Part shown: in pieces, positions 1 to 64,000 of the stretch | Layout of the letters: every line of letters starts with the position of its first letter | Numbering within the stretch: the stretch's first letter is position 1 | NCBI GenBank assembly: GCA_022843045.1 | Contig: JALHOJ010000012.1 | Coordinates: 1 to 64,000, forward strand | DNA length: 64,000 nucleotides | From: Phycisphaerales bacterium | GTDB taxonomy: Bacteria > Planctomycetota > Phycisphaerae > Phycisphaerales > UBA1924 | Direction of reading: 5' to 3' | Made by a program: the position numbers and the translations under genes | The notes under the pieces: generated by a model | What the model saw: only the letters and a program-made list of their open reading frames with translations | What the model was told of the DNA's origin: nothing | The model's database searches: none

Positions 1-1690
<1,690 letters not shown>

Positions 1691-2020
1691 GGTGGGATCG
1701 ATTCCTGGGGGTGGGCGAACCTAAGACGATGGACGAAGCGAACTTGCAAGCCTTCGCGGTCCGGCCCAAACGGATGGGGGCTGGCCCGCGAGGGACGACG
1801 AACCATTGCTGCGAGGCGGGACGCCTTGGGTTGCGCGCTGGGCTGCGTGGGAGCGCGCCAAACGTGAATCCCGGCATCAATGGCGGCAAGTTTAGGTTGG
1901 TTGAGGGGGGTTTTTGCGTTTTGAAGCGTGAAAAAGCGGGGTTTGGGAGGGAGGGTGGGCCTGGGAGAGTTCCTGGTGATGTGCTATAAGTGTTTGTGGG
2001 CAATGCGATTAGGTTCAATG

Positions 2021-2050
2021 AAAAACGCCTCCGGAGGGTCCTGGAGGCGT
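2021..2050 (-). terminator. Rho-independent terminator of the 2140-4500 gene
   Basis: Read on the minus strand, an 8-bp perfect stem (ACGCCTCC with GGAGGCGT, 10-nt loop) is followed directly by five T residues. It lies about 90 nt after the stop codon of the minus-strand gene ending at 2140. Confidence 0.8.
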
Positions 2051-2139
2051 GCGGGGAGGGTGTTGATTGATGCGGGCGGTGGTGGTTGGTGGGTTGTTTG
2101 ACCGAGTGGGCGGGCCTTGCGAGGGCTGTTGCGCGGTGG

Positions 2140-4500
2140 TTAGAGGCAGGGGCCTTCGCTGAAGACGCTGAGGAAGGAGTCGATGTCTTGGGGATCGAAC
2201 GTGGAGCCATCGTTATTGAAGTCGATGTCGTTGCAGGTGGCGTTTGCGGGGATGCAGGGGCCTTCGCTGAAGACAGAGAAGAAGGCGTCGACGTCGGTGG
2301 GGTCGAAGAGGGAGGTGTCGTTGTTGAAGTCGATGGAGTCGCAGATGGGGCAGGGGAATTGGAGGCGTTGGAGGTGTGTGTTGGCGAGACTTGGTTGTCC
2401 GGAAATCACGGTTTGACCTCCGAGGAACAGAGAGTCGCCTATGAAGGCGAGTTCGGAGATTGTGGAGGCACCTTGCTTGAAGCCCGGGATCGTGCGCCAG
2501 CCGTCTGCGTCGTTGTACAGGAATGCGGTGGGGAATGATGCGCCGGAGTTGAAGCCGATGGCGAGATCGGGACCGAACGCTGCGAAGGAGTAGAAGCTGC
2601 TGGAGGAGTCGGTTGGACGACCGGTGCTGCACAGCGCGCTCCAAGCACTGCCATTCCACGCGGCGATTCGCGCGGTGCCTGGTACGTTGCCGGCGGAGGG
2701 GAACGTGCCGGAGACATAGAGCTTTCCGTGGTGGACTTGCAGGTCATATACGTCCTTCAACGAGCCTTGCAGGCCTGTGCCCAGCGGCTGCCAGGCGGTT
2801 CCGCTCCAGCGGGCGACGCCCAGGCTGCTTGAGTTTGCGCCGGCGAACAGGTCGCCCTGATATGAGGCGAGTCGCCAGACGGAGCCGGGCATGTTCGCGC
2901 CGATGCTGGCCCAGGTGGTGCCGTTCCACGTGGCGACGTTGCCGGTGCTGACTCCGTTGATGCTGGTCATCGATCCGCCGACGACCAATTGGTTGCCGCG
3001 GACAAGGAAGGCGTTGACAGGGAATGGCTGGGATGCGTTGACGTTGGCGAGCACTTCCCAAGCCTGAGTCTGGCTGTTCCAGCGCGAGAGACGACCGTTG
3101 ACGGTTGTGGTGCCGTTGAAGAGTCGGAATGCGCCGCCGATGATGAACTGGCCTTGGAACTCCACGGCGTCGGAGACCTCGGGTGAGCCGCTGCCAGAAG
3201 CGACGATGTTGTCGCCGAAGGGTTGCCATGCGCCGTTGGCGTCCATGATGGCGACATGGCCGCGGGTGGAATCGCTTGGTCCGATGAATCGACCGACGGC
3301 GACCGGGGCGCCTTGGTAGGTGGAGAATCGGTGAACCTGATTGAAGCGGAATCCTGTGCTTGCTTGCTCGATTCCAAACGTCTGCGGATTGCGGGCGACG
3401 TGACGAGGGATGCCGGCCTCGTCAATGCGAGCGATGTTCTGCATGGACGCAAGTTGGACGGTTTGGCCCGGAACGCTGACTTGGGAGAAGCTGCCGGCGA
3501 CATAGACGCCTTCGGGTGCGAGGGCAAGTTCTCGAACCGAGCCGTTGACGGCATGGGTACTCAAGACTGTGCCGGTGGCGTTGACTTCGAAAAGATTGCG
3601 CCGGAGGGTGTTGCTGGGATCGGTTGCCGCGAACCACAAGCGTGAGTCGATGGACTTGATGAAGTCGGTGGCGGCGGAACCTGTGGCGGAGGGTCCGAAT
3701 GGCTCCCATGTGCTGTTGGTCAGGCGCAGGAGGAGGCGTTCGCCGCTGGGTGTGCTGAAGCGGCCGCCGGCGACGAGACTGCCGTCGATGATGCCCAATG
3801 CCTGGACATTCTGCGTGATTGCGCCGACGGGCAGCCAAGATTGGGTGGCGGCGTCGTATCGGATGACCTTCGATGTCGTGGGCTGGCCGTTGACGGAGGT
3901 GAAGCTGCCCGCCGCGTAGAGATCGTTCTCAAAGACGATGAGCGATCTGATGGAACTTATGTTGGCGTCTGAGAAGAACGCGAGTTGCTGTGTTTGGCCG
4001 GTGGTGAAGTTGAGGGTGTGAATGGTGACGGTGACGTTTGGGCTTGGTGTCACGCGAACCAAGGCGATGTTCTCGCCGAACGACACGGGCAAACCCAGTG
4101 TACCGGAATCGAGAGGGGAGGGAAGAGGAGGATGCGGTTCCCAAGTGGACTGGTTGAGTCGATGTCGAAGTGTCTGAAGTTGACCTTGGTGAACAAACAA
4201 GGTGCTGCGGACGACCGAAGCGGTGGTGTTGTTCAAGGGTTGCCAGATCGATCCGTTGAAGTACGCGCCGTTGGGGGCGAGCTGGCCATCGGCGGTTGAG
4301 AAGTCTCCCGTCACGATGATGGCAGGGGGCTGGGGGCCAAGACCGTCGAGGTCCCAACGGGCCATGCCGTTGACGTTGCGATCGAGGCCCGCCGCCCCGT
4401 CGACGGTGACGATGGGTGCGCAGGTCGGTTGTGCGCTGGCGGAGCCAGCCAAGAGGGCGACGCACGCGCAGATCGCGAGCGCCGGGGAGGTGGTCTTCAT
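2140..4500 (-). CDS. Secreted W-N-G-T-x-W repeat (propeller-like) protein with tandem dockerin-like tail
   Basis: Exported protein of 786 residues with a clear signal peptide (MKTTSPALAICACVALLAGS, cleavage near ASA-QP). The body consists of loosely repeated 45-60 residue units containing ARWSGTAWQPLG, ATWNGTTWASIG and AAWNGSAWSALC, as in kelch-like or delta-60-like beta-propellers; ligand unknown. The last 65 residues hold two Cys-bounded modules of the type CxxIDFNND...FDPxDID...SEGPC, which resemble dockerin calcium loops. GGAG lies 8 nt before ATG 4500. The protein at 9570-10976 has the same architecture and is probably a paralogue. A terminator follows at 2021-2050. I infer a cell-surface or matrix role; no catalytic motif is visible. 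Confidence 0.85.
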   Translation of the reverse strand: MKTTSPALAICACVALLAGSASAQPTCAPIVTVDGAAGLDRNVNGMARWDLDGLGPQPPAIIVTGDFSTADGQLAPNGAYFNGSIWQPLNNTTASVVRSTLFVHQGQLQTLRHRLNQSTWEPHPPLPSPLDSGTLGLPVSFGENIALVRVTPSPNVTVTIHTLNFTTGQTQQLAFFSDANISSIRSLIVFENDLYAAGSFTSVNGQPTTSKVIRYDAATQSWLPVGAITQNVQALGIIDGSLVAGGRFSTPSGERLLLRLTNSTWEPFGPSATGSAATDFIKSIDSRLWFAATDPSNTLRRNLFEVNATGTVLSTHAVNGSVRELALAPEGVYVAGSFSQVSVPGQTVQLASMQNIARIDEAGIPRHVARNPQTFGIEQASTGFRFNQVHRFSTYQGAPVAVGRFIGPSDSTRGHVAIMDANGAWQPFGDNIVASGSGSPEVSDAVEFQGQFIIGGAFRLFNGTTTVNGRLSRWNSQTQAWEVLANVNASQPFPVNAFLVRGNQLVVGGSMTSINGVSTGNVATWNGTTWASIGANMPGSVWRLASYQGDLFAGANSSSLGVARWSGTAWQPLGTGLQGSLKDVYDLQVHHGKLYVSGTFPSAGNVPGTARIAAWNGSAWSALCSTGRPTDSSSSFYSFAAFGPDLAIGFNSGASFPTAFLYNDADGWRTIPGFKQGASTISELAFIGDSLFLGGQTVISGQPSLANTHLQRLQFPCPICDSIDFNNDTSLFDPTDVDAFFSVFSEGPCIPANATCNDIDFNNDGSTFDPQDIDSFLSVFSEGPCL

Positions 4501-4594
4501 GGCAATTTCTCCGAGCTGAGCGGAAGTGTAACGTGAGGTTGTACAGGCGGATCATCATGTAGGTTGCGGGATTTGCGGGCGATGGCGCGAATGG

Positions 4595-5995
4595 GTGCAA
4601 AGATTGGATGTGAAGCGTGAACTGAGCGAACATCGTGAAGCGGAGGAGAGCCGTCGCGGTTCTGGGACGGTCTCGCTTGCGATGGCGTGGGTGGCGGGGG
4701 GTGTGGTGGTGGGGCGGGTGGGAAAGGTGGTGCAAGTTGCGGCATCCGCGGCGGGTGTGGCGGAGGTGGACGCAGCGTTGGGTGCGTGTGGGGTGGGTGA
4801 AGTCGGTGCGCGGTCGACGCGCGGCGCGGCTGTGATTGTGAGTGTGGGGTATGACGCGGGGCGCGGTTTTGAGGCGGCGGCGGTCGCGGAGCGGTCGCCT
4901 GTCGCCGGGGCGCGGGCGGGAGCGGCGAACAGCGATGGGTGTGCCGTAGAGCAGAGTGCGTCGCTGGGTGGCGCGCCGGACGATCGGGGCTGGCCCGGGA
5001 TGGTGTGCGTGGTGCTTGAAGAGTGGCGATTGGTGAGCGTCGAGGAAGCGTGCGAGATGTTGCGGCGCGGATCGACGCAGTTTTGCGTGGGTGAGATTCC
5101 GGCGCTGCGCGACGATGTGGCTCGCCGACGGTTTGAGGCGGGCGTGGCGCGCGTGCTCGAGTACATCCGCGCGGGGGATGTGTATCAGGTGAATCTCGCG
5201 CATCGGTTGTCGGCGAGCTTTGAGGGAGAGCCGCGGGCGTTGATGGCGGCGTTGGTGCGCGCGGGGCTGCCCAGGCATGGGGCGTATGTCGAGTTCACGG
5301 ATGATGCGGGGCGACCGCGCGTGATCGCGAGCGCGAGTCCGGAGTTGTTTCTTGAGTATGAACCCGCGTCGTGTGGCGGCGGTGTGGGGACGCTGCGGAC
5401 GCGGCCCATGAAGGGGACGCGCGGGACGGGCAGCGCGAGCGAGTCGGCGGTGGCTCGCGAGCTTGCGGGGTCTGCGAAGGACCGGGCTGAACTTGCGATG
5501 ATCGTGGATCTGATGCGCAATGACCTTGGGCGCGTGTGCGAGTTGGGCAGCGTGCGGGTGGAGTCGGCGCATGCGATTGAGAAGCATGGCGAGGGCGGCG
5601 CGGGGCTGTTGCAAGCGACGGCGACGGTTGCGGGCACGCCTCGCGCGGGGCTGCGTTGGAGCGAGGTGTTTGCGGCGATGTTTCCGGGCGGCAGCGTGAC
5701 GGGTGCGCCCAAGATTCGCGCGATGCAGATCATCGATGAGTTGGAAGAAGCGCGGCGCGGGCCGTATTGCGGGAGCGTGGGTGTGTTTCTGCCGGATGGG
5801 AGCGCGATGTGCAACATCGCGATTCGCACGGCGTGCATCACGGGCGAGCGCGACCATGCCGGGATGATGCGCAACGCGACGATGGACTGGTGGGTTGGCG
5901 CGGGGATTGTCGCGGACTCAACGCCCGAGGGGGAGTGGGCGGAGACGCTGGCGAAGGCGGCGGTGCTGCGGGCGGCGATTGGCTCAGTCACGTAA
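4595..5995 (+). CDS. pabB: Aminodeoxychorismate synthase component I
   Basis: Chorismate-binding enzyme of folate (p-aminobenzoate) synthesis, in the anthranilate synthase component I / PabB family. Visible motifs are GYDAGRGFE in the N-terminal half and, in the catalytic half, IRAGDVYQVNLAHR, SASPELFLEY, TRPMKGTRG, DLMRNDLGRV, GGSVTGAPKIRAMQIIDELE and GPYCGSVGVF. These favour PabB over TrpE. The frame opens with GTG 4595 without a clear ribosome binding site; ATG 4682 (residue 30) is an alternative start. No pabA-type amidotransferase gene is next to it. It is divergent from the secreted-protein gene at 2140-4500. Confidence 0.9.
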   Translation: MQRLDVKRELSEHREAEESRRGSGTVSLAMAWVAGGVVVGRVGKVVQVAASAAGVAEVDAALGACGVGEVGARSTRGAAVIVSVGYDAGRGFEAAAVAERSPVAGARAGAANSDGCAVEQSASLGGAPDDRGWPGMVCVVLEEWRLVSVEEACEMLRRGSTQFCVGEIPALRDDVARRRFEAGVARVLEYIRAGDVYQVNLAHRLSASFEGEPRALMAALVRAGLPRHGAYVEFTDDAGRPRVIASASPELFLEYEPASCGGGVGTLRTRPMKGTRGTGSASESAVARELAGSAKDRAELAMIVDLMRNDLGRVCELGSVRVESAHAIEKHGEGGAGLLQATATVAGTPRAGLRWSEVFAAMFPGGSVTGAPKIRAMQIIDELEEARRGPYCGSVGVFLPDGSAMCNIAIRTACITGERDHAGMMRNATMDWWVGAGIVADSTPEGEWAETLAKAAVLRAAIGSVT

Positions 5996-6162
5996 GCGTC
6001 GCGGGTTGTGCGCTCGTGCTGATGCTTCGCGTGAGAGTCGCGAGGCTCGGCGGTGTTGCAGCGATCTCGCTTGGTGCGCCGTTGGTACAGAATGCGGCTG
6101 GTTGCGCAAAGCCATGACTTGAAACACTTTAGGAAAAAGTTTGGGAGAAACAAACGAAACCC

Positions 6163-6190
6163 TTGACGGTCGTTCGGATTCTGGTATACT
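6163..6190 (+). promoter_or_regulatory. Sigma-70-type promoter of recA
   Basis: TTGACG (6163-6168) and TATACT (6185-6190) are separated by 16 nt, with TGG directly before the -10 hexamer giving an extended -10. The predicted start near 6197 leaves a leader of about 155 nt before the recA ATG at 6353. I could not recognise a LexA box. Confidence 0.8.
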
Positions 6191-6352
6191 GATCTTGCCA
6201 GCCTCGCGACCATCGCCGCCGCTGGTTTGGACAGGTCCCGCCGGTGCTTTGGGTATGGAAGCCCGCCCGTCGGTTTAACCGCAATCCACGCGATGGAGGT
6301 CTTGCGTTTCCCTTTCCGTTCCGGCGGCGAGGGCGCAGGCGGAAAGGTCGGT

Positions 6353-7552
<1,200 letters not shown>

Positions 7553-7582
7553 AGCGTGATGTGATCGTGACCGAACGCAGCG

Positions 7583-7609
7583 ACGCCCCGCGATGAGCGG
7601 GGCGTTTTC
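7583..7609 (+). terminator. Rho-independent terminator of recA
   Basis: Perfect 9-bp stem ACGCCCCGC / GCGGGGCGT with a 5-nt loop, followed by TTTT, 30 nt after the recA stop codon. Confidence 0.9.
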
Positions 7610-7641
7610 ATTTGGGTGCGACGGCAAGAGCCAAGAAGGCG

Positions 7642-7744
7642 TGAACGCAGAGATCGCAGAGAGCGCGGAGAAGGAAAGCAGGAGATCGAGGTGGTTGCCT
7701 TGAACGCATCCCAACCTCTGCGCTCGCTGTGACCTCTGCGTTCA
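7642..7744. repeat. Intergenic inverted repeat (CGCAGAGA word family)
   Basis: Outer arms TGAACGCAGAG (7642-7652) and CTCTGCGTTCA (7734-7744) are perfect complements. Between them are further short words of the same kind, CGCAGAGAGCGCGGAGAAG on the left and CTCTGCGCTCGCTG on the right. It belongs to the group of word-based palindromes at 14051, 19546, 25117, 42031, 51297, 58424 and 60838. Confidence 0.7.
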
Positions 7745-7788
7745 AGAACAGCCCGCCGCGTGGCTGCTACGGATCGGTGGCGAGTTCG

Positions 7789-7794
7789 TATCAT
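7789..7794 (+). promoter_or_regulatory. Possible -10 element of a leaderless gene
   Basis: TATCAT ends 5 nt before the ATG at 7800, and there is no Shine-Dalgarno sequence in front of that ATG. If it is the -10 hexamer, transcription would begin at or next to the start codon. No convincing -35 box is visible. Confidence 0.3.
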
Positions 7795-7799
7795 GGTGC

Positions 7800-9374
7800 A
7801 TGCGAACGAACATTGCATTGGTTGCGGGATTGGCGGTCACGGCGGGTTGGTATGGCGCTGCGAGCGCGCTGGGCGCCGCGGTTGGGGCCGATGGCAACGT
7901 GGGACAGCCCGCGGCGGTGTCCGGTGCTCAGGGCGGGACGAGCAAAGCCGCCCAGCCCAACGCCGCCGAGATGGCGCAGCGCGCCATCGCGTGGCTGCGC
8001 ACGCAGCAGGACCAGAAGACGGGCGGATGGTCGATTCGCGAGGGCGCGCCGGTGTTCCCGGCGATCACCGGGCTTGTGCTGAATGGCATGCTGATGGAGC
8101 CGGGCGTCACGGATCAGGACGCGACGGTGCAGGCGGGCGTCAAGTTCATACTGAACAACCAGAGCCCCGACGGCGGGATCTATGACAAACTGCTGCCCAG
8201 CTATAACACGGCGATCTGTCTGTCGGCGCTCGCGCGCGTGCAGCAGCCGGCGCAAGTGGCGGATGCGCGGGCCCGCGCGATCGAGTTTCTCAAGTCGATC
8301 CAGTATGGCGAGGGTGCGATGGCGCACGAGGGACTCGCCGAGGCGGCCAAGCCCGTGTCGAAGGACGATCCGTACTACGGCGGCTGGGGGTATGGCAATC
8401 GCGGGCGTCCCGATCTTTCGAACACGTCGTTCGCTCTCGAGGCGCTGCACGCGGCGGGCGTGCCGGAGGATGATCCGGTCTTTGAACGCGCGCTGGTGTT
8501 CCTGCAGCGTTGCCAGATGCTCGAAACCGCAGGCGGGAAGACCGTCAACGACATGGCGTATGCGAATGGCAGCACCCAGGGCGGCTTCATCTACGCAACG
8601 GCGGTGAACAAAGAGAGCGGCGGCGTGGGGCAGAGTTTCGCGGGGGAGATCGCCGAGAGTCTGTCGGGGATGGCGGGCAGCGCGACGACGATCAGGCTCG
8701 CGGGCAAGGACAAGGAGGGCAAGGCCATCGCGCTGTCGCGCGATGTGATTCGCGAGCGCGTGCAAGCGGCGATCAACGCGGAGATCGATCTGTCGCGCGG
8801 GATCGTGCCGACGGAGTTCATCATCGTGCTGGGCCCCACGGGCGACGGCAAGAGCGCGAGCGAGTTTGTGGTGCGCAGCAACGGGCCTGCGGGGCGGATG
8901 GCGGAGGTGCTGCGCGAGACGTTCAAGAGCGAGATCGGCGAGGGGAGCGTCGCGTCAACGCCCGTGGATCACTGGCGCGGACGGGTTGAGCATCGCGCGT
9001 ATGGCTCGATGGGGTATGCGGGGTTCAAGAGCATGGTGTATGCGGGGCTCACGCGCGAGGACCCGCGCGTGCGGGCGGCGCTGGGCTGGATCGAGCGGAA
9101 CTACACGTTCAGCGAGAATCCGGGCATGGGCACGGACGGGTACTACTACTTCATGTTGATGGCCGGGCGAGCGCTTGGGGCGTCGAGGCTGGACGCGATT
9201 GGCAACCCCAGCGACCCTTCGAAGCCTCGCAACTGGCGCGAGGACATGATCCGTGCGCTCGCTGGGAAGCAGAATGCCGACGGCAGTTTCCGCAGCATTG
9301 ATGATCGTTGGATGGAGAACGATCCGGTGCTCATTACGGCGTATAGCTTGATTGCGCTGCAGTCGGCGCGGTGA
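7800..9374 (+). CDS. Exported squalene-cyclase/prenyltransferase-like repeat protein
   Basis: Protein of 524 residues with an N-terminal hydrophobic signal (MRTNIALVAGLAVTAGWYGA). It contains alpha-toroid repeats in the style of squalene-hopene cyclases and prenyltransferase beta subunits: AIAWLRTQQDQKTGGWSI, GVKFILNNQSPDGGIYDK, YYGGWGYGNRGRPDLSNTSF, and a C-terminal IRALAGKQNADGSF. The DxDD motif of class II terpene cyclases is not seen, so I infer a non-catalytic or glycan/protein-binding toroid, as in many uncharacterised planctomycete proteins with this fold. There is no ribosome binding site; see the possible leaderless promoter at 7789-7794. It stands alone between the recA terminator and a convergent gene. 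Confidence 0.8.
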   Translation: MRTNIALVAGLAVTAGWYGAASALGAAVGADGNVGQPAAVSGAQGGTSKAAQPNAAEMAQRAIAWLRTQQDQKTGGWSIREGAPVFPAITGLVLNGMLMEPGVTDQDATVQAGVKFILNNQSPDGGIYDKLLPSYNTAICLSALARVQQPAQVADARARAIEFLKSIQYGEGAMAHEGLAEAAKPVSKDDPYYGGWGYGNRGRPDLSNTSFALEALHAAGVPEDDPVFERALVFLQRCQMLETAGGKTVNDMAYANGSTQGGFIYATAVNKESGGVGQSFAGEIAESLSGMAGSATTIRLAGKDKEGKAIALSRDVIRERVQAAINAEIDLSRGIVPTEFIIVLGPTGDGKSASEFVVRSNGPAGRMAEVLRETFKSEIGEGSVASTPVDHWRGRVEHRAYGSMGYAGFKSMVYAGLTREDPRVRAALGWIERNYTFSENPGMGTDGYYYFMLMAGRALGASRLDAIGNPSDPSKPRNWREDMIRALAGKQNADGSFRSIDDRWMENDPVLITAYSLIALQSAR

Positions 9375-9569
9375 CCTGGACCGCGCGAGATGGACTGCTT
9401 GCGAGTTGGCGGCCAAGTAATGCGATGTTCACCACACAGACACATAGATGGAACCAGAGGCGGCGCGTGGGCCTATCCCGCAATTCCAGTGACTTCGCTT
9501 TCCTGTGCTGAGCCTCTCTGGCTCTGCGGTGAGCGAAGATCGATGTGGGCGGCGCAAGCACCGAGTGGC

Positions 9570-10976
9570 TTACAGGCATGGCCCTTCGCTGAAGACGCTG
9601 AGGAAGCTGTCGATGTCGAGCGGATCGAAGAGTGAGCCGTCGTTGTTGAAGTCGATTGGGTCGCAGATTGAGCCTGCGGGGATGCAGGGCCCTTCGGAAA
9701 AGACCGAGAAGAAGGCGTCGACATCGTCGGGGTCAAACAGCGAACCGTCGTTGTTGAAGTCGACGTCGTTGCAGACGCGGCCGCACGGGGCGTAGCGGGC
9801 GATGCCGTAGGACGGGATGCCGTTGGCGAGTTGGAAGTTGCCGCCTACGTACAGCGCGTCGTCGACCACCTTGAGGCCGAAGATACTGGGGAAGTTGCCC
9901 GTCAGCGCGACGCTGACGCCGTTGTCGACGGCGTTCCATACGTTGTTTTGCAGGCGATACAGATACCTTTCCTGCGCGTCGGCGGTCCAGCCGCCGTACA
10001 GGCGATCGCCGGTGCCGTCGTTGTAGTTGGCGAGCGACGTAGTGCGTCCGCCGAGGTTCTGGCCCACGCGTTGCCAGACGCTGCCGGTCCACGCGGCGAC
10101 GCTGGTGGATTGGCCGCCCACGCTCATGTCGTAGCCGCCTGCGTAGAGCTTGGCGCCGGTGCCGTCGTTCCAGACGTGCAGGCTTGAGATGTCTGACACG
10201 CTTGTGCTCGCGGACAGCGAGCCGGGGCGGGCCCAGGCGGTGCCGGTCCAGCGTGCGATCAATGGCGCGGCGATCCCGTTGACGGTGCTGAAGCGTCCGC
10301 CGATGAAGAGTTGGTTGTTAAAGATCGCGGAGCAGAAGACCACGGGCGAGAAGGGGCCAGCGATGCCCGTGTCATTCGCGCCGCCGATGTTGGTCCACGT
10401 CGTGCCGTCGAAGTAGGCGATGCCGTCGGCGGTTGCCGCGCCGATGTTGGGCCAGCCGCCGCCCGCGACGAGGCGGACGGTGCCGTTGGTCTGGGGCCAG
10501 GCGAGCAGCGTCCACACGCTGCGGCCGGTCGCGGGTGTCCAGCCGGTCGCGAGGCTTGACCAGGATGTGCCGTCCCATGCGGCGAGGGCGGTGGTGTCGG
10601 GCACAGCGGTTGCGCCGTTGCGGACGTTGGCGAAGGAGCCGCCGAGAATGAGCCGGGGCGTGCCGGCGATGGTGTAGGTAGCGAGCGCGGCGCCGAAGCC
10701 GTTGGTGTTGCCGAGATTCACGCCGCCGGAGAGAGCGGACCAGGAGTTGTTCGCGGGGTTGTAACTGGCGACCACGTTGGTGGTCACGGTGCCGGCGGTG
10801 TTGAACGCGCCGGCGAAGTACAGGCGGTTGTTGAACTGGGCGATGGGCTGCACGTATGCGCTGAAGGGATCGCCAATGCCAGGCTCGGCGGGGCCGCCGG
10901 GCTGGAAGCCGGGGCAGGATTGGGCGAGGGCTGGAGTGGAGAAGGCGAGGGCGGCAAGTATTGTGAAGCGAAGCAT
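9570..10976 (-). CDS. Secreted W-N-G-T-x-W repeat protein with tandem dockerin-like tail
   Basis: Exported protein of 468 residues. ATG 10976 is preceded by AGGAG at a good distance and opens a typical signal peptide (MLRFTILAALAFSTPALA). Repeats such as AAWDGTSWSSL, AYFDGTTWTNIG, ARWTGTAWARPG and AAWTGSVWQRVG mark a propeller-like body related to the protein at 2140-4500. The last 68 residues are two dockerin-like modules (CNDVDFNNDGSLFDPDDVD... and CDPIDFNNDGSLFDPLDID...GPCL), encoded at about 9573-9776. No enzyme motif is visible. The gene lies alone on the minus strand between a plus-strand gene and the toxin-antitoxin pair. Confidence 0.85.
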   Translation of the reverse strand: MLRFTILAALAFSTPALAQSCPGFQPGGPAEPGIGDPFSAYVQPIAQFNNRLYFAGAFNTAGTVTTNVVASYNPANNSWSALSGGVNLGNTNGFGAALATYTIAGTPRLILGGSFANVRNGATAVPDTTALAAWDGTSWSSLATGWTPATGRSVWTLLAWPQTNGTVRLVAGGGWPNIGAATADGIAYFDGTTWTNIGGANDTGIAGPFSPVVFCSAIFNNQLFIGGRFSTVNGIAAPLIARWTGTAWARPGSLSASTSVSDISSLHVWNDGTGAKLYAGGYDMSVGGQSTSVAAWTGSVWQRVGQNLGGRTTSLANYNDGTGDRLYGGWTADAQERYLYRLQNNVWNAVDNGVSVALTGNFPSIFGLKVVDDALYVGGNFQLANGIPSYGIARYAPCGRVCNDVDFNNDGSLFDPDDVDAFFSVFSEGPCIPAGSICDPIDFNNDGSLFDPLDIDSFLSVFSEGPCL

Positions 10977-11089
10977 GGGCGGGCTCCTGCGGCGTGCGCT
11001 GCGCGCGACGAACTTATCGTACAAGACGTGTCAATGGTGGGGAGCCAGATCGCTCGCGAGGTTTGAAGCCACGGTTCCTATGATTGTCC

Positions 11090-11347
11090 ATGCCGCTTCG
11101 CAAGCCTGCATCTGCACGAACGATTCGCATCGATGAGGAGGCGCTTCAGTTGTTGACGGAGCGGATGCTGCCCAGCGAGTCGTTTAGTTCGGCGATCAAG
11201 CGGTTGTTGCCGCCAGCCTTTGACATGAAGGCGATCCTGAAGAAGACCGCGAAGAACCCGATCAGCGACGAGTTCGCGGCGGAGGTGCTGGCGGCTCGCG
11301 ATCGGCAGCGAGCGTCGGGCGGGGCGCGTCGCAGGAAGGCGTCGTAG
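11090..11347 (+). CDS. Probable VapB-type antitoxin
   Basis: Small 85-residue protein directly upstream of a PIN-domain toxin, with only 2 nt between the genes. The N-terminal part (ARTIRIDEEALQLLTERM, followed by ESFSSAIKRLL) looks like the short DNA-binding region of the VapB-type antitoxins paired with PIN toxins. The C-terminal part is charged and probably wraps the toxin. ATG 11090 is preferred over the in-frame TTG 11084. Such antitoxins normally repress their own operon; no operator was identified. The family assignment rests mainly on size and context. Confidence 0.7.
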   Translation: MPLRKPASARTIRIDEEALQLLTERMLPSESFSSAIKRLLPPAFDMKAILKKTAKNPISDEFAAEVLAARDRQRASGGARRRKAS

Positions 11348-11349
11348 TC

Positions 11350-11760
11350 GTGCTGTGCCTCGATACCACCGCGGTGCTGGATCTCGTGCGAAGGGAGGGG
11401 CATGCTCGCAAGATCGCGGTCGAGCGGGCCCTTGCGCGATCAGGGGCGCAGGGCGCCATGGTCATGGTCACGCGCGCGACTTTGTGCGAGTTGGAAGTGG
11501 GCGTCTGCCTGTCGTCTCGCCCTGCCGCGGAGCGAGATCGTCTGAAGCCGGTCTTGTCCAGCGTGGGGGTGCTGGAACTGACGCGAGCGAGCGTTGAGTG
11601 GTATGGAAAGATCGGCGCCGGGCTGCGGCGGAAGGGCGAGCATATTGGTGACATGGACGTTCTGATCGCCGCGATGTGCGGGGCTCACGGATGCGAACTG
11701 GTGACCGGCAATTCTCGTCACTTCGCGAGAATCCCGGGGCTGTCTGTGATCGAATACTGA
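11350..11760 (+). CDS. PIN-domain ribonuclease toxin, VapC type
   Basis: Putative Mg2+-dependent RNase of a type II toxin-antitoxin pair, 136 residues, starting at GTG 11350 just after the antitoxin. The acidic PIN residues are visible: Asp5 in LDTTAVLDL, Glu in TLCELEVG, Asp in HIGDMDVLIAA, and the terminal TGNSRHF segment that usually completes the site. The pair sits immediately before ubiX (5-nt gap), so the three genes may be co-transcribed, although the toxin-antitoxin pair is functionally separate. Nothing suggests inactivation. Confidence 0.85.
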   Translation: MLCLDTTAVLDLVRREGHARKIAVERALARSGAQGAMVMVTRATLCELEVGVCLSSRPAAERDRLKPVLSSVGVLELTRASVEWYGKIGAGLRRKGEHIGDMDVLIAAMCGAHGCELVTGNSRHFARIPGLSVIEY

Positions 11761-11765
11761 GAGAT

Positions 11766-12425
11766 ATGGCTGGCTCTATCAAATCTCGTGGGCGTCGACG
11801 CGCTCCTCGCCGCTTTGTGATCGGCATCTCCGGCGCCAGCGGCGCGTGGTACGCGCAGCGGCTGATGGAAGTGCTGCTGAGCGAGCGGACGCATGAGGTG
11901 CATCTGGTCGTGAGCGATTATGGTCGCCGGCTGCTGTTTGATGAGAGCGGGATCAAGAACCTGACGCTCAAGGAACTTGTGCCAAGCCTGGCCAAGCGCA
12001 AGGACGCCGCGGCGATTGAGAAGCGGCTGTTCATCCATCCCAACAAGGACGTGGGTGCGGTGATTGCGAGCGGCAGCTTCCTGCACGACGGGATGGTCGT
12101 GATTCCTTGCAGCAGCGCGAGCCTGGGCGCCATCGCCACCGGCAGCGGCAGCAACTTGCTGACGCGGGCCGCGATGGTGACGCTCAAGGAGCGCAGGCCG
12201 TTGATCATCTGTCATCGCGAGATGCCGCTGAGCCTGATTGACATACGCAATATGGAAACGCTCGCGCTGGCGGGCGCGACGATTTGCTCGCCTAATCCTG
12301 GGTTCTACTTGCTGCCCAAGACGGTGCAGGCAATCGTGGACTTTACCGTGGGCAAGGTGCTGGACCTGCTGCACGTGGAGCACGATCTCAAGACACGGTG
12401 GACGGGGGAGACGCCTCGCGCGTGA
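11766..12425 (+). CDS. ubiX: Flavin prenyltransferase UbiX
   Basis: Makes prenylated FMN, the cofactor of UbiD-type decarboxylases. The 219-residue product shows the FMN-binding start VIGISGASGAWYAQRL, the segment VSDYGRRLL, the family core PCSSASLGAIATGSGSNLL and KERRPLIICHREMPLSLIDI, and ends near VLDLLHVEHDL. ATG 11766 lies 5 nt after the toxin gene. Length and motifs match the family well. No ubiD-like partner is in the window. Confidence 0.93.
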   Translation: MAGSIKSRGRRRAPRRFVIGISGASGAWYAQRLMEVLLSERTHEVHLVVSDYGRRLLFDESGIKNLTLKELVPSLAKRKDAAAIEKRLFIHPNKDVGAVIASGSFLHDGMVVIPCSSASLGAIATGSGSNLLTRAAMVTLKERRPLIICHREMPLSLIDIRNMETLALAGATICSPNPGFYLLPKTVQAIVDFTVGKVLDLLHVEHDLKTRWTGETPRA

Positions 12426-12474
12426 GCCTGGGACTCTTGGGCTGGAAGCCCACGCCACTCCTTCGGAGTTGCGA

Positions 12475-12813
12475 TTACGCGGCGGCGCGTTCTTCGCGCA
12501 GGACGGTTTGGCTCAGGGGCTGATCAAACTGGATCGCCGCCATAGTGACTTGCTCACCGTGCAGCACGCGCTTGATGCGGGCGGTGGCGCGGTGCTTGGC
12601 GCTGAGCATCACGTGGTTGTCGGGGGGCAAGTAGATATCGAGGGTTTCGCCCACGATCATCCGGCAGGGCCAGGTGATGGTGACTAGTACGCCGCCGTCG
12701 GAGAGGTCGGTGGCGATGGCGGGCAGGAATCGGCCGGAAGCGCGATGGAACACCTTGAGCGGGCGCGTGGTGAGCAGGCGCGGAAATTGGCGGCGGTCCT
12801 TGGATGAGGGCAT
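12475..12813 (-). CDS. PilZ-domain protein (probable cyclic di-GMP receptor)
   Basis: Small 112-residue cytoplasmic protein with the two hallmarks of PilZ domains: an N-terminal Arg-rich switch (DRRQFPRLL, following RxxxR logic) and DLSDGGVLV about 35 residues later. ATG 12813 opens just before the Arg motif; the frame stays open upstream but the extra part looks non-coding. It would bind cyclic di-GMP and pass the signal to a partner. It is convergent with ubiX and divergent from an HDOD gene, and an HD-GYP-like protein is at 25266-26624, which fits cyclic di-GMP signalling. Confidence 0.85.
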   Translation of the reverse strand: MPSSKDRRQFPRLLTTRPLKVFHRASGRFLPAIATDLSDGGVLVTITWPCRMIVGETLDIYLPPDNHVMLSAKHRATARIKRVLHGEQVTMAAIQFDQPLSQTVLREERAAA

Positions 12814-13163
12814 CGCGAAGACTCCAGATCTGAACAGATGTGCGGTCGTGCGGCTGGGGCAGAGCATGCCCAGACGCTGCAGTGTGCATCGGTTCGTGCG
12901 GGCGTCGAGTTGGCCGCAAGTTGTGGGAACGTCGGGCCGCCCGCCATGAAGTGGTCTGTCGGGCGCGGCGTTATCGGGGCGAGAACGGCAGAGTTCGTAT
13001 CGTCGAGCGCATTTCCTTCGTTGAAGCCGTGGGACTCGTGTGGGTTGTCCGAAAGTGTTTGGCATATTGGACCGATGACCACGAGGCACGGATCGCCGCG
13101 TGTTGCGGAAGGGACGTGCATCGACCGAACGAAAGCGTGCCACACGCACCCTGGGAGCACCGC
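12814..13163. other. Intergenic stretch without a recognised gene
   Basis: Divergent spacer between the PilZ and HDOD genes. I see no convincing promoter hexamer pair, repeat or RNA; only the GGGAG ribosome binding site just before 13164 is clear. Confidence 0.5.
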
Positions 13164-14048
13164 ATGTCCGCCCTGACCCAAGAGCGCGAGCAAGTCGTCA
13201 CCAACGCGATTCGCGAGATCAGCCACATTGCGACGCTCCCCGAAGTGACGGTGAAGGTCGTTGAACTCGTCGAGAATCCCAAGTCGACGGCGCAGGACCT
13301 GAACAAGGTCATCAGCACCGACCCCGCGCTGTGCTCACGCATCCTGAAAGTCGTGAACTCTTCGTTCTACGGTTTGCCCGGACAGATCGGCAGCATCAAC
13401 CGCGCCATCGTCATGCTGGGCCTCAACGCCGTCAAGAACATCGCCATCGCGGCGAGCATGGCCAAGCTGTTCCGGGGTGGTGAGATCGGCCCCAGCTTCA
13501 GCGGGCGCGAACTGTGGGCACACTGCAACGTCACCGCCGCGGGCGCAAAGTTGATTGCGACCTCGATCAAGATGGGGCTGACTGATGAAGCGTTCCTGGG
13601 TGGCTTGATTCACGATCTGGGTCTCATGGTCGAGATGCAGTATGACCGCAACAAGCTGCAGGAAGTGCTGCGGCAGGTCGGGCAGGACGCCAAGGGCGTG
13701 CCCGCGACCGACATGCTCGCGTGCGAGCTTGCGGTGTACGGCGCGGACCACCAGGACTTTGGCAGCGTGCTGTGCGAGAAGTGGAAGTTCCCCAAGAGCT
13801 TCAGCAACGTTTGTGGCTACCACCACCGCCCGCTCGAACTGCCCCATGATCAGCGGCAGCTCGCCGCGATCGTGTATGTCGCCGATCGCCTTGCCGCCGA
13901 GAGCGGCGTGGGCTTCCGGGGCGATCTCGTGAGCACGATGATCGAGCCTGATGTGCTCGACTTCCTCAAGCTCAGCAGCGAGAAGCTTGCGGAGATTGGC
14001 AACACGGTAAAGGCTCAGGCGAAGGAAATGGCGAACACCTTGGGCTGA
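13164..14048 (+). CDS. HDOD-domain signalling protein
   Basis: Cytoplasmic protein of 294 residues made up almost entirely of an HDOD domain, a catalytically degenerate HD relative found in signal-output proteins. Visible segments are ISHIATLPEVTVKVVELVEN, STDPALCSRILKVVNSSFYG, INRAIVMLGLNAVKNIAIA, AFLGGLIHDLGLMVE and VCGYHHRPLE. GGGAG lies 8 nt upstream of ATG 13164. It probably acts as a scaffold in cyclic di-GMP or phosphorelay signalling; the PilZ gene is its divergent neighbour. A terminator within an inverted repeat follows at 14091-14120. Confidence 0.9.
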   Translation: MSALTQEREQVVTNAIREISHIATLPEVTVKVVELVENPKSTAQDLNKVISTDPALCSRILKVVNSSFYGLPGQIGSINRAIVMLGLNAVKNIAIAASMAKLFRGGEIGPSFSGRELWAHCNVTAAGAKLIATSIKMGLTDEAFLGGLIHDLGLMVEMQYDRNKLQEVLRQVGQDAKGVPATDMLACELAVYGADHQDFGSVLCEKWKFPKSFSNVCGYHHRPLELPHDQRQLAAIVYVADRLAAESGVGFRGDLVSTMIEPDVLDFLKLSSEKLAEIGNTVKAQAKEMANTLG

Positions 14049-14050
14049 GG

Positions 14051-14162
14051 ATCACCACGGAAGGCCACAGAGGACCACGGAAAGTGCACGGAGAGAAGCC
14101 CGGTCGGGCTTCTCTCTTTTCTTTGTATTCTCAGTGCTGTCTGCGTGGCTCTCCGTGGTGAT
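14051..14162. repeat. Intergenic inverted repeat (CCACGGA word family)
   Basis: Outer arms ATCACCACGGA (14051-14061) and TCCGTGGTGAT (14152-14162) are perfect complements. Inside, words such as CCACAGAGGACCACGGA are mirrored by CTGCGTGGCTCTCCG. The centre is a strong terminator hairpin (separate entry). It fills the whole gap between two convergent genes. Confidence 0.75.
14091..14120 (+). terminator. Rho-independent terminator of the HDOD gene
   Basis: Perfect 11-bp stem GAGAGAAGCCC / GGGCTTCTCTC with a 4-nt loop, followed by TTTT. It lies at the centre of the inverted repeat 14051-14162. The minus-strand reading lacks a T run. Confidence 0.85.
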
Positions 14163-14163
14163 T

Positions 14164-15516
14164 TCAGGCGACCGGCCGCAGGTTGCGGGCCACGCTGGTG
14201 CGATAGGCCATGATCGCCGGGACCAGGCCGGCAAGCATGGCGAGGACGGTCGTCACGGCGAGCAGGATGACGATCACGGTGGGTGCGATTGAAGGCTCGA
14301 TGATGAGGCCGAATCGCTGACGCAGCACGCCCGAGGCCATCCCCGCGCCGACGTACGCGAGGATGATGCCCAGAACCGCGCCGAACAGGCCGATGACGGC
14401 GCACTCGACGAGGGTGAGGTTGAAGATCCGGCCCTGGCTTGCGCCCAGCACGCGCAGGACCGCGATCTGGCGACGGCGCTGCTCCATGCTGTTGTAGAGC
14501 GCGAGCATGATGCTGATCGCGCTGGAGACCAGCACCACGATCGCGATGGCGAGGAAGACGCGGTTGACCTGATCGATGATCTCGAACAGGTTCTTGATCT
14601 CCTGGCTGGGGCTGGCGACTGTCAGTGTGCCGTCGCGGCGGAGTTGATCGAAGACCTGCGGCAGGTTGGCGGGCGTGTCGCTCGCATCGCGCGAGATGAG
14701 GCGCAGCAGCGCCGCGGTGATCTTCTTGTCATCGTCGATCAGGTCCGCGGGCGTGGACTGGGCCACCTCGCCCTTTGCATCCGCTTCGCGGCGGTCCTGA
14801 GCGTGCATCAGCCAACTGCTCTGGAGGCTCGAGAACAGTGCGCGATCGTGGCTCGTGAGCGTGGGTTCGAGCACGCCGACGACCTTGTAGCCGAATTCAC
14901 GGTGGACGTGCGTGCCGCCGGGCCCTGCGCTAGCTTCGTCGTCGTCATCGTGCGTGACGCCCGCGCGATCGGCATCGCCTTGGGTGGTGGCGCCTTGAGA
15001 GGCTTTGGACCAGCCGTGCGTGAGGTAGATGGTGTCGCCAACCTTGAGGCCTGTGCGTCGCGCTACTGCGCTGCCCAGCACGATCTCGAAGTCGTTGGTG
15101 AACGCGGCACCCTCGGCGAATCGCCAGGTTTCGCCCGGCGCGGGCTTGAAGGCGGAAAAGAACTCGGGCGTGGTTGCCACCACTGGAAAGGCTCGGAAAC
15201 TGTCGCCGATTGCGGTGGGAATGGCGTATTCCCAGGGGGCCTGGGCTTGGAGCTGTTCGAAGCGACTCCAGGGCAGCGGGCGTCGGGGCGGATTGGCGTA
15301 AAAGACGTTGTTGAGCACCGCGACCGTCGAGCTTGCTTCGCCCGAGACCAGAAGGTGCATGTCTCCCGCGCCGCGTTCGAAGCTGGCTTTGCCGCTGTTG
15401 CGGAGCGTGAGGAGCACGACGATGAGCGCCACAGCCACGGCGACCGTGACGATGGTCGTGAGCGTTGAGAACCAGCGGGCCCGCAGGCTGCGCAGGACGA
15501 TGGTGAAGTCGTTCAT
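14164..15516 (-). CDS. ABC transporter permease, FtsX/MacB type
   Basis: Membrane subunit of 450 residues. One transmembrane helix near residues 18-40 (TLTTIVTVAVAVALIVVLL), a large periplasmic domain, then three C-terminal helices (VFLAIAIVVLVSSAISIML, VIGLFGAVLGIILAY, VIVILLAVTTVLAMLAGLV) follow the FtsX/MacB/LolCE plan for lipoprotein, peptide or drug handling rather than a classical channel. The periplasmic part contains an Asp/His-rich loop (THDDDDEAS...THVHREF) that could bind metal. GGAGG precedes ATG 15516, which overlaps the stop codon of the ATPase gene (ATGA), so the two are translationally coupled. Substrate unknown. Confidence 0.9.
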   Translation of the reverse strand: MNDFTIVLRSLRARWFSTLTTIVTVAVAVALIVVLLTLRNSGKASFERGAGDMHLLVSGEASSTVAVLNNVFYANPPRRPLPWSRFEQLQAQAPWEYAIPTAIGDSFRAFPVVATTPEFFSAFKPAPGETWRFAEGAAFTNDFEIVLGSAVARRTGLKVGDTIYLTHGWSKASQGATTQGDADRAGVTHDDDDEASAGPGGTHVHREFGYKVVGVLEPTLTSHDRALFSSLQSSWLMHAQDRREADAKGEVAQSTPADLIDDDKKITAALLRLISRDASDTPANLPQVFDQLRRDGTLTVASPSQEIKNLFEIIDQVNRVFLAIAIVVLVSSAISIMLALYNSMEQRRRQIAVLRVLGASQGRIFNLTLVECAVIGLFGAVLGIILAYVGAGMASGVLRQRFGLIIEPSIAPTVIVILLAVTTVLAMLAGLVPAIMAYRTSVARNLRPVA

Positions 15517-16241
15517 CGCGTACCTCCGTTGCCTGGCGTTGCATCGGCAAGGCTCGCCAGCGTCGCGTGTCTGGGAAAGCGTGCCAGCATCGTCGGATCA
15601 TGGCTCACGCACAAGAGCGCGGCTCCTTTTTCCTTGCACACTTGCTGGATCAGGTCCATCGCGACTTGCGCGTTGTCGGGATCGAGGCTCGCCGTCGGCT
15701 CGTCGGCGAGCACCAACGCAGGGTCGCATGCGAGCGCACGCGCGACCGCGACGCGTTGTTGCTGTCCGGTGCTGAGTTCTTCGACGCGGGCGTCGATTCG
15801 CGAGATGCCCAGGCGATCCAGCAGCGCTTTGGCCCTGCCGCGGTGTTCGCGCTCGGGGACGCCGGCCATGAGCAGTGCGCACATCACGTTCTCGATGGCC
15901 GAGAAGCCCACGAGCAGGTGGAAGGTCTGGAAGATCATGCCGATGTGGCGGCCGCGGAGCTGGTCGCGTTCGGCTCCGAATGCCGCGTGCACGGTCTTGC
16001 CCGCGACCCGCACCGTGCCCTCGTCGGGGTCGAGAATGCCCGCGATGAGGTTCAGCAGCGTGGTCTTGCCCGTGCCCGAGGTCGCCGTGAGCAGTATCTG
16101 CTCGCCCGGCGCGAGATCGAGTTCATGAACCCGAAGCGTGAACGGTTGCTCGCCCTGATCGGTGGATCGCCGGTATGCAAAGACCAGGCGAGTCACGTCG
16201 AGCGCGAGATCGGTAGCACGAGGAGTTGCGGATGCCGTCAT
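15513..16241 (-). CDS. ABC transporter ATP-binding protein (LolD/MacB-like)
   Basis: Cytoplasmic ATPase of 242 residues that powers the permease encoded downstream. Walker A is ATSGTGKTTLLN, the Q-loop region is IFQTFHLL, the ABC signature is LSTGQQQRVAVARAL, Walker B is ALVLADEPTASLD, and the switch His is in LCVSHD. The position after Gly-Thr in Walker A fits the LolD/FtsE/MacB subgroup. First gene of a two-gene minus-strand operon with a 4-nt overlap. Confidence 0.95.
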   Translation of the reverse strand: MTASATPRATDLALDVTRLVFAYRRSTDQGEQPFTLRVHELDLAPGEQILLTATSGTGKTTLLNLIAGILDPDEGTVRVAGKTVHAAFGAERDQLRGRHIGMIFQTFHLLVGFSAIENVMCALLMAGVPEREHRGRAKALLDRLGISRIDARVEELSTGQQQRVAVARALACDPALVLADEPTASLDPDNAQVAMDLIQQVCKEKGAALLCVSHDPTMLARFPRHATLASLADATPGNGGTR

Positions 16242-16398
16242 TCAGGGGATGATACGGCAAAGCCCGCGAAAGCGCCCCGGGAAGTCCCCCGAGATGCTCC
16301 CAAGATGCCCTAGGTTCTCGCAACGGGATGGCGCATGATCGCGAGGCATGACACAAACGTGCGGCGGAGACCCAACCACGGGTGCATAACGCACTCGA

Positions 16399-16421
16399 GC
16401 TTCCTGACGGGCGCGTTTCGT
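16399..16421 (-). repeat. Half-site of the dispersed CCGTCAGG palindrome
   Basis: Read on the minus strand, these 23 nt (beginning ACGAAACGCGCCCGTCAG) are identical to 44595-44617 inside lptD. They are close to both arms of the large palindrome at 21129-21215. Confidence 0.65.
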
Positions 16422-16443
16422 TGTGGAAAACTCGAACCGCGAC

Positions 16444-16471
16444 TTGCACACGCTCGTAGATTTTGTACACT
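16444..16471 (+). promoter_or_regulatory. Promoter of the structured small transcript
   Basis: TTGCAC (16444-16449) and TACACT (16466-16471) with a 16-nt spacer. Transcription would begin near 16478 and could end at the terminator 16836-16870. Confidence 0.5.
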
Positions 16472-16475
16472 ATGA

Positions 16476-16667
16476 GTGTCCGCATGCTGCTTGCGACGCC
16501 GCCTCCTGGCCAAGCGACCCGCAAGCAAGGCGGACCCCGCGGTGCGCACGGTGCGCCCGCGAGCGTGCCCGGCGACGGCCGGGAGAGAAGCCCGGCGGAA
16601 GCCCAAGGACAGCGGGCTTGGCGGCTGGGTCAGGTATGGCCTCTTCAGCAAGGAGGTGATCCAGTGA
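16476..16667 (+). CDS. Possible small basic protein (63 residues)
   Basis: Open frame from GTG 16476 to TGA 16667 within the small transcription unit. Codon-position GC content is compatible with coding (high third position). The product is very Arg/Lys-rich with four Cys (CCLRRRLLAKRPASK at the start) and ends with GLGGWVRYGLFSKEVIQ. The last codons contain the strong Shine-Dalgarno of the next ORF, and the stop overlaps that ORF's GTG (GTGA). The start codon is only 4 nt from the predicted -10 element, so it would have to be leaderless. I do not recognise a family, and it may be only an open frame within an RNA. Confidence 0.3.
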   Translation: MSACCLRRRLLAKRPASKADPAVRTVRPRACPATAGREARRKPKDSGLGGWVRYGLFSKEVIQ

Positions 16668-16717
16668 ATCAATTGAACTGTCAGCACACATCGTCGGAGC
16701 GTTCTCCGGATGTGTGA
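16664..16717 (+). CDS. 17-codon ORF behind a perfect anti-16S Shine-Dalgarno
   Basis: GTG 16664 follows AAGGAGG at 7-nt spacing, and the complementarity to the 16S tail runs on to the start codon (16650-16663). The peptide would be MNQLNCQHTSSERSPDV. Its second half is encoded by the strong hairpin 16685-16716, so translating ribosomes would open that hairpin, as in a leader peptide. The GTGA overlap with the preceding frame suggests coupling. No homologue is recognised. Confidence 0.35.
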   Translation: MNQLNCQHTSSERSPDV

Positions 16718-16835
16718 ATGGGGCCAGGCCGAGAGCCTGGCTCGACGGAGCAGGCCCCGCGCGTGACGAGCAAGCAGTCACGAGCGTGCGGCTGGCCCCA
16801 GTCCTACGGCACAGTCTTTGGACTTGAAACCGTCG

Positions 16836-16870
16836 CAGGCCGCCTCCGCAGGGGCGGCCTGTGCTTTTTT
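16836..16870 (+). terminator. Rho-independent terminator of the small transcript
   Basis: Perfect 9-bp GC-rich stem CAGGCCGCC / GGCGGCCTG (16836-16844 with 16853-16861) with an 8-nt loop, ending in TTTTTT at 16865-16870. Confidence 0.9.
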
Positions 16871-16950
16871 GGGGGAGTGCGAAAGTGCGAAAGTGTGGGG
16901 AGAAGCACAGCGATATACCGAGATGCGCGATCGAACGAAGCGCAGCTTTC

Positions 16951-16982
16951 CATCGCTTCATCGCTTCATCGCTTCATCGCTC
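16951..16982. repeat. ATCGCTTC tandem repeat at the end of the YkgJ-like gene
   Basis: Four near-identical 8-nt units (CATCGCTT in phase) in tandem. They overlap the last codons and stop of the minus-strand gene, which ends DEAMKR. A related ATCGCTTC/GAAGCGAT arrangement is found at 40565-40623. Confidence 0.6.
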
Positions 16983-17563
16983 ACCACCCACGCCAGCATC
17001 GCGCGCCACTCGCCGTAGCGGTAGCTGATCCCGTGCCGATCGTGCAGAGCGCGAATCCGCTCGAGCGCGCGCTCAGTGAGTTCGTGCTGCCAGTCCTGCG
17101 CGCTCGCATCACAGAAATACACCCGGCATCCCAGCGGCTTGATCGTGTGGGCTCCGCAGAGGTTGCGCTCCAGGAACGGGCAGTCGCCGCGAGCCTTTGC
17201 CGCGTCGATCTGCGTGAGGGACAAAGCCCCTTGTGGGGGATGGAGTTGGGGGAGGGGTTGGGGTGGGCGGGTTCCCCGTGCGTCGCTCGCGACTTCGCGC
17301 TCGTGTTCATTCCGCCGCGCAACCGTGTACGCCGCTTCCAAGCCCGTCACGTACAACAGATGCCCAGTCTTCGCAAAGTTGCAGCATCGCCCGCTGGCCC
17401 AGCAGGAAGGGCCGCGGGATGTGATTTCGCGAGCGACTTCGGCGTAGATTGATTCGAGCTCGGTCTTGATCACGGGCGAGTTGACGGCGTCAAGCCACGC
17501 GCGAGCGATCGCGGCATCGTCGGAGGTTCCCAACTGCCTGGAGTCTTCGCCAGCCACGTTCAC
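16958..17563 (-). CDS. YkgJ-family Cys-cluster protein
   Basis: Predicted metal-binding protein of 201 residues. The Cys pattern CWASGRCCNF near the N-terminal third and CPFLERNLCGAHTIKPLGCRVYFC further on is that of the YkgJ (zinc- or iron-chelating, UPF0153-like) family, whose function is not settled. GTG 17563 overlaps the stop of the upstream cyclodeaminase-like gene (GTGA), indicating translational coupling. The C-terminal codons lie in an 8-nt tandem repeat, so the exact end may have drifted. Confidence 0.75.
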   Translation of the reverse strand: MNVAGEDSRQLGTSDDAAIARAWLDAVNSPVIKTELESIYAEVAREITSRGPSCWASGRCCNFAKTGHLLYVTGLEAAYTVARRNEHEREVASDARGTRPPQPLPQLHPPQGALSLTQIDAAKARGDCPFLERNLCGAHTIKPLGCRVYFCDASAQDWQHELTERALERIRALHDRHGISYRYGEWRAMLAWVVSDEAMKR

Positions 17564-18177
17564 GCCTCGCCATTCGTGTGACAGGCTCGCTCCACCTCGC
17601 GAGCCAGCGTGATCGCACGCTCCACGAGCGTGTGCCCCTCGTGCATCGCCGCGTCGCGCTGCCTTGCGTCGGCGAGGAACGGGGCGTTGACGACCACGTT
17701 CCAGTGTCCGCACCGGGTGCAGGCTTCGGCGAGCACCGCCGCGATGGCGAGGTCGCTGCGCAAATGGTGGTTGGACTTGCCGCACAGGTCCTTGAGCAGT
17801 CGCAGCGTCTCGACGCCCACCGCCGCGATGGCGAGCGGGACGCGGACCGATGCTTCTTGAGCCGCGGGCAATTCGCGCCGACGCGGATCGGTCTCCGGCA
17901 AGCGCGAGAGTTCATTGACCAGTCCGTACGCCGCGGCGTCTTCGTCTGCGAGTTCGAGCAGCATGCCGCGGGCGCGTCCGAGGCGATGGGCCGCGTCGTC
18001 GAGCAGGGCTTGATGCGCCGCGAGGGACTTCTTGCCCAGCGAGTAGTTCACAACCATGTGCGCGAGGGCGGCGCCGAGTGCGCCTGCGGCAGCGGCGATC
18101 GCTCCGCCGCCCGGCGTGGGTTGCTTGGCGGCGGTCTGGTCGAGGAAGGCGCGGAGCGTGAGGTCGGCGAAGGCCAT
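17560..18177 (-). CDS. Cyclodeaminase/cyclohydrolase family protein (FTCD C-terminal type)
   Basis: All-helical 205-residue protein matching the formiminotransferase-cyclodeaminase C-terminal family. It shows AFLDQTAAKQPTPGGGAIAA at the start, then ALGAALAHMVVNYSLGKK and a late VVVNAPFLADARQRD segment. Known members convert 5-formimino-tetrahydrofolate to methenyl-tetrahydrofolate, and stand-alone members such as FchA act in one-carbon metabolism. The PTPGGGS-type folate-binding turn is present as PTPGGGA. Coupled by GTGA overlap to the YkgJ-like gene. Confidence 0.88.
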   Translation of the reverse strand: MAFADLTLRAFLDQTAAKQPTPGGGAIAAAAGALGAALAHMVVNYSLGKKSLAAHQALLDDAAHRLGRARGMLLELADEDAAAYGLVNELSRLPETDPRRRELPAAQEASVRVPLAIAAVGVETLRLLKDLCGKSNHHLRSDLAIAAVLAEACTRCGHWNVVVNAPFLADARQRDAAMHEGHTLVERAITLAREVERACHTNGEA

Positions 18178-18316
18178 GAGTCAGCGTACGTCGCGACGTC
18201 GTGGCATGTGCTTCCAGCACATCAATCCTCGGGCCAACTCGGCCCGAAGAAGCGCGGGTGAACGCCGCTGGCCAGGATGGCCAGCAGACGCATCGTCTGG
18301 AAGAGCTTGCCACTGA

Positions 18317-19531
18317 TTATGGTGTTGCGATCACGGTCGGCACCGTGGCGCGGGGCGTCCAGTGCGTGGGGGATTGGGTCCACCAGAGCAGGTCGCGGGG
18401 CGTGTCGGCGCTGGGGGCTTGGACGGCTTCGGGCAGTTCGAAGAACTCGACTGCTCCCTTCAGGCGCGAGCGCAGGGCGTTGCGGAGCACGTCGAGGCCG
18501 GCTTCGCTGGCGGGGACGCTGACGAGGTAGCTGGCGCGGACGCGGGAGAAGGTGGGATCGACTTGCGTCGATGCCAGCAGCGGGTGCATTGCGAGGCCGG
18601 CCATGGGCACGACCATGTCCGCAGCGAGCACGCGCGGATCGTCCAGACCGCTCGCGCGAGGCAGCACACTGGGCAGAACACTGGCCACGATTTGTGCGGG
18701 TACTTGCTTGGTCACGCGCCAGGGGCGATTGGGGCTATTGAGCGGAGCCGCGCCGGCTTGTTCGAAGGAGGCGAGACCGCGGGTGTCTTCGGTGACGACG
18801 CGGATTGCAAGCCGGCCTTCGGAAGCGAGCTGGGCGGCGCGATCCAGCGGGACGCCCTTGGGGTCGATGCGGGGTTCGATGGCCAGGATTTGATTGGCCG
18901 ATTGCTTAGCGGCAGAACTGGCGGCCGCGAGCGTGGCGTCCGCAACGCTCGTCGCTGCGGGGCTGGCCTCGGCGAGCGTGTCGGCTTGCTCGGTCTTCTC
19001 TGCGGCGGCGATCTGCGTGTCTGACGCGAGGTCGGCGGGGTTCGTCGGCGCGGGTCGCGTGACGCCCGCAATCTGGTCCTTGACCAAAGGGCGCGACGAG
19101 AGGTTGATGGCCTTCATCACGAAGAACGACACGCCGCCCACGACGAGGAGCAGTCCGGCAGCCATGGCCATGCGGGGCATCCAACGGGCGGCGTTGGTGC
19201 GCGGAGCGGGCGTGGGCCCATCGCCCGCCAGCTTGAGTTGTGGCGCGGGGGTTTCGGTGGCGCTGGAGCGCTCGGCTTCGACCGCGCCCAACAGCATGTC
19301 ACGCTCGAGGGCGGCGAGCACGCGGTCGTGGAGATCGCGTGGGGCCCGCTCGGGCAGGGTCGTGGCGAGCAGCACCTTGTGCCGCTGCATCTGGGCCATG
19401 CGCTGGGAAAGATCGGAGCGTCCCGACGCGTCGACCAACGCCTGCACCTGCAAGTCCGAGAGGGAGCCGTCGACCCAGTCGGCGAGCTGGTCCTCAGTGA
19501 GCGGGCGGGGGTTGGAGGGGTCGGCGGGCAT
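18317..19531 (-). CDS. Membrane anti-sigma factor-like protein
   Basis: Protein of 404 residues in the same orientation, directly downstream of an ECF sigma gene. The N-terminal cytoplasmic part (LTEDQLADWVDGSLSDLQVQ and following) resembles anti-sigma domains without a zinc motif. One transmembrane helix lies near residues 120-140 (MAMAAGLLLVVGGVSFFVM), followed by an Ala/Thr-rich periplasmic region of about 250 residues without a recognised fold. I infer that it holds the sigma factor at the membrane and responds to an envelope signal. An inverted repeat separates the two genes. Confidence 0.75.
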   Translation of the reverse strand: MPADPSNPRPLTEDQLADWVDGSLSDLQVQALVDASGRSDLSQRMAQMQRHKVLLATTLPERAPRDLHDRVLAALERDMLLGAVEAERSSATETPAPQLKLAGDGPTPAPRTNAARWMPRMAMAAGLLLVVGGVSFFVMKAINLSSRPLVKDQIAGVTRPAPTNPADLASDTQIAAAEKTEQADTLAEASPAATSVADATLAAASSAAKQSANQILAIEPRIDPKGVPLDRAAQLASEGRLAIRVVTEDTRGLASFEQAGAAPLNSPNRPWRVTKQVPAQIVASVLPSVLPRASGLDDPRVLAADMVVPMAGLAMHPLLASTQVDPTFSRVRASYLVSVPASEAGLDVLRNALRSRLKGAVEFFELPEAVQAPSADTPRDLLWWTQSPTHWTPRATVPTVIATP

Positions 19532-19545
19532 CAGTCGTGGATCAA

Positions 19546-19727
19546 TTTCAGCACAGAGACACAGAGATCAGGAGGAAGAGGAGAGGAGAGCGGAGAATGG
19601 AGAGGAGAGAACAGAGAAAGGAGAACAGAGAAAGGAGATCAGCACACTGGGAACACTCAATCAAATTGTCGCACAACCCACTTTGCATTCTCATCCGTCT
19701 CCTGAGCTCTGTGTCTCTGTGCTGAAA
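19546..19727. repeat. Inverted repeat with CACAGAGA words (copy 1)
   Basis: Arms at 19546-19566 and 19707-19727 are perfect 21-nt complements beginning TTTCAGCACAGAGACACAG. Between them are degenerate purine-rich words (GGAGAGCGGAGAATGGAGAG). The same arm sequence recurs at 25117 and 51307. Confidence 0.85.
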
Positions 19728-19770
19728 CACGAGTTCAAGAAACGCCCCCCTGCGACACCTGCATACCTAG

Positions 19771-20430
19771 CTACCTACCTACTCGCCTTGCCGCCATCGC
19801 TTCGCGTTCCAGTTGTTCCACCAGTTCGCGTAGCGCGGTGCGGGCTCGGAAGACCCGGCTCTTGATGGTGCCCACCGCCACGCCCATGGCCTCGGCGATC
19901 TGGTCGTAGGGCAGACCCTGGCAGTCGGCGAGGATGAGCACCGCGCGTTGGTCGGGTTCCAACTGGCGGAGGGCGGCCATCACACGATCACGTTCTTCCC
20001 GGAGTTCGACGTTCTGATTGAGACCCGGTTCCCGGGCTGTCAATGTTGAACTTGCGGAACGGGGCTGCCAATCCGGGTGGCTGTTGTCGGGCAACGCCAT
20101 CGCGTCGAGGCTGGCGTGCTTGCGAAGCTTCTCGGACCGCAACTTGCTCAGGCAGACGTTCATGGTGACGCGGATCATCCACGTCGAGAGCTTGCTGCGC
20201 CCGTCGAAGGAATCGATGCCCCGGATGACTTTGACGAAGGAGTCCTGCGTGAGATCCGCGGCGAGGTCGCGGTCGTGGACCATTCGCAAACAAACGCTAA
20301 ACAGGCGGTCTTGGTAGAGGGTGATGAGCTCGGACCAGGCTCCGGACTCGCCTGCGCGGATGCGTGCCACGAGCGCTAATTCATGCGCTTCGGGGTCGGC
20401 GGGTTGGGCTTGGGAGGGCGCCTGGGGCAC
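19771..20430 (-). CDS. RNA polymerase sigma factor, ECF family
   Basis: Sigma-70 family factor of 219 residues with region 2 (DRLFSVCLRMVHDRDLAADL, TQDSFVKVIRGIDSF, KLSTWMIRVTMNVCLSKLR) and region 4 (LRQLEPDQRAVLILADCQGL, YDQIAEAMGVAVGTIKSRVF). It has no region 1 or 3, as expected for ECF sigmas. GTG 20430 is the likely start. The neighbouring membrane protein at 18317-19531 is the probable anti-sigma factor. Target promoters are unknown. Confidence 0.93.
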   Translation of the reverse strand: MPQAPSQAQPADPEAHELALVARIRAGESGAWSELITLYQDRLFSVCLRMVHDRDLAADLTQDSFVKVIRGIDSFDGRSKLSTWMIRVTMNVCLSKLRSEKLRKHASLDAMALPDNSHPDWQPRSASSTLTAREPGLNQNVELREERDRVMAALRQLEPDQRAVLILADCQGLPYDQIAEAMGVAVGTIKSRVFRARTALRELVEQLEREAMAARRVGR

Positions 20431-20478
20431 GTAGCGGATGGTATCGGGTGGGGACGGCGTAGAGGTATGGAGGTTTCA

Positions 20479-20526
20479 AGGTGCCAAGACCACTTGACAC
20501 TTCGACGCCTTAAGACCTTGACACCT
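20479..20526. repeat. Short inverted repeat (AGGTGTCAAG words)
   Basis: AGGTGCCAAG (20479-20488) and CTTGACACCT (20517-20526) pair with one mismatch, enclosing CTTGACACTTCGACGCCTTAA. It overlaps the stop codon of the coaC-like gene. Confidence 0.55.
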
Positions 20527-21127
20527 AGTTCCCAAGCAACTGCTGCACCGCGCCCAGGATCACTTCGGGCTCGCTCATGCGGCCAGCGCCGACGGTTCGG
20601 CAGGCTTGCCAGCCGGCGTCGGGGCCGACGAACTGGAAGCCGTCTTCGATGAGTTGCGTGAGGTTGCGCTGGGTGCTGGGCTGGGCCCACATCGCGCTGT
20701 TCATGGAGGGGGCGAGCAGGACGGGTGTCTTTTCGCGGTCGATTGCGGAAAGGATCAGCGTGACGACATCGTCGGTCCTGCCGTGCGCGAGCTTTGCGAG
20801 CGTGTCCATCGTGCAGGGGGCGACCAGCGCGAGGGACAGGCCCGTCGCGAGGCTGATGTGCTGCGGATCGCTGCTTTCGATGTGGTCCCAGGGGGAGGTG
20901 TAGACGGGATTGCCAGAGAGGGCCTGGAAGGTGAGAGGCGTGACGAACTGGGTCGCGGCGGGCGTCATTGCGACCGTGACTTTCGCGCCGGCTTGCGCCA
21001 GTCGCGAAACCACGGTGGCGGTCTTGTACGCGGCGATCCCGCCGGTCACGCCGACAAGCACCCGCTTGCCCTTTGCAACAGCGGACAAGGCGGCGGGGTC
21101 ATAGGGCTTGGGGGTCAGGGGCTGCAT
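20525..21127 (-). CDS. coaC: Stand-alone phosphopantothenoylcysteine decarboxylase-type flavoprotein
   Basis: HFCD-family flavoprotein of 200 residues. It shows VLVGVTGGIAAYKTATVVSR, AMTPAATQFVTPLTFQALSG, HISLATGLSLALVAPCTMDT, LLAPSMNSAMW and the late QACRTVGAGRMSEPEVI. These are the active-site elements of the CoaC half of Dfp/CoaBC, which makes 4'-phosphopantetheine for coenzyme A. No CoaB synthetase domain is fused, so that step must be encoded elsewhere. ATG 21127 is used because upstream sequence belongs to a large palindrome. It follows rpoZ in the same orientation, a common arrangement in bacteria. Confidence 0.88.
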   Translation of the reverse strand: MQPLTPKPYDPAALSAVAKGKRVLVGVTGGIAAYKTATVVSRLAQAGAKVTVAMTPAATQFVTPLTFQALSGNPVYTSPWDHIESSDPQHISLATGLSLALVAPCTMDTLAKLAHGRTDDVVTLILSAIDREKTPVLLAPSMNSAMWAQPSTQRNLTQLIEDGFQFVGPDAGWQACRTVGAGRMSEPEVILGAVQQLLGN

Positions 21128-21128
21128 G

Positions 21129-21215
21129 ACGAAACGCGACCGTGAGGGAGCGTCGAACACCAGAGGCGTGGATGGCATGCCGCGCACGCGACGCTCCCTG
21201 ACGGTCGCGTTTCGT
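21129..21215. repeat. Large palindrome, CCGTCAGGGAGC family
   Basis: Arms 21129-21155 and 21189-21215 are 27 nt each and complementary at 26 positions (right arm CGACGCTCCCTGACGGTCGC...). It lies between rpoZ and the coaC-like gene. Half-sites of the same family are at 16399-16421 and 44595-44617. Confidence 0.8.
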
Positions 21216-21236
21216 GGGGCGTGAGCTGCAGGGACG

Positions 21237-21458
21237 TCAGTTGCTGACGCGTTCGAGCTTGCTGGGATCAAAGTCCAGGGTGATCTTGTCCTGCATGATT
21301 TCTTCGATCACGACTTCGAGGTCGGAGCGGCCATCGCGGTCGACCAGGGGGCGGGCCCCGTCAATCAGTTGCTCCAGCCGGCGCTGCACCAGCGTGCAGA
21401 GCTTGAACCGGCCGCCCATCTTGTTGACGATTTCGTCGCTCTTGAGTGCTTCGATCAT
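21237..21458 (-). CDS. rpoZ: RNA polymerase omega subunit
   Basis: Small 73-residue protein with the omega-family pattern: EALKSDEIVNKMGGRFKLCT, LVQRRLEQLIDGARPLV and a Glu-rich end LEVVIEEIMQDKITL. Omega stabilises beta-prime assembly in RNA polymerase. Its position upstream of a coaC/dfp gene supports the call. The spacing of the GAGG element before ATG 21458 is loose. Confidence 0.85.
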   Translation of the reverse strand: MIEALKSDEIVNKMGGRFKLCTLVQRRLEQLIDGARPLVDRDGRSDLEVVIEEIMQDKITLDFDPSKLERVSN

Positions 21459-21851
21459 GTGGTCAGGACCTCAATACTCGCCAGGGATACTGGCGGCCAA
21501 CCCGAAGCAATTCCACCAGCCGTCGGCATCACCCGGCCAATTGAGAAGGCCAAAGGGCACATCCCGGGGAAGAAACTGGCCAAAACCATGCCTAACGTTC
21601 GATGCTTCGCAGTCGCGATAGTAGGCGAGCGTCGTCGCCCGGACCATGCCCAAGGCATGGGCGGCGCGATGGTTGCGAGAATGGGGCCTTTCAAGGGCCC
21701 CCCAACGTGCTGTTTGCGACGCGATGCGTTCAGGTCAGGGGTTCGGGGGATGGGTCACGCAAGTTTTCGCTGGGCGGCTATCGGGGCCGCTGGGTATGGC
21801 CTTTGGGGCCGTGCCGAGTTCTAGCTTGCGGCGTGACCGTTGGGGAAGTGG
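21459..21851. other. Intergenic stretch without a recognised gene
   Basis: Divergent spacer between rpoZ and the DUF3553 gene. It has a perfect short hairpin, CCATGCC-CAA-GGCATGG at 21644-21660, without a T run. No promoter pair or coding signal stood out. Confidence 0.5.
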
Positions 21852-22532
21852 ATGCCAGGCAGGAACTTCGCCAAGGGCGACAGCGTGATTCACGCGGGTA
21901 AACCCGAATGGGGCCCGGGTGATGTCATGTCCGCGGAAGGTCAGTTGCACGAGGGCAAGCCTTGTCAGCGGCTGACGATCCGATTCTCTCGCGGCGGATT
22001 GAAGACGATTTCGACCGCGTTTGCCGATCTACGTCCCGCGAGCGAGGCTCCGCTGGCGATGTTCGCCAAGCGGTTCGCTGCGGCTCCTGAAGAGCCTGTG
22101 CGCAACGGCAAGTCACGAGACGATACTGACGACCTTCGGGGGAACGGGGAAAGTGAACCAACCATGCAAGACGTGCTCGATCGCGCGGCGTCCCTTGAGG
22201 CGCTCCAGAAACTGCCCGAGAACATCAATGATCCGTTTGTGCCGATTATGAAGCGCGTGCAGGCGACGCTGGATCTGTACAAGCTTTGGGACAAGCCCGC
22301 GGGGGTGCTGGATTGGGCGACCATCCAGACCGGCCTGCGCGACCCCATGTCCATGATGAGCCGCCACGAGCTGGAGGCCCAGATGGACCGCTTCCGCATC
22401 AGTCTCGACGGTCACCTGAAGAAGATTCTGAAGGACGCTCGCCGGGAAGACGCCAAGGCTGTGGACGTTGCGCTGGCCCAGTGTGGCCCCGCCGCCAAGG
22501 CCGCGTTGCGTCGCGTCGACATCGGGCGTTGA
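21852..22532 (+). CDS. DUF3553-domain protein
   Basis: Cytoplasmic protein of 226 residues. The first 55 residues (FAKGDSVIHAGKPEWGPGDV, then a basic strand, RFSRGGLKTI and ADLRPA) match the small beta-rich DUF3553 domain, which resembles the CarD/RID-like fold of transcription-repair factors. The rest is helical and charged, with no recognised domain. GGGGA upstream supports ATG 21852 over the in-frame TTG 21840. Function unknown; a role in nucleic-acid binding is only a guess from the fold. Confidence 0.7.
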   Translation: MPGRNFAKGDSVIHAGKPEWGPGDVMSAEGQLHEGKPCQRLTIRFSRGGLKTISTAFADLRPASEAPLAMFAKRFAAAPEEPVRNGKSRDDTDDLRGNGESEPTMQDVLDRAASLEALQKLPENINDPFVPIMKRVQATLDLYKLWDKPAGVLDWATIQTGLRDPMSMMSRHELEAQMDRFRISLDGHLKKILKDARREDAKAVDVALAQCGPAAKAALRRVDIGR

Positions 22533-22754
22533 GTTTCCGCAACAGAGCGCACGCTCGGAACGCCCCGGATCGCGGTGCGATCGGGTGGCCGCGCGCGGAT
22601 CGGGGTTGAGGCCTTCCGCGGGGCTTTATTACCGGCACATTGATTGGCATGCCAGGCTCGGTTCGCCGCGCCCGATTGTGGCCCTGTCGTTGTATCTCTT
22701 CTCTTCGCCGGACGCACGTGCGACTGGCGACAAACTCAGAGAGGAGCAGTAAGG

Positions 22755-23030
22755 ATGAACGAGCAGGACTTCCAGCAGAAACTCGGCGACCTCATCACCC
22801 AGATCAACAACCTGCCGGAGAGCCAGCGAGCCCCGCTGAGTGCGCTCGCACAGGAGACCAAGGACCGCCACGACCGCATGAAGAAGACAGTCGCGGATCT
22901 CCAGGAAAGCCTGGACTACCTGCGGCTCTCGATCAAGTACCTCGTCTTCGATCTGGAAGCCACCCGGCGCGAGAACGAATATCTCCGCAAGCTGGTCCAG
23001 AGTCAGGGCGAACACGACGGCGACGAGTAA
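22755..23030 (+). CDS. Small coiled-coil protein, planctomycete type
   Basis: Protein of 91 residues with a strong ribosome binding site (GAGGAG upstream of ATG 22755). It is almost wholly helical and predicted coiled coil: LGDLITQINNLPESQRAPL, then KDRHDRMKKTVADLQESL and LSIKYLVFDLEATRRENEYL. I recall this last segment as typical of short conserved planctomycete proteins of unknown role. There is no signal peptide, so it is probably cytoplasmic and oligomeric. Confidence 0.75.
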   Translation: MNEQDFQQKLGDLITQINNLPESQRAPLSALAQETKDRHDRMKKTVADLQESLDYLRLSIKYLVFDLEATRRENEYLRKLVQSQGEHDGDE

Positions 23031-23255
23031 ACCACACCGAACCACGCACCCGAACCACGAAACCTTGCAGCCGGCGGCGTCATCGGGAACGGTGGCGCAA
23101 CCCATCGAAGTTTCGAGACAGACAACTCAAGACGCGACGCAAGCTCTCACTCTCTTGCACCGCAGTCCACTCCTACGCGAGGCGCCAACCACCGCCTCGC
23201 GTAGTGCATTTATGAACCCAAGGGTGCAAGCCCTCGGCCGATCCTGGAGAGCGCA

Positions 23256-23283
23256 GAAAAAACCTCCGGCAGCCGCCGGAGGT
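23256..23283 (-). terminator. Rho-independent terminator of the LuxR-type gene
   Basis: On the minus strand, a perfect 9-bp stem ACCTCCGGC / GCCGGAGGT with a 4-nt loop is followed by a run of T, 28 nt after the stop codon of the gene ending at 23311. Confidence 0.9.
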
Positions 23284-23310
23284 CGTTGATCTTCTCGCAC
23301 TGAAAGCCGC

Positions 23311-24033
23311 TCAGTTCTTCGCCGCCGGGCTCACCGGCGCCGGCTCGTCCACGCCCACCAAACCCGCCGCAATCGCGATGCGGGCGATCTCGACACGATT
23401 GACCACCCCCAGCTTTTCGCCCAGCGACACGCGGTGCCACTCGATGGTCTTCACGCTGCGGCCCAAGTGCTTGGCGATGTCCTGGGTGGAAAGGCCCAGG
23501 CCGATCAGGCGGAGGATTTCCATTTCGCGGGCCGTGAGGTCGGCGAGCTTGCCCGAGTCGTTGTGCTTGGCGCGAACAACCGGGAAGCCATTGACCGCAG
23601 GTGCCGCGACCGAAGAGAGGTACGCGCAGTACAGCACGCTCTTGGGTGGCATGTTGCCGTTGGGAATCGGGCGGATAACGCAGTGCAGCTGCCTGCCTCG
23701 ACGCAGTTCCTCCATCACGATGGGCTTGCCCGTCGCGAGTGCCTGCTGGATGTGCTCAAGACGTTCGCGGGCGTGGTTCTCGCCAAAGAACTCGGAGAGG
23801 GGACGGTCCACAATGCTGATGCGGCTCGTGAGCGCGCCGGGCGCTGCGAGGGCCATCGCGGGCGTGTTGGCGTACTCCACAATGCCCGACTTGGACACGA
23901 CCAGAACGGGGAAGGTTGCGTGATCAGCGAACGTCTGCCAAAGCCAAGCGACATCGTTCGTGGGAGTCCACGAGCGCATGGGTGTGGCGGGAGTGTTGGA
24001 GGTGGTCAGACCTGGATTCATGTTCAAAGCCAT
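23311..24033 (-). CDS. LuxR-type transcriptional regulator with a PAS-like sensor
   Basis: DNA-binding regulator of 240 residues. Residues about 25-140 resemble a PAS domain (FPVLVVSKSGIVEYANTPAM, LEHIQQALATGKPIVMEEL). The C-terminal 65 residues form a GerE/LuxR helix-turn-helix (LTAREMEILRLIGLGLSTQD, IAKHLGRSVKTIEWHR). Ligand and targets are unknown. GAGG precedes ATG 24033; a second in-frame ATG is at 24021. No histidine kinase is adjacent, and no phosphoacceptor receiver domain is present. Confidence 0.85.
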   Translation of the reverse strand: MALNMNPGLTTSNTPATPMRSWTPTNDVAWLWQTFADHATFPVLVVSKSGIVEYANTPAMALAAPGALTSRISIVDRPLSEFFGENHARERLEHIQQALATGKPIVMEELRRGRQLHCVIRPIPNGNMPPKSVLYCAYLSSVAAPAVNGFPVVRAKHNDSGKLADLTAREMEILRLIGLGLSTQDIAKHLGRSVKTIEWHRVSLGEKLGVVNRVEIARIAIAAGLVGVDEPAPVSPAAKN

Positions 24034-24263
24034 CGGAACCCTCACTTTCCGCCACTGCGAGTGACCGCACCAGCCGCCGGGCGAAAGGCAGAGAAGCGAC
24101 GGCGCGGCATGGCGGCGGGGCATCCCTGCCCGATGGATGCGACCACAGCGGGAGCCTAGATTCCGAAACCGATCCAAAAGACCCCAGATTCTTTTGTTGG
24201 GTGGCGGGTCCGAATGGTGGCGGATAATAGCGTCTGAAAGTGGGGAATTGGCTGGAGGATCGC

Positions 24264-25082
24264 GTGCGAGACAACGACCTGAACGGGCTGCTGCGGGATG
24301 CGGGGGAATCGGGCAACGGGGCCCGCATCGTCGATCCCACCGTGCGGCGGTGGCGGATGGGCCCGGGCTCGGAGGACGTACCGGAATTTCTGGAAGGTCC
24401 GCGGGCCCGCGTTGATGAGTTTTTGCGGGCGTGTCGGATTTTTGCGGAGTTCATTCGGGGCTTTCGAGCCTTGCACTTTGTGGGGCCGTGCGTGACGGTG
24501 TTTGGGTCGGCGCGGTTTGCGCCCGGGCATCGGTATTACGAGTTGGCCCGCGAGGTCGGCAAAGGCTGCGCGGGGCTGGGGATGACGGTGATGACGGGCG
24601 GCGGGCCGGGCATCATGGAAGCGGCCAATCGCGGAGCGCGGGAAGCGGGCGGGCGGAGCATCGGCTGCAACATCATCCTGCCCCAGGAGCAAAGGGAGAA
24701 TCCGTACCTCGACAAGTTCGTGACGTTCAAGTACTTCTTTGTGCGGAAGGTCATGCTGGTGAAGTACAGCTACGCGTTCGTCGTGATGCCGGGCGGGTTT
24801 GGGACGATGGACGAGTTGTTCGAGGCCCTGACGCTGGTGCAGACGCGGAAGATCCGCAACTTCCCGATCATCCTGATGGGGACGGACTTCTGGGATCCGA
24901 TGCTGGCGATGATTCGCGAGCGATTTGTGAAGGCTGGGACGATCAGCCCTGCGGACGTTGAACTGCTGACGGTGACGGACGATCCTGCGGTCGCGCTGGA
25001 GGCGATTCGCACGGGCATGTCGGCGCTGTCGCAGCAGATCAAGCGGACGACGCCCAGCAAGATTCTGGGCGAGCGGGCGTGA
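24264..25082 (+). CDS. LOG-family protein (nucleoside 5'-monophosphate phosphoribohydrolase-like)
   Basis: Rossmann-fold protein of about 272 residues. The two family motifs are present: GGGPGIMEAANRGAREAGG (nucleotide-binding turn) and MPGGFGTMDELFEALTLVQT (PGGxGTxxE). VTVFGSARF marks the first strand. Characterised members (lysine decarboxylase-like annotation, LOG enzymes) release the base from nucleoside monophosphates; the substrate here is unknown. GGAGG 5 nt before GTG 24264 sets the start; an in-frame GTG at 24240 is possible. The second LOG protein is at 54684-55835. Confidence 0.88.
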   Translation: MRDNDLNGLLRDAGESGNGARIVDPTVRRWRMGPGSEDVPEFLEGPRARVDEFLRACRIFAEFIRGFRALHFVGPCVTVFGSARFAPGHRYYELAREVGKGCAGLGMTVMTGGGPGIMEAANRGAREAGGRSIGCNIILPQEQRENPYLDKFVTFKYFFVRKVMLVKYSYAFVVMPGGFGTMDELFEALTLVQTRKIRNFPIILMGTDFWDPMLAMIRERFVKAGTISPADVELLTVTDDPAVALEAIRTGMSALSQQIKRTTPSKILGERA

Positions 25083-25116
25083 GTGGCTCGGCTTGCGGCC
25101 GCGAGTGGTCGCTCGA

Positions 25117-25223
25117 TTTCAGCACAGAGACACAGAGATCAAGAGAAAGATGAGAGAGAAGCGTGGTTGAACCTGCTTTATCCCTTTGCTTTCTCCTCTT
25201 TCTCTCTGTCTCTGTGCTAGAAA
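25117..25223. repeat. Inverted repeat with CACAGAGA words (copy 2)
   Basis: Left arm 25117-25138 is the same as in copies 1 and 3 (TTTCAGCACAGAGACACAG...). The right arm 25203-25223 has lost a GT dinucleotide and has one extra change, so this copy is decaying. It fills the gap between convergent genes. Confidence 0.75.
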
Positions 25224-25265
25224 AAGGAACTACTGGCGACCGCCGCGGTTCGGCCGGAGCGGTGT

Positions 25266-26624
25266 TTATGCCGCGTCGCGCTTGAGGTCTTGCTCCATTT
25301 CGAGCGTGGCGTCATCGGTGACGAGCGACTTGTCGGCGTCGTCCTTGAGGTCGTCATGGGCGCGGTTGCTGAGTTGGCGCGCAATCGCGTTGATGTCGAA
25401 CTGGCCGTCGAATTCAGGTTCGAAGCACCAGGGGCGCACATCCACGCCGTCCATGGAAGCGATCGAGAGCTCGGGCGCCTCGCGAAGGTCGAGCCGGCGG
25501 ACCTTGCCCTGATGCTTCTTGGGGCGGAGCATGTCGTTCTGGCCGCGCTCGGCGAATTCGACGACGGGTCGGCAGGGATTCGAAGGGTTCCAATCCACCA
25601 CCACGGCGTCGGTGCCGTCGCTGAGGGTGACGAGGCTGCCGGGCGGGAAGGGCGGGGCGACGGAGAACAACGCGGTGCGCACGATGGGATCGAGCAGTCG
25701 GCCAAACTGCGGCTCGAGCATCATGTGCAGGGCTTGCACGATGGGGCGCGAGGGATTGGTGTTGGGATCGGCTCCTGGCGCGTGGGCGGGGTTGCGGAGG
25801 CGGTCAAACAAGTCGGCGGCAGCGGCGATTCTCGCGAGGATGTGGATGTCGTTGCCGCTCACCGGTCCCTTTGGTCCCTTCACGCCCGGCTTAGGCAGGC
25901 GGTGGGGCCAGCCTGAACCGTCGAAGGCTTGGTGGTGATGCAGCACGACGGTGGTTGCGCTGGGGTCGAGGATGCCGCGGGTCATTTCGTACCCGATGGC
26001 GGTGTGCTCGCGCCAGATGAGCTCGTTGGTGTCGAGGTTCTTGTTGTAGTTTGCGACGGACTCTGCGGGAAGGTGCAGGACGCCGATGTCGTGCAGGAGG
26101 GAGCCGATGCCGAGGCTGGTGAGGTCCTTGGCGCGATTGGCGGGCAGGCGCGGGCGCTCGCGGACCATGTAGAAGTCCAGCTTCATGCCCATCATGATCG
26201 CAAGGCCCGCGACGGTGCCGCAGTGTCGGACGAAGGGGCGATCCGCGCCGGCGATCTCGCTGGTCCAGAGGGCGGTGGAGGGATTCTCGGAAAGCCGGCG
26301 GATGGTTGCGATCAGCGTGCGCTTGCACGAGTAGTAGTCGAGCTCGATAGGCGCGACCAGGGCTTGGTCGATGACGAGCCCCAGGCGTGCGGTCAGTTCG
26401 CGGAATTGGGCGTGGAGTTGCGGGTCGACGAACTTCACAAGGTGCTCGAGGCCGGGGTACTGAATCCAAACCTCGGGGATGCCCAGGTCGCGGAGGTGGG
26501 GGATCGAGAAGGAGTCGAGTTCCATGCCTTCGCGCAGCAGCACGCATTCGGGGACGCGCGGGTGGTAGATCGGGAGCGCGAGGGTCATGCCGGGGCGGGC
26601 GTGATGGGTGAGCAGGCGAAGCAT
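25266..26624 (-). CDS. HD-GYP-like phosphohydrolase domain protein
   Basis: Cytoplasmic protein of 452 residues. The central HD domain has LLHDIGVLHLP (HD motif with following G) and LHHHQAFDGSGWPHRLPKP, a variant of the HHExxDGxGYP motif of HD-GYP cyclic di-GMP phosphodiesterases in which GYP is GWP. An N-terminal region (MLRLLTHHARPGMTLALPIY) is typical of the DUF3391-like lead of such proteins. A C-terminal segment is acidic. ATG 26624 starts at this conserved region; upstream sequence is open but low quality. Probably degrades cyclic di-GMP, if catalytically intact. Confidence 0.85.
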   Translation of the reverse strand: MLRLLTHHARPGMTLALPIYHPRVPECVLLREGMELDSFSIPHLRDLGIPEVWIQYPGLEHLVKFVDPQLHAQFRELTARLGLVIDQALVAPIELDYYSCKRTLIATIRRLSENPSTALWTSEIAGADRPFVRHCGTVAGLAIMMGMKLDFYMVRERPRLPANRAKDLTSLGIGSLLHDIGVLHLPAESVANYNKNLDTNELIWREHTAIGYEMTRGILDPSATTVVLHHHQAFDGSGWPHRLPKPGVKGPKGPVSGNDIHILARIAAAADLFDRLRNPAHAPGADPNTNPSRPIVQALHMMLEPQFGRLLDPIVRTALFSVAPPFPPGSLVTLSDGTDAVVVDWNPSNPCRPVVEFAERGQNDMLRPKKHQGKVRRLDLREAPELSIASMDGVDVRPWCFEPEFDGQFDINAIARQLSNRAHDDLKDDADKSLVTDDATLEMEQDLKRDAA

Positions 26625-26901
26625 GGCAACAGCATCGACCAGCGGGGCGGGCGGCTGCGGCGAGGCTCGGCGGGAGCGTGCAGGCCCGCACTTTGGGGAA
26701 TCCAGCGAAGCCTGAGTGGGGCGGTTGCCAAGGTTCTCGGACACCGACGATTTCCCGAACTGAGCGGGCGCGCGGTGCGGACAGAGGGAGAGACGCAGAG
26801 ACAGCGAGGCGAAGAGACGCAGTGGGGGCACATGACCTATCGTCTTGACCCGGGATTCGGTTCCGCCCTGTGTCCTGGCCTTTGCCCGATTGGAGCGACC
26901 C

Positions 26902-27753
26902 ATGGAAAAGCTGTTTTACACCCTGGAAGAAGCCGCGCAGCGTCTTGGCAAGTCGGAGGATGATGTCCGGCAGATGGCGTCGCGTGGGCAGTTGGCGGAG
27001 TTTCGCGATCGCGATCGCCTGATGTTCAAGAAGGAACAGGTCGACCTGCTTGCGGGCGGGGGCGAGGACGAGCCGCTTCGGCTGGCGGATTCGGGCGAGC
27101 TTGAGCCGCTGGGCTTGGCCTCTTCGGGCAGCGCGGTGGGCATTACGCCAAAGAACGACGCGAAGGAAAACACCGGCACGGGCATCGCGCTGCTGGATCT
27201 CGAAGAAACCGACGACGCAGATGCGAACGCCGTGACACGTATCAGCAACGCTCCTTCCGCGCTGGTTGACCCGGGCGAAGACAAGAAGGGCAAGAGCGGC
27301 AGCGCTGGCCTGCTGGACCTGACGCGCGAGGCGGATGACACGAGCCTGGGCGCGGGGCTGCTCGAAGACGTGTACGGCTCCGAAACTGTCGCGAGCGCGA
27401 CCGCGATGGACGCGGGCGAGAACGCGGTGGGCGCGGCGGCGGATGCTGGCGGCGGCGCCCTGTTTGAGTCGCCCGCAGCGGGCGGTGGGGCTGATTTTGA
27501 AGCTGCCGCACCGGCGATGGCGGCTTACGCCGAGGCGTATGACGGGCCGGGTTCCGGGTTGGTCGGCGGCTTGGCGGTCGGCGCGGTTTTGGCGCTGATG
27601 GTGGGCATCTTCGCGATGATCGCAGCGATGACCGGCAGCGGCGGCGGCTTGGTCGATCAACTGGGCAATAACTTCATGATCATCGTCGGCGCCTGTGCGG
27701 GCGTGGCGCTGATCGCGGGTGTGCTGGGTTGGGTGCTTGGGAAGAAGGCGTAA
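26902..27753 (+). CDS. Excisionase-type HTH domain fused to membrane helices
   Basis: Protein of 283 residues. Residues 5-50 form a MerR/excisionase-like DNA-binding motif (YTLEEAAQRLGKSEDDVRQM, then GQLAEFRDRDRLMFKKEQ). A long acidic, Gly/Ala-rich, probably disordered linker follows, then two transmembrane helices near the C-terminus (GLAVGAVLALMVGIFAMIAA and NFMIIVGACAGVALIAGVLG). GGAG 7 nt upstream supports ATG 26902. This suggests a membrane-tethered DNA- or protein-binding factor. I know similar arrangements as uncharacterised planctomycete proteins. Confidence 0.75.
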   Translation: MEKLFYTLEEAAQRLGKSEDDVRQMASRGQLAEFRDRDRLMFKKEQVDLLAGGGEDEPLRLADSGELEPLGLASSGSAVGITPKNDAKENTGTGIALLDLEETDDADANAVTRISNAPSALVDPGEDKKGKSGSAGLLDLTREADDTSLGAGLLEDVYGSETVASATAMDAGENAVGAAADAGGGALFESPAAGGGADFEAAAPAMAAYAEAYDGPGSGLVGGLAVGAVLALMVGIFAMIAAMTGSGGGLVDQLGNNFMIIVGACAGVALIAGVLGWVLGKKA

Positions 27754-27754
27754 G

Positions 27755-27782
27755 CACTGGGCACTAGGCACTGGGCACTGGG
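27755..27782. repeat. CACTGGG direct-repeat string
   Basis: GCACTGGGCACTAGGCACTG and continuing repeats of the 7-nt word start at the stop of the HTH gene. This word-based repeat has no obvious inverted partner here. Confidence 0.5.
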
Positions 27783-27842
27783 AAAATGGCAACGGGGATG
27801 ACGAATCCTGGTTGCGTGTGACGGGAAATTCGTGTTCAATGT

Positions 27843-27877
27843 ACCGCCGCTGGGCTTTGCGCCCGGGGGCGGTTTTT
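27843..27877 (+). terminator. Terminator after the HTH-membrane gene
   Basis: Outer stem ACCGCC / GGCGGT (27843-27848 with 27868-27873) around an inner GGGC...GCCC pairing, followed by TTTTT. Confidence 0.7.
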
Positions 27878-27917
27878 CTTGGGGCACGGCATTCGGGATT
27901 CGGCAAGAGGACGCAGT

Positions 27918-30900
27918 ATGCAACGAGTTGCTTTGGCGGCGGTGATGGCGGGTGCGTGCGGGCTTGCGGCGGTTGCGCAGGCGCAGGTGCACTACACGTA
28001 CCTCTGGCACATGGAGCAGCCGATTTACTGGCCTGAACAGGCGCCCACGAGCGGCGTTGGCGCAGGGCCGGATCGATATGAGACGGCGTGGCAGAGCATT
28101 CAGCGCAAGGACGCGGGGGCGGTGCATCCGACGAACAACTTGCGGGAGATCTTTGGGCTTCCCGATCGCGTGGCGGGATATCAGTATCGCATGCGCGACG
28201 CGATCAATGACATCCGCTGGACGAGCGAGGGGGGCGCACAAATCAGCTACTCGGGCGGATTGGTGCGGAACATTCAGAGTCTGGGCGAGGCGGGGCAGTT
28301 GGGGTATGGAAGCAACTGGAACAGCTGGTTGCGCGAGGCGCGCGGGTGGAACATCAACGGCGTCTCGACGCGGCCTCGGGCGGACATCGTGCTGTTTGGG
28401 TTTCATCATCCGCTGATGCCGCTGATTGACAGCACGACGCTGCGGAAAGAGCTCGCGCTGTACAAGGAGGTGTATGGGGACGCGTGGGGGACAAGCGTGC
28501 CTCGCTCGCGCGGATTGTTTCCCAGCGAGATGGCGTTCAGCACGAAGATGATCGAGGCGCTGGCGGCGGAGGGTGTGGAGTGGGTGATCGTGTCGAGCGA
28601 GAAGATTTCTCGCGCATGCGCGGACTTTCCGGTGCAGTTTGGGTCGGGGGGTGTCAACACCGATCCGCCCAATCGCGCGGATCAGGTGAACCCGGCGCAG
28701 GGGGCGGGGGCGTATTTCCGGCGAAGCATCTCGCGAGGCTGTGCGCCGGCGGAGGCGGTGCCGTTTGCGATGGTGCCGCGGCGGGCGCGGTATGTGAATC
28801 CGAACACGGGTGCGATCAGCAGTGTGATCGTGGTGCCTGCGAGCCAGAGCTTGTCGTGGGAGGATGGGTACGCGCCCCTGGGGACGAGCGGGTTTGCCGC
28901 GATGAACAGCATGGCGCCCAACGGGCTTGGTGCGAATCGGCCGCTGCTGGTGATGCTGGCGCATGATGGCGACAACGCGTGGGGGGGCGGGTTCTCGTAC
29001 TACCGCGAGGCTGTGCCCAACTTCGCAAGCACGGCAAACTCGCAGGGATATGTGCCCAGCACGGTGGAGAAGTATCTTGCGGATCATCCGGTACCGGCGA
29101 ATGACTTTGTGCATGTGGAGGACGGCGCATGGGTGAATGCGGACGGGGACTTTGGCGCGCCGAGTTTTCTCAACTGGAACTGGCCGCTCGTGAACGCTTC
29201 GGGGCAGATTGATATTGAGGCCGGATGGGCCGAGGATGCTCGCAATTGGGCGGTGATCACGGCGGCGAACAACCGCGTCGTCACGGCGGAACAGATTGCG
29301 ACGCGCCCGGGCGGGCCTCAGCCGGGCGGGCTGAACAATCGGCGGATCTTGTATCCCGACAGCGCGACGACGCCGGCGGAGCGGGCGTGGCATTACTTCC
29401 TGGGCAGTCTGAACTCGGGGTACATGTACTACGGCACGGCGGAGGACTTCGAAGTGAAGCCCACGATCGCGTGCAACGAAGCGATCGAGCACGCGAGCAC
29501 GCTGCTGACGAATCTGACGCTGGATCAGACGCCGCCGACGGTGTGGGCGTTGCAGCGTTGGCCATGGAACCCCGGCAGTACCAACTTTGGCCCCGCGCAC
29601 GGATATCAGCAGCGCGCGAACAACGGGGACTTTCACATTTGGACTTTTGTGGATGACGTGTCGGGCGTGCAGAGCGTGACGCTCAAGTATCGCATTGATG
29701 CCGATGGCCAGCGGTCGCTCTCCAACACGGAGAATGAGACATACGCGGGCGGGGCGGGCGTGGGGGCGTGGGTGTCGGTGCCCATGACGATGCGCGACTT
29801 CCCGGCGGGGAATGTGTACAACAACCCGACGATCAACTTCTTTGAGATGCCGGTTGCGATCGCGGATCAGTACTGGGCGAAGCTGGAAGGGATTCGCAGC
29901 AAACTGCTGGATTACTACGTGGAGGCGGTGGACTCGCGCGGCAACATCACGCGGAGCCCAATCTCGCACGTGTGGGTGGGCGATGGCAGCGGCGCGCCCA
30001 CGGGCGGCCCGGCGGTGACGATCGCGCCGACGACGCCGGTGGCGGGGCAAAGCGTGACGATTACGTACGACCCCGCGGGGCGGGTGCTGGCGAATGCGAG
30101 TAGCGTGTGCCTGCACTGGGGCGTGAATGGGTGGCAGAATGTGCAGAGCGGCGTGGGCATGACGCAGGTTGGCGCGAATTGGCAGGTGACGATCACGCTG
30201 CCCAACAACGCGACGCAACTGAACTTTGTGTTCAACTCGTGCGGGAGCAACCCAACGTGGGATAACAACGGCGGGGCGGATTGGAACTACAGCGTGCAGG
30301 GCGGGCAGCCCACGCCCCAGTGGACGATGGACGGTGTGCGCGACGGCGCAAGCGTGGAGGTTGCCAGCAACGTATCGGGCACGATGCGCCTGTGGGCGGG
30401 GCTGATTGGCGACAATCTGTACGTCGCGACCAACGACGCGGGCGAGGGGAATGACCATTACGTGTTTGTTGCGGGGGATCCCGCCGGGGCGATGCGTGCC
30501 GCGCCTTGGGCCAAGGCGGGACAGGTGGCAAACTGGCTGGCGTTCCTGGCGGATGAGAACACGAATGACTTCGAGGGTTGGTTTGATCAGGGCAGTGGCG
30601 TCAGCGTGCAAGCGATGACGGGCGCGAACGGGGGCGTGCTGGAGGGGACGATCAATCTGCGGCAGGAACTTGGGCTGGCGGCGAATGTGCCGCTGCCTGA
30701 GTACATCACGCTGGCGGCGGCGGGATACGCGAATCCGGATGGTGGCGCACTGGCTGCCGGGATGCAGGCTCCGGTGGCGGTGCTTGCGAACGGAAACATG
30801 GAGGCGAGCGAGTTTGTGCGGGTGCGACTGTGCGAACTGACGTCGCCCACGAGTTGCCCGCCGGTTGGGCCCAATTGCAACGACATCGACGTCAACAACG

Positions 30901-31091
30901 ACTCGAGCAGCTTTGATCCGCAGGACATCGAGGCGTTCCTCAGCGTGTTCAGCGAGGGGCCGTGCGTGCCGGGCACGGCGACGTGCGATGACATCGACTT
31001 CAACAACGACGGGGCGTTGTTTGATCCGTGCGACATTGACAGTTTCCTGTTGGTGTTCGCGGAAGGGCCTTGCACGCTGTGCGGGGAGTGA
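27918..31091 (+). CDS. Secreted GH57-like glycoside hydrolase with starch-binding-like domain and dockerin tail
   Basis: Exported protein of 1057 residues; signal peptide MQRVALAAVMAGACGLAAVA. The start HYTYLWHMEQPIYWPE is typical of family GH57 (amylase/amylopullulanase) catalytic barrels, with later FGFHHPLMPL and FPSEMAFSTKM segments fitting the active-site region; I could not place the nucleophile with certainty. Near residues 710-795 a CBM25/53-like starch-binding module appears (VCLHWGVNGWQNVQSGVGMT). The tail (about 30877-31088) has two dockerin-like modules, the second with the extra-Cys variant ending PCTLCGE. AAGAGG precedes ATG 27918. Probably digests alpha-glucans outside the cell. 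Confidence 0.85.
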   Translation: MQRVALAAVMAGACGLAAVAQAQVHYTYLWHMEQPIYWPEQAPTSGVGAGPDRYETAWQSIQRKDAGAVHPTNNLREIFGLPDRVAGYQYRMRDAINDIRWTSEGGAQISYSGGLVRNIQSLGEAGQLGYGSNWNSWLREARGWNINGVSTRPRADIVLFGFHHPLMPLIDSTTLRKELALYKEVYGDAWGTSVPRSRGLFPSEMAFSTKMIEALAAEGVEWVIVSSEKISRACADFPVQFGSGGVNTDPPNRADQVNPAQGAGAYFRRSISRGCAPAEAVPFAMVPRRARYVNPNTGAISSVIVVPASQSLSWEDGYAPLGTSGFAAMNSMAPNGLGANRPLLVMLAHDGDNAWGGGFSYYREAVPNFASTANSQGYVPSTVEKYLADHPVPANDFVHVEDGAWVNADGDFGAPSFLNWNWPLVNASGQIDIEAGWAEDARNWAVITAANNRVVTAEQIATRPGGPQPGGLNNRRILYPDSATTPAERAWHYFLGSLNSGYMYYGTAEDFEVKPTIACNEAIEHASTLLTNLTLDQTPPTVWALQRWPWNPGSTNFGPAHGYQQRANNGDFHIWTFVDDVSGVQSVTLKYRIDADGQRSLSNTENETYAGGAGVGAWVSVPMTMRDFPAGNVYNNPTINFFEMPVAIADQYWAKLEGIRSKLLDYYVEAVDSRGNITRSPISHVWVGDGSGAPTGGPAVTIAPTTPVAGQSVTITYDPAGRVLANASSVCLHWGVNGWQNVQSGVGMTQVGANWQVTITLPNNATQLNFVFNSCGSNPTWDNNGGADWNYSVQGGQPTPQWTMDGVRDGASVEVASNVSGTMRLWAGLIGDNLYVATNDAGEGNDHYVFVAGDPAGAMRAAPWAKAGQVANWLAFLADENTNDFEGWFDQGSGVSVQAMTGANGGVLEGTINLRQELGLAANVPLPEYITLAAAGYANPDGGALAAGMQAPVAVLANGNMEASEFVRVRLCELTSPTSCPPVGPNCNDIDVNNDSSSFDPQDIEAFLSVFSEGPCVPGTATCDDIDFNNDGALFDPCDIDSFLLVFAEGPCTLCGE

Positions 31092-31311
31092 CCCAAATAG
31101 GCGTGGGCGTCGATCTCGCCTACAGACCACCGATAATCGCGGAAGCCTGAATGTGGCCGCACAAATAGGCTTTGTCGAGCACGAGATCGGAGGTACGAGT
31201 CGCGAAACTGTGGTAGCATTTGGTAGGGGCTTTTCGAGGAGCGATCCTGAGTGATCGCGCCTGAGCGACACTTCAGCAGCGGAGCTGTTCTGAGTTATGG
31301 AAGGAACGCCG

Positions 31312-32124
31312 ATGAAACGTGACCATGCATCGTGCCAAGTGCGTGTGGAGAGGCGCCTGGGTGTCGCTGCTGTGCTGATGGCCGCGACCGCTGGTGCGAG
31401 CGGCCAGAATCTCGTCGTGAACGGAAACTTCGAGCAAGGCAACGTCGGTTTCCAGTCCGACTACTCGTTTTCCGCAGGCGGCAACTGTTGCGAGGGGCAG
31501 TACACGGTTCGCGGCAACGGCTCGACGTTCAACGGATCGTTCGTGAATCCACCGCCATCATCGCCTGGAAGCATGCAGATGATGGTGGTGAATGGCTCCA
31601 CAGTTTCCAACCAAAGAATCTGGTATCAGACCATCGCCGTGACGCCCGGGGTCACCTATGCATTCACTTTGCGAGGCTGCACCGCCGTCGCGGGCGGCCC
31701 CGCGGTGCTGCAGTGGCAGGTGAACGGATCGCTGATCGGCAACCCAACATCGCTGCCATCGCAGACGCAGGTGTGGGTGAACATTCGCGGCACGTGGACG
31801 GTGCCCGCGGGCGTAACCAGCATCCAGCTGGCCATTCGCAACCTCAACACGGCGACGTTCCCCAACGATTTCTATGTCGATGATCTCGCGGTGATCGAGG
31901 GTTCCGCCTGCGATTCGATTGACTTTAACAACGATGGAAGCCTGTTTGACCCGGTCGATATCGATGCGTTCCTCAGCGTGTTTGCCGAAGGGCCGTGCAT
32001 TCCCGCCGGGGCGACGTGCGGCGACATTGACTTCAACAACGACACGTCCGTGTTTGACCCGTGCGACATTGACAGTTTCCTCCTGGTGTTCTCTGAGGGG
32101 CCTTGCACAGTGTGCGGACAGTGA
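31312..32124 (+). CDS. Secreted jelly-roll (CBM-like) protein with dockerin tail
   Basis: Exported protein of 270 residues. A signal region ends near GASGQ, followed directly by LVVNGNFEQGNVGFQSDYSF, the start typical of carbohydrate-binding-module-like or PEP-CTERM choice-of-anchor jelly rolls (LVVNGNFE...). Later WYQTIAVTPGVTYAFTLRG and a final FYVDDLAVIEG complete such a domain. Two dockerin-like modules follow (about 31909-32121), the second with the extra Cys and ending PCTVCGQ. GGAAGGA precedes ATG 31312. Ligand unknown; probably a glycan-binding or structural protein. Confidence 0.8.
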   Translation: MKRDHASCQVRVERRLGVAAVLMAATAGASGQNLVVNGNFEQGNVGFQSDYSFSAGGNCCEGQYTVRGNGSTFNGSFVNPPPSSPGSMQMMVVNGSTVSNQRIWYQTIAVTPGVTYAFTLRGCTAVAGGPAVLQWQVNGSLIGNPTSLPSQTQVWVNIRGTWTVPAGVTSIQLAIRNLNTATFPNDFYVDDLAVIEGSACDSIDFNNDGSLFDPVDIDAFLSVFAEGPCIPAGATCGDIDFNNDTSVFDPCDIDSFLLVFSEGPCTVCGQ

Positions 32125-32204
32125 GCGGGGGCCCTGCTTAAAGCGAACGCCGTGCACAGGATTCCGCGGGGGCCGGCGATCTGCGGCACCAGCGTGGGTA
32201 TTTG

Positions 32205-32273
32205 TTGAGAAGTATTTCTCAATAAATCGGGCGGATGGGCTTGACGCAACTTGAGATTGAGAAGACAATCTCA
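32205..32273 (+). promoter_or_regulatory. Two hairpins in front of the pseudopilin gene
   Basis: TTGAGAA-GTAT-TTCTCAA (32205-32222) and TGAGATTG-AGAAGA-CAATCTCA (32252-32273) are perfect inverted repeats. The second ends 6 nt before ATG 32280 and would bury any ribosome binding site. They could be operators or a translational switch; the first could also terminate the upstream gene weakly. Confidence 0.5.
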
Positions 32274-32279
32274 CTGCGA

Positions 32280-33098
32280 ATGGATTCTCAGGTGCGTCCA
32301 GCCCGGGCCTTTACGCTGATCGAGCTTCTGGTCGTGATCGCTGTGATTGCGCTGCTGATTGGCATTCTGCTGCCCTCGCTGGGGAAGGCTCGCATGGCGG
32401 CCCGGCAGACGCTTTGCCTGGCGAACATCCGCAGCGTCCAGCTCGGGCAGGCGTCGTACGCGGATGACTATCGCGGGCAGTTGGCGGATGTGGGGCTGCC
32501 GCACGGATCGATTGGCGATCCGGCTCGGTCGTTTATCTACACGATGCGGGAGTACATCGGTGCGTTGCCGGAGTCGTACGACGCGACGGCGCCCGCGGCG
32601 TCGTACAGCACGCCGCCCGTGTATCGCAGTCCCGGGGACAAGAGCCGGTATCTGCTGGAGAAGGAAGGCGGCGTGGGGCCGATTGGCGGGCTGTTCCGAC
32701 GCACCAGTTATGGCATGAACAACTACCTCTCGGGCGTGTACAACCCCGGGATCAGCCGGCGCGAGCCGTGGAACCGACTGGAGAAGATCCAGGCTCCCGC
32801 GAGCACGATCCAGTTTCTGCTGATGACCGAAGAGAGCCCGCCCAGCAAGCTGTTTGAGGTGAGCGATCATCCGCACGTGGAGGGGTGGGGCAACGCGATG
32901 CAGGGCCCCGCGCTGGCGAGCGAGAACGTGTTCATCAACAAGTGGGGCGGGCCCAAGAGGAGCACCGAGGGCAAGAGCAACTACTCGTTCCTCGATGGGC
33001 ATGCGGCGTTGCTGCGGTTTGGCGATGTCTATCGGGACGAGGCGAGCAATCTGCTGGATCCGGAGTTGGTGTTTGGGAACAAGCAGATCGATCAGTAG
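32280..33098 (+). CDS. Prepilin-type (pseudopilin) protein with H-X9-DG-like end
   Basis: Protein of 272 residues with a class III prepilin signal, RAFTLIELLVVIAVIALLIG, the site for prepilin peptidase cleavage and N-methylation. The soluble domain resembles the DUF1559-like pseudopilins abundant in planctomycetes, and the late segment YSFLDGHAALLRFGDVY is the usual DGH end motif. It is assembled by or associated with a type II secretion/type IV pilus system not encoded here. ATG 32280 lies just after a strong hairpin. Confidence 0.88.
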   Translation: MDSQVRPARAFTLIELLVVIAVIALLIGILLPSLGKARMAARQTLCLANIRSVQLGQASYADDYRGQLADVGLPHGSIGDPARSFIYTMREYIGALPESYDATAPAASYSTPPVYRSPGDKSRYLLEKEGGVGPIGGLFRRTSYGMNNYLSGVYNPGISRREPWNRLEKIQAPASTIQFLLMTEESPPSKLFEVSDHPHVEGWGNAMQGPALASENVFINKWGGPKRSTEGKSNYSFLDGHAALLRFGDVYRDEASNLLDPELVFGNKQIDQ

Positions 33099-33136
33099 TG
33101 CGAAGGTGCGAATGTGGTGGCGGGTGAGGTGAAGTA

Positions 33137-33970
33137 ATGAAGACGCATTTGGGCATGGTGGTTGGTGCGGTGGCTGTGTGTGGGGCGCTCGCGGGAGTCG
33201 CTTCGGCTCAGGTGCACGAGGGGGACATCGTCCTGTCGCTTGTGGATGGGCGCATCACGACCGGCGCTGGGATTGGTGCCGCGTTCGAGCAGCGGCGGGT
33301 GTTTGCGACGCAGCTTGGCGTGTCGTTTCCGCACTTTAACGACTCGCCCGGATTTGATTGCCTGCCGGCCACGTTTCCGGTCGGCTCGCGGAACGGTTTT
33401 CGCATCCTCGATGCGCTGCGGAAGTGGGACGGCGGCGACTTTGATCAGATTCCGGTTGAACGCATGGAACTGCGGTTTGGCACGACGCTGACGCGCATCA
33501 CGCCCGAAACGCCTGGCGTGGTGGATGGCTTCACGCTGAGCGTCGGGAGCAACGGCACGTGGCACCGGCATTACGGCTACACGCTGCTCGCCCCGGCGAG
33601 CGAGGGCGTGTATCTGCTGTCGATGTCGCTCTTCAGCAACGACGCGACGATCGCAGAGAGCGAACCGTTCTGGATCGTTTTCAACGACGGCGCGACGCAG
33701 GCGGAAGCCGACGCCGCGGCGGCGTGGGCGTTGGCGAATCTTGGAGGCGGGAGCGGCGGGCCGACGTGCGACTCGATCGACTTCAACAACGACGGATCGC
33801 TCTTTGATCCAACCGACATCGATGCGTTTCTGAGCGTCTTCAGCGAGGGGCCGTGCGTGCCTGAGACGGCGACGTGCAACGACATCGACTTCAACAACGA
33901 TGGGTCGGTGTTTGATCCCATGGATATCGACGCGTTCCTGAGCGTGTTCAGCGAAGGGCCGTGTTTGTAA
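33137..33970 (+). CDS. Secreted protein with dockerin tail, paralogue of the 34106 gene
   Basis: Exported protein of 277 residues; signal peptide MKTHLGMVVGAVAVCGALAG with cleavage near ASA-Q. The body (VHEGDIVLSLVDGRITTG, FPHFNDSPGFDC, LRKWDGGDFDQIP, then GVYLLSMSLFSND and EPFWIVFNDGATQAEADAA) aligns by eye over its whole length with the protein at 34106-34765. The last 67 residues are two dockerin-like modules (about 33768-33967). GAGG precedes ATG 33137. No family name is known to me. Confidence 0.8.
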   Translation: MKTHLGMVVGAVAVCGALAGVASAQVHEGDIVLSLVDGRITTGAGIGAAFEQRRVFATQLGVSFPHFNDSPGFDCLPATFPVGSRNGFRILDALRKWDGGDFDQIPVERMELRFGTTLTRITPETPGVVDGFTLSVGSNGTWHRHYGYTLLAPASEGVYLLSMSLFSNDATIAESEPFWIVFNDGATQAEADAAAAWALANLGGGSGGPTCDSIDFNNDGSLFDPTDIDAFLSVFSEGPCVPETATCNDIDFNNDGSVFDPMDIDAFLSVFSEGPCL

Positions 33971-34105
33971 GTGTGCTGAAAGACCGAGGGCCTTGAGCCT
34001 TCGGCAACGAGCGCGGAGGAGCGCTCGATCGGGTCATGGACGAGTGAGAGTGTGTTCTGGTTCGGCCGAGGGCTTGTGCCCTGCGGTTCTTATGGGAGTG
34101 AGATC

Positions 34106-34765
34106 ATGAAGAAGACTGTGTTTGTCGTTGCGGTGGCGGGGTTGGCTGGTGTTGCGTTCGCCGAGCCGCCCGAGGGCGATGTGTTTGTCGAAGTCGTGAA
34201 CGGCGAGTTCCGCACGGGGCTGATCAGCGAAGACGGCCTCACGATCGATCGCTCGGTGCGGGTGCACTATGCGCCGCTGGGGCTGGACGTGCCCAACGAG
34301 ATCGACGAGCCGGGCTTTCAGGGCGAGGCGGGCGGACTGGGCTCGCTCGCGGAGTTCAGCTTCAGCTTCACGAAGGCGCTGCGGCAGTGGAACGGCACCG
34401 ACTTCTCGACGGTGTCGCCCCTCAGCATGAGCACGGTCTTTGGCCCCGCGAGCGCGACCACGCCCGCGACCGATGTGCTCACGCCGGGCCTCACGTTCGC
34501 GAACGAGCCCACCGGCGCGCACGACCATCCGACCTGGGTCCTCAACGCGCCGGCGACTGATGGCATCTACCTGATGGAGATCGTGTTCAGCGGCGCGGGC
34601 GTGCAGAACAGCCAGCCGGTGTGGATGCTCTTCAGCCAGAACGCCACGGCGGCGGAAGTCGACGCGGCGTACGACTGGGCGACCGCGAGCATTCCCACGC
34701 CGGGCGTGGTCGGGCTCCTGGGCGCGGCGGGTGTGCTTGTGGCCCGTCGGCGGCGGCAAGGCTGA
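34106..34765 (+). CDS. Secreted protein with PEP-CTERM-type tail, paralogue of the 33137 gene
   Basis: Exported protein of 219 residues, signal peptide MKKTVFVVAVAGLAGVAFA. The core (EGDVFVEVVNGEFRTGLI, LRQWNGTDFSTVSPL, GIYLMEIVFSGAGVQNSQPV, WMLFSQNATAAEVDAAYDWA) matches that of the preceding gene. It ends not with dockerins but with PTPGVVGLLGAAGVLVARRR, a PEP-CTERM-like sorting signal (Pro-rich motif, hydrophobic helix, Arg cluster) normally processed by an exosortase. GGGAG precedes ATG 34106. Terminator at 34811-34848. Confidence 0.85.
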   Translation: MKKTVFVVAVAGLAGVAFAEPPEGDVFVEVVNGEFRTGLISEDGLTIDRSVRVHYAPLGLDVPNEIDEPGFQGEAGGLGSLAEFSFSFTKALRQWNGTDFSTVSPLSMSTVFGPASATTPATDVLTPGLTFANEPTGAHDHPTWVLNAPATDGIYLMEIVFSGAGVQNSQPVWMLFSQNATAAEVDAAYDWATASIPTPGVVGLLGAAGVLVARRRRQG

Positions 34766-34810
34766 GATCGAACGCAGGAGTAATGTGAGGCGTGCGGGAG
34801 ACGCCATTGC

Positions 34811-34848
34811 AGCACCCGTCGGCGGAAGCCGTCGCGGGTGCTTTTTTT
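34811..34848 (+). terminator. Rho-independent terminator of the 34106 gene
   Basis: Stem AGCACCCG / CGGGTGCT (34811-34818 with 34835-34842) followed by seven T residues. Confidence 0.9.
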
Positions 34849-34902
34849 CTGCGCTATGTGAATGTGTGGCGATGCCTTGGGATTGCCCGAGGCTAAAAGA
34901 AG

Positions 34903-34975
34903 TGGAGCGGAGGAGAGTCGAACTCCCGACCTCATCATTGCGAACGATGCGCTCTACCAACTGAGCTACCGCCCC
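34903..34975 (-). tRNA. tRNA-Ala (anticodon CGC)
   Basis: Cloverleaf read on the minus strand: acceptor GGGGCGG / CCGCTCC with the G3:U70 pair that identifies alanine tRNAs, D-arm GCTCAGTTGGTAGAGC, anticodon stem-loop with loop TTCGCAA (anticodon CGC), T-arm GGGAGTTCGACTCTCC, and discriminator A. The 3' CCA is not encoded. Confidence 0.95.
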
Positions 34976-35276
34976 ATCGCGTTTGATTGTCCCACGGGCC
35001 GCCGGGCGGGTCGGGGGTGCCGAGCCGTTTGGTGGGGTGGAGGGGATGATAGCCGGGTGGGTGGGTGGAGTCTTTCTGCGATGGGCGGCAAGCGGGGGGA
35101 CGTTGTTGGGCTGCGCGGGGCGGTGGCGTCGATAACCTGAGTGGGGCGGCGGGCGTTGCGTGCCGGGGGTTGGCGTTGGCCTGTTTGCGTGGGTTGGTTT
35201 GCGTGGGTTTGGCTGCGTGCCACTTGATTTCATTCTGAACGAACTAGTCGGCCCGTGACCGACACGGAGGAACGCC
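34976..35276. other. Intergenic stretch without a recognised gene
   Basis: Divergent spacer between the tRNA and the large adhesin-like gene. It contains imperfect direct repeats of GTTTGCGTGGGTT around 35180-35215. CGGAGG lies just before ATG 35277. No promoter pair was convincing. Confidence 0.5.
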
Positions 35277-38200
35277 ATGCGTCGATGCACTGTCCCGGTT
35301 TCCACTATCGTGTTGGCTTCGATCGCGGGGTTGGCGGTGTCGAGCGTGGCGATTGCTCAGCCGCAGGGCACGCGGGTCGAGCGGGGCGATGCGTCGATTT
35401 CGCGGAGCGGTTCGCTCACGCAGATTCGCGCTGCGAACAACACGATTTTGCGGCACGCGTCCTTTGACATTGCTCAGGGGCAGACGGTGCAGTTCATTCA
35501 ACCAAGCGCGAACGCTCGAGTGCTTAATCGCATCGATTCGGCGGCGCCGACGCGGATCGATGGGGCGTTGCTTGCGAACGGACGGGTGTACCTCGTGAAC
35601 CCCGCCGGCGTGTTCTTTGGCAGCAACTCGGTGGTGAATGCGGGGGGATTGATCGCCGCGGCTGGGAAGATGAGTGATCGAGACTTCCTGCGGGGCGTGG
35701 ATCGATTCACGGAACTGACGGGCGATGTGATCGCTTCGGGGAGCATTCGCGCGGGCGATGTGATTCTGGCGGGCAGCAATGTTGAGGTGGGCGGGGCGAT
35801 CGTCGCGGATCGGCGGGCGATTCTGGTGAGCGGGGATGATGTGCTGGTGCGGCAGTCGGGCAGCAGCAGCGTGCATGTGAAGGTGGGGACGGTGTCGGGC
35901 GGGTTGACGCGCGAGCGCGGGGCGAAGTCGCTGGGCGCGGGCGATGCGTTGGGGCACCAGTTGAACGTGACGGGGAGCGTGCGGGCGCGGGGGATTCATG
36001 CCGAGTCGGTAGGTACCACGACGCTGACGGGCGCACTTGATGCGAGCGGCGTGGCGACGGGGCGGGCTCGCGGGGGGGACATCAATCTCCTGGGCGAGCG
36101 GGTGACACTCTCGGGTGCGAGCATCGACAGTTCGGGCGAGCGGGGCGGCGGGGCTGTCAACATCGGCGGGGCGTTCCAGGGCCAAGGGGAACTCCGCACG
36201 AGCCAGCGGACGGCGGTGGACGCGAGCACGACGATCACTTCGAGCGCGAGCACGCAGGGCAACGCGGGGCAGGTGGTGGTGTGGAGCGATGATCACACGA
36301 CCTTTGCGGGCACGATCCAGGCCAAGGGCGGGCGCGAGGGCGGGGATGGCGCTTTGGTTGAAGTGTCGGGCAAGCAGACGCTGGCGTACACCGGTTCGAC
36401 TCGTGCGGGGGCGGAGAAGGGCCGCAACGGCACGCTGTTGCTTGATCCCAAGAACATCACTATTTCGGCGGCGGGATTTCAAGGCGTTTCCCAGTCGTTT
36501 TCGACCAATCCGGGGTCAAGTTCGCAGGTGGATCTTGCGATTCTGCTGTCCACTCTCGCCGGCAATACGAACGTGACGCTGCAAGCCAACAACGACATCA
36601 ACTGGCAGGATGGTGAGACATCGTTCTTCAACTCCACCGCGACGCTCACGCTTCAGGCGGGCAGGAGCGTGCTGATCGACAATCTCAGCAACGGTTTCAC
36701 CAAGATCAACGCTTCGGGCGTCAACATCAACATCATCGCCAACGACTCGGTTGGTGTTCTCGGCGCGGGCACGCAGGCGAATCGTGATGCGGGGCCTGGC
36801 AACGTGACCACGGGGAACATCTCGCCGGGAGGGAATGTTTCGATTCTGGTGCGGCCCACCAGCGGCGCGTTCGAGGCGGGGACGGTGACGCTGCGGAACG
36901 TGACGGCGAGCAGCCTGAGCATCAACACGGGCGGATCGCTCGTGCAGCAGCAGTCCGGCTCGTTTCTGACGGTGCCTGATGTGATCCTGCGCAGCCCGAC
37001 GGGCAGCGACACGACGTTCAATCTCACTCGCATCGGCAATGACATCAACAACTTCGCGGCGGATGTCAATGGAGTGATCAATCTGTATGCGACGGGCGAT
37101 CTGCGGTTTGACGCGCTCGATGGGTTGGCGGGCGTGACATCCACGGGGTCGGTCAACATCATCCTCGCGGGCAACTTGTCGCAGACGCACCGGATCGTCG
37201 CGCCATCGCTCGCGGTCGAAACTCGCATCGACGGCGTGGGCACGGCGATCAGCCTGGGGAATGTGGACAACGATCTTGACTCGGTTGCGCTGGATTCGTT
37301 CGACGCCAATGGGGTCGGCCCCAGTGCGCGGAGCATCATCTATCGCGACATCGACGACATCGTGATCGACGGCGCGAGCACCGCGGGGACGTTTTCGCTG
37401 ACGGCGAGCGGGGAGATCAGCCAGTCGCTGCCGATCGTGGCGACGACGGGGCTCTTCGTAACGACGCGGAACAACTCCGGAGCAGCGATCCAACTCAACT
37501 CGCAAGCCAACTCGTCGAACAACGTGGGATTGCAGGCGCTGAATGCGGTGGGGAACGGCTCGGCAAACGGGGATATTGCGTACCAATCGCTGGTGCCTTT
37601 CGCGCTGACGGACTCACAAACGCAAGGCGGGCTCACGCTCCGGAGCGCGGGGGCGATCACCCAGACGCTTGGCTCGGCGTCGGCGCTCTTCCTGAACGCG
37701 ACCACGTTCAACAACGGCGGCGCGAACATCACGCTGCAAGGCACCAACGACATCCCGACCGTGTCGCTACGGGCTCGCAACGCGGCCGATACGGCGGACG
37801 CGGCGGGGACGTTCACGTATGTGGGCAACCTCAACACCACGCTCGCGTCGGTGCGAACGCTCGCCGACGCCACGTTCACGATTCGCGGCACGCTGGGGCA
37901 GACCCAGGCACTGGTGGCCGACTTGTTGACCGTCAACACGCTGAGCGATGCTTCGGGCGCGATCGTGCTGAACAACACGGGCAACAACGTGAATCGCCTG
38001 AGCCTGGCGACGCGTCTTGCGTCCAATCCCGCGAGCTTCGGCTCGTCGAACATCGCCTACCTGGATTCCAACGGGTACCAACTTGAGTTGCTGCGGACCG
38101 GCGGGGACGCGCTGCTGCTGCAGTTGCCGGGCGCATCGGTGACGCAGCCGGTCAATTCGGAGCTGAACGTCGCGGGCCTCGCGCTGGTCAACGGCGAATG

Positions 38201-39920
38201 GACGCTCACCAACACAGGGAACACCCTCTCGCGGCTCGCCTCGGCGAACACGGTGTCGCTGAACGTGTACAACAACAACGCGGCGGGCACGATCATCGGC
38301 GACGCGGGCGGGGCGCAGACGTTCCAGGCGAGTTCGTTCGCGCGAGTCGTGACGCGCGGCACGCTGACGCAGACCAGACCCGTGGAAGTCGGCCACCTGA
38401 TCGCACGCACCTTGGGCGGCGGAGCGATCACGCTGGACAATGCCGACAACGACGCGATGCAACTGACGCTCGAGTCACGCAACCTGAACAACACCGCTTT
38501 CGATGCGGGCCCGCTCACATATCGCGACACCAACGGGTTCTCGCTGCTGCGCCTGGGCACCACGGGGCTGGCGACTTTCACCGCCGGCGGCGAGGCGAAC
38601 CAGACGGGAGCAAACAGCCCCTTGCTTGCGAGCGGCCTGCTGTTGCTGGGCAGCGCGGGCAACTACACCTTCGACCGCACCGACAACGCGTTCTCCACCC
38701 TCGCTGGCAATACCCAAAGCGCCAATGTCTTCTCGACCCAGCCGCTCACGGTCGCGGAACTCGGATCGACGCAGGGCTTCGCCGCGTCCGGCTTCCTGCG
38801 GATGCTCAGCGCGGCTGGCATCTTCCAGACGCGGCCGATCACCACGGACCTGCTCGTCGTTCGCACCTTGAGCAACGCAGGCGGCGAGATCGTGCTCGAG
38901 AACCTCGGCAACAACATCGCGCGTTTGAACGCCCAGACTCGCAACGCCGCGAACAGCGACTTTGCCCCGGGCCCCATCATCTACAACGACGCGAGCGGCT
39001 TCAGCGTGCTGAGTCTGGGCACGACCGGCTTTGCAAGTCTCTTCGGCGCGGGCGCAGTGAACCAGACCGGGGCAATCGCGCCGATCACGGTCGCGGGCTT
39101 GCAGACTCTCGGCACCGCGGACTACACGCTCGACAATCAGCTCAACTCGATCCCCCTCTACTCGGGCACCGCCAACACCATCAATCTGTTCACGATCACG
39201 CCCCTCAACATCGGCCCCATCTTCAGCTCCAACGGCGTCGTCGCCAGCACCTTTGCCCGTTTGCAGAGCAGGGGGAGCATCACCCAGCAAGGCCCGATCC
39301 TCACGCCCCTGCTCGTCGTGCGCACGCTGAGCGACTCGTTCACGCAGACGCTGCTCACCAACCAGTCCAACAACGTCAACCAGATCAACATGCAAAGCCG
39401 CAACGCAGCGAACACGGGCTTTGGGGGCGGCCGGATCGTGTTTGCGGATGCGGACGGGTACTCGATCGTGAGCCTGGGCACGAGCGAGCAGGCGATCTTG
39501 CGGGCCAACTCGGGCGTGGTCAATCAGACGGGCGCGTTGCTGCCGATTTCGGTCGGGCAGGGCGTGCGACTGTTTGGGAATGGAACGTTCAACCTGACCA
39601 ATACCAACAACTCGATTCCGGCGCTGGCGGGGAACTCGGGCAGCGTCAACATCTTCACCACCACGGGGTTGTTCATCACGCAGCTCGGAGCGGCGTCGGG
39701 ATTTGCTTCGACTGGAAACGTTCAACTGACTGCGCGCGGCCCCATCACGCAGGATCGCTTCCTCCGCGGGTCCCAGTTAGTTGCCAAGACGCTGAACGAC
39801 GCGGGAGCGGACATCATCCTGATCACACCCGGCAATCAGTTCGTGGGCGTGGTGCTGCAGGCCCGCAATGCTGCGGATACCGCGCCCGTCGACGCGACGC
39901 TTCTGTACCAGCAGAACTAG
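35277..39920 (+). CDS. Filamentous-haemagglutinin-like (TPS-domain) surface protein
   Basis: Exported protein of 1547 residues; signal peptide MRRCTVPVSTIVLASIAGLA. The N-terminal 150 residues form a two-partner-secretion/haemagglutination-activity domain (NTILRHASFDIAQGQTVQF, GRVYLVNPAGVFFGSNSVV, NAGGLIAAAGKMSD), which starts a right-handed beta-helix. From about 37.9 kb to the end, repeats of roughly 150-156 residues recur, each with RTLS...ITLxN, SRNAAN, LGTTG and NQTGA motifs. No dockerin, PEP-CTERM or other end signal is visible, and no TpsB transporter is in the window. CGGAGG precedes ATG 35277. Probably an adhesin or matrix fibre. Confidence 0.85.
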   Translation: MRRCTVPVSTIVLASIAGLAVSSVAIAQPQGTRVERGDASISRSGSLTQIRAANNTILRHASFDIAQGQTVQFIQPSANARVLNRIDSAAPTRIDGALLANGRVYLVNPAGVFFGSNSVVNAGGLIAAAGKMSDRDFLRGVDRFTELTGDVIASGSIRAGDVILAGSNVEVGGAIVADRRAILVSGDDVLVRQSGSSSVHVKVGTVSGGLTRERGAKSLGAGDALGHQLNVTGSVRARGIHAESVGTTTLTGALDASGVATGRARGGDINLLGERVTLSGASIDSSGERGGGAVNIGGAFQGQGELRTSQRTAVDASTTITSSASTQGNAGQVVVWSDDHTTFAGTIQAKGGREGGDGALVEVSGKQTLAYTGSTRAGAEKGRNGTLLLDPKNITISAAGFQGVSQSFSTNPGSSSQVDLAILLSTLAGNTNVTLQANNDINWQDGETSFFNSTATLTLQAGRSVLIDNLSNGFTKINASGVNINIIANDSVGVLGAGTQANRDAGPGNVTTGNISPGGNVSILVRPTSGAFEAGTVTLRNVTASSLSINTGGSLVQQQSGSFLTVPDVILRSPTGSDTTFNLTRIGNDINNFAADVNGVINLYATGDLRFDALDGLAGVTSTGSVNIILAGNLSQTHRIVAPSLAVETRIDGVGTAISLGNVDNDLDSVALDSFDANGVGPSARSIIYRDIDDIVIDGASTAGTFSLTASGEISQSLPIVATTGLFVTTRNNSGAAIQLNSQANSSNNVGLQALNAVGNGSANGDIAYQSLVPFALTDSQTQGGLTLRSAGAITQTLGSASALFLNATTFNNGGANITLQGTNDIPTVSLRARNAADTADAAGTFTYVGNLNTTLASVRTLADATFTIRGTLGQTQALVADLLTVNTLSDASGAIVLNNTGNNVNRLSLATRLASNPASFGSSNIAYLDSNGYQLELLRTGGDALLLQLPGASVTQPVNSELNVAGLALVNGEWTLTNTGNTLSRLASANTVSLNVYNNNAAGTIIGDAGGAQTFQASSFARVVTRGTLTQTRPVEVGHLIARTLGGGAITLDNADNDAMQLTLESRNLNNTAFDAGPLTYRDTNGFSLLRLGTTGLATFTAGGEANQTGANSPLLASGLLLLGSAGNYTFDRTDNAFSTLAGNTQSANVFSTQPLTVAELGSTQGFAASGFLRMLSAAGIFQTRPITTDLLVVRTLSNAGGEIVLENLGNNIARLNAQTRNAANSDFAPGPIIYNDASGFSVLSLGTTGFASLFGAGAVNQTGAIAPITVAGLQTLGTADYTLDNQLNSIPLYSGTANTINLFTITPLNIGPIFSSNGVVASTFARLQSRGSITQQGPILTPLLVVRTLSDSFTQTLLTNQSNNVNQINMQSRNAANTGFGGGRIVFADADGYSIVSLGTSEQAILRANSGVVNQTGALLPISVGQGVRLFGNGTFNLTNTNNSIPALAGNSGSVNIFTTTGLFITQLGAASGFASTGNVQLTARGPITQDRFLRGSQLVAKTLNDAGADIILITPGNQFVGVVLQARNAADTAPVDATLLYQQN

Positions 39921-40027
39921 GCCCGGCGCGGGTTCGGGTGCCGCACGGTTCTGGGGCGATTAGGAAGCCCCGGTGAGCGATTTCGTGCGGAATGTGATCG
40001 AGTTCGGGATCCATTCAGCCGGTTTTC

Positions 40028-40036
40028 TGGTATAGT
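40028..40036 (+). promoter_or_regulatory. Extended -10 promoter of the response regulator gene
   Basis: TGG followed by TATAGT (40031-40036) reproduces the extended -10 of the recA promoter (TTCTGGTATAnT shared). No good -35 is seen, as allowed for extended -10 promoters. Confidence 0.5.
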
Positions 40037-40125
40037 GAGTGAACTTGCAAGCGAGTCGGCGATCTTGGGCCAACTTTGGCGAGGATCCACGATGGGCGGG
40101 ACGCGCTGCACCTGGAACAACTCCC

Positions 40126-40548
40126 ATGACCAGCGAAGACGTGCGTGCGAAGGTCGGTCGTCTGTTTGACGTGAAGGTGCTGATCGTCGACGACGATCAG
40201 GACATTCTCGAGAGCTTCGACGCCGCGTTCCAGGCCGAGGGGGCGCTGACGCAGCTCGCCAAGGACGGTAACGAAGCCGTGCGCATCTGCATGGATGATC
40301 CGCCCGACCTGGTGATCCTCGACATGATGTTGCCCAAGCGATCCGGCTTCCTCGCGCTCGAGAAGATCAAGGGGGAAGAGAACAGCCCGATCGTGATCAT
40401 GGTCACGGCCAACGAAGGCAAGCGCCACGGGGCGTATGCAGAGAGCCTGGGCGTGGACGCGTACCTGCAGAAACCTGTGCCGCTCAACAAGCTGCTGGAC
40501 ACCGCGGTGCGTCTGCTCGAAGACGAGCCCAGCGAACCTGGAGTGTGA
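40126..40548 (+). CDS. Single-domain response regulator
   Basis: Receiver-only protein of 140 residues. The acidic pocket is VLIVDDDQDILESF, the phosphoacceptor is Asp66 in LVILDMMLPKRSG, followed by the Thr of VMVTANEGK and the Lys of LQKPVPLNKLL. No output domain, so it probably works in a phosphorelay or by binding another protein. No histidine kinase is adjacent. The start is ATG 40126; the frame is open further upstream but without coding character. Confidence 0.93.
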   Translation: MTSEDVRAKVGRLFDVKVLIVDDDQDILESFDAAFQAEGALTQLAKDGNEAVRICMDDPPDLVILDMMLPKRSGFLALEKIKGEENSPIVIMVTANEGKRHGAYAESLGVDAYLQKPVPLNKLLDTAVRLLEDEPSEPGV

Positions 40549-40564
40549 GCGGCGGTGCCGAAGC

Positions 40565-40623
40565 AAAGCGATGAGGCGATGCATAGCCCCGCCGCTGTTC
40601 GTCGCTTCATCGATTTATCGCTC
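40565..40623. repeat. Inverted repeat with GCGATGA / TCATCGC words
   Basis: AAGCAAAGCGATGAGGCGATG on the left is mirrored by CGTCGCTTCATCGATTTATC on the right, between two convergent genes. It may act as a shared terminator; no long T run is present. Confidence 0.55.
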
Positions 40624-42017
40624 TACAACAACGTGCCTGAAAGAATCAAGAGCGCCATCCCGAGATAAATCAGCGTCCCGCTTGCGTCCATCAGCGTCGC
40701 GACCATCGGGCTGCTCGCCGCGGCGGGATCGGCCCCGCACTTCTTGATGAACAGCGGCAGCAGCGAACCCAGCACCACGCCCCACATCACCACCGCGAAG
40801 ATCGAGCCCGCGACCGACGCCGCGAGGTACTGGGCGTGACGAGGTTCGGCGACCTTTGCGTGCCCGATGAACGTGAAGAACTCGACGCACAGCCAGCCCA
40901 GGAACGCGAGGGTCGCCCCGAGCATCGCGGCGGTGGCGACTTCCCTGCGCACAATGCGCAGCCAATCGGTGGGGCCGATTTCGCCCAGTCCCAGCGCGCG
41001 AGTGACGAGCGTCGCCGCCTGGCTGCCCGAGTTGCCCCCGCACGAAATCACAAGCGGCAGGAACATGACCAGCACCGCCGCCTTGTCGAGCTGGTCCTGG
41101 AACCCGCCCAGCACGATGATCGTGATGGTCTGGCCGACAAACAACGCGGCGAGCCAGAAGCCGCGCTTCTTGAACATCTCAACCTGCCCGGTCTGCATGT
41201 ACGGCGCTTCGAGGGCCGCGACGCCGCCCATCTTCTGGATGTCTTCGGTGGCCTCGAGCTGCGCGACGTCCGCGACGTCGTCGTGCGTCACGATGCCGAT
41301 CAGCGCTCCGCGCGAATCCACCACCGGCAGGGCGGTGCGGTCGTAGCGACTCATCAGCGTCACCGCCTCGCCCCGGTCCTGATCAGCGCGGAGGGTCACG
41401 AAGCTGCGATTCATCAGGTCCTCGACCTTGGTCGAAGGGTCCGCGAAGATCAATTGTCGCAGCCGCAGATCATCCACCAGCCGGCCCTGCTCGTCGATCA
41501 CGTACACGACGTTGACGGTCTCTGCGTCTCGACCAAACCGCCTGATGTGCTCCAACGCGTGCCCGACCGTCCACTCCGGGCGAATCCGCACGTAGTCAGG
41601 CGTCATGATGCGCCCGACGCTCTTGGCCGGATAGCCCAGAATCGCCTGCACTTCCTGACGAGATTCCGCCGAGAGCGATGCAACCACCCGCTGGGCGACT
41701 TCTTCGGGCAGTTCATCGACGACGCGGGCCCGGTCGTCGGCGGACATTTCTTCGATCAATCGGGCCGACTGCTCGGTGCCGAGTTCCGCGATGATCTTCT
41801 CCTGATCCTCGGGCGGAATGTACGAGAAGGCCGCCGCGGCGTCGTCGCGCTGGAGAAACCGAAACGCGACCGCGCCGTCCTTCGCGCCCAGTTCCTTGAC
41901 CAGTTCCGCCACGTCCGCCGGGTGCACATGGTGCAACGCCTCGCGCAGATCCGAGTACGCGCCGGAGCGAATCAGCTCCTCGATCTCTGGCAGCAGCAGC
42001 TGGCAGGTGGGGGTCAC
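40623..42017 (-). CDS. mgtE: Magnesium transporter MgtE
   Basis: Inner-membrane Mg2+ channel/transporter of 464 residues. The N domain holds helical MgtE repeats (DLREALHHVHPADVAELVKE, SADDRARVVDELPEEVAQRV). A CBS pair covers about residues 150-265 (VGRIMTPDYVRIRPEWTV, RTALPVVDSRGALIGIVTHD). The C-terminal membrane domain has five helices, including GGFQDQLDKAAVLVMFLPLV and ISCGGNSGSQAATLVTRAL (the signature of the pore region). GTG 42017 is the start; upstream is a repeat, and no riboswitch was recognised. The family is complete in length. Confidence 0.95.
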   Translation of the reverse strand: MTPTCQLLLPEIEELIRSGAYSDLREALHHVHPADVAELVKELGAKDGAVAFRFLQRDDAAAAFSYIPPEDQEKIIAELGTEQSARLIEEMSADDRARVVDELPEEVAQRVVASLSAESRQEVQAILGYPAKSVGRIMTPDYVRIRPEWTVGHALEHIRRFGRDAETVNVVYVIDEQGRLVDDLRLRQLIFADPSTKVEDLMNRSFVTLRADQDRGEAVTLMSRYDRTALPVVDSRGALIGIVTHDDVADVAQLEATEDIQKMGGVAALEAPYMQTGQVEMFKKRGFWLAALFVGQTITIIVLGGFQDQLDKAAVLVMFLPLVISCGGNSGSQAATLVTRALGLGEIGPTDWLRIVRREVATAAMLGATLAFLGWLCVEFFTFIGHAKVAEPRHAQYLAASVAGSIFAVVMWGVVLGSLLPLFIKKCGADPAAASSPMVATLMDASGTLIYLGMALLILSGTLL

Positions 42018-42030
42018 GGGGGGAGCGTAG

Positions 42031-42127
42031 GAAGAGCGAAAAACGAAAAGCGAAAAACGAAGGTGAAACGCGGCGCTGCTTCAGTCCGCTTCGTTTTCGC
42101 TTTTCGCTTTTCGTTTTGTCGCTTTCC
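42031..42127. repeat. Inverted repeat with CGAAAAACGAAAAG words
   Basis: Left half AGCGAAAAACGAAAAGCGAA... and right half CGTTTTCGCTTTTCGCTTTT... are mirror images built of GCGAAAA words, in the divergent gap between mgtE and the zinc-ribbon gene. Confidence 0.75.
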
Positions 42128-42139
42128 CTACCCTCCCCG

Positions 42140-42703
42140 GTGCACGTCGTCGCCACCTTTGACAGCCCCGTTCGCGCCATGCAAGCGGTGGCGTACCTCC
42201 GAGGCGTGGGCCTGCGTGCCCGCGCCACCACCGTCTCGGGCAGCATCGTTCTCGCCGTGCACGTGCTTGTGCCCACAAGCCGCGAGGCCGACAAGGCCAA
42301 GGCCGAACTCAACAAGTTCGCCTCGCCCGCCGACCTCGCCGCGGCGGTGTTGGGCAAGACGGAAGACGATCAGTGGGAGCGTCAAGCCTTGCCGGACTTG
42401 TCCAAGTTGCCAGGCTATCTCGCGCCACCGTGTCCGGGCTGCGGTAGGCCTTTGCCACTGGATTCGCGCGTCACGGCGTGCCCGAAGTGTGCCGCGCCCG
42501 TCGATGTGCCGGCTCTCATCGTCAAGTATCACGGGCCCGAGAAGCTTGCCCAGTGCTATGACCCTGCGCTGTTCGGTTCGGATGCGCAACTCACGTTTGA
42601 AGAACCTTGCACTTGCGGCTACGACCTGCACGGCTTGCCCCGCCAGGGCGTCTGCCCCGAGTGCGGCGCGAACTACACCAAGCGGGGCGTGGACGAGTGG
42701 TAG
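42140..42703 (+). CDS. Zinc-ribbon protein of unknown function
   Basis: Cytoplasmic protein of 187 residues. The N-terminal 75 residues (VATFDSPVRAMQAVAYLRGV...) look like a ferredoxin-like DUF2007-type signal-transducing fold. Two zinc-binding regions follow: CPGCGRPLPLDSRVTACPKC and CTCGYDLHGLPRQGVCPECG; the CGYDLxGL...CPECG pattern is common in planctomycete proteins. GTG 42140 is preferred to TTG 42116, which lies in a repeat. The role is not known. Confidence 0.7.
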   Translation: MHVVATFDSPVRAMQAVAYLRGVGLRARATTVSGSIVLAVHVLVPTSREADKAKAELNKFASPADLAAAVLGKTEDDQWERQALPDLSKLPGYLAPPCPGCGRPLPLDSRVTACPKCAAPVDVPALIVKYHGPEKLAQCYDPALFGSDAQLTFEEPCTCGYDLHGLPRQGVCPECGANYTKRGVDEW

Positions 42704-42792
42704 GTGGTGACGCCTCACCCGCCCGGTTCGCCGAATCTCCTGACGTGCCAGCCTCGAAACAGATCCAGGGTTTCAACGTACCAACAACGTCC

Positions 42793-43770
42793 ATGCCTCC
42801 GACCAGTCTTCATCCCCGCATTATCCGCCACGATCCCGCGACCAGCGTCCGCGGCCTTCGCACCGTGGTAATTTCCGCGATCCTTGCCGGCATGGGGGCC
42901 GCGGGCACCCTCGCGATGTCTGGTTGCAGCCGCGACGACATCAATCAAGACTCGCCCGATGCCACCATCCTTGCCGCAAGGCAATTGGTCGAGACCCAGC
43001 AAGCCGAGAAGCTGCCCAAGCTTGTCTACGCAGAGAGCGACGATCTTCGAAAGCTGTACAACACGCTGGGCCGCATGCTGGGCCACGCCGAGGAACTCGC
43101 CGTCGAGCTGCAGAAGCGTTTTCCCGAAGAGATGAAGCAACTCGCCACCCGCGCCGAGCAGCAGGCCAAGGAAGGCAAGCCCACGACGCTGCTCGGGCAG
43201 ATCGCCCGCCAAGCCCAGCGCTCGAATCCCATGGGCGGCAACCGTCGGCGCCAGGGTCCGCCCAACCCGGCCGACCGACAGGCGTTCAACGACGCACTGA
43301 CGCGATTCTTCGCGGATCCTTACGCGTTCCTGCGCGAGAGCGAGGGTCGCCTCACCACCGTCCCCATGACCGACGACATGGTCGCCCTGCAATGGGACAA
43401 GAAGATGATCCTGCCGCCCATCGGCATGGTGATGCAGCGGGGCGAGGATGGCAAGTGGTACTTTGTGCTGCCCACCAGCATGGGCGGCGTCCGTGACTTC
43501 ATGCCCAAGACCAAGGAACAGTTCGAGATCGCAGGCGGCCTGATCGCGGTGCTCGACAAGGTCGTTGTTGACCTTCGCGACGAAGTCCGCGGCGGCCAAC
43601 TCACGACGCTCGAATCCGTTTCGCGCCGCGCGGGCGAGATGACGTTCCTGCCCGCCGTGCTCACGTTCTACGCGTACACCAAACTCCGCGACGAGCAACG
43701 CAAGGCCGAGGCGGCCGCGACCGCGCCCACGCAGACGACTACCAGTTCTCCAACCCCCGGCGGCAACTGA
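42793..43770 (+). CDS. Putative lipoprotein of unknown function
   Basis: Protein of 325 residues with a hydrophobic segment ending GTLAMSGC, a plausible though weak lipobox. The mature part is helical and charged (ARQLVETQQAEKLPKLVYAE, MLGHAEELAVELQKRF), with a middle MGGNRRRQGPP linker, a central WDKKMILPPIGMVMQRGEDG strand segment and a Thr/Ser/Pro-rich end. I do not recognise a family. It is 23 nt upstream of the lptD-like gene, so the two are probably co-transcribed and the protein may act in the envelope. Confidence 0.65.
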   Translation: MPPTSLHPRIIRHDPATSVRGLRTVVISAILAGMGAAGTLAMSGCSRDDINQDSPDATILAARQLVETQQAEKLPKLVYAESDDLRKLYNTLGRMLGHAEELAVELQKRFPEEMKQLATRAEQQAKEGKPTTLLGQIARQAQRSNPMGGNRRRQGPPNPADRQAFNDALTRFFADPYAFLRESEGRLTTVPMTDDMVALQWDKKMILPPIGMVMQRGEDGKWYFVLPTSMGGVRDFMPKTKEQFEIAGGLIAVLDKVVVDLRDEVRGGQLTTLESVSRRAGEMTFLPAVLTFYAYTKLRDEQRKAEAAATAPTQTTTSSPTPGGN

Positions 43771-43793
43771 CGCGCGGAGTACCATGCCCGCTC

Positions 43794-46700
43794 ATGGCCC
43801 CAGCCGCGCGACAATCCAGCCGAGGAGCAAGCGCCCCCGGCGTGCGGACAAACGGGTCGTGCGTCGCCATGGGCGCTTCACTCGTCGCCGCTCGTGCTTG
43901 CGTGCTGCTGCCCAGGTCTTCCGCCAAGGCCCTGTTCGCCGCTGCGGGCCTCGCGTGCGCGATGCTGGTCGGCCTGCCCGGACCCGCATCCGCTGAACCA
44001 GCCGCGCCAACGAGCATCGAAGCGCCCCAGGAATGGTCGAAGGCCTGGGGCATGGCCGCTGCGCCGGGCGAGGCGACGCTGCAGGCTGAGCGTGTCCGCG
44101 TCTGGCGCGACGAGTCCCGCGGCGCGACGCAGGTTGTGCTCGAAGGCGACGTTCGTGTCACGCTCGCGACCACCACGCTCGCCGCCCGCCGAGCCGTCGC
44201 TTGGATTCGCGCCGAATCCGGCCCCAACGGCGCGCCCCAAGTCGCCATCTTCCTTCTGCTGGACGACGTGGGCGACGCCGCCGATGCCTCAGGCCAGCAC
44301 GCGGGCGGCATCACCGTCGCCGCTGATCGCTTGCCCGTTCGCGCGGTGCTCGCGATCGCCGAAGCAACCGTTCGGGCCGGTGTCCGCGAAGAAGGCGAGC
44401 CGACGCGCGGCGACCGCGAGCGCATCGGCGAACTGCTCGAAGCTGGCGAAACCGCCCTTGTTCGGTCGCTTGCCTTGCACGAAGGAGCTCGCCGAGCCTT
44501 CACCTTCACGCCTGCGACAATCGAGTCAGACCCGCAAGCCCCCGAAGCCGCGCCCCGCCGCTTCCGAGCCTCACTCGATGACGCTCCTGCACCCACGAAA
44601 CGCGCCCGTCAGGAAGCGTCAGCCTCCCCACGCGCTGAGCCGGGCAAAGCGCAGCCTCAAAATCGCACACCAGCCACACCAAGTCAGCCAAACCCGCCCG
44701 CACGCGCGGCCGAGTCTTCCCCCGCGCAGGCTCCCTCGCAGCCCGTCGCCCCCGCGACAACATCCATCCCGTCAAACCCGCCAGCCACATCAACCCAGCC
44801 CGTTCTGCAGGCACCAGCCCAGTCCCCACCGCAGAACACGCCCTCGCCCTCTTCCGCCCTCTTCGCCAAGTCTGGCACACTCACCTTCTCCGCGGGCCAT
44901 GTTGCTGTGCTCTCCAGCGGCCCCGAGCCCGCCGTGATCCTTTCCGACGGCCTCACCTTCCTCTACAACGACGCGACCACCGGTCGGCTCTTACAAGCCC
45001 GAGCCCAACGTGCGGTCTTGTTCTTGGCGGCTAATGCTCAGCAGGACGCTGGTCTTCGCAGCGAGTTCGCCGCTGATGAAGTCTCGGGCGTCTTCCTCGA
45101 AGGCGACGTCCGCATCACCGATGGCGACCTGAACCTTCGCTCCCGCGAGGTCTACTACGACCTCGCCGCGAATCGCGCCATCATGCTCGACGCGACGTTC
45201 CACTTCGTCGAGCCCACGCGGGGCCTGCCGCTGTACATTCGCGCCAAAGAGATCCGCCAGGAAAGCCAGCGCCAGTTCCAAGCCAAGCAGGTCCGCTTCA
45301 GCAACACCGCGTTCTTCGAGCCCGAACTGGGCATCGGCGTCAGCACCGCGACGCTCGAGCGGCGCGAGCGCGAGGTGGAATTGGACGAAGACGCAACGCC
45401 CGATGAGATTGAGCGGGCAAAGCGGCAGGCGGCGTACACCTACGTCACCGCCGAGAACGTCACGCTCCGCGTCAACGACGTGCCGTTTTTCTGGTGGCCA
45501 ACATATTCAGGTGATCCTGCCTCGCCCCTGATCCGGGACATCCGCTTCGAAAACCGCACAGGCAGCGGCGGTGCAGCCCGCGTCCGCTGGAACGCGACGA
45601 ATCTGCTTGGACTCTCTCGCTTTGACGGCCTCTCGGTCGACCTGCAAACTGACTATTACCTTGAGCGTGGCGCCGCGATCGGCACCAAGGCCGCCTGGGA
45701 AACCAAGCGACACGTCGGCGGCCTTACCGCCTACGCCCTCCCCAGCGACGACGGCACGGACGTGCTCAAGAGCGGCGAAGAACGTGATGCCAACGGCGAC
45801 TTCCGAGGCGTGATCACGCTCGAAGACCGCTTCCGCGTCGACGGCCTATGGAGCGTCATGACGCAAGGCGCGTACATCAGCGACGCGACCTTCATCGACG
45901 CGTTCTTTGAGGAAGCGGGCCAGAGCCGGCGCGAGTTCACCAATCGCCTGCGGGCCGAACGCACCGACCGCAACACGCAGTTCACCGCCGAGGCCAAGGG
46001 CACCTTCAACGACTTCCTCGCCAACGAGTGGTTGCTGCAAAGCCAGGGGTACTCCGTCACCAAGCTTCCCGAAGTCGCGTACGTGCGCCAGGCAGACGAT
46101 CTGCTCCCTGCTGTGCCAGGTTTGCTCACCTGGTTCAGCGAGTATCGCGCCGGCAGCCTGCAACTGGCTTTCGATGAGATCGCGATGGACCAGCGCGGCT
46201 TCAGCAGCGTGTTTCTCGCGGATCGGGTCTTTGGGATCGCGCCCAATGAGAGCCCCGCCGACGCCCTGCGAGCTTCGGGCCTCACCGAAGACCCCGTGAC
46301 GCGCCTCGACACCCGGCACGAACTGGTCGCGACACTTCAGGCCGGACCAGTCCGATATGCGCCGTTCGCCGTGGTGCGGGGCACGGCCTACGACGACGAG
46401 TTTGAGGACTTCTCCAGCACACCGGGCGGCAACGACAACATGCGGGTCTGGAGCAGCGTCGGCATGCGGGCTAGCACCACCATCGAACGCATCCACGACG
46501 GGGTTGACAGCCGCTTCCTCGACATTCACCGCCTTCGACACATCGTCGAGCCCAACCTGACGCTGTGGGCCGCGGGCACCAACGTCGAGGCCGATGATCT
46601 GCCCGCGTTTGATCCCAACGTTGACACTCTTGCGGATGGCGCCGCGGTTCGCCTGGGCCTGTCGCAGACGGTCCTGACCAAGCGGGGCGAACCGGGCCGC

Positions 46701-47285
46701 TGGTACGACGCACGTCTGCTGTCGCTCAACACGGATGTGGTCTTTGCGAGCGAAGACAGCGAAGGCGACACGCCCATCGGGCGGTTCTTTGACGCCCGTC
46801 CCGAACGCTCCGCCCTAGGCGACTTCTTCGCGGGCGACTTCGCCTATCGCCTCACCGACGCCACCACGCTCACCGCTAGCCTCGTGTACGACTTCGAGAC
46901 GCATCAGCAGGACGTCGCGACCTATGGCGTGCTCTTCCAGCACGAGCCGGGCTTCAGCACGCTGGTGGACCTGCGCTACCTCAATGCACAGGACTCAACG
47001 ATCGTCACGATCGTGGGTTCGTACGAACTATCCGACAAGTACTCGATGCTGATCTCGCCCAACTACAACGCCACCGAGGGCGAGGTCCAGAGCGTCGGCG
47101 CCCGCATCAGCCGCAAGTTTTCCGCTTTTCTCGCGAGTGTGGGCGTGAGTTTCAACAACATCTCGGGCGAAGCGAGTTTCAGCTTTGTGCTCCAGCCGTA
47201 CGGTGCCCGGGGCAGCCTGGGCGTCGAGGGTTTGGGCACGGATCTGCCCGGCGCATACGGCGCGGGCGGCGGTGGGGGGCTGTAA
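43794..47285 (+). CDS. lptD: LPS-assembly protein LptD-like (OstA domain) with long linker
   Basis: Large outer-membrane protein of 1163 residues. A signal sequence is likely within the first 70 residues (ALFAAAGLACAMLVGLPG, ASA-EP). An OstA/LptA-like beta-jelly-roll segment spans about 80-180 (LQAERVRVWRDE, LEGDVRVTLA). A Pro/Ala/Gln-rich linker runs about 240-350, followed by a second OstA-like part (EGDVRITDGDLNLRSREVYY). The LptD C-terminal barrel occupies about residues 550-1163 (VPFFWWPTYSGDP is typical of LptD). It inserts lipopolysaccharide or an analogue into the outer leaflet. ATG 43794 is the longest start; ATG 43869 is also good. Inserted in the linker is a half-site of a dispersed palindrome (44595-44617). 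Confidence 0.85.
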   Translation: MAPAARQSSRGASAPGVRTNGSCVAMGASLVAARACVLLPRSSAKALFAAAGLACAMLVGLPGPASAEPAAPTSIEAPQEWSKAWGMAAAPGEATLQAERVRVWRDESRGATQVVLEGDVRVTLATTTLAARRAVAWIRAESGPNGAPQVAIFLLLDDVGDAADASGQHAGGITVAADRLPVRAVLAIAEATVRAGVREEGEPTRGDRERIGELLEAGETALVRSLALHEGARRAFTFTPATIESDPQAPEAAPRRFRASLDDAPAPTKRARQEASASPRAEPGKAQPQNRTPATPSQPNPPARAAESSPAQAPSQPVAPATTSIPSNPPATSTQPVLQAPAQSPPQNTPSPSSALFAKSGTLTFSAGHVAVLSSGPEPAVILSDGLTFLYNDATTGRLLQARAQRAVLFLAANAQQDAGLRSEFAADEVSGVFLEGDVRITDGDLNLRSREVYYDLAANRAIMLDATFHFVEPTRGLPLYIRAKEIRQESQRQFQAKQVRFSNTAFFEPELGIGVSTATLERREREVELDEDATPDEIERAKRQAAYTYVTAENVTLRVNDVPFFWWPTYSGDPASPLIRDIRFENRTGSGGAARVRWNATNLLGLSRFDGLSVDLQTDYYLERGAAIGTKAAWETKRHVGGLTAYALPSDDGTDVLKSGEERDANGDFRGVITLEDRFRVDGLWSVMTQGAYISDATFIDAFFEEAGQSRREFTNRLRAERTDRNTQFTAEAKGTFNDFLANEWLLQSQGYSVTKLPEVAYVRQADDLLPAVPGLLTWFSEYRAGSLQLAFDEIAMDQRGFSSVFLADRVFGIAPNESPADALRASGLTEDPVTRLDTRHELVATLQAGPVRYAPFAVVRGTAYDDEFEDFSSTPGGNDNMRVWSSVGMRASTTIERIHDGVDSRFLDIHRLRHIVEPNLTLWAAGTNVEADDLPAFDPNVDTLADGAAVRLGLSQTVLTKRGEPGRWYDARLLSLNTDVVFASEDSEGDTPIGRFFDARPERSALGDFFAGDFAYRLTDATTLTASLVYDFETHQQDVATYGVLFQHEPGFSTLVDLRYLNAQDSTIVTIVGSYELSDKYSMLISPNYNATEGEVQSVGARISRKFSAFLASVGVSFNNISGEASFSFVLQPYGARGSLGVEGLGTDLPGAYGAGGGGGL
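44595..44617 (+). repeat. Half-site of the dispersed CCGTCAGG palindrome inside lptD
   Basis: ACGAAACGCGCCCGTCAG and the next 5 nt equal the reverse complement of 16399-16421. In frame it encodes TKRARQE within the disordered linker of LptD. Confidence 0.7.
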
Positions 47286-47400
47286 GGGCAGGCTTGGATC
47301 GCGGGAACCGAACTCAGGTTTGTGCGTCCTAACTTGTGACGAACGCCGAGGCCTGCTCGCTCGTACGCAGCCTGCCTGACGGTCGATAGAGAGCAATTCC

Positions 47401-48405
47401 ATGGGCATCATCTGGACAACCTTGTCATACGCCGCATTTGTGATGGGCACGCAAGCCCAGCCCGCGACCGCCCCTACTCCCGCCCCGGCCGAGCAACCGG
47501 TTGCGACGCCCAAGGTCGCCGAGTGCTATGCCAGCCCGCAGGCCCAGAAGGACGCCGAGGCCAAGGGTCAGGTTGCGCCCGTGCAGCCTGGCGACAAACC
47601 CGCACAAGACTTGACGATTCGCGTTGCCCCCGCGCCCGCCGAGGAGTTCCTCGACCAACTCGAAACCGCCGACAAGGACCTGCGCACCCTCCGTGCCCGG
47701 GTGCTCTACGACCGCGTGTTCGAACTCCAAGGCGACCGGCAGAAGTGGGAGGGAACGCTGGTGTATGAAAGCCGCCCTGCAGCCGGCGCCGCCGCGGCCT
47801 CGCACGCCAACCGCCGATTCCTCGTCCGCTTCGAGAAGTCCCAGATCGGCCCGCGCATCGACGAGAACGACAAGAAGCAGTTCCTGTTCGATGGCCGCTG
47901 GTTCATCGAGCGCAACGAGCGGATGAAGAGCCTCACCAAACGCGAAGTCGTCGCCGAGGGCCAGACCATGGACCCCATGCGCCTGGGCGACAGCCCCTTC
48001 CCGCTGCCTATTGGCCAGAAGAAGGCCGACATCTTCTCTCGCTACGACGTGCGTCTGATCGACGCGACCGTGGAACTCGAGGCGCATGAGCCCGAAGAGC
48101 AGGAGGCGCTTGCCAAGTTCGTTGAAGGTTGCAAGCAGATCGTCCTCGTCCCCAAGCCTGAAGAGCGCGAGCGGTCCAAGGTGCGGCTGGATGAAGTGCG
48201 CCTGTGGTACAAGCCCTCGCAGGTCAAGGACGCGAGCGGCGCGACTGTCGAGCGCTGGTTGCCCAGGATGGCCCGAACGGTGAATAAGGAAGGCGTGACG
48301 ATCGTGCAACTGGTTCGGCCCCAGCTCAACGAAGGCGTGACCGAAACTGATTTCACGCTCGAAGCGGGCGAAGGCTGGCTGGTGCAGGAGGACAAGCTGC
48401 AGTGA
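47401..48405 (+). CDS. LolA-like outer-membrane lipoprotein-sorting protein homologue
   Basis: Exported or periplasmic-looking protein of 334 residues with a short N-terminal hydrophobic segment (ATG 47401, GAGAG upstream). After a Pro/Ala-rich stretch, the region from about residue 80 has strand-rich LolA-like features: TLRARVLYDRVFELQGDRQK, RRFLVRFEKSQIGPRIDE, QFLFDGRWFIERNERMKSLT, and VRLWYKPSQVKDASGATVER. LolA carries lipoproteins to the outer membrane; planctomycete versions are divergent. The gene overlaps the next by GTGA. Family assignment is moderate. Confidence 0.7.
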   Translation: MGIIWTTLSYAAFVMGTQAQPATAPTPAPAEQPVATPKVAECYASPQAQKDAEAKGQVAPVQPGDKPAQDLTIRVAPAPAEEFLDQLETADKDLRTLRARVLYDRVFELQGDRQKWEGTLVYESRPAAGAAAASHANRRFLVRFEKSQIGPRIDENDKKQFLFDGRWFIERNERMKSLTKREVVAEGQTMDPMRLGDSPFPLPIGQKKADIFSRYDVRLIDATVELEAHEPEEQEALAKFVEGCKQIVLVPKPEERERSKVRLDEVRLWYKPSQVKDASGATVERWLPRMARTVNKEGVTIVQLVRPQLNEGVTETDFTLEAGEGWLVQEDKLQ

Positions 48406-51290
48406 AGACGACGTCGCGCGATTGGAACGATGCTGCAACGACGAACGCTCGGCCCGTGCTGCGACTGGCCGCGAACTTGGCCGCTCGCATGGCCGCGGCG
48501 TTGCTCGCCCTTTCAGGCACCGCAGTGATCGCGCAGGACGATGCCCCCAAGGACACGCCCGAGCGCGCCCGCGACGTCACGATCGATCCTGCCAAGGCTC
48601 TGGAGTCGATCCGCAGGGCGATCTCGCAGCTCGGCGATCCCGATGCCTCCGCCACGCCCGCGATTCAGCCCAGCGAACTTCCCGAACTCGACGAAGCCAT
48701 CACCGCCCTGATGGATCAGGTCTACCTGAGCGACGACGAACTCCGCGATCTTCGCATCAAGCATGGTGTCTGGCGCACCTCAGACCTCGCGGCCAGCCCG
48801 CTTCGCCAAGCCCAACGCGCCCTTGTGTCGGGCGAATACGCCAACTCCGCGTTCGACGCCGCCGGTGTCAACCCCCTCGACCGCATCGAGTCCCTCATTC
48901 GCCGAGGCCAGCCCGATCGCGCCCTCACCGAGCTCGACGCGCTCCCGCAGCGCGACACCTCTCTCCGGGCCCTGCGTCTCCGTGGCGAAGCCTGCGTTGA
49001 TCTGGGCCGGCGCGACGACGCCGAAGCCGCCCTCGCCACGATTCCCACGCTCCTCGCCAAGCGTGACAGCACCGACGCCGACGAAGTCGCCCACGGCGTG
49101 CGCGGCCTGATCCTTCTCGCCCGTCTCCGCGGCGCGGACGGCAGTGACAGCGTCGGCTACCAGGACCAACTGAATTGGCTGGGCGACGCCCGCGATCGCC
49201 TTGATCGCCTTTCGTGGAGCGTGCGCCTTGCTGAGGCCATGCTGCTCTACGAAAAGGGCGAGTATGAGCAAGCCGGCCCCGCCGTGATGGAAACCCTCGC
49301 CCACAATCCGCGCTGCGCCGAGGCGTGGCTGCTGCTGGGTCGCATCTGGGTCGATGGAATGGAGTTTGAGAAAGCCCAGGAGGTCGCCGCACGCCTCGAC
49401 CTGCTCGCGGCGGGCGATGCGGCTCCCGCAGAAGCGCCCGACGACGCCCCGAACGCGACGGAAGAGCCCGCAGCATCGCAGCCACAGGATGAGCCGGCCG
49501 ACTCAAGCGAGCCAAATCAGCCGCCCGCATCGCTGGGCGGCGCAACCATCCGCGCGCTCGTCCGCATGCGTCAGGTCGAAGGCACCCTCGCCCTCGAAGA
49601 CCTCGCCTCCGCACTGAAGACGTATCCGACCAACCGCGAACTGCTGGGCCTTCAGGCCGCCGCCGTCGCGCTCTCGTTTGACTTCGCCAAGTCCGACCAG
49701 TTGCTTGCTGCGCTCGACACCCTCTCGCCCAACTACGCCGAGGGCTATCTGCTCGCGGGCAAGGCTCTTGCTGGCGCGCGCCAGTACGAAGATGCCGCCA
49801 GGCTGCTGCGCATCGCCAGCGACCGCGCCCCGGGCTGGGCCGAGCCGCTGTACCAGCTTGGCCTCTCCGAACTGCAAGCCGGCCGCCTGGACGAGTCCAA
49901 GCGGGCCCTGCAACTGGGCCTCGCGCTGGATCGCAAGCACATTCGCGCCGCCAACAGCCTCGCCCTGCTCAATGAGATCGCCACGTACAAGACGATGGAC
50001 GGCGAGCACTTCACCATCCGCTACAAGGACGGCCCCGACGAAATCATGGCCCGCGAGATGCTCTCCACGCTCGAGAAAATCTTCGCGCGCGTCACAGGCG
50101 ACGGCCCGGGCGGCATTCGCCACGTGCCCACGCACAAGACTGTCGTCGAGCTCTATCCCAACCACCGCTGGTTCGCGACTCGCATCACCGGCTTGCCCCA
50201 GCTCCACACCTTCGCCGCGGCGACTGGCCCCGTGATCGCGATGGAAGTGCCTCGCGACGGCCCCGGTCACTTGGTTGGTCCGTATGACTGGGCACGTGTC
50301 GTGCAGCACGAATACACGCACACGGTGACGCTCTCGCGTACCAAGAACCGCCTGCCCCACTGGTTCACCGAGGCGGGCGCGGTCTACCTCGAAGACGCGC
50401 CGGTGGATTACAACGTGGTGCAGATCCTGCACCGCGCCTTCATGACCGATTCGTTCTTTGACTTTGACACCATCAACGTGATGTTCGCCAGGCCCCGCAA
50501 GCCCACCGATCGCACCCAGGCATACATGCAGGGCGCGTGGATGTACGCCTACATCATCGATCGCTGGGGCATGGAAGCTCCGCTCGAACTCATGGATCTG
50601 TACGCCTCGGGCCTCCGCGAAGAAGCGGCCTTCGAGAAGGTGCTCAGTACCTCGCGCGATGCGTTCCTCAGCGACTTCAAGGGCTGGTTCGAAGGCAAGC
50701 TCCGCGAGTGGGGCATGGTCGCGCGCGACGGCCAGAAGACCCTCGATCAGTTCGTCGAAGAAGCCAACGTCGAGGAACTCACGCCAGAACTGCTCGAACA
50801 GTGGCGCCAGCAGCAACCCGACAACCCCTTCGTGCTCGAGCGCATCGCCAAGGGCATCAGCGACCATCCGGGTGGCGCGACCAAAGCCGACATCCCCGTG
50901 CTCGAGGCTTACGCCGCCGCCCGGCCGGTTGATCCGCTGCCCCACAAACTGCTCGCCGCGCTCTATCTCAAGGGCCAGGAAGATCTCTCGCCCCAGCAAG
51001 CCATTCCGCACCTCGAGTACCTCGACGCCCGCGAGCAAAACTCACCCAGCTTCGCCGCCGAACTTGCCAGGCAATACGCCGCCGCGGGCGATTGGACCAA
51101 GGCTTTGCCCAAGATCCGGCGGGCCACGCAGATCTCGCCGTACGACGCGTCGCTGCGAGAACTCGCGGCAAGACTCTCGCTCCAAGCCGGCGACCGCGAC
51201 CTTGCTGAGAGCCACATATGGGCTCTCACGCTGATCGAGCCCGACCGAGCGATTCACAAGCAGCGGCTGGAAGCGGTGCGGAAGAAGTGA
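48402..51290 (+). CDS. TPR-repeat protein with a gluzincin (peptidase MA-like) domain
   Basis: Exported protein of 962 residues; GTG 48402 overlaps the preceding stop. The N-terminal half is TPR-like (ALVSGEYANSAFDAAGVNPL, LLGRIWVDGMEFEKAQEVA, LYQLGLSELQAGRLDESKRA). The second part has a zinc peptidase motif HEYTH at residues 636-640 followed by LPHWFTEAGAVYLE, whose Glu is the third ligand, as in peptidase MA-type gluzincins. A further TPR block ends the protein. It probably processes or binds envelope proteins. The location after LptD and LolA-like genes suggests an envelope role. Confidence 0.82.
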   Translation: MKTTSRDWNDAATTNARPVLRLAANLAARMAAALLALSGTAVIAQDDAPKDTPERARDVTIDPAKALESIRRAISQLGDPDASATPAIQPSELPELDEAITALMDQVYLSDDELRDLRIKHGVWRTSDLAASPLRQAQRALVSGEYANSAFDAAGVNPLDRIESLIRRGQPDRALTELDALPQRDTSLRALRLRGEACVDLGRRDDAEAALATIPTLLAKRDSTDADEVAHGVRGLILLARLRGADGSDSVGYQDQLNWLGDARDRLDRLSWSVRLAEAMLLYEKGEYEQAGPAVMETLAHNPRCAEAWLLLGRIWVDGMEFEKAQEVAARLDLLAAGDAAPAEAPDDAPNATEEPAASQPQDEPADSSEPNQPPASLGGATIRALVRMRQVEGTLALEDLASALKTYPTNRELLGLQAAAVALSFDFAKSDQLLAALDTLSPNYAEGYLLAGKALAGARQYEDAARLLRIASDRAPGWAEPLYQLGLSELQAGRLDESKRALQLGLALDRKHIRAANSLALLNEIATYKTMDGEHFTIRYKDGPDEIMAREMLSTLEKIFARVTGDGPGGIRHVPTHKTVVELYPNHRWFATRITGLPQLHTFAAATGPVIAMEVPRDGPGHLVGPYDWARVVQHEYTHTVTLSRTKNRLPHWFTEAGAVYLEDAPVDYNVVQILHRAFMTDSFFDFDTINVMFARPRKPTDRTQAYMQGAWMYAYIIDRWGMEAPLELMDLYASGLREEAAFEKVLSTSRDAFLSDFKGWFEGKLREWGMVARDGQKTLDQFVEEANVEELTPELLEQWRQQQPDNPFVLERIAKGISDHPGGATKADIPVLEAYAAARPVDPLPHKLLAALYLKGQEDLSPQQAIPHLEYLDAREQNSPSFAAELARQYAAAGDWTKALPKIRRATQISPYDASLRELAARLSLQAGDRDLAESHIWALTLIEPDRAIHKQRLEAVRKK

Positions 51291-51296
51291 GACTTG

Positions 51297-51461
51297 GGTG
51301 GTTCGATTTCAGCACAGAGACACAGAGACTTGGAGAAAGAGGAGAGCAAGACTGGGAAGGCGTTGGCAAGCACGAGCGCGGTTGGATCAGATGCACGAAC
51401 ATCTCTGTCTCTTCTCATCTTCCTCCTGATCTCTGTGTCTCTGTGCTGAAATCGAACCACC
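51297..51461. repeat. Inverted repeat with CACAGAGA words (copy 3, intact)
   Basis: Arms 51297-51328 and 51430-51461 are perfectly complementary over 32 nt (left arm starts GGTGGTTCGATTTCAGCACA). The interior carries purine-rich words on the left and a TCTTCCTCCTGATCTC run on the right. Core arm sequence equals copies at 19546 and 25117. Confidence 0.9.
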
Positions 51462-51503
51462 CTTGCCCCGTCATCGCGCCGCCACTTTTCCCAACAACGC
51501 CCC

Positions 51504-52166
51504 ATGCAAGACGCCGCTCCATCACCAATCGCGCCCCCCGCGGTCTCCTCGCTGCCGGTTGAGCCCGCGCCCGTGGCGGGCGCAGCGTCGTCCGCCGCAA
51601 CCTCCAGTGCACCCTCTGTCTGGAGCCCCGCCAACTGGCAACCCTCAACCTGGAACTGGGACCTCTGGGTGGCTGTCGCCGGCACGCCCTTCGTCTGCCT
51701 GATTGGCGTCGTGCTCACCGCGCTGCTGCTGCCAGGCACCTGGCTCATGGTCCTCTGGGCCGTCATCCTCAAGCTCTGGCAGCCCGACCTGATCGCCTGG
51801 TGGACCCTCGCGATCATCATCATCCTCGCCGCCTTGGGCGAGGGCCTCGAGTTCATCGCCAGCGCGCTGGGCGCCGCCAAGGCCGGCGGTAGCAAGCACG
51901 GCGCGCTGGGTGCCATGCTTGGCTCGTTCCTGGGCGCCATCGTCGGCATCTTCGTCCCCCCGCCCGTCATCGGCTCCATCGTCTGCGCCGCCCTCGGCGC
52001 CGCGGGCGGCGCGATCGCCGGCGAACGCTGGCTCAACAAGACCTCCTGGGAAGCTTCCCGCAAAGTCGCCACGGGCGCAGCGATCGGTCGCCTCCTCGCC
52101 ACCATCGCCAAAGTCCTCATCGCGATCCTGATCGCCACCGCGCTCTGCATCGCCGTCGTGAACTGA
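51504..52166 (+). CDS. DUF456 family membrane protein
   Basis: Integral membrane protein of 220 residues. A Pro/Ser/Ala-rich N-terminal 50 residues precede four to five helices. The DUF456 features are LLLPGTWLMVLWAVIL, then LAALGEGLEFIASALGAAKA with GGSKHGALGAMLGSFLGAIV, and a final AAIGRLLATIAKVLIAIL. Function of the family is unknown. ATG 51504 has no clear ribosome binding site. It is followed by the acylase gene in the same direction, with a gap of about 200 nt. Confidence 0.88.
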   Translation: MQDAAPSPIAPPAVSSLPVEPAPVAGAASSAATSSAPSVWSPANWQPSTWNWDLWVAVAGTPFVCLIGVVLTALLLPGTWLMVLWAVILKLWQPDLIAWWTLAIIIILAALGEGLEFIASALGAAKAGGSKHGALGAMLGSFLGAIVGIFVPPPVIGSIVCAALGAAGGAIAGERWLNKTSWEASRKVATGAAIGRLLATIAKVLIAILIATALCIAVVN

Positions 52167-52362
52167 CCAATCGGTCGTGTTTCGCGACGCACCCAGACAC
52201 AATCCAAGTGCTGCGCATCCGCCCCGAGAATCCGCGTGGATTCGTCCACCAGCGTCACCTCACACGCCCATCCGCATCCCACCTTCCAGCGAACACTGTG
52301 GCGTGATCGCTCCCCGCCGTACTCCCCGCCCCCGCCCCCGTTCGCTTCTTCGCAAGGTGCTT

Positions 52363-54687
52363 ATGCGTTCTGCCGCAGGTCTTGTCGTGCTCGCCGGGCT
52401 TGGTCTGCTCACTGTTGGCTGTGTCTTCCGCCCCGCAAAGCCCGACACCTTCACCACGCGCCAGCGGGTCGAGACGTTCCCCACCAATGTCGCAACGCAA
52501 ACCAAAGCCGCTGCCTCGAGCGAGTCGCAGCCCCTCGCCAACCACGCCCCGCTCACCATCTACTGGAGCGAGCATCAAGTTCCGTTCATCGACGCCGCCG
52601 ACGACCGCGACGTGCCCTACGCCATCGGCCTCGTGCACGCCCACCTCCGACTAGGCCAGATGGAAGTCCTGCGGCTGATCAGCCAGGGCCGACTTGCTGA
52701 AGTCGCCGGGCCGATTCCGATCGTCGTGGACATCAGCCATGCGCTGCGGCTCATTGATTATCCGAAAGCCGCTGCTGAGATCGAAGCGGCGATGCGTCCG
52801 GACACGCGAGCGTGGCTTGAGCGGTATGTGCAGGGGCTCAACGACTATCGCGCCCGCGCCGCCAAGCGCCCACACGAGGCCCGCGTGCTGGGCCTTGAGG
52901 ACGAGGCCTGGACGCTGCGCGACATCATCGCCATAGGCCGCCTTGCAGGTACTGACATCAACTGGGGCGCGATGGCTTCGCATCTGCGCATGGCGAGTAA
53001 CCCGCACTGGGACGCCGTGCGCGCCCGCCTCGCCAAGTTCCAAGACGCCGCGAGCCCAAGCTTTGGGCCACGCAGTCCGGAGCAGCCGCTGGAAGCCACG
53101 CTCGACCTTGTGCAGAGCGTGGGCAAGACCGGCAGCAACTCCTTCGTCGTCGCCGGCTCGCGGACACGCACCGGCAAGCCCATCCTCGCCAATGACCCGC
53201 ACGTGGGCTTCACGCTCCCCGCCCTCTGGTGCGCCCTCGGCTATCGCAGCCCCAGCCACCACGTCACCGGGCTCACCATCCCAGGCATCCCCTTCGTCGT
53301 CCTGGGCCGCAACCCGCACATCGCCTGGGGCGGCACCAACATGCAGGGGATCAGCACGTCGCTCTTTGACGTCTCCAGTCTGCCCAAAGACGCGTTCACC
53401 ACCCGCACCATTCAGATCGAGCGCCGCTTCTGGGCCGGCGCCACCCGCCGCATCCGCGAGAGCCCGCTGGGCCCCGTCATCACCGATCTGCCCGTGCTCA
53501 AGGACTGGAAGGGCCCTCCCCTCGCGATGAAGTGGCGAGGCCATCAACCCAGCGACGAGTACAGCGCGTTCAAGGACGCGTCGCACGCGAGCACGTGGGA
53601 GGAGTTCCGCGCCGCGTGGATGCCCTACGCCGTGTCGGGCCAGAACTTCGTCTTCGCCGACGAACAAGGCAACATCGGGCAACTGCTTGCGTTTGAGTTT
53701 CAGCCAGCCGCGGGGCGCACGGGGCGACTGCCCATCGCCGATCCCACCAACCCGCTGCACCGCTGGGACGCCCCCGAGAACCGAGCGATCCCCAGCACCA
53801 GCCTCCCGTTCGCCTTCAACCCTGATGACGGCTATCTCGTCTCCACCAACAACGTCCCCGTGCGGATGAACCCGCCCGTTGTGCTCAATGGCAACTGGAA
53901 CGACCGCCAGGACCGCATCTCGCAGCTCATCGAAGAAGGCCCGCTCGACCAACTCCGCGCCGGTGCGATCCAGCGCGACGTGTACTCCAAGACCGCGCAC
54001 GAACTCGCCCGGGCGATCGTCTCCCGTGCCCGCGAGCGGGTCGTCGCGCACCCGCTGCTGGTTGAGCTCGAAGCCTGGGACGGCCACTACCGAAAGGACT
54101 CCCGCGGCGCGCTGGTCCTTCAAGCCCTTCTGCGTCCGCTCGCGACACGCACCTACACCGCGATGTACGACGCCAAGATGGCCACGTTCCTGCTCGATTC
54201 GCTCGCGACGTACCAACTCATGCTTGAGGACATCGCGCTGGGCCACGCCGACGCCCACCTCGCCCCCGCACTTGCCGAAGCCCAGAAAAGCGCGCCCAAG
54301 ACGCGAGTCTGGGGCGACGCTCATCGTCTCAACCTCGCCCACTGGTTCAGCATGATCCCATTCATCGGCGGCAGCTTCACCTTCGGCAACGAACCCGTCG
54401 ACGGCGCCCTCGCCACCGTCTTCAAGAGCGCGGGCCCCATCACCGCCGAAACCCACAACAGCCGCTACGGCGCGAATGCCCGTCAGATCATCGACCTTGC
54501 TCATCCCGACGAACACTACATCGCCTATGTGGGCGGCCAAGACGGCTGGTTCGGCAGCCAGAACTTCCTCGACCTCACCGATGCCTGGCGCACCGGCGAG
54601 CCGATCCGCCTGCCCCTCACGATCGAAGCGGTGCGGCGGGAGGCGAAGTTTGTGACGCGGATCGACGCGATTCGCGCGGGAGAGTGA
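52363..54687 (+). CDS. Penicillin-acylase-family (S45) Ntn hydrolase, probable lipoprotein
   Basis: Protein of 774 residues. A short signal ends with the lipobox LLTVGC. It is laid out as alpha chain, spacer and beta chain: early WSEHQVPFIDAADDRDVPYA and HAHLRLGQMEVLRLISQGRL segments, then the catalytic Ser258 in GKTGSNSFVVAGSRTRTGKP and LANDPHVGFTLP, the usual N-terminus of the beta chain after self-cleavage. AAGG precedes ATG 52363; earlier in-frame GTG codons (52302) could lengthen the N-terminus. Family members hydrolyse amides such as penicillin G, acyl-homoserine lactones or cyclic imides; the substrate here is unknown. Confidence 0.88.
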   Translation: MRSAAGLVVLAGLGLLTVGCVFRPAKPDTFTTRQRVETFPTNVATQTKAAASSESQPLANHAPLTIYWSEHQVPFIDAADDRDVPYAIGLVHAHLRLGQMEVLRLISQGRLAEVAGPIPIVVDISHALRLIDYPKAAAEIEAAMRPDTRAWLERYVQGLNDYRARAAKRPHEARVLGLEDEAWTLRDIIAIGRLAGTDINWGAMASHLRMASNPHWDAVRARLAKFQDAASPSFGPRSPEQPLEATLDLVQSVGKTGSNSFVVAGSRTRTGKPILANDPHVGFTLPALWCALGYRSPSHHVTGLTIPGIPFVVLGRNPHIAWGGTNMQGISTSLFDVSSLPKDAFTTRTIQIERRFWAGATRRIRESPLGPVITDLPVLKDWKGPPLAMKWRGHQPSDEYSAFKDASHASTWEEFRAAWMPYAVSGQNFVFADEQGNIGQLLAFEFQPAAGRTGRLPIADPTNPLHRWDAPENRAIPSTSLPFAFNPDDGYLVSTNNVPVRMNPPVVLNGNWNDRQDRISQLIEEGPLDQLRAGAIQRDVYSKTAHELARAIVSRARERVVAHPLLVELEAWDGHYRKDSRGALVLQALLRPLATRTYTAMYDAKMATFLLDSLATYQLMLEDIALGHADAHLAPALAEAQKSAPKTRVWGDAHRLNLAHWFSMIPFIGGSFTFGNEPVDGALATVFKSAGPITAETHNSRYGANARQIIDLAHPDEHYIAYVGGQDGWFGSQNFLDLTDAWRTGEPIRLPLTIEAVRREAKFVTRIDAIRAGE

Positions 54688-55835
54688 GCGCCTCGGAGCG
54701 AGGTTCGCCCCGCGTACCCTTGGCCCTCATGCCCCTCTCCGATCGCCCCGAACTTCCGCTCGACGCACTTCAAGCTGACGCCAAGGCCCCGGGTCCGCGC
54801 ACCGATGACCCCGCGACCATCGAGAAGCTCGACGCGCTCATCGCCGCGTATGGCACGAACCCCAGCCATCCGCACGCGCGCCAGATTCGCGAGATCATGC
54901 AGACCGCCCTGCGTCTTGCGGGCGATGGTCGCGACATGGGCGAACTCAAGTTGATGGCCAACAGCCTCAAGGAGATGCGCTACGCGTACAAGGTCTTCGG
55001 ACGCTACAAGGAGCCGCACAAGATCACGATCTTCGGTAGCGCCCGCACGCCCGAGGACCACCCCGACTACATCGCGTGCGTGGAGTTCAGCAAGTTGATG
55101 GCCGAGGCTGGCTGGATGGCCATCACGGGCGCAGGGCTGGGGATCATGAAGGCGGGGCACGTCGGGCCCGGTCGCGATGCGAGCTTTGGCGTTTCGATTC
55201 GGTTGCCGTTTGAGACCAACGCCAACAACGTCATCGCGGGCGACGAGAAGTTGATCAACTTCCGCTACTTCTTCACGCGCAAGCTGATGTTCGTGAGCCA
55301 GGCCGAGGCCGTGGCGCTCTTCCCGGGCGGGTTCGGCACGCTGGACGAAGCCTTCGAGACTCTCACGCTCGTGCAGACAGGACGCAGCAGCCCGATGCCG
55401 ATCGTGTGCGTCGAAGGCGCGGGCAACGACTACTGGAAGACGTGGGATCAATGGATCCGCACGCAGTTGCTGGATCGCAAGTGGATCAGCCCCGAGGACC
55501 CGAGCCTGTACTACCTCGCGAAGGATCCCGCGGACGCGGCTCGTCACATCCTTCGGTTCTATCGCAACTACCACAGTTCGCGATATGTCAAGGACGACCT
55601 CGTGATCCGCCTGCACCGTCCCTTGCGGGCCGAAGACGTCCAGCGCCTCGAGCAGGACTTCAAGGTCCTCATCAAGACCGGCGGCATGACCCAGCGCGGC
55701 CCGGTGACGGGCCCGGGGGGCGAGGGCGAGGACGAACTGCCCCACCTGCCCCGGCTTGTGTTTACGCACACCAAGCACAAGTACGGCATGGTCAAGCAGC
55801 TGATCGATCGGATCAATGATCTGGATCCTGCGTAA
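54684..55835 (+). CDS. LOG-family Rossmann-fold protein with C-terminal extension
   Basis: Protein of 383 residues. The core has ITIFGSARTPEDHPDY, AITGAGLGIMKAGHVGPGRD (in place of GGGPGIM) and FPGGFGTLDEAFETLTLVQT (PGGxGTxxE). It also has a long N-terminal helical lead and a C-terminal 100-residue extension (YYLAKDPADAARHILRFYRN...). GTG 54684 overlaps the stop of the acylase gene (GTGA), and ATG 54729 is an alternative. It is the second LOG-like gene in the window, with a slightly altered glycine motif, so its activity may differ. Confidence 0.82.
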   Translation: MSASERGSPRVPLALMPLSDRPELPLDALQADAKAPGPRTDDPATIEKLDALIAAYGTNPSHPHARQIREIMQTALRLAGDGRDMGELKLMANSLKEMRYAYKVFGRYKEPHKITIFGSARTPEDHPDYIACVEFSKLMAEAGWMAITGAGLGIMKAGHVGPGRDASFGVSIRLPFETNANNVIAGDEKLINFRYFFTRKLMFVSQAEAVALFPGGFGTLDEAFETLTLVQTGRSSPMPIVCVEGAGNDYWKTWDQWIRTQLLDRKWISPEDPSLYYLAKDPADAARHILRFYRNYHSSRYVKDDLVIRLHRPLRAEDVQRLEQDFKVLIKTGGMTQRGPVTGPGGEGEDELPHLPRLVFTHTKHKYGMVKQLIDRINDLDPA

Positions 55836-55918
55836 ACACTCCCGAATCCACGGACATTCCCGGGCCATTCGCGGGCTTTCCTCTGGCGGCCCCTTGACCG
55901 ATCCGATATCTTGGTAGC

Positions 55919-58402
55919 ATGCTTCGCACGCTTTCCGCAGGCTTGGTTGTTGCGTTGGTTGCCGGTTCCGCGCAGGCAACGTGGTCGATCATCATCGTCG
56001 ACACGCGCACGAAAGAGGTCGGCATCGCCTCGGCGACGTGCCTGAACAACCTCGATCTGCGCAGCCGCACGCCCGCGATCGTGGTTGAGCGCGGCGCGGG
56101 CGTGGGACAGTCGTTTGGCGACAACACCAACATCAACCGCACGTACATGCGTGATGGCCTGCTCGCGCTCGCGAATCCCAACGACATTCTCGCCGGGCTT
56201 GCGAGCATCGACGGCGGGCACCAGACGCGCCAGTATGGGCTCGTGAACACGTTGGGTCAGGCGATGACGTTCTCGGGGTCGTCCAACGGCGCGTGGGCGG
56301 GCGGGCAGACGGGCACGGTTGAGTACACGATTGGCGGCGTGAGCAGCACGCTGGCGTATGCGGTGCAGGGCAACGTTCTGACGGGGCCGGGCGTGGTGCA
56401 GGCGGCGGTGGACGCGATTCGCGCCGTCAACGCGGGCGACTTGCCCTCGCGACTTATCGCTGGAATGCAAGCCGCGCGGCTTGCGGGGGGCGATGGTCGA
56501 TGCTCGTGCACGGGCGACGCGCCGACCAGCTGCGGCGATCCGCCTCCGCCCTTCACGTACAGCAGCTTCATCGCGTTCTACACCATCGCGCGGAGCGGCG
56601 ACGAAGACGCCTGCATGCCGATTTATGGCACGAATCAGGCCCGCGATGTGCTGCCGGTCCAACTCGTCGGGAGCGATCTGCCCGACATCATCACGCCTCA
56701 GAGCGGGCCGGGTGGGATGCGCCTCTTCCGCAACATCACCGATCAGGGCGATGTTCCGCTCCCCTTCCGAGGCACGCAGATCGGCTTCGCGCTGGCTCAA
56801 ACGCTGGCGACTACGGGTACGCCCACCGGGTTTGCCGTTGGTCCGATGTTTGGCGGCGGCAACGACATCGTGATGAACCTCGCAAGCACAGCGCCCTTCC
56901 TGGGCGGGTTTGACAACCAAGCCGGGACGTTTGTCGTCGCGACACCCGCTTCACAACTCGCCGATGCACCGACGGTGTTGCTCACGAATCTCGACAGCGA
57001 CGCGGACCTGGATGTGATCGCGTTCCAGCAGACGGCCCCTCGCTTTCAGCTCTTCCGCAACGACTTTCCGGTGGGGGCCAATCCGGTCTTTACGAGCGTC
57101 GCGTCGGTGCCACTGCCCCCGGGGTCGATCTCGCCCGTGGTGCTCGATATCGATCAGGATGGCCGGCAGGACACGGCGTTGCTCGTGCCAGGCAGCAATG
57201 TGGTCCGACTGCAACGACGCTTCGCGACCGACTTCGCGTTCCTGCCCTCGGAGAACCTGGCGGTGGGCACGCTTGCGTCGCTCTTGCAGGCGGGCGACTT
57301 TGACAACGACGGCGACACCGATCTGCTCACGCTGCACTCCACGCCGCCCCGCGTGCAGATGCACCGCAACAACGCGGGCGTGTTCCAGGCGGGTACGGAC
57401 CAGCCGCTCTCGCTGACCAGCGCGGTTGGAGTTGGCGTGGGCGATCTCAACGGCGACGCGTTCCCAGATGTCGCGGTCGTGGGGGGCGATCGCGTTGCGA
57501 TTCTGCTGGGTGGGGCGGGCGGGCTGACCGCTGCTGGCTTTGCGACGTATCGCTTTCCGTCGCAACTGATCCCGAATTTCCGCACGGTGCGGATCGCGGA
57601 CTTGGATGGCGACGGCGACGGCGATCTGGTGCTCCGCTCGCAAGGTTCGCCGCTGGCGTGGACGGTGCTGGAGAACGTCGGCCCGCCAGAGGGGCAGCCC
57701 TACGGCAGCACCGGCACCTTCCTCGCGCCCAATGGGTGCGCGGAGGGGACGTACTTCCAGAACTTCAACGTGACGGGCACGCCCGCGAACGGGCCGGATC
57801 CGGTGGCGGTGTTGCAGCAGCAGTTTGACGCGAGCCGCGCGGCGTTGGAGGGCGTGCCCGATGCGATTCGGTCTGTGGCCAGTGTCTCGACAACGCTTTT
57901 TCCCGGTGGCTCGGAGGGGTTACTCAATATCTGGCTCAGGGACCATCGAGGGCTTCTGGCTCCGATTCCGAGCGGCACTGTGGCGAGAATCAATCGAATC
58001 GACGACGACGGTGCGTCTGTGGTGGTTGGAGAGCCGGTCTACTTCGATACGGGCTACATCGCCGTTCCACTCACGCCCACCAGCGCGGGCACCGACATTC
58101 TCCGGATCGCCATCGAGATCCCAGGACGTCGTCCCATCGTGCTCATGCCTCGCACCAATGTGACCGTCGCGCCCTTCGCGGGCAACTGTGACAGCGTCGA
58201 CTTCAACAACGACGGCTCGTTGTTTGATCCAACCGATGTGGATGCGTTCCTGCAGGTGTTCAGTGAAGGCCCCTGCATTCCCCCCGGGGCACAGTGCAAC
58301 GACGTGGACTTCAACAACGACGGGTCGGTGTTTGACCCCTGCGACATCGATTCCTTCCTGCTCGTTTTCAGCGAGGGCCCGTGCACGCCCTGTGGGCTGT
58401 GA
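55919..58402 (+). CDS. Secreted DUF1028 / FG-GAP-like / dockerin protein
   Basis: Exported protein of 827 residues. The signal MLRTLSAGLVVALVAGSAQA leads into WSIIIVDTRTKEVGIASATC, the beginning of a DUF1028 (Ntn-type) domain; GVGQSFGDNTNINRTY, DGGHQTRQYGLVNTLG and MQAARLAGGDGRCSC complete it. The middle contains FG-GAP/VCBS-like calcium repeats (FDNDGDTDLLTLHS, DLNGDAFPDVAVVGG, DLDGDGDGDLVLRS). The tail (about 58187-58399) has two dockerin-like modules, the second of the extra-Cys type ending PCTPCGL. There is no ribosome binding site. The fusion of these three parts is unusual. Confidence 0.85.
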   Translation: MLRTLSAGLVVALVAGSAQATWSIIIVDTRTKEVGIASATCLNNLDLRSRTPAIVVERGAGVGQSFGDNTNINRTYMRDGLLALANPNDILAGLASIDGGHQTRQYGLVNTLGQAMTFSGSSNGAWAGGQTGTVEYTIGGVSSTLAYAVQGNVLTGPGVVQAAVDAIRAVNAGDLPSRLIAGMQAARLAGGDGRCSCTGDAPTSCGDPPPPFTYSSFIAFYTIARSGDEDACMPIYGTNQARDVLPVQLVGSDLPDIITPQSGPGGMRLFRNITDQGDVPLPFRGTQIGFALAQTLATTGTPTGFAVGPMFGGGNDIVMNLASTAPFLGGFDNQAGTFVVATPASQLADAPTVLLTNLDSDADLDVIAFQQTAPRFQLFRNDFPVGANPVFTSVASVPLPPGSISPVVLDIDQDGRQDTALLVPGSNVVRLQRRFATDFAFLPSENLAVGTLASLLQAGDFDNDGDTDLLTLHSTPPRVQMHRNNAGVFQAGTDQPLSLTSAVGVGVGDLNGDAFPDVAVVGGDRVAILLGGAGGLTAAGFATYRFPSQLIPNFRTVRIADLDGDGDGDLVLRSQGSPLAWTVLENVGPPEGQPYGSTGTFLAPNGCAEGTYFQNFNVTGTPANGPDPVAVLQQQFDASRAALEGVPDAIRSVASVSTTLFPGGSEGLLNIWLRDHRGLLAPIPSGTVARINRIDDDGASVVVGEPVYFDTGYIAVPLTPTSAGTDILRIAIEIPGRRPIVLMPRTNVTVAPFAGNCDSVDFNNDGSLFDPTDVDAFLQVFSEGPCIPPGAQCNDVDFNNDGSVFDPCDIDSFLLVFSEGPCTPCGL

Positions 58403-58423
58403 GCGATGTTGCAGCACAAGGCG

Positions 58424-58519
58424 GATCGGGGAGGGAGCGGAAGAGAGCCGAGAGAAACGCGGAGAAGGGACCTTGTGATTTGATTCCAGTTCGAGGTGTT
58501 CTCCGCATCCTCCGCGATC
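58424..58519. repeat. Imperfect inverted repeat (GCGGAGA words)
   Basis: GATCGGGGAGGGAGCGGA at the left is mirrored imperfectly by TCTCCGCATCCTCCGCGATC at the right. The right arm reappears as its reverse complement at 60838-60857 (19 of 20 positions). Confidence 0.65.
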
Positions 58520-58568
58520 AGGCCGTTCCCTGGCGGCCAGTGCCGCTCGGGTCTTGACGTATCTGGTA

Positions 58569-58574
58569 TCCTGA
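58569..58574 (+). promoter_or_regulatory. Possible -10 element of a leaderless gene
   Basis: TGG directly before TATCCT (58569-58574) makes an extended -10. The ATG of the metallopeptidase gene follows 4 nt later, with no ribosome binding site between. Confidence 0.35.
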
Positions 58575-58578
58575 AGCC

Positions 58579-60825
58579 ATGCGGATGATCGCCCTGTCGT
58601 CGCTGCTTTTCGCGCTTCCCGTGCTGGCCCAGCAGGCCATTCCCGAGCCTGTTGCGCCGTTCTCGGTCCTGCCAAGCGTGCCTGCGGATCTTGAAGCCAT
58701 GCGAGAGTTCGTGCGGCCTGATGTGGCGGGCGGCAAGGCTTCGCTGGCGCGGATTGATTGGGCGGCATTGAACGCCGAGCTCGACGGCGCGCCGCTGGAG
58801 GTGGATGCCCCGCGCGTCGAGCAGCAGCCGGTGATCGCGCTGCCGATGCCCGACGGATCGTTCCAGCACTTTCACGTTGTCGAGTCGCCCATCATGGAGC
58901 CGGGGCTGGCGGCGCAGCTTCCTGATGTCAAGACCTATCGCGTGATGGGTATTAACGATCCCGCGGCGGTGGGGCGGTTTGATGTGAGTCAGTTTGGTTT
59001 CCGCGCGATGCTGCGGACCAGCAACGGCGCGATGTTCATCGATCCATACAGCGCGGGCGAGCGCGAGTATGTGGGCGTGTACTACCTGCGTGACTACGAG
59101 CCGCGGGCCGAGACGTGGTTCTGCCATGTGGGGCCCGAGCACGGCGCGGGCGCTGTCGTTCCAGATCAACAACCCGTCCCCGAAAGCTTCGGCGAGCGCG
59201 GCGGCATCAGCATTCGCCTGTATCGCACTGCAATGGCCTGCACGGGCGAGTACGGCGCGTATCAGAGCGACATCCTGGGCAACGCGCCCAACGCCGCCGA
59301 CGCGATGGCCGCGATCGTGACCGTGACCAACCGCACCAACGTCACCTTCGAGGCCGACATCGGCGTGCGCTTCGTGCTGGTGGCGAACAACATGCTCCTG
59401 GCGTTCTTTGATCCCAACACCGATCCGTATCCCAACGCAGATCCAAGCTGCACCTCCAACCCTGCGGCGGATTGCTCGGGGCCGTATCTCGCGGCGAACC
59501 AGACAGCTTTGGACACCATCATCGGCACCGCGAACTACGACGCGGGGCACCTGCTTACGCGCGTGCGGGGCGGGGTTGCGAATCTTCGCAGCATCTGCAA
59601 CGTCAACAGCAAGGCGCGGGGCATCTCGGGCATTCCGCGGGGCGGCGAGAACGATCCACTCTCGGCGCTGGTTGTCATGCACGAGTTCGGCCACCAGTTT
59701 GGCGCGAACCACACGTTTAACGGCACGCTGGGCCGCTGTCAGGGCAACCTCAACCAGACCACGAGTTGGGAGCCGGGCGGCGGCAGCACGATCCTCGCGT
59801 ATCCGGGCGCGTGCCCCGTTGGCGGCGGCCTTTCGGGCGACAATCTCGTGATCTACGCCGATCCGTACTTCAACGCCGGCAGCATCAACGAGATGCGGAA
59901 TTTCCTCAACAACACCGCGAGCCAGTGCCACGTGCCGCTCGCGACGAGCAACGAGCAGCCGATCATCGACACGATCACGCCGTCGGGCCAGGCGATTCCG
60001 CCCGCGACGCCCTTCCGCCTCAGCGCGACCGTCACCGACGACAGCCCCAACGTCGCCTTCAACTGGGAGCAGTTCAACGCCGGTCCGCCCAAGCCCCTGG
60101 ATGATCCAGACAATGGCGAGAGTCCGCTCTTCCGCAGCTGGTTCCCGGGATCCGAATCGTCTCGCACTTTCCCGCGATTCGATTCGCTGTTGTCGGGCGT
60201 GCCGATCCGGGGCGAGCGGTTGCCGACGGTGACGGACACGACGCGTCGATTCCGGTTCGTCGTGCGAGACAATCAGGGCGGCTGGACGCTCGCGCCGGTG
60301 GTGGATGTGCTGGTCCGAGGCACGCAGCCCTTTGCGATCACGTCGCCCGCGTCCAACGCCGTGTTCCGCAATCAGCCGGTGAACGTCGCGTGGAACGTCG
60401 CGGCGACGAACGCGGCACCGTTTGGCTTTGCGAACGTACGAATCCGCTTCTCGCGCGATAATGGGCAAACCTGGACCACAATCATCGAGAGCACGCCCAA
60501 CGACGGTGCGCACATCTTCACGCCGCCCGCCGGGCAGTTTGGCACGTCCGCGCGGGTGCTGGTTGAGCCGGTGGGCGGCATCTTCTTCGCCCTCTCGCCC
60601 GGGTTTGGCGTGCTGCCGCCTTGCGATGCAATCGACTTCAACAACGACGGCTCGCTGTTTGATCCCCAGGACGTGGACGCCTTCCTGAGCGTTTTCAGCG
60701 AGGGACCTTGCATCCCGGCGAATCGGACTTGCAACGACATCGACTTCAACAACGACGGCTCGTTCTTTGATCCGGAGGACGTCGATGCGTTCCTTCGCGT
60801 GTTCAGTGAAGGGCCGTGCGATTGA
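58579..60825 (+). CDS. Secreted M12B (reprolysin)-like metallopeptidase with dockerin tail
   Basis: Exported protein of 748 residues with signal MRMIALSSLLFALPVLAQ. The zinc site HEFGHQFGANH (residues 368-378) is the HExxHxxGxxH motif of reprolysin-type metzincins; the following GSTILAYPGACP replaces the usual Met-turn with Leu. Later parts resemble Ig-like/FN3-like domains (ITSPASNAVFRNQPVNVAWN), and residues 680-748 are two dockerin-like modules (about 60622-60822). The N-terminal 200 residues look like a propeptide. It probably degrades proteins outside the cell. See the possible leaderless start. Confidence 0.88.
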   Translation: MRMIALSSLLFALPVLAQQAIPEPVAPFSVLPSVPADLEAMREFVRPDVAGGKASLARIDWAALNAELDGAPLEVDAPRVEQQPVIALPMPDGSFQHFHVVESPIMEPGLAAQLPDVKTYRVMGINDPAAVGRFDVSQFGFRAMLRTSNGAMFIDPYSAGEREYVGVYYLRDYEPRAETWFCHVGPEHGAGAVVPDQQPVPESFGERGGISIRLYRTAMACTGEYGAYQSDILGNAPNAADAMAAIVTVTNRTNVTFEADIGVRFVLVANNMLLAFFDPNTDPYPNADPSCTSNPAADCSGPYLAANQTALDTIIGTANYDAGHLLTRVRGGVANLRSICNVNSKARGISGIPRGGENDPLSALVVMHEFGHQFGANHTFNGTLGRCQGNLNQTTSWEPGGGSTILAYPGACPVGGGLSGDNLVIYADPYFNAGSINEMRNFLNNTASQCHVPLATSNEQPIIDTITPSGQAIPPATPFRLSATVTDDSPNVAFNWEQFNAGPPKPLDDPDNGESPLFRSWFPGSESSRTFPRFDSLLSGVPIRGERLPTVTDTTRRFRFVVRDNQGGWTLAPVVDVLVRGTQPFAITSPASNAVFRNQPVNVAWNVAATNAAPFGFANVRIRFSRDNGQTWTTIIESTPNDGAHIFTPPAGQFGTSARVLVEPVGGIFFALSPGFGVLPPCDAIDFNNDGSLFDPQDVDAFLSVFSEGPCIPANRTCNDIDFNNDGSFFDPEDVDAFLRVFSEGPCD

Positions 60826-60837
60826 CGTCAAGAAGCT

Positions 60838-60882
60838 GATCGCGGAGGGTGCGGAGAAAGCACGGAGAAACGCGGAGAGGTG
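60838..60882. repeat. Degenerate repeat copy (GCGGAGA words)
   Basis: GATCGCGGAGGGTGCGGAGA and the following AGCACGGAGAAACGCGGAG repeat the words of 58424-58519. A right-hand arm is not recognisable; it is probably a decayed element. Confidence 0.55.
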
Positions 60883-61012
60883 GAGCGTGTGATTCAACGA
60901 ATCTGCTGTCCCGCGCTGCTCCTGTTGTCTTCCACGGCCTTCGCGATTACGGCCGGCGGCTAGCACCGCTCGGCTGCTACGGTCCACCGGTTACGAGCAC
61001 AAGGAGCATCCC

Positions 61013-61747
61013 ATGGCACTCGCCGCGAACGCTTCGAACTCCACCGTCCGCCTGTACGACGACGACGCCGACCACCTGATCTCCGCAGAGGCTGTGCCGG
61101 AGAAGGTGGTGCTGCTGCCCAACGGCCAGGCCCGTGTGCAGCGGCCCGAGGACATGCAGGAACGCATTCGCATCATGTGGGGCCAGGACCTGCTGCGTGA
61201 TCTGCTCGATGGCCGCTACCGCACGGTGGTCTGCGGCGTGAACGAATCCGACAACAGCCACGGCGTGATCAGCCAGGTCTGCGACCTCGTGTCCACCAGT
61301 CAGTGGGCCAACGCGACCGTGACCAAGTACGCCAAAGTGTTCCTTGATTCCGCCGGCACCCTCACGGGCGGCGACAAGGAGCCGTACGTGCTCAAGTTTG
61401 ATCTGGACAAACTGCTGGTGCTTGCGATCCTGCGCCCCCGCGGCCGCGATCACTTCACGCTGCACGATCTGGGGCGTGGCTTCCGCACGGTGGTGAAGAT
61501 GCTGCGCGACCGCCACGACCGCAGCCCCGTCGCGAGCGTGAGTTTCCTGAATGCCAAGGCGAATCGCCTCGTCGGCCCCGACCACAAGGAACCCAGCTTC
61601 GAGAGCGTTCTAGGCACGATGTTCGACGCGGGGTTCCGGGGCGATGTGTACACGAGTTCTGCGATGTGGCGCGTGGGGAACGTGGGCGTGTTCCCGAGCT
61701 ATCCGTTTCCGGAAGGGGTGGAGCGGATTCGGGGTGGGAGTTCGTGA
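61013..61747 (+). CDS. Conserved-looking cytoplasmic protein of unknown function
   Basis: Protein of 244 residues with a strong ribosome binding site (AAGGAG 7 nt before ATG 61013). There is no signal peptide or membrane helix. Features are ERIRIMWGQDLLRDLLDGRY, RTVVCGVNESDNSHGVISQV, FDLDKLLVLAILRPRGRDHF and ASVSFLNAKANRLVGPDHKE, with a mixed alpha/beta composition. I do not recognise a family. It sits between two secreted-protein genes but looks independent of them. Confidence 0.7.
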   Translation: MALAANASNSTVRLYDDDADHLISAEAVPEKVVLLPNGQARVQRPEDMQERIRIMWGQDLLRDLLDGRYRTVVCGVNESDNSHGVISQVCDLVSTSQWANATVTKYAKVFLDSAGTLTGGDKEPYVLKFDLDKLLVLAILRPRGRDHFTLHDLGRGFRTVVKMLRDRHDRSPVASVSFLNAKANRLVGPDHKEPSFESVLGTMFDAGFRGDVYTSSAMWRVGNVGVFPSYPFPEGVERIRGGSS

Positions 61748-61843
61748 TCCACGTAGGAACCGAGCGGCGCAAGCCGCCGGCCGAGCGTGGTGCGATGCGA
61801 GAGAGCTCAAGCACGTTGGCCGTGGGCTTGCGCCCCGCGGTTC

Positions 61844-64000
61844 TTAGAGGCACGGGCCTTCGCTGAAGACGCTCAGGTAGCTGTCGATATCCAGCGGATC
61901 AAACAGCGAGCCGTCATTGTTGAAGTCGATGTCGTTGCAGTTCGCCTCGGCGGGCATGCACGGCCCTTCGCTGTACACGCTCAGGAACGCGTCGATGTCG
62001 ATTGGATCAAACGCGGAACAGTCGTTGTTGAAGTCGAGATTGTCGCACGGGAAGGGCGAAGCGCCGACCACGTCGACCGACACATCGTTGCTCACGATGC
62101 TCGCGCACGATGCGGTTACCTCCACGTCGTAAGAGGCTTGCTCGGCCTGCGTCACGCCCGTGATCGTGAGTTCGGCGGTCGTCGCGCCCGCGTAGATCGC
62201 GCCGCTAGGCTGCACGCCATCGGAAACATCAACACCGTTGCGCCGCCACTGATAGGTGATCGTTCCCACGCCGCCAGCCTGCACAGAGAGCGTCGCAACA
62301 TCACCCGTGCAGAACGCGCTCGCCACCGCCGCGACGTTGCCCGCGATGGTGTCAATCAGCATGCTGCCGGGCTGTGCTCCTGCGCCCCCGGCCGATTCCA
62401 CCGTGCCGGTGAAGTTGTTGAAGCACGAGTAAACGGCGATGCGCCCGCCGCCGCCACCGTGGTTACCGCCGCACGCGTTGTTGAATCCATTGGCGCGAAT
62501 CGCACCCGCGCCATTGATCGTCGGTACCGTGATCCACACGCTGCCGCCCGAGCCGGAACCAGCCGCGACGCTCGAAGTGCCGCCGTTGGAGATAATCTCG
62601 CCGTCATTGGTGAGTGTTCCACCGACGATGATTCGTGCCGCTCCGCCGCCGTTTGATCCGGGACCGTTTCCGTTGCTGCCGCCACCACTGCCCAGATCGG
62701 TGGGTTGCGTCGCACTGCCGTACGTTCCGCCGCCGAAGGGAGTGCCTCCGCCTGCGCCCGCTGCGCCGTTGCCGCCATACCCACCTGCGCCGCCGCGCCC
62801 GAGGCAGAACACGTCTGGCGTACTGCCGCCCGCGCCAAGTCCTTGTCCGCTTCCATAGCCACACGATGAAACGTCGATCGCGCTTCCCGCCTCAATGATC
62901 ACATTACCGGCGACGTCAATAAGCAGTCCACTTATGCTGCTCGGGGGGTGACTCAATCGCACGCTGTTGCGAAGCACCAGATCCACGTTCGCTTGCGACA
63001 CGATGAGCGGCTGAGACAACGCTGTCGTGCCCTGTCCGCTGTAGATGAGTTGAGGACGTGTGCTGGGCTGACCCTCAAGGTACACCGATCCTGGCCCGCC
63101 GCCGCTTGAGCCAAGACATTCGATGGTGCCGCTGAATCCCGTGCGATTCGCATACACAGCGATGCGCCCGCCGCCGGCGCCAATTGGCCCGCCGCACGCG
63201 TTATTGAAGCCATTCGCGCGGACGGCACCGGCACCGTTGAGTGTCGGTGTCGTGATCCACACGCTCCCGCCTGAGCCGGAACCTGCTGCCACGCTCGACG
63301 TCCCGCCGTTGGCGATGATCTCGCCGTTGTTGGTCAGTGTCCCGCCGACAATGATGCGTGCTGCGCCGCCGCCGTTCGCGCCGGGCTCGTTGCCATTGCT
63401 CCCGCCGCCGCTGCCTAGGTCGGTTGGACTTGCATAAGAGCCATACGTGCCGCCACCAAACGGCGTGCCCGCGCCAGCGCCCGCGCCGCCGCTCCCGCCG
63501 TACCCCGCCGCGCCACCTCTCCCCGTGCAGAACGTGTCCGTCGTGTTCCCACCCGCGCCAGGCCCTTGCGAACCCGCAAAGCCTCGCGCCGACACGTCAA
63601 TTCCGCTGCCCGCTTCGATGCTGAGGTTGCCGGCGATGTCGATGAGAAGCCCGCTTGCGTTGCCTCGGGGGTGGCTCAACTTCGCGCTGTTGCGCAGCTC
63701 AACATCAACGTTCCCGTCTGCCACAACGAGCGGCTCTGACAGCGCCGTCGTCCCCTGGCCGCTGTAAATAAGTTGAGGCCGCGCGTTGGGCAGGCCATCG
63801 AGATAGATCGTTCCCGGTCCGCCTCCGCTTCCGCCTTGACATTGGATGGTGCCCGTGAAGCCGGTGCGGTTGCCGTAAACGGCGATGCGGCCGCCACCCG
63901 CGCCGCTGTTGCCGCAGGCGTTGTTGAAGGCGTCAGCGCGGAAGGCACCAGCGCCAACGATCGTCGGTGCGGTCATCCATATGCTGCCGCCTGATCCTGA
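61844..64000 (-). CDS. Secreted Gly-rich repeat protein with Ig-like domain and dockerin tail (5' end missing)
   Basis: Partial minus-strand gene of at least 719 codons; its start lies beyond base 64000. The visible part begins in a 240-residue repeat (copies about 720-723 nt apart) containing SGSGGSVWITTPTLNGAG, RANGFNNACGG, GGGRIAVY and GTPFGGGTYGS, a Gly-rich parallel beta-helix-like pattern. An Ig-like/PKD-like region follows (LSVQAGGVGTITYQWRRNGV). The end (61847-62047) carries two dockerin-like modules, the first with an extra Cys (FNNDCSAFDP). Probably a cell-surface fibre. Confidence 0.82.
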   Translation of the reverse strand, partial: SGSGGSIWMTAPTIVGAGAFRADAFNNACGNSGAGGGRIAVYGNRTGFTGTIQCQGGSGGGPGTIYLDGLPNARPQLIYSGQGTTALSEPLVVADGNVDVELRNSAKLSHPRGNASGLLIDIAGNLSIEAGSGIDVSARGFAGSQGPGAGGNTTDTFCTGRGGAAGYGGSGGAGAGAGTPFGGGTYGSYASPTDLGSGGGSNGNEPGANGGGAARIIVGGTLTNNGEIIANGGTSSVAAGSGSGGSVWITTPTLNGAGAVRANGFNNACGGPIGAGGGRIAVYANRTGFSGTIECLGSSGGGPGSVYLEGQPSTRPQLIYSGQGTTALSQPLIVSQANVDLVLRNSVRLSHPPSSISGLLIDVAGNVIIEAGSAIDVSSCGYGSGQGLGAGGSTPDVFCLGRGGAGGYGGNGAAGAGGGTPFGGGTYGSATQPTDLGSGGGSNGNGPGSNGGGAARIIVGGTLTNDGEIISNGGTSSVAAGSGSGGSVWITVPTINGAGAIRANGFNNACGGNHGGGGGRIAVYSCFNNFTGTVESAGGAGAQPGSMLIDTIAGNVAAVASAFCTGDVATLSVQAGGVGTITYQWRRNGVDVSDGVQPSGAIYAGATTAELTITGVTQAEQASYDVEVTASCASIVSNDVSVDVVGASPFPCDNLDFNNDCSAFDPIDIDAFLSVYSEGPCMPAEANCNDIDFNNDGSLFDPLDIDSYLSVFSEGPCL

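Follow-up and report, generated by a model that had tools for sequence, protein, structure and literature searches.

The locus and its transcription unit

The window is the whole 64,000-nucleotide stretch of DNA that was analysed, taken from a genome of 4.08 Mb in 147 contigs (G000) that has contigs labelled Phycisphaerales among its close relatives. On its plus strand, a small transcription unit is flanked on the 5' side by a divergent gene for an ABC-transporter ATPase and on the 3' side by a convergent gene (16958-17785, minus strand), for which no Pfam match was found. The unit contains the following features.

16444-16471, plus strand: promoter, TTGCAC (16444-16449), a 16-nt spacer and TACACT (16466-16471)
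16478-16870, plus strand: predicted small RNA transcript of ~390 nt, its start taken from the promoter and its end from the terminator (folding z -3.5)
16558-16687, plus strand: match to covariance model R1 (56.9 bits, E 4.6e-14)
16568-16583, plus strand: helix H2 of the 5' domain, CCCGGC-GACG-GCCGGG with a GACG tetraloop; 98.6% of cells paired, compensatory changes in 8/8 pairs
16591-16629, plus strand: helix H3, 16591-16596 with 16624-16629 and an inner part, 16599-16604 with 16614-16619, from the consensus fold and R1
16584-16644, plus strand: helix H4, which closes off the 5' domain shortly 5' of the Shine-Dalgarno (SD), from a separate strand-pairing test in relatives
16650-16664, plus strand: extended SD, 15 nt complementary to the 3' end of the genome's own 16S rRNA, including the G of the start codon
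16664-16717, plus strand: micro-ORF of 17 codons, GTG...TGA, read in the window as VNQLNCQHTSSERSPDV; a counterpart is present in 130/135 loci
16685-16716, plus strand: 13-bp hairpin inside the ORF, a lineage-specific insert
16720-16758, plus strand: hairpin H5, GGGGCC 16720-16725 with GGCCCC 16753-16758 and an inner GCTC-GACG-GAGC (16740-16751); 95.9% of cells paired
16802-16810, plus strand: TCCTACGGC, complementary without mismatch to the 5' strand of helix 45 of the genome's own 16S rRNA (GCCGTAGGA)
16836-16870, plus strand: intrinsic terminator, CAGGCCGCC/GGCGGCCTG and then TGCTTTTTT, read in the window sequence

Both the promoter-like pair and the strong terminator that an earlier sequence-only reading had placed at the ends of this unit are present, and the position of the former is conserved. 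The promoter of the window sits 206 nt 5' of the SD; a promoter-like pair was found 5' of the RNA in 66 of 118 relatives, compared with 5.1 ± 2.2 in shuffles, and most of these pairs cluster 200-222 nt before the SD. Two perfect 8-bp tandem repeats, AGTGCGAA (x2.5, 16876-16895) and CATCGCTT (x3.9, 16951-16981), fall in the gap that separates the convergent gene from the terminator of the RNA.

The same reading had named a leader among its options, and a short ORF with its stop in a hairpin and a terminator behind it does resemble an attenuator. However, the next gene after the terminator is convergent, the upstream gene is divergent, and the genes flanking the RNA differ between relatives when neighbours are compared across loci. 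No general synteny with one target gene was found across relatives, nor the conserved co-directional downstream gene expected of an attenuator or leader peptide; a threonine-dehydratase-like gene 3' of the RNA is common to only 6 loci. Because its neighbours vary in this way, the RNA is stand-alone and not a leader, and a function as leader or attenuator of a downstream gene is highly improbable.

Distribution and consensus structure of the RNA

A DNA search revealed a conserved neighbourhood in relatives. Over half of the genomes of the same family contain the 17-mer AAGGAGGTGATCCAGTG, at roughly one copy each; the reversed pattern, used as a control, was never found. A covariance model, R1, was built from an alignment of 27 relatives (A1) from which the window sequence had been left out. 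Matches to R1 were present in 136 of 163 same-family genomes, spanning 67 of 74 genera and essentially in single copy, with about 1 in 6 of the genomes in this family lacking a match. Further matches were found in 129 of 397 genomes sampled from the class and in 48 of 294 sampled from the phylum; class and phylum members were found at E 1e-6 to 1e-34, with a lowest value of 2e-19 for families outside the class. When R1 was run against 35 alphaproteobacterial genomes holding extended-SD micro-ORFs, 33 had no match at E 0.01; of the other two, one had a match with E 0.004 at its extended-SD locus and the other a match with E 7e-4. Weak class-level matches near E 1e-3 are to be weighed against this alphaproteobacterial rate (2 of 35 at E 0.01). 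The RNA is a folded gene conserved across Planctomycetota.

A consensus fold was calculated from A1 with RNAalifold, and 31 of its pairs were counted. Across these pairs 95.2% of cells are paired, and compensatory changes occur in 21 of the 31, amounting to 80 compensatory cells against 22 expected. The covariation score was 0.383 compared with 0.191 for shuffled alignments, none of 500 shuffles scoring as high, and sliding the pair partners by 1-3 columns abolished the signal. The sequence-only reading had staked its case on a covariance search in relatives, and there the covarying helices, the in-frame micro-ORF, the promoter position and the single copy all proved to be conserved. A chance match to the 16S tail was ruled out by conservation throughout family, class and phylum together with covariation, and its probability is virtually negligible.

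In relatives, shuffling the partners of the H4 strands weakens the duplex from -7.45 to -5.96 kcal/mol (sd 0.33, p <= 1e-4); in the window, as read from the sequence, this helix has shrunk to AGAG (16584-16587) with CUCU (16641-16644). The modelled consensus structure is shown to leave the extended SD unpaired 5' of the micro-ORF. Sequestration of the SD by the preceding pyrimidine strand was also considered and is not supported, with a pairing energy of -6.1 that barely exceeds the -5.7 of the reversed control. Of 118 loci in relatives, 36 contain GAGAACC in the 5' domain, ~90-280 nt upstream of the SD, and 1 has it in the 3' part; the helix 45 loop region in the 16S rRNA of the source genome has this very sequence.

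An upstream 63-codon frame with a stop overlapping the GTG had also been described, and both are present in the window. The frame coincides, however, with the structured 5' domain of the RNA; its open run varies from 5 to >100 codons among relatives, in which the overlapping stop is not constant either. Translational coupling to this frame was rejected because neither its length nor the overlapping stop is conserved.

Complementarity to 16S rRNA and the micro-ORF

The exact 14-nt match to the complement of the 16S tail claimed for 16650-16663 (AAGGAGGTGATCCA) was confirmed with zero mismatches. The complementary strand of the genome's own 16S gene (G000:C17) reads aaaggaggtgatccagccgcag, and the G of the GTG stretches the match to 15 nt. 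With 15 Watson-Crick pairs and perhaps a U-G at the end, this match is borderline under a strict 16-nt rule; several relatives carry AAAGGAGGTGATCCAG, which reaches 16 nt. The 13-mer GGATCACCTCCTT and the 11-mer AAGGAGGTGAT are each confined to two sites in the 4.08-Mb genome, the RNA locus and the 16S gene. The predicted duplex between the extended SD and the 16S tail has an energy of -30.6 kcal/mol, compared with -10.1 for AAGGAGG alone. Among 142 collected loci, a set that includes two stray matches, AAGGAGGTGATCC is kept in 91, and the variants AAGGAGGTGGTCC (20 loci) and AAGGAGGTGATTC (8 loci) exchange Watson-Crick for G-U pairs, by which pairing is kept. Some phylum members retain the ORF and the helices with a shorter match, AAGGAGGTGATGC, and an ATG, so full-length pairing is not essential everywhere.

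The GTG at 16664 and the 17-codon ORF that it opens, both noted earlier, are present, and an ORF of 9-19 codons (mostly 11-13) follows directly after the SD in the 130 of 135 distinct planctomycete loci that have a counterpart. Of the collected loci, 134 start with GTG and 125 have a 1-nt gap between ATCC and the start. The preference for GTG would be explained by its G continuing the complementarity to 16S rRNA, if that complementarity matters. Farther out in the class and phylum the ORF is still present, with ATG or TTG as its start codon and the spacing shifted. The 5' strand of H5 corresponds in relatives to the final codons of the ORF; the distance from the start to this strand is divisible by three in 66 of the 70 loci where it could be measured, and ORF length changes mostly in threes. 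The stop codon falls within a hairpin at 97% of loci, compared with 53% for random positions, and in most relatives it lies inside H5; the ORF of the window ends before H5. The 13-bp hairpin within this ORF does exist, but a regulatory role for it is not supported; congeners G001 and G003 lack it and have ORFs of 12-13 codons, a third (G002) has a different insert, and the hairpin was rejected as a conserved element.

A microprotein had been among the options raised from the sequence, and, given the conserved in-frame micro-ORF, a small ribosome-binding transcript that encodes one is supported. If the RNA were simply a messenger for a functional micropeptide, the role of the extended SD would be just to ensure strong translation, and the structure would protect the transcript. 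The peptide typically follows the pattern D-C-T-K/R-G-L-R, its indels are in frame, and among the single-base codon changes between close pairs a share of 0.38 is synonymous, against an expected 0.25. Because the last codons also form a hairpin strand, H5 constraining part of the ORF, this synonymous excess is only modest evidence for peptide function. Against a micropeptide there is also the high divergence of its sequence, which spans 6-23 codons and reads, for example, VNQLNCQHTSSERSPDV in the window and VTKCDCTKGLRG elsewhere, and pairing through the start codon would be expected to slow rather than raise initiation. We regard this explanation as unlikely.

The segment complementary to 16S helix 45 bears on a further alternative. 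CCTACGG is found 3' of H5 in 37 of 116 relatives and is the commonest 7-mer there after the strand of H5 itself, whereas nearly all other 7-mers complementary to the 16S end and lying outside the CCTACGG stretch occur in 0-2 of the 116 loci. The shorter CTACGG is present in ~40% of loci, in some relatives falls within the ORF, and often finds a partner for a hairpin within the RNA, 5' or 3' of itself. It is for this last reason that pairing of TCCTACGGC in trans with helix 45 is offered only as a hypothesis. On such pairing, the RNA could be a ribosome-sequestering or hibernation decoy that titrates 30S subunits through both the tail and helix 45, with the ORF serving mainly to release the ribosome. 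The closed domain that presents the 16S complement, the enrichment of CCTACGG in the 3' part and the little constraint on the peptide would all be consistent with a decoy, but the ORF is conserved in frame, start and stop throughout the phylum, beyond what a passive decoy would need, and the CTACGG segment is missing from the majority of loci and often occupied internally. A decoy of this kind is possible but doubtful. Equally tentative is the broader proposal that a phylum-wide structured RNA acts on the 30S subunit itself by pairing with the 16S tail and helix 45, either as a sequesterer or as a sensor of correctly matured 16S 3' ends, sequestering and sensing having both been options of the sequence-only reading; if true, such an RNA would be to the 30S subunit what 6S RNA is to RNA polymerase.

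Proposed mechanism and comparison with known systems

We consider it fairly probable that this ~390-nt structured small mRNA works like rreB and rreR, its exposed extended SD capturing 30S subunits, initiation being slow and the RNA reporting or buffering 30S subunits. The closed 5' domain (H2-H4) would present the extended SD single-stranded, free to pair along the entire 16S tail as far as the G of the GTG and including it, by which 30S subunits may be captured very tightly; from its fold and complementarity, the RNA probably grips the small ribosomal subunit. Since this pairing occupies the spacer together with the initial base of the start codon, the duplex would have to melt in part before the initiator tRNA could sit on the GTG, and initiation is expected to be slow. 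Those ribosomes that manage to initiate would make a peptide of 9-19 residues (17 in the window), normally terminating within H5; for the window, with its inserted hairpin, termination would come at the base of that hairpin. The most likely consequence would be that 30S occupancy sets the abundance and stability of the RNA, which may in this way buffer or report free, mature 30S subunits. A general ribosome-linked function is indicated because the RNA is present in single copy across much of the phylum and holds the longest 16S-tail match of the genome. The purpose of the RNA, be it ribosome buffering, sensing of 16S maturation or a micropeptide, is hereby made testable.

The reading from sequence had recognised no known RNA family, which holds at the gathering thresholds of Rfam 15, where no family matches the RNA of the window; tRNA, tmRNA and known Rfam RNAs were rejected by searches. 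Below threshold, there is a likeness to CC2171 (RF01867), a Caulobacter sRNA whose consensus contains AAAGGAGGUGAUCCAGUG: the window scores 24.7 bits against a 75-bit gathering threshold, and the planctomycete relatives gave no match to this family. Loci from Brevundimonas, Bosea and Roseiarcus found by the 17-mer score above the CC2171 gathering threshold. At the extended-SD loci of the 35 alphaproteobacterial genomes, no R1 match had an E value below 0.001, and homology with CC2171 or rreR by RNA model was rejected, given the 33 genomes without a match at E 0.01.

Among alphaproteobacterial loci with the same 17-mer, ORFs are mostly of 14-25 codons, including ones of 14 and 18; the 14-aa (VSYTKRCHLAGIAR) and 18-aa (VSRVILERGVGT...) products have the lengths of rreB and rreR. 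Directly upstream of the rreR-type RNA of Rhodobacterales, 36 loci have a membrane-protein gene that is, by eye, like a queuosine precursor transporter (YhhQ-like); in L063, for example, it lies at -929 to -65 from the SD. AAGGAGGTGATCCAGTG was also found in loci from Krumholzibacteriia (L083, L097), Lujinxingiaceae (L107), Myxococcales (L120), Deltaproteobacteria (L154) and Acidobacteria (L095). Since this 17-mer precedes short ORFs in the loci read there, extended-SD micro-ORFs may, as these sequences suggest, occur in further phyla. Loci L126 (SAR92) and L161 (Cellvibrionales) contain AAAGGAGGTGATCCAGTG, possibly in a non-stop version of such an RNA: a terminator-like hairpin with a T-run comes ~25-35 nt later, and no in-frame stop intervenes.

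The little-studied rreB is the small mRNA with an extended SD in Bradyrhizobiaceae and rreR that in Rhodobacter/Roseobacter, and to our knowledge such mRNAs have so far been reported from Alphaproteobacteria only. Hahn and co-workers reportedly found in 2017 that Bradyrhizobium rreB co-sediments with 30S subunits, that it is weakly translated owing to its extended SD and GTG, and that replacing its start codon makes it more stable. Like rreB and rreR, the planctomycete RNA is a stand-alone small transcript with an SD complementary to approximately the whole 16S tail, a complementarity that is continued by the G of the GTG start; at the ~16 nt or more typical of these mRNAs, its match is borderline. 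A GTG-started ORF follows directly after the SD, its 17 codons in the window falling within ~14-25; the ORFs of rreB and rreR have 14-18 codons, whereas those of the planctomycete relatives mostly have 11-13. By eye, VNQLNCQHTSSERSPDV has no similarity to the 14-aa and 18-aa peptides. The stop often lies in a hairpin in both, as seen in 71% of non-planctomycete loci compared with 48% in the control. Unlike rreB and rreR, the planctomycete RNA belongs to a different phylum and has a covarying 5' domain of ~170 nt. By sequence or structure it stands outside rreB, rreR and CC2171, yet would work like an extended-SD small mRNA, which would widen this principle from Alphaproteobacteria to Planctomycetota with a covarying architecture.
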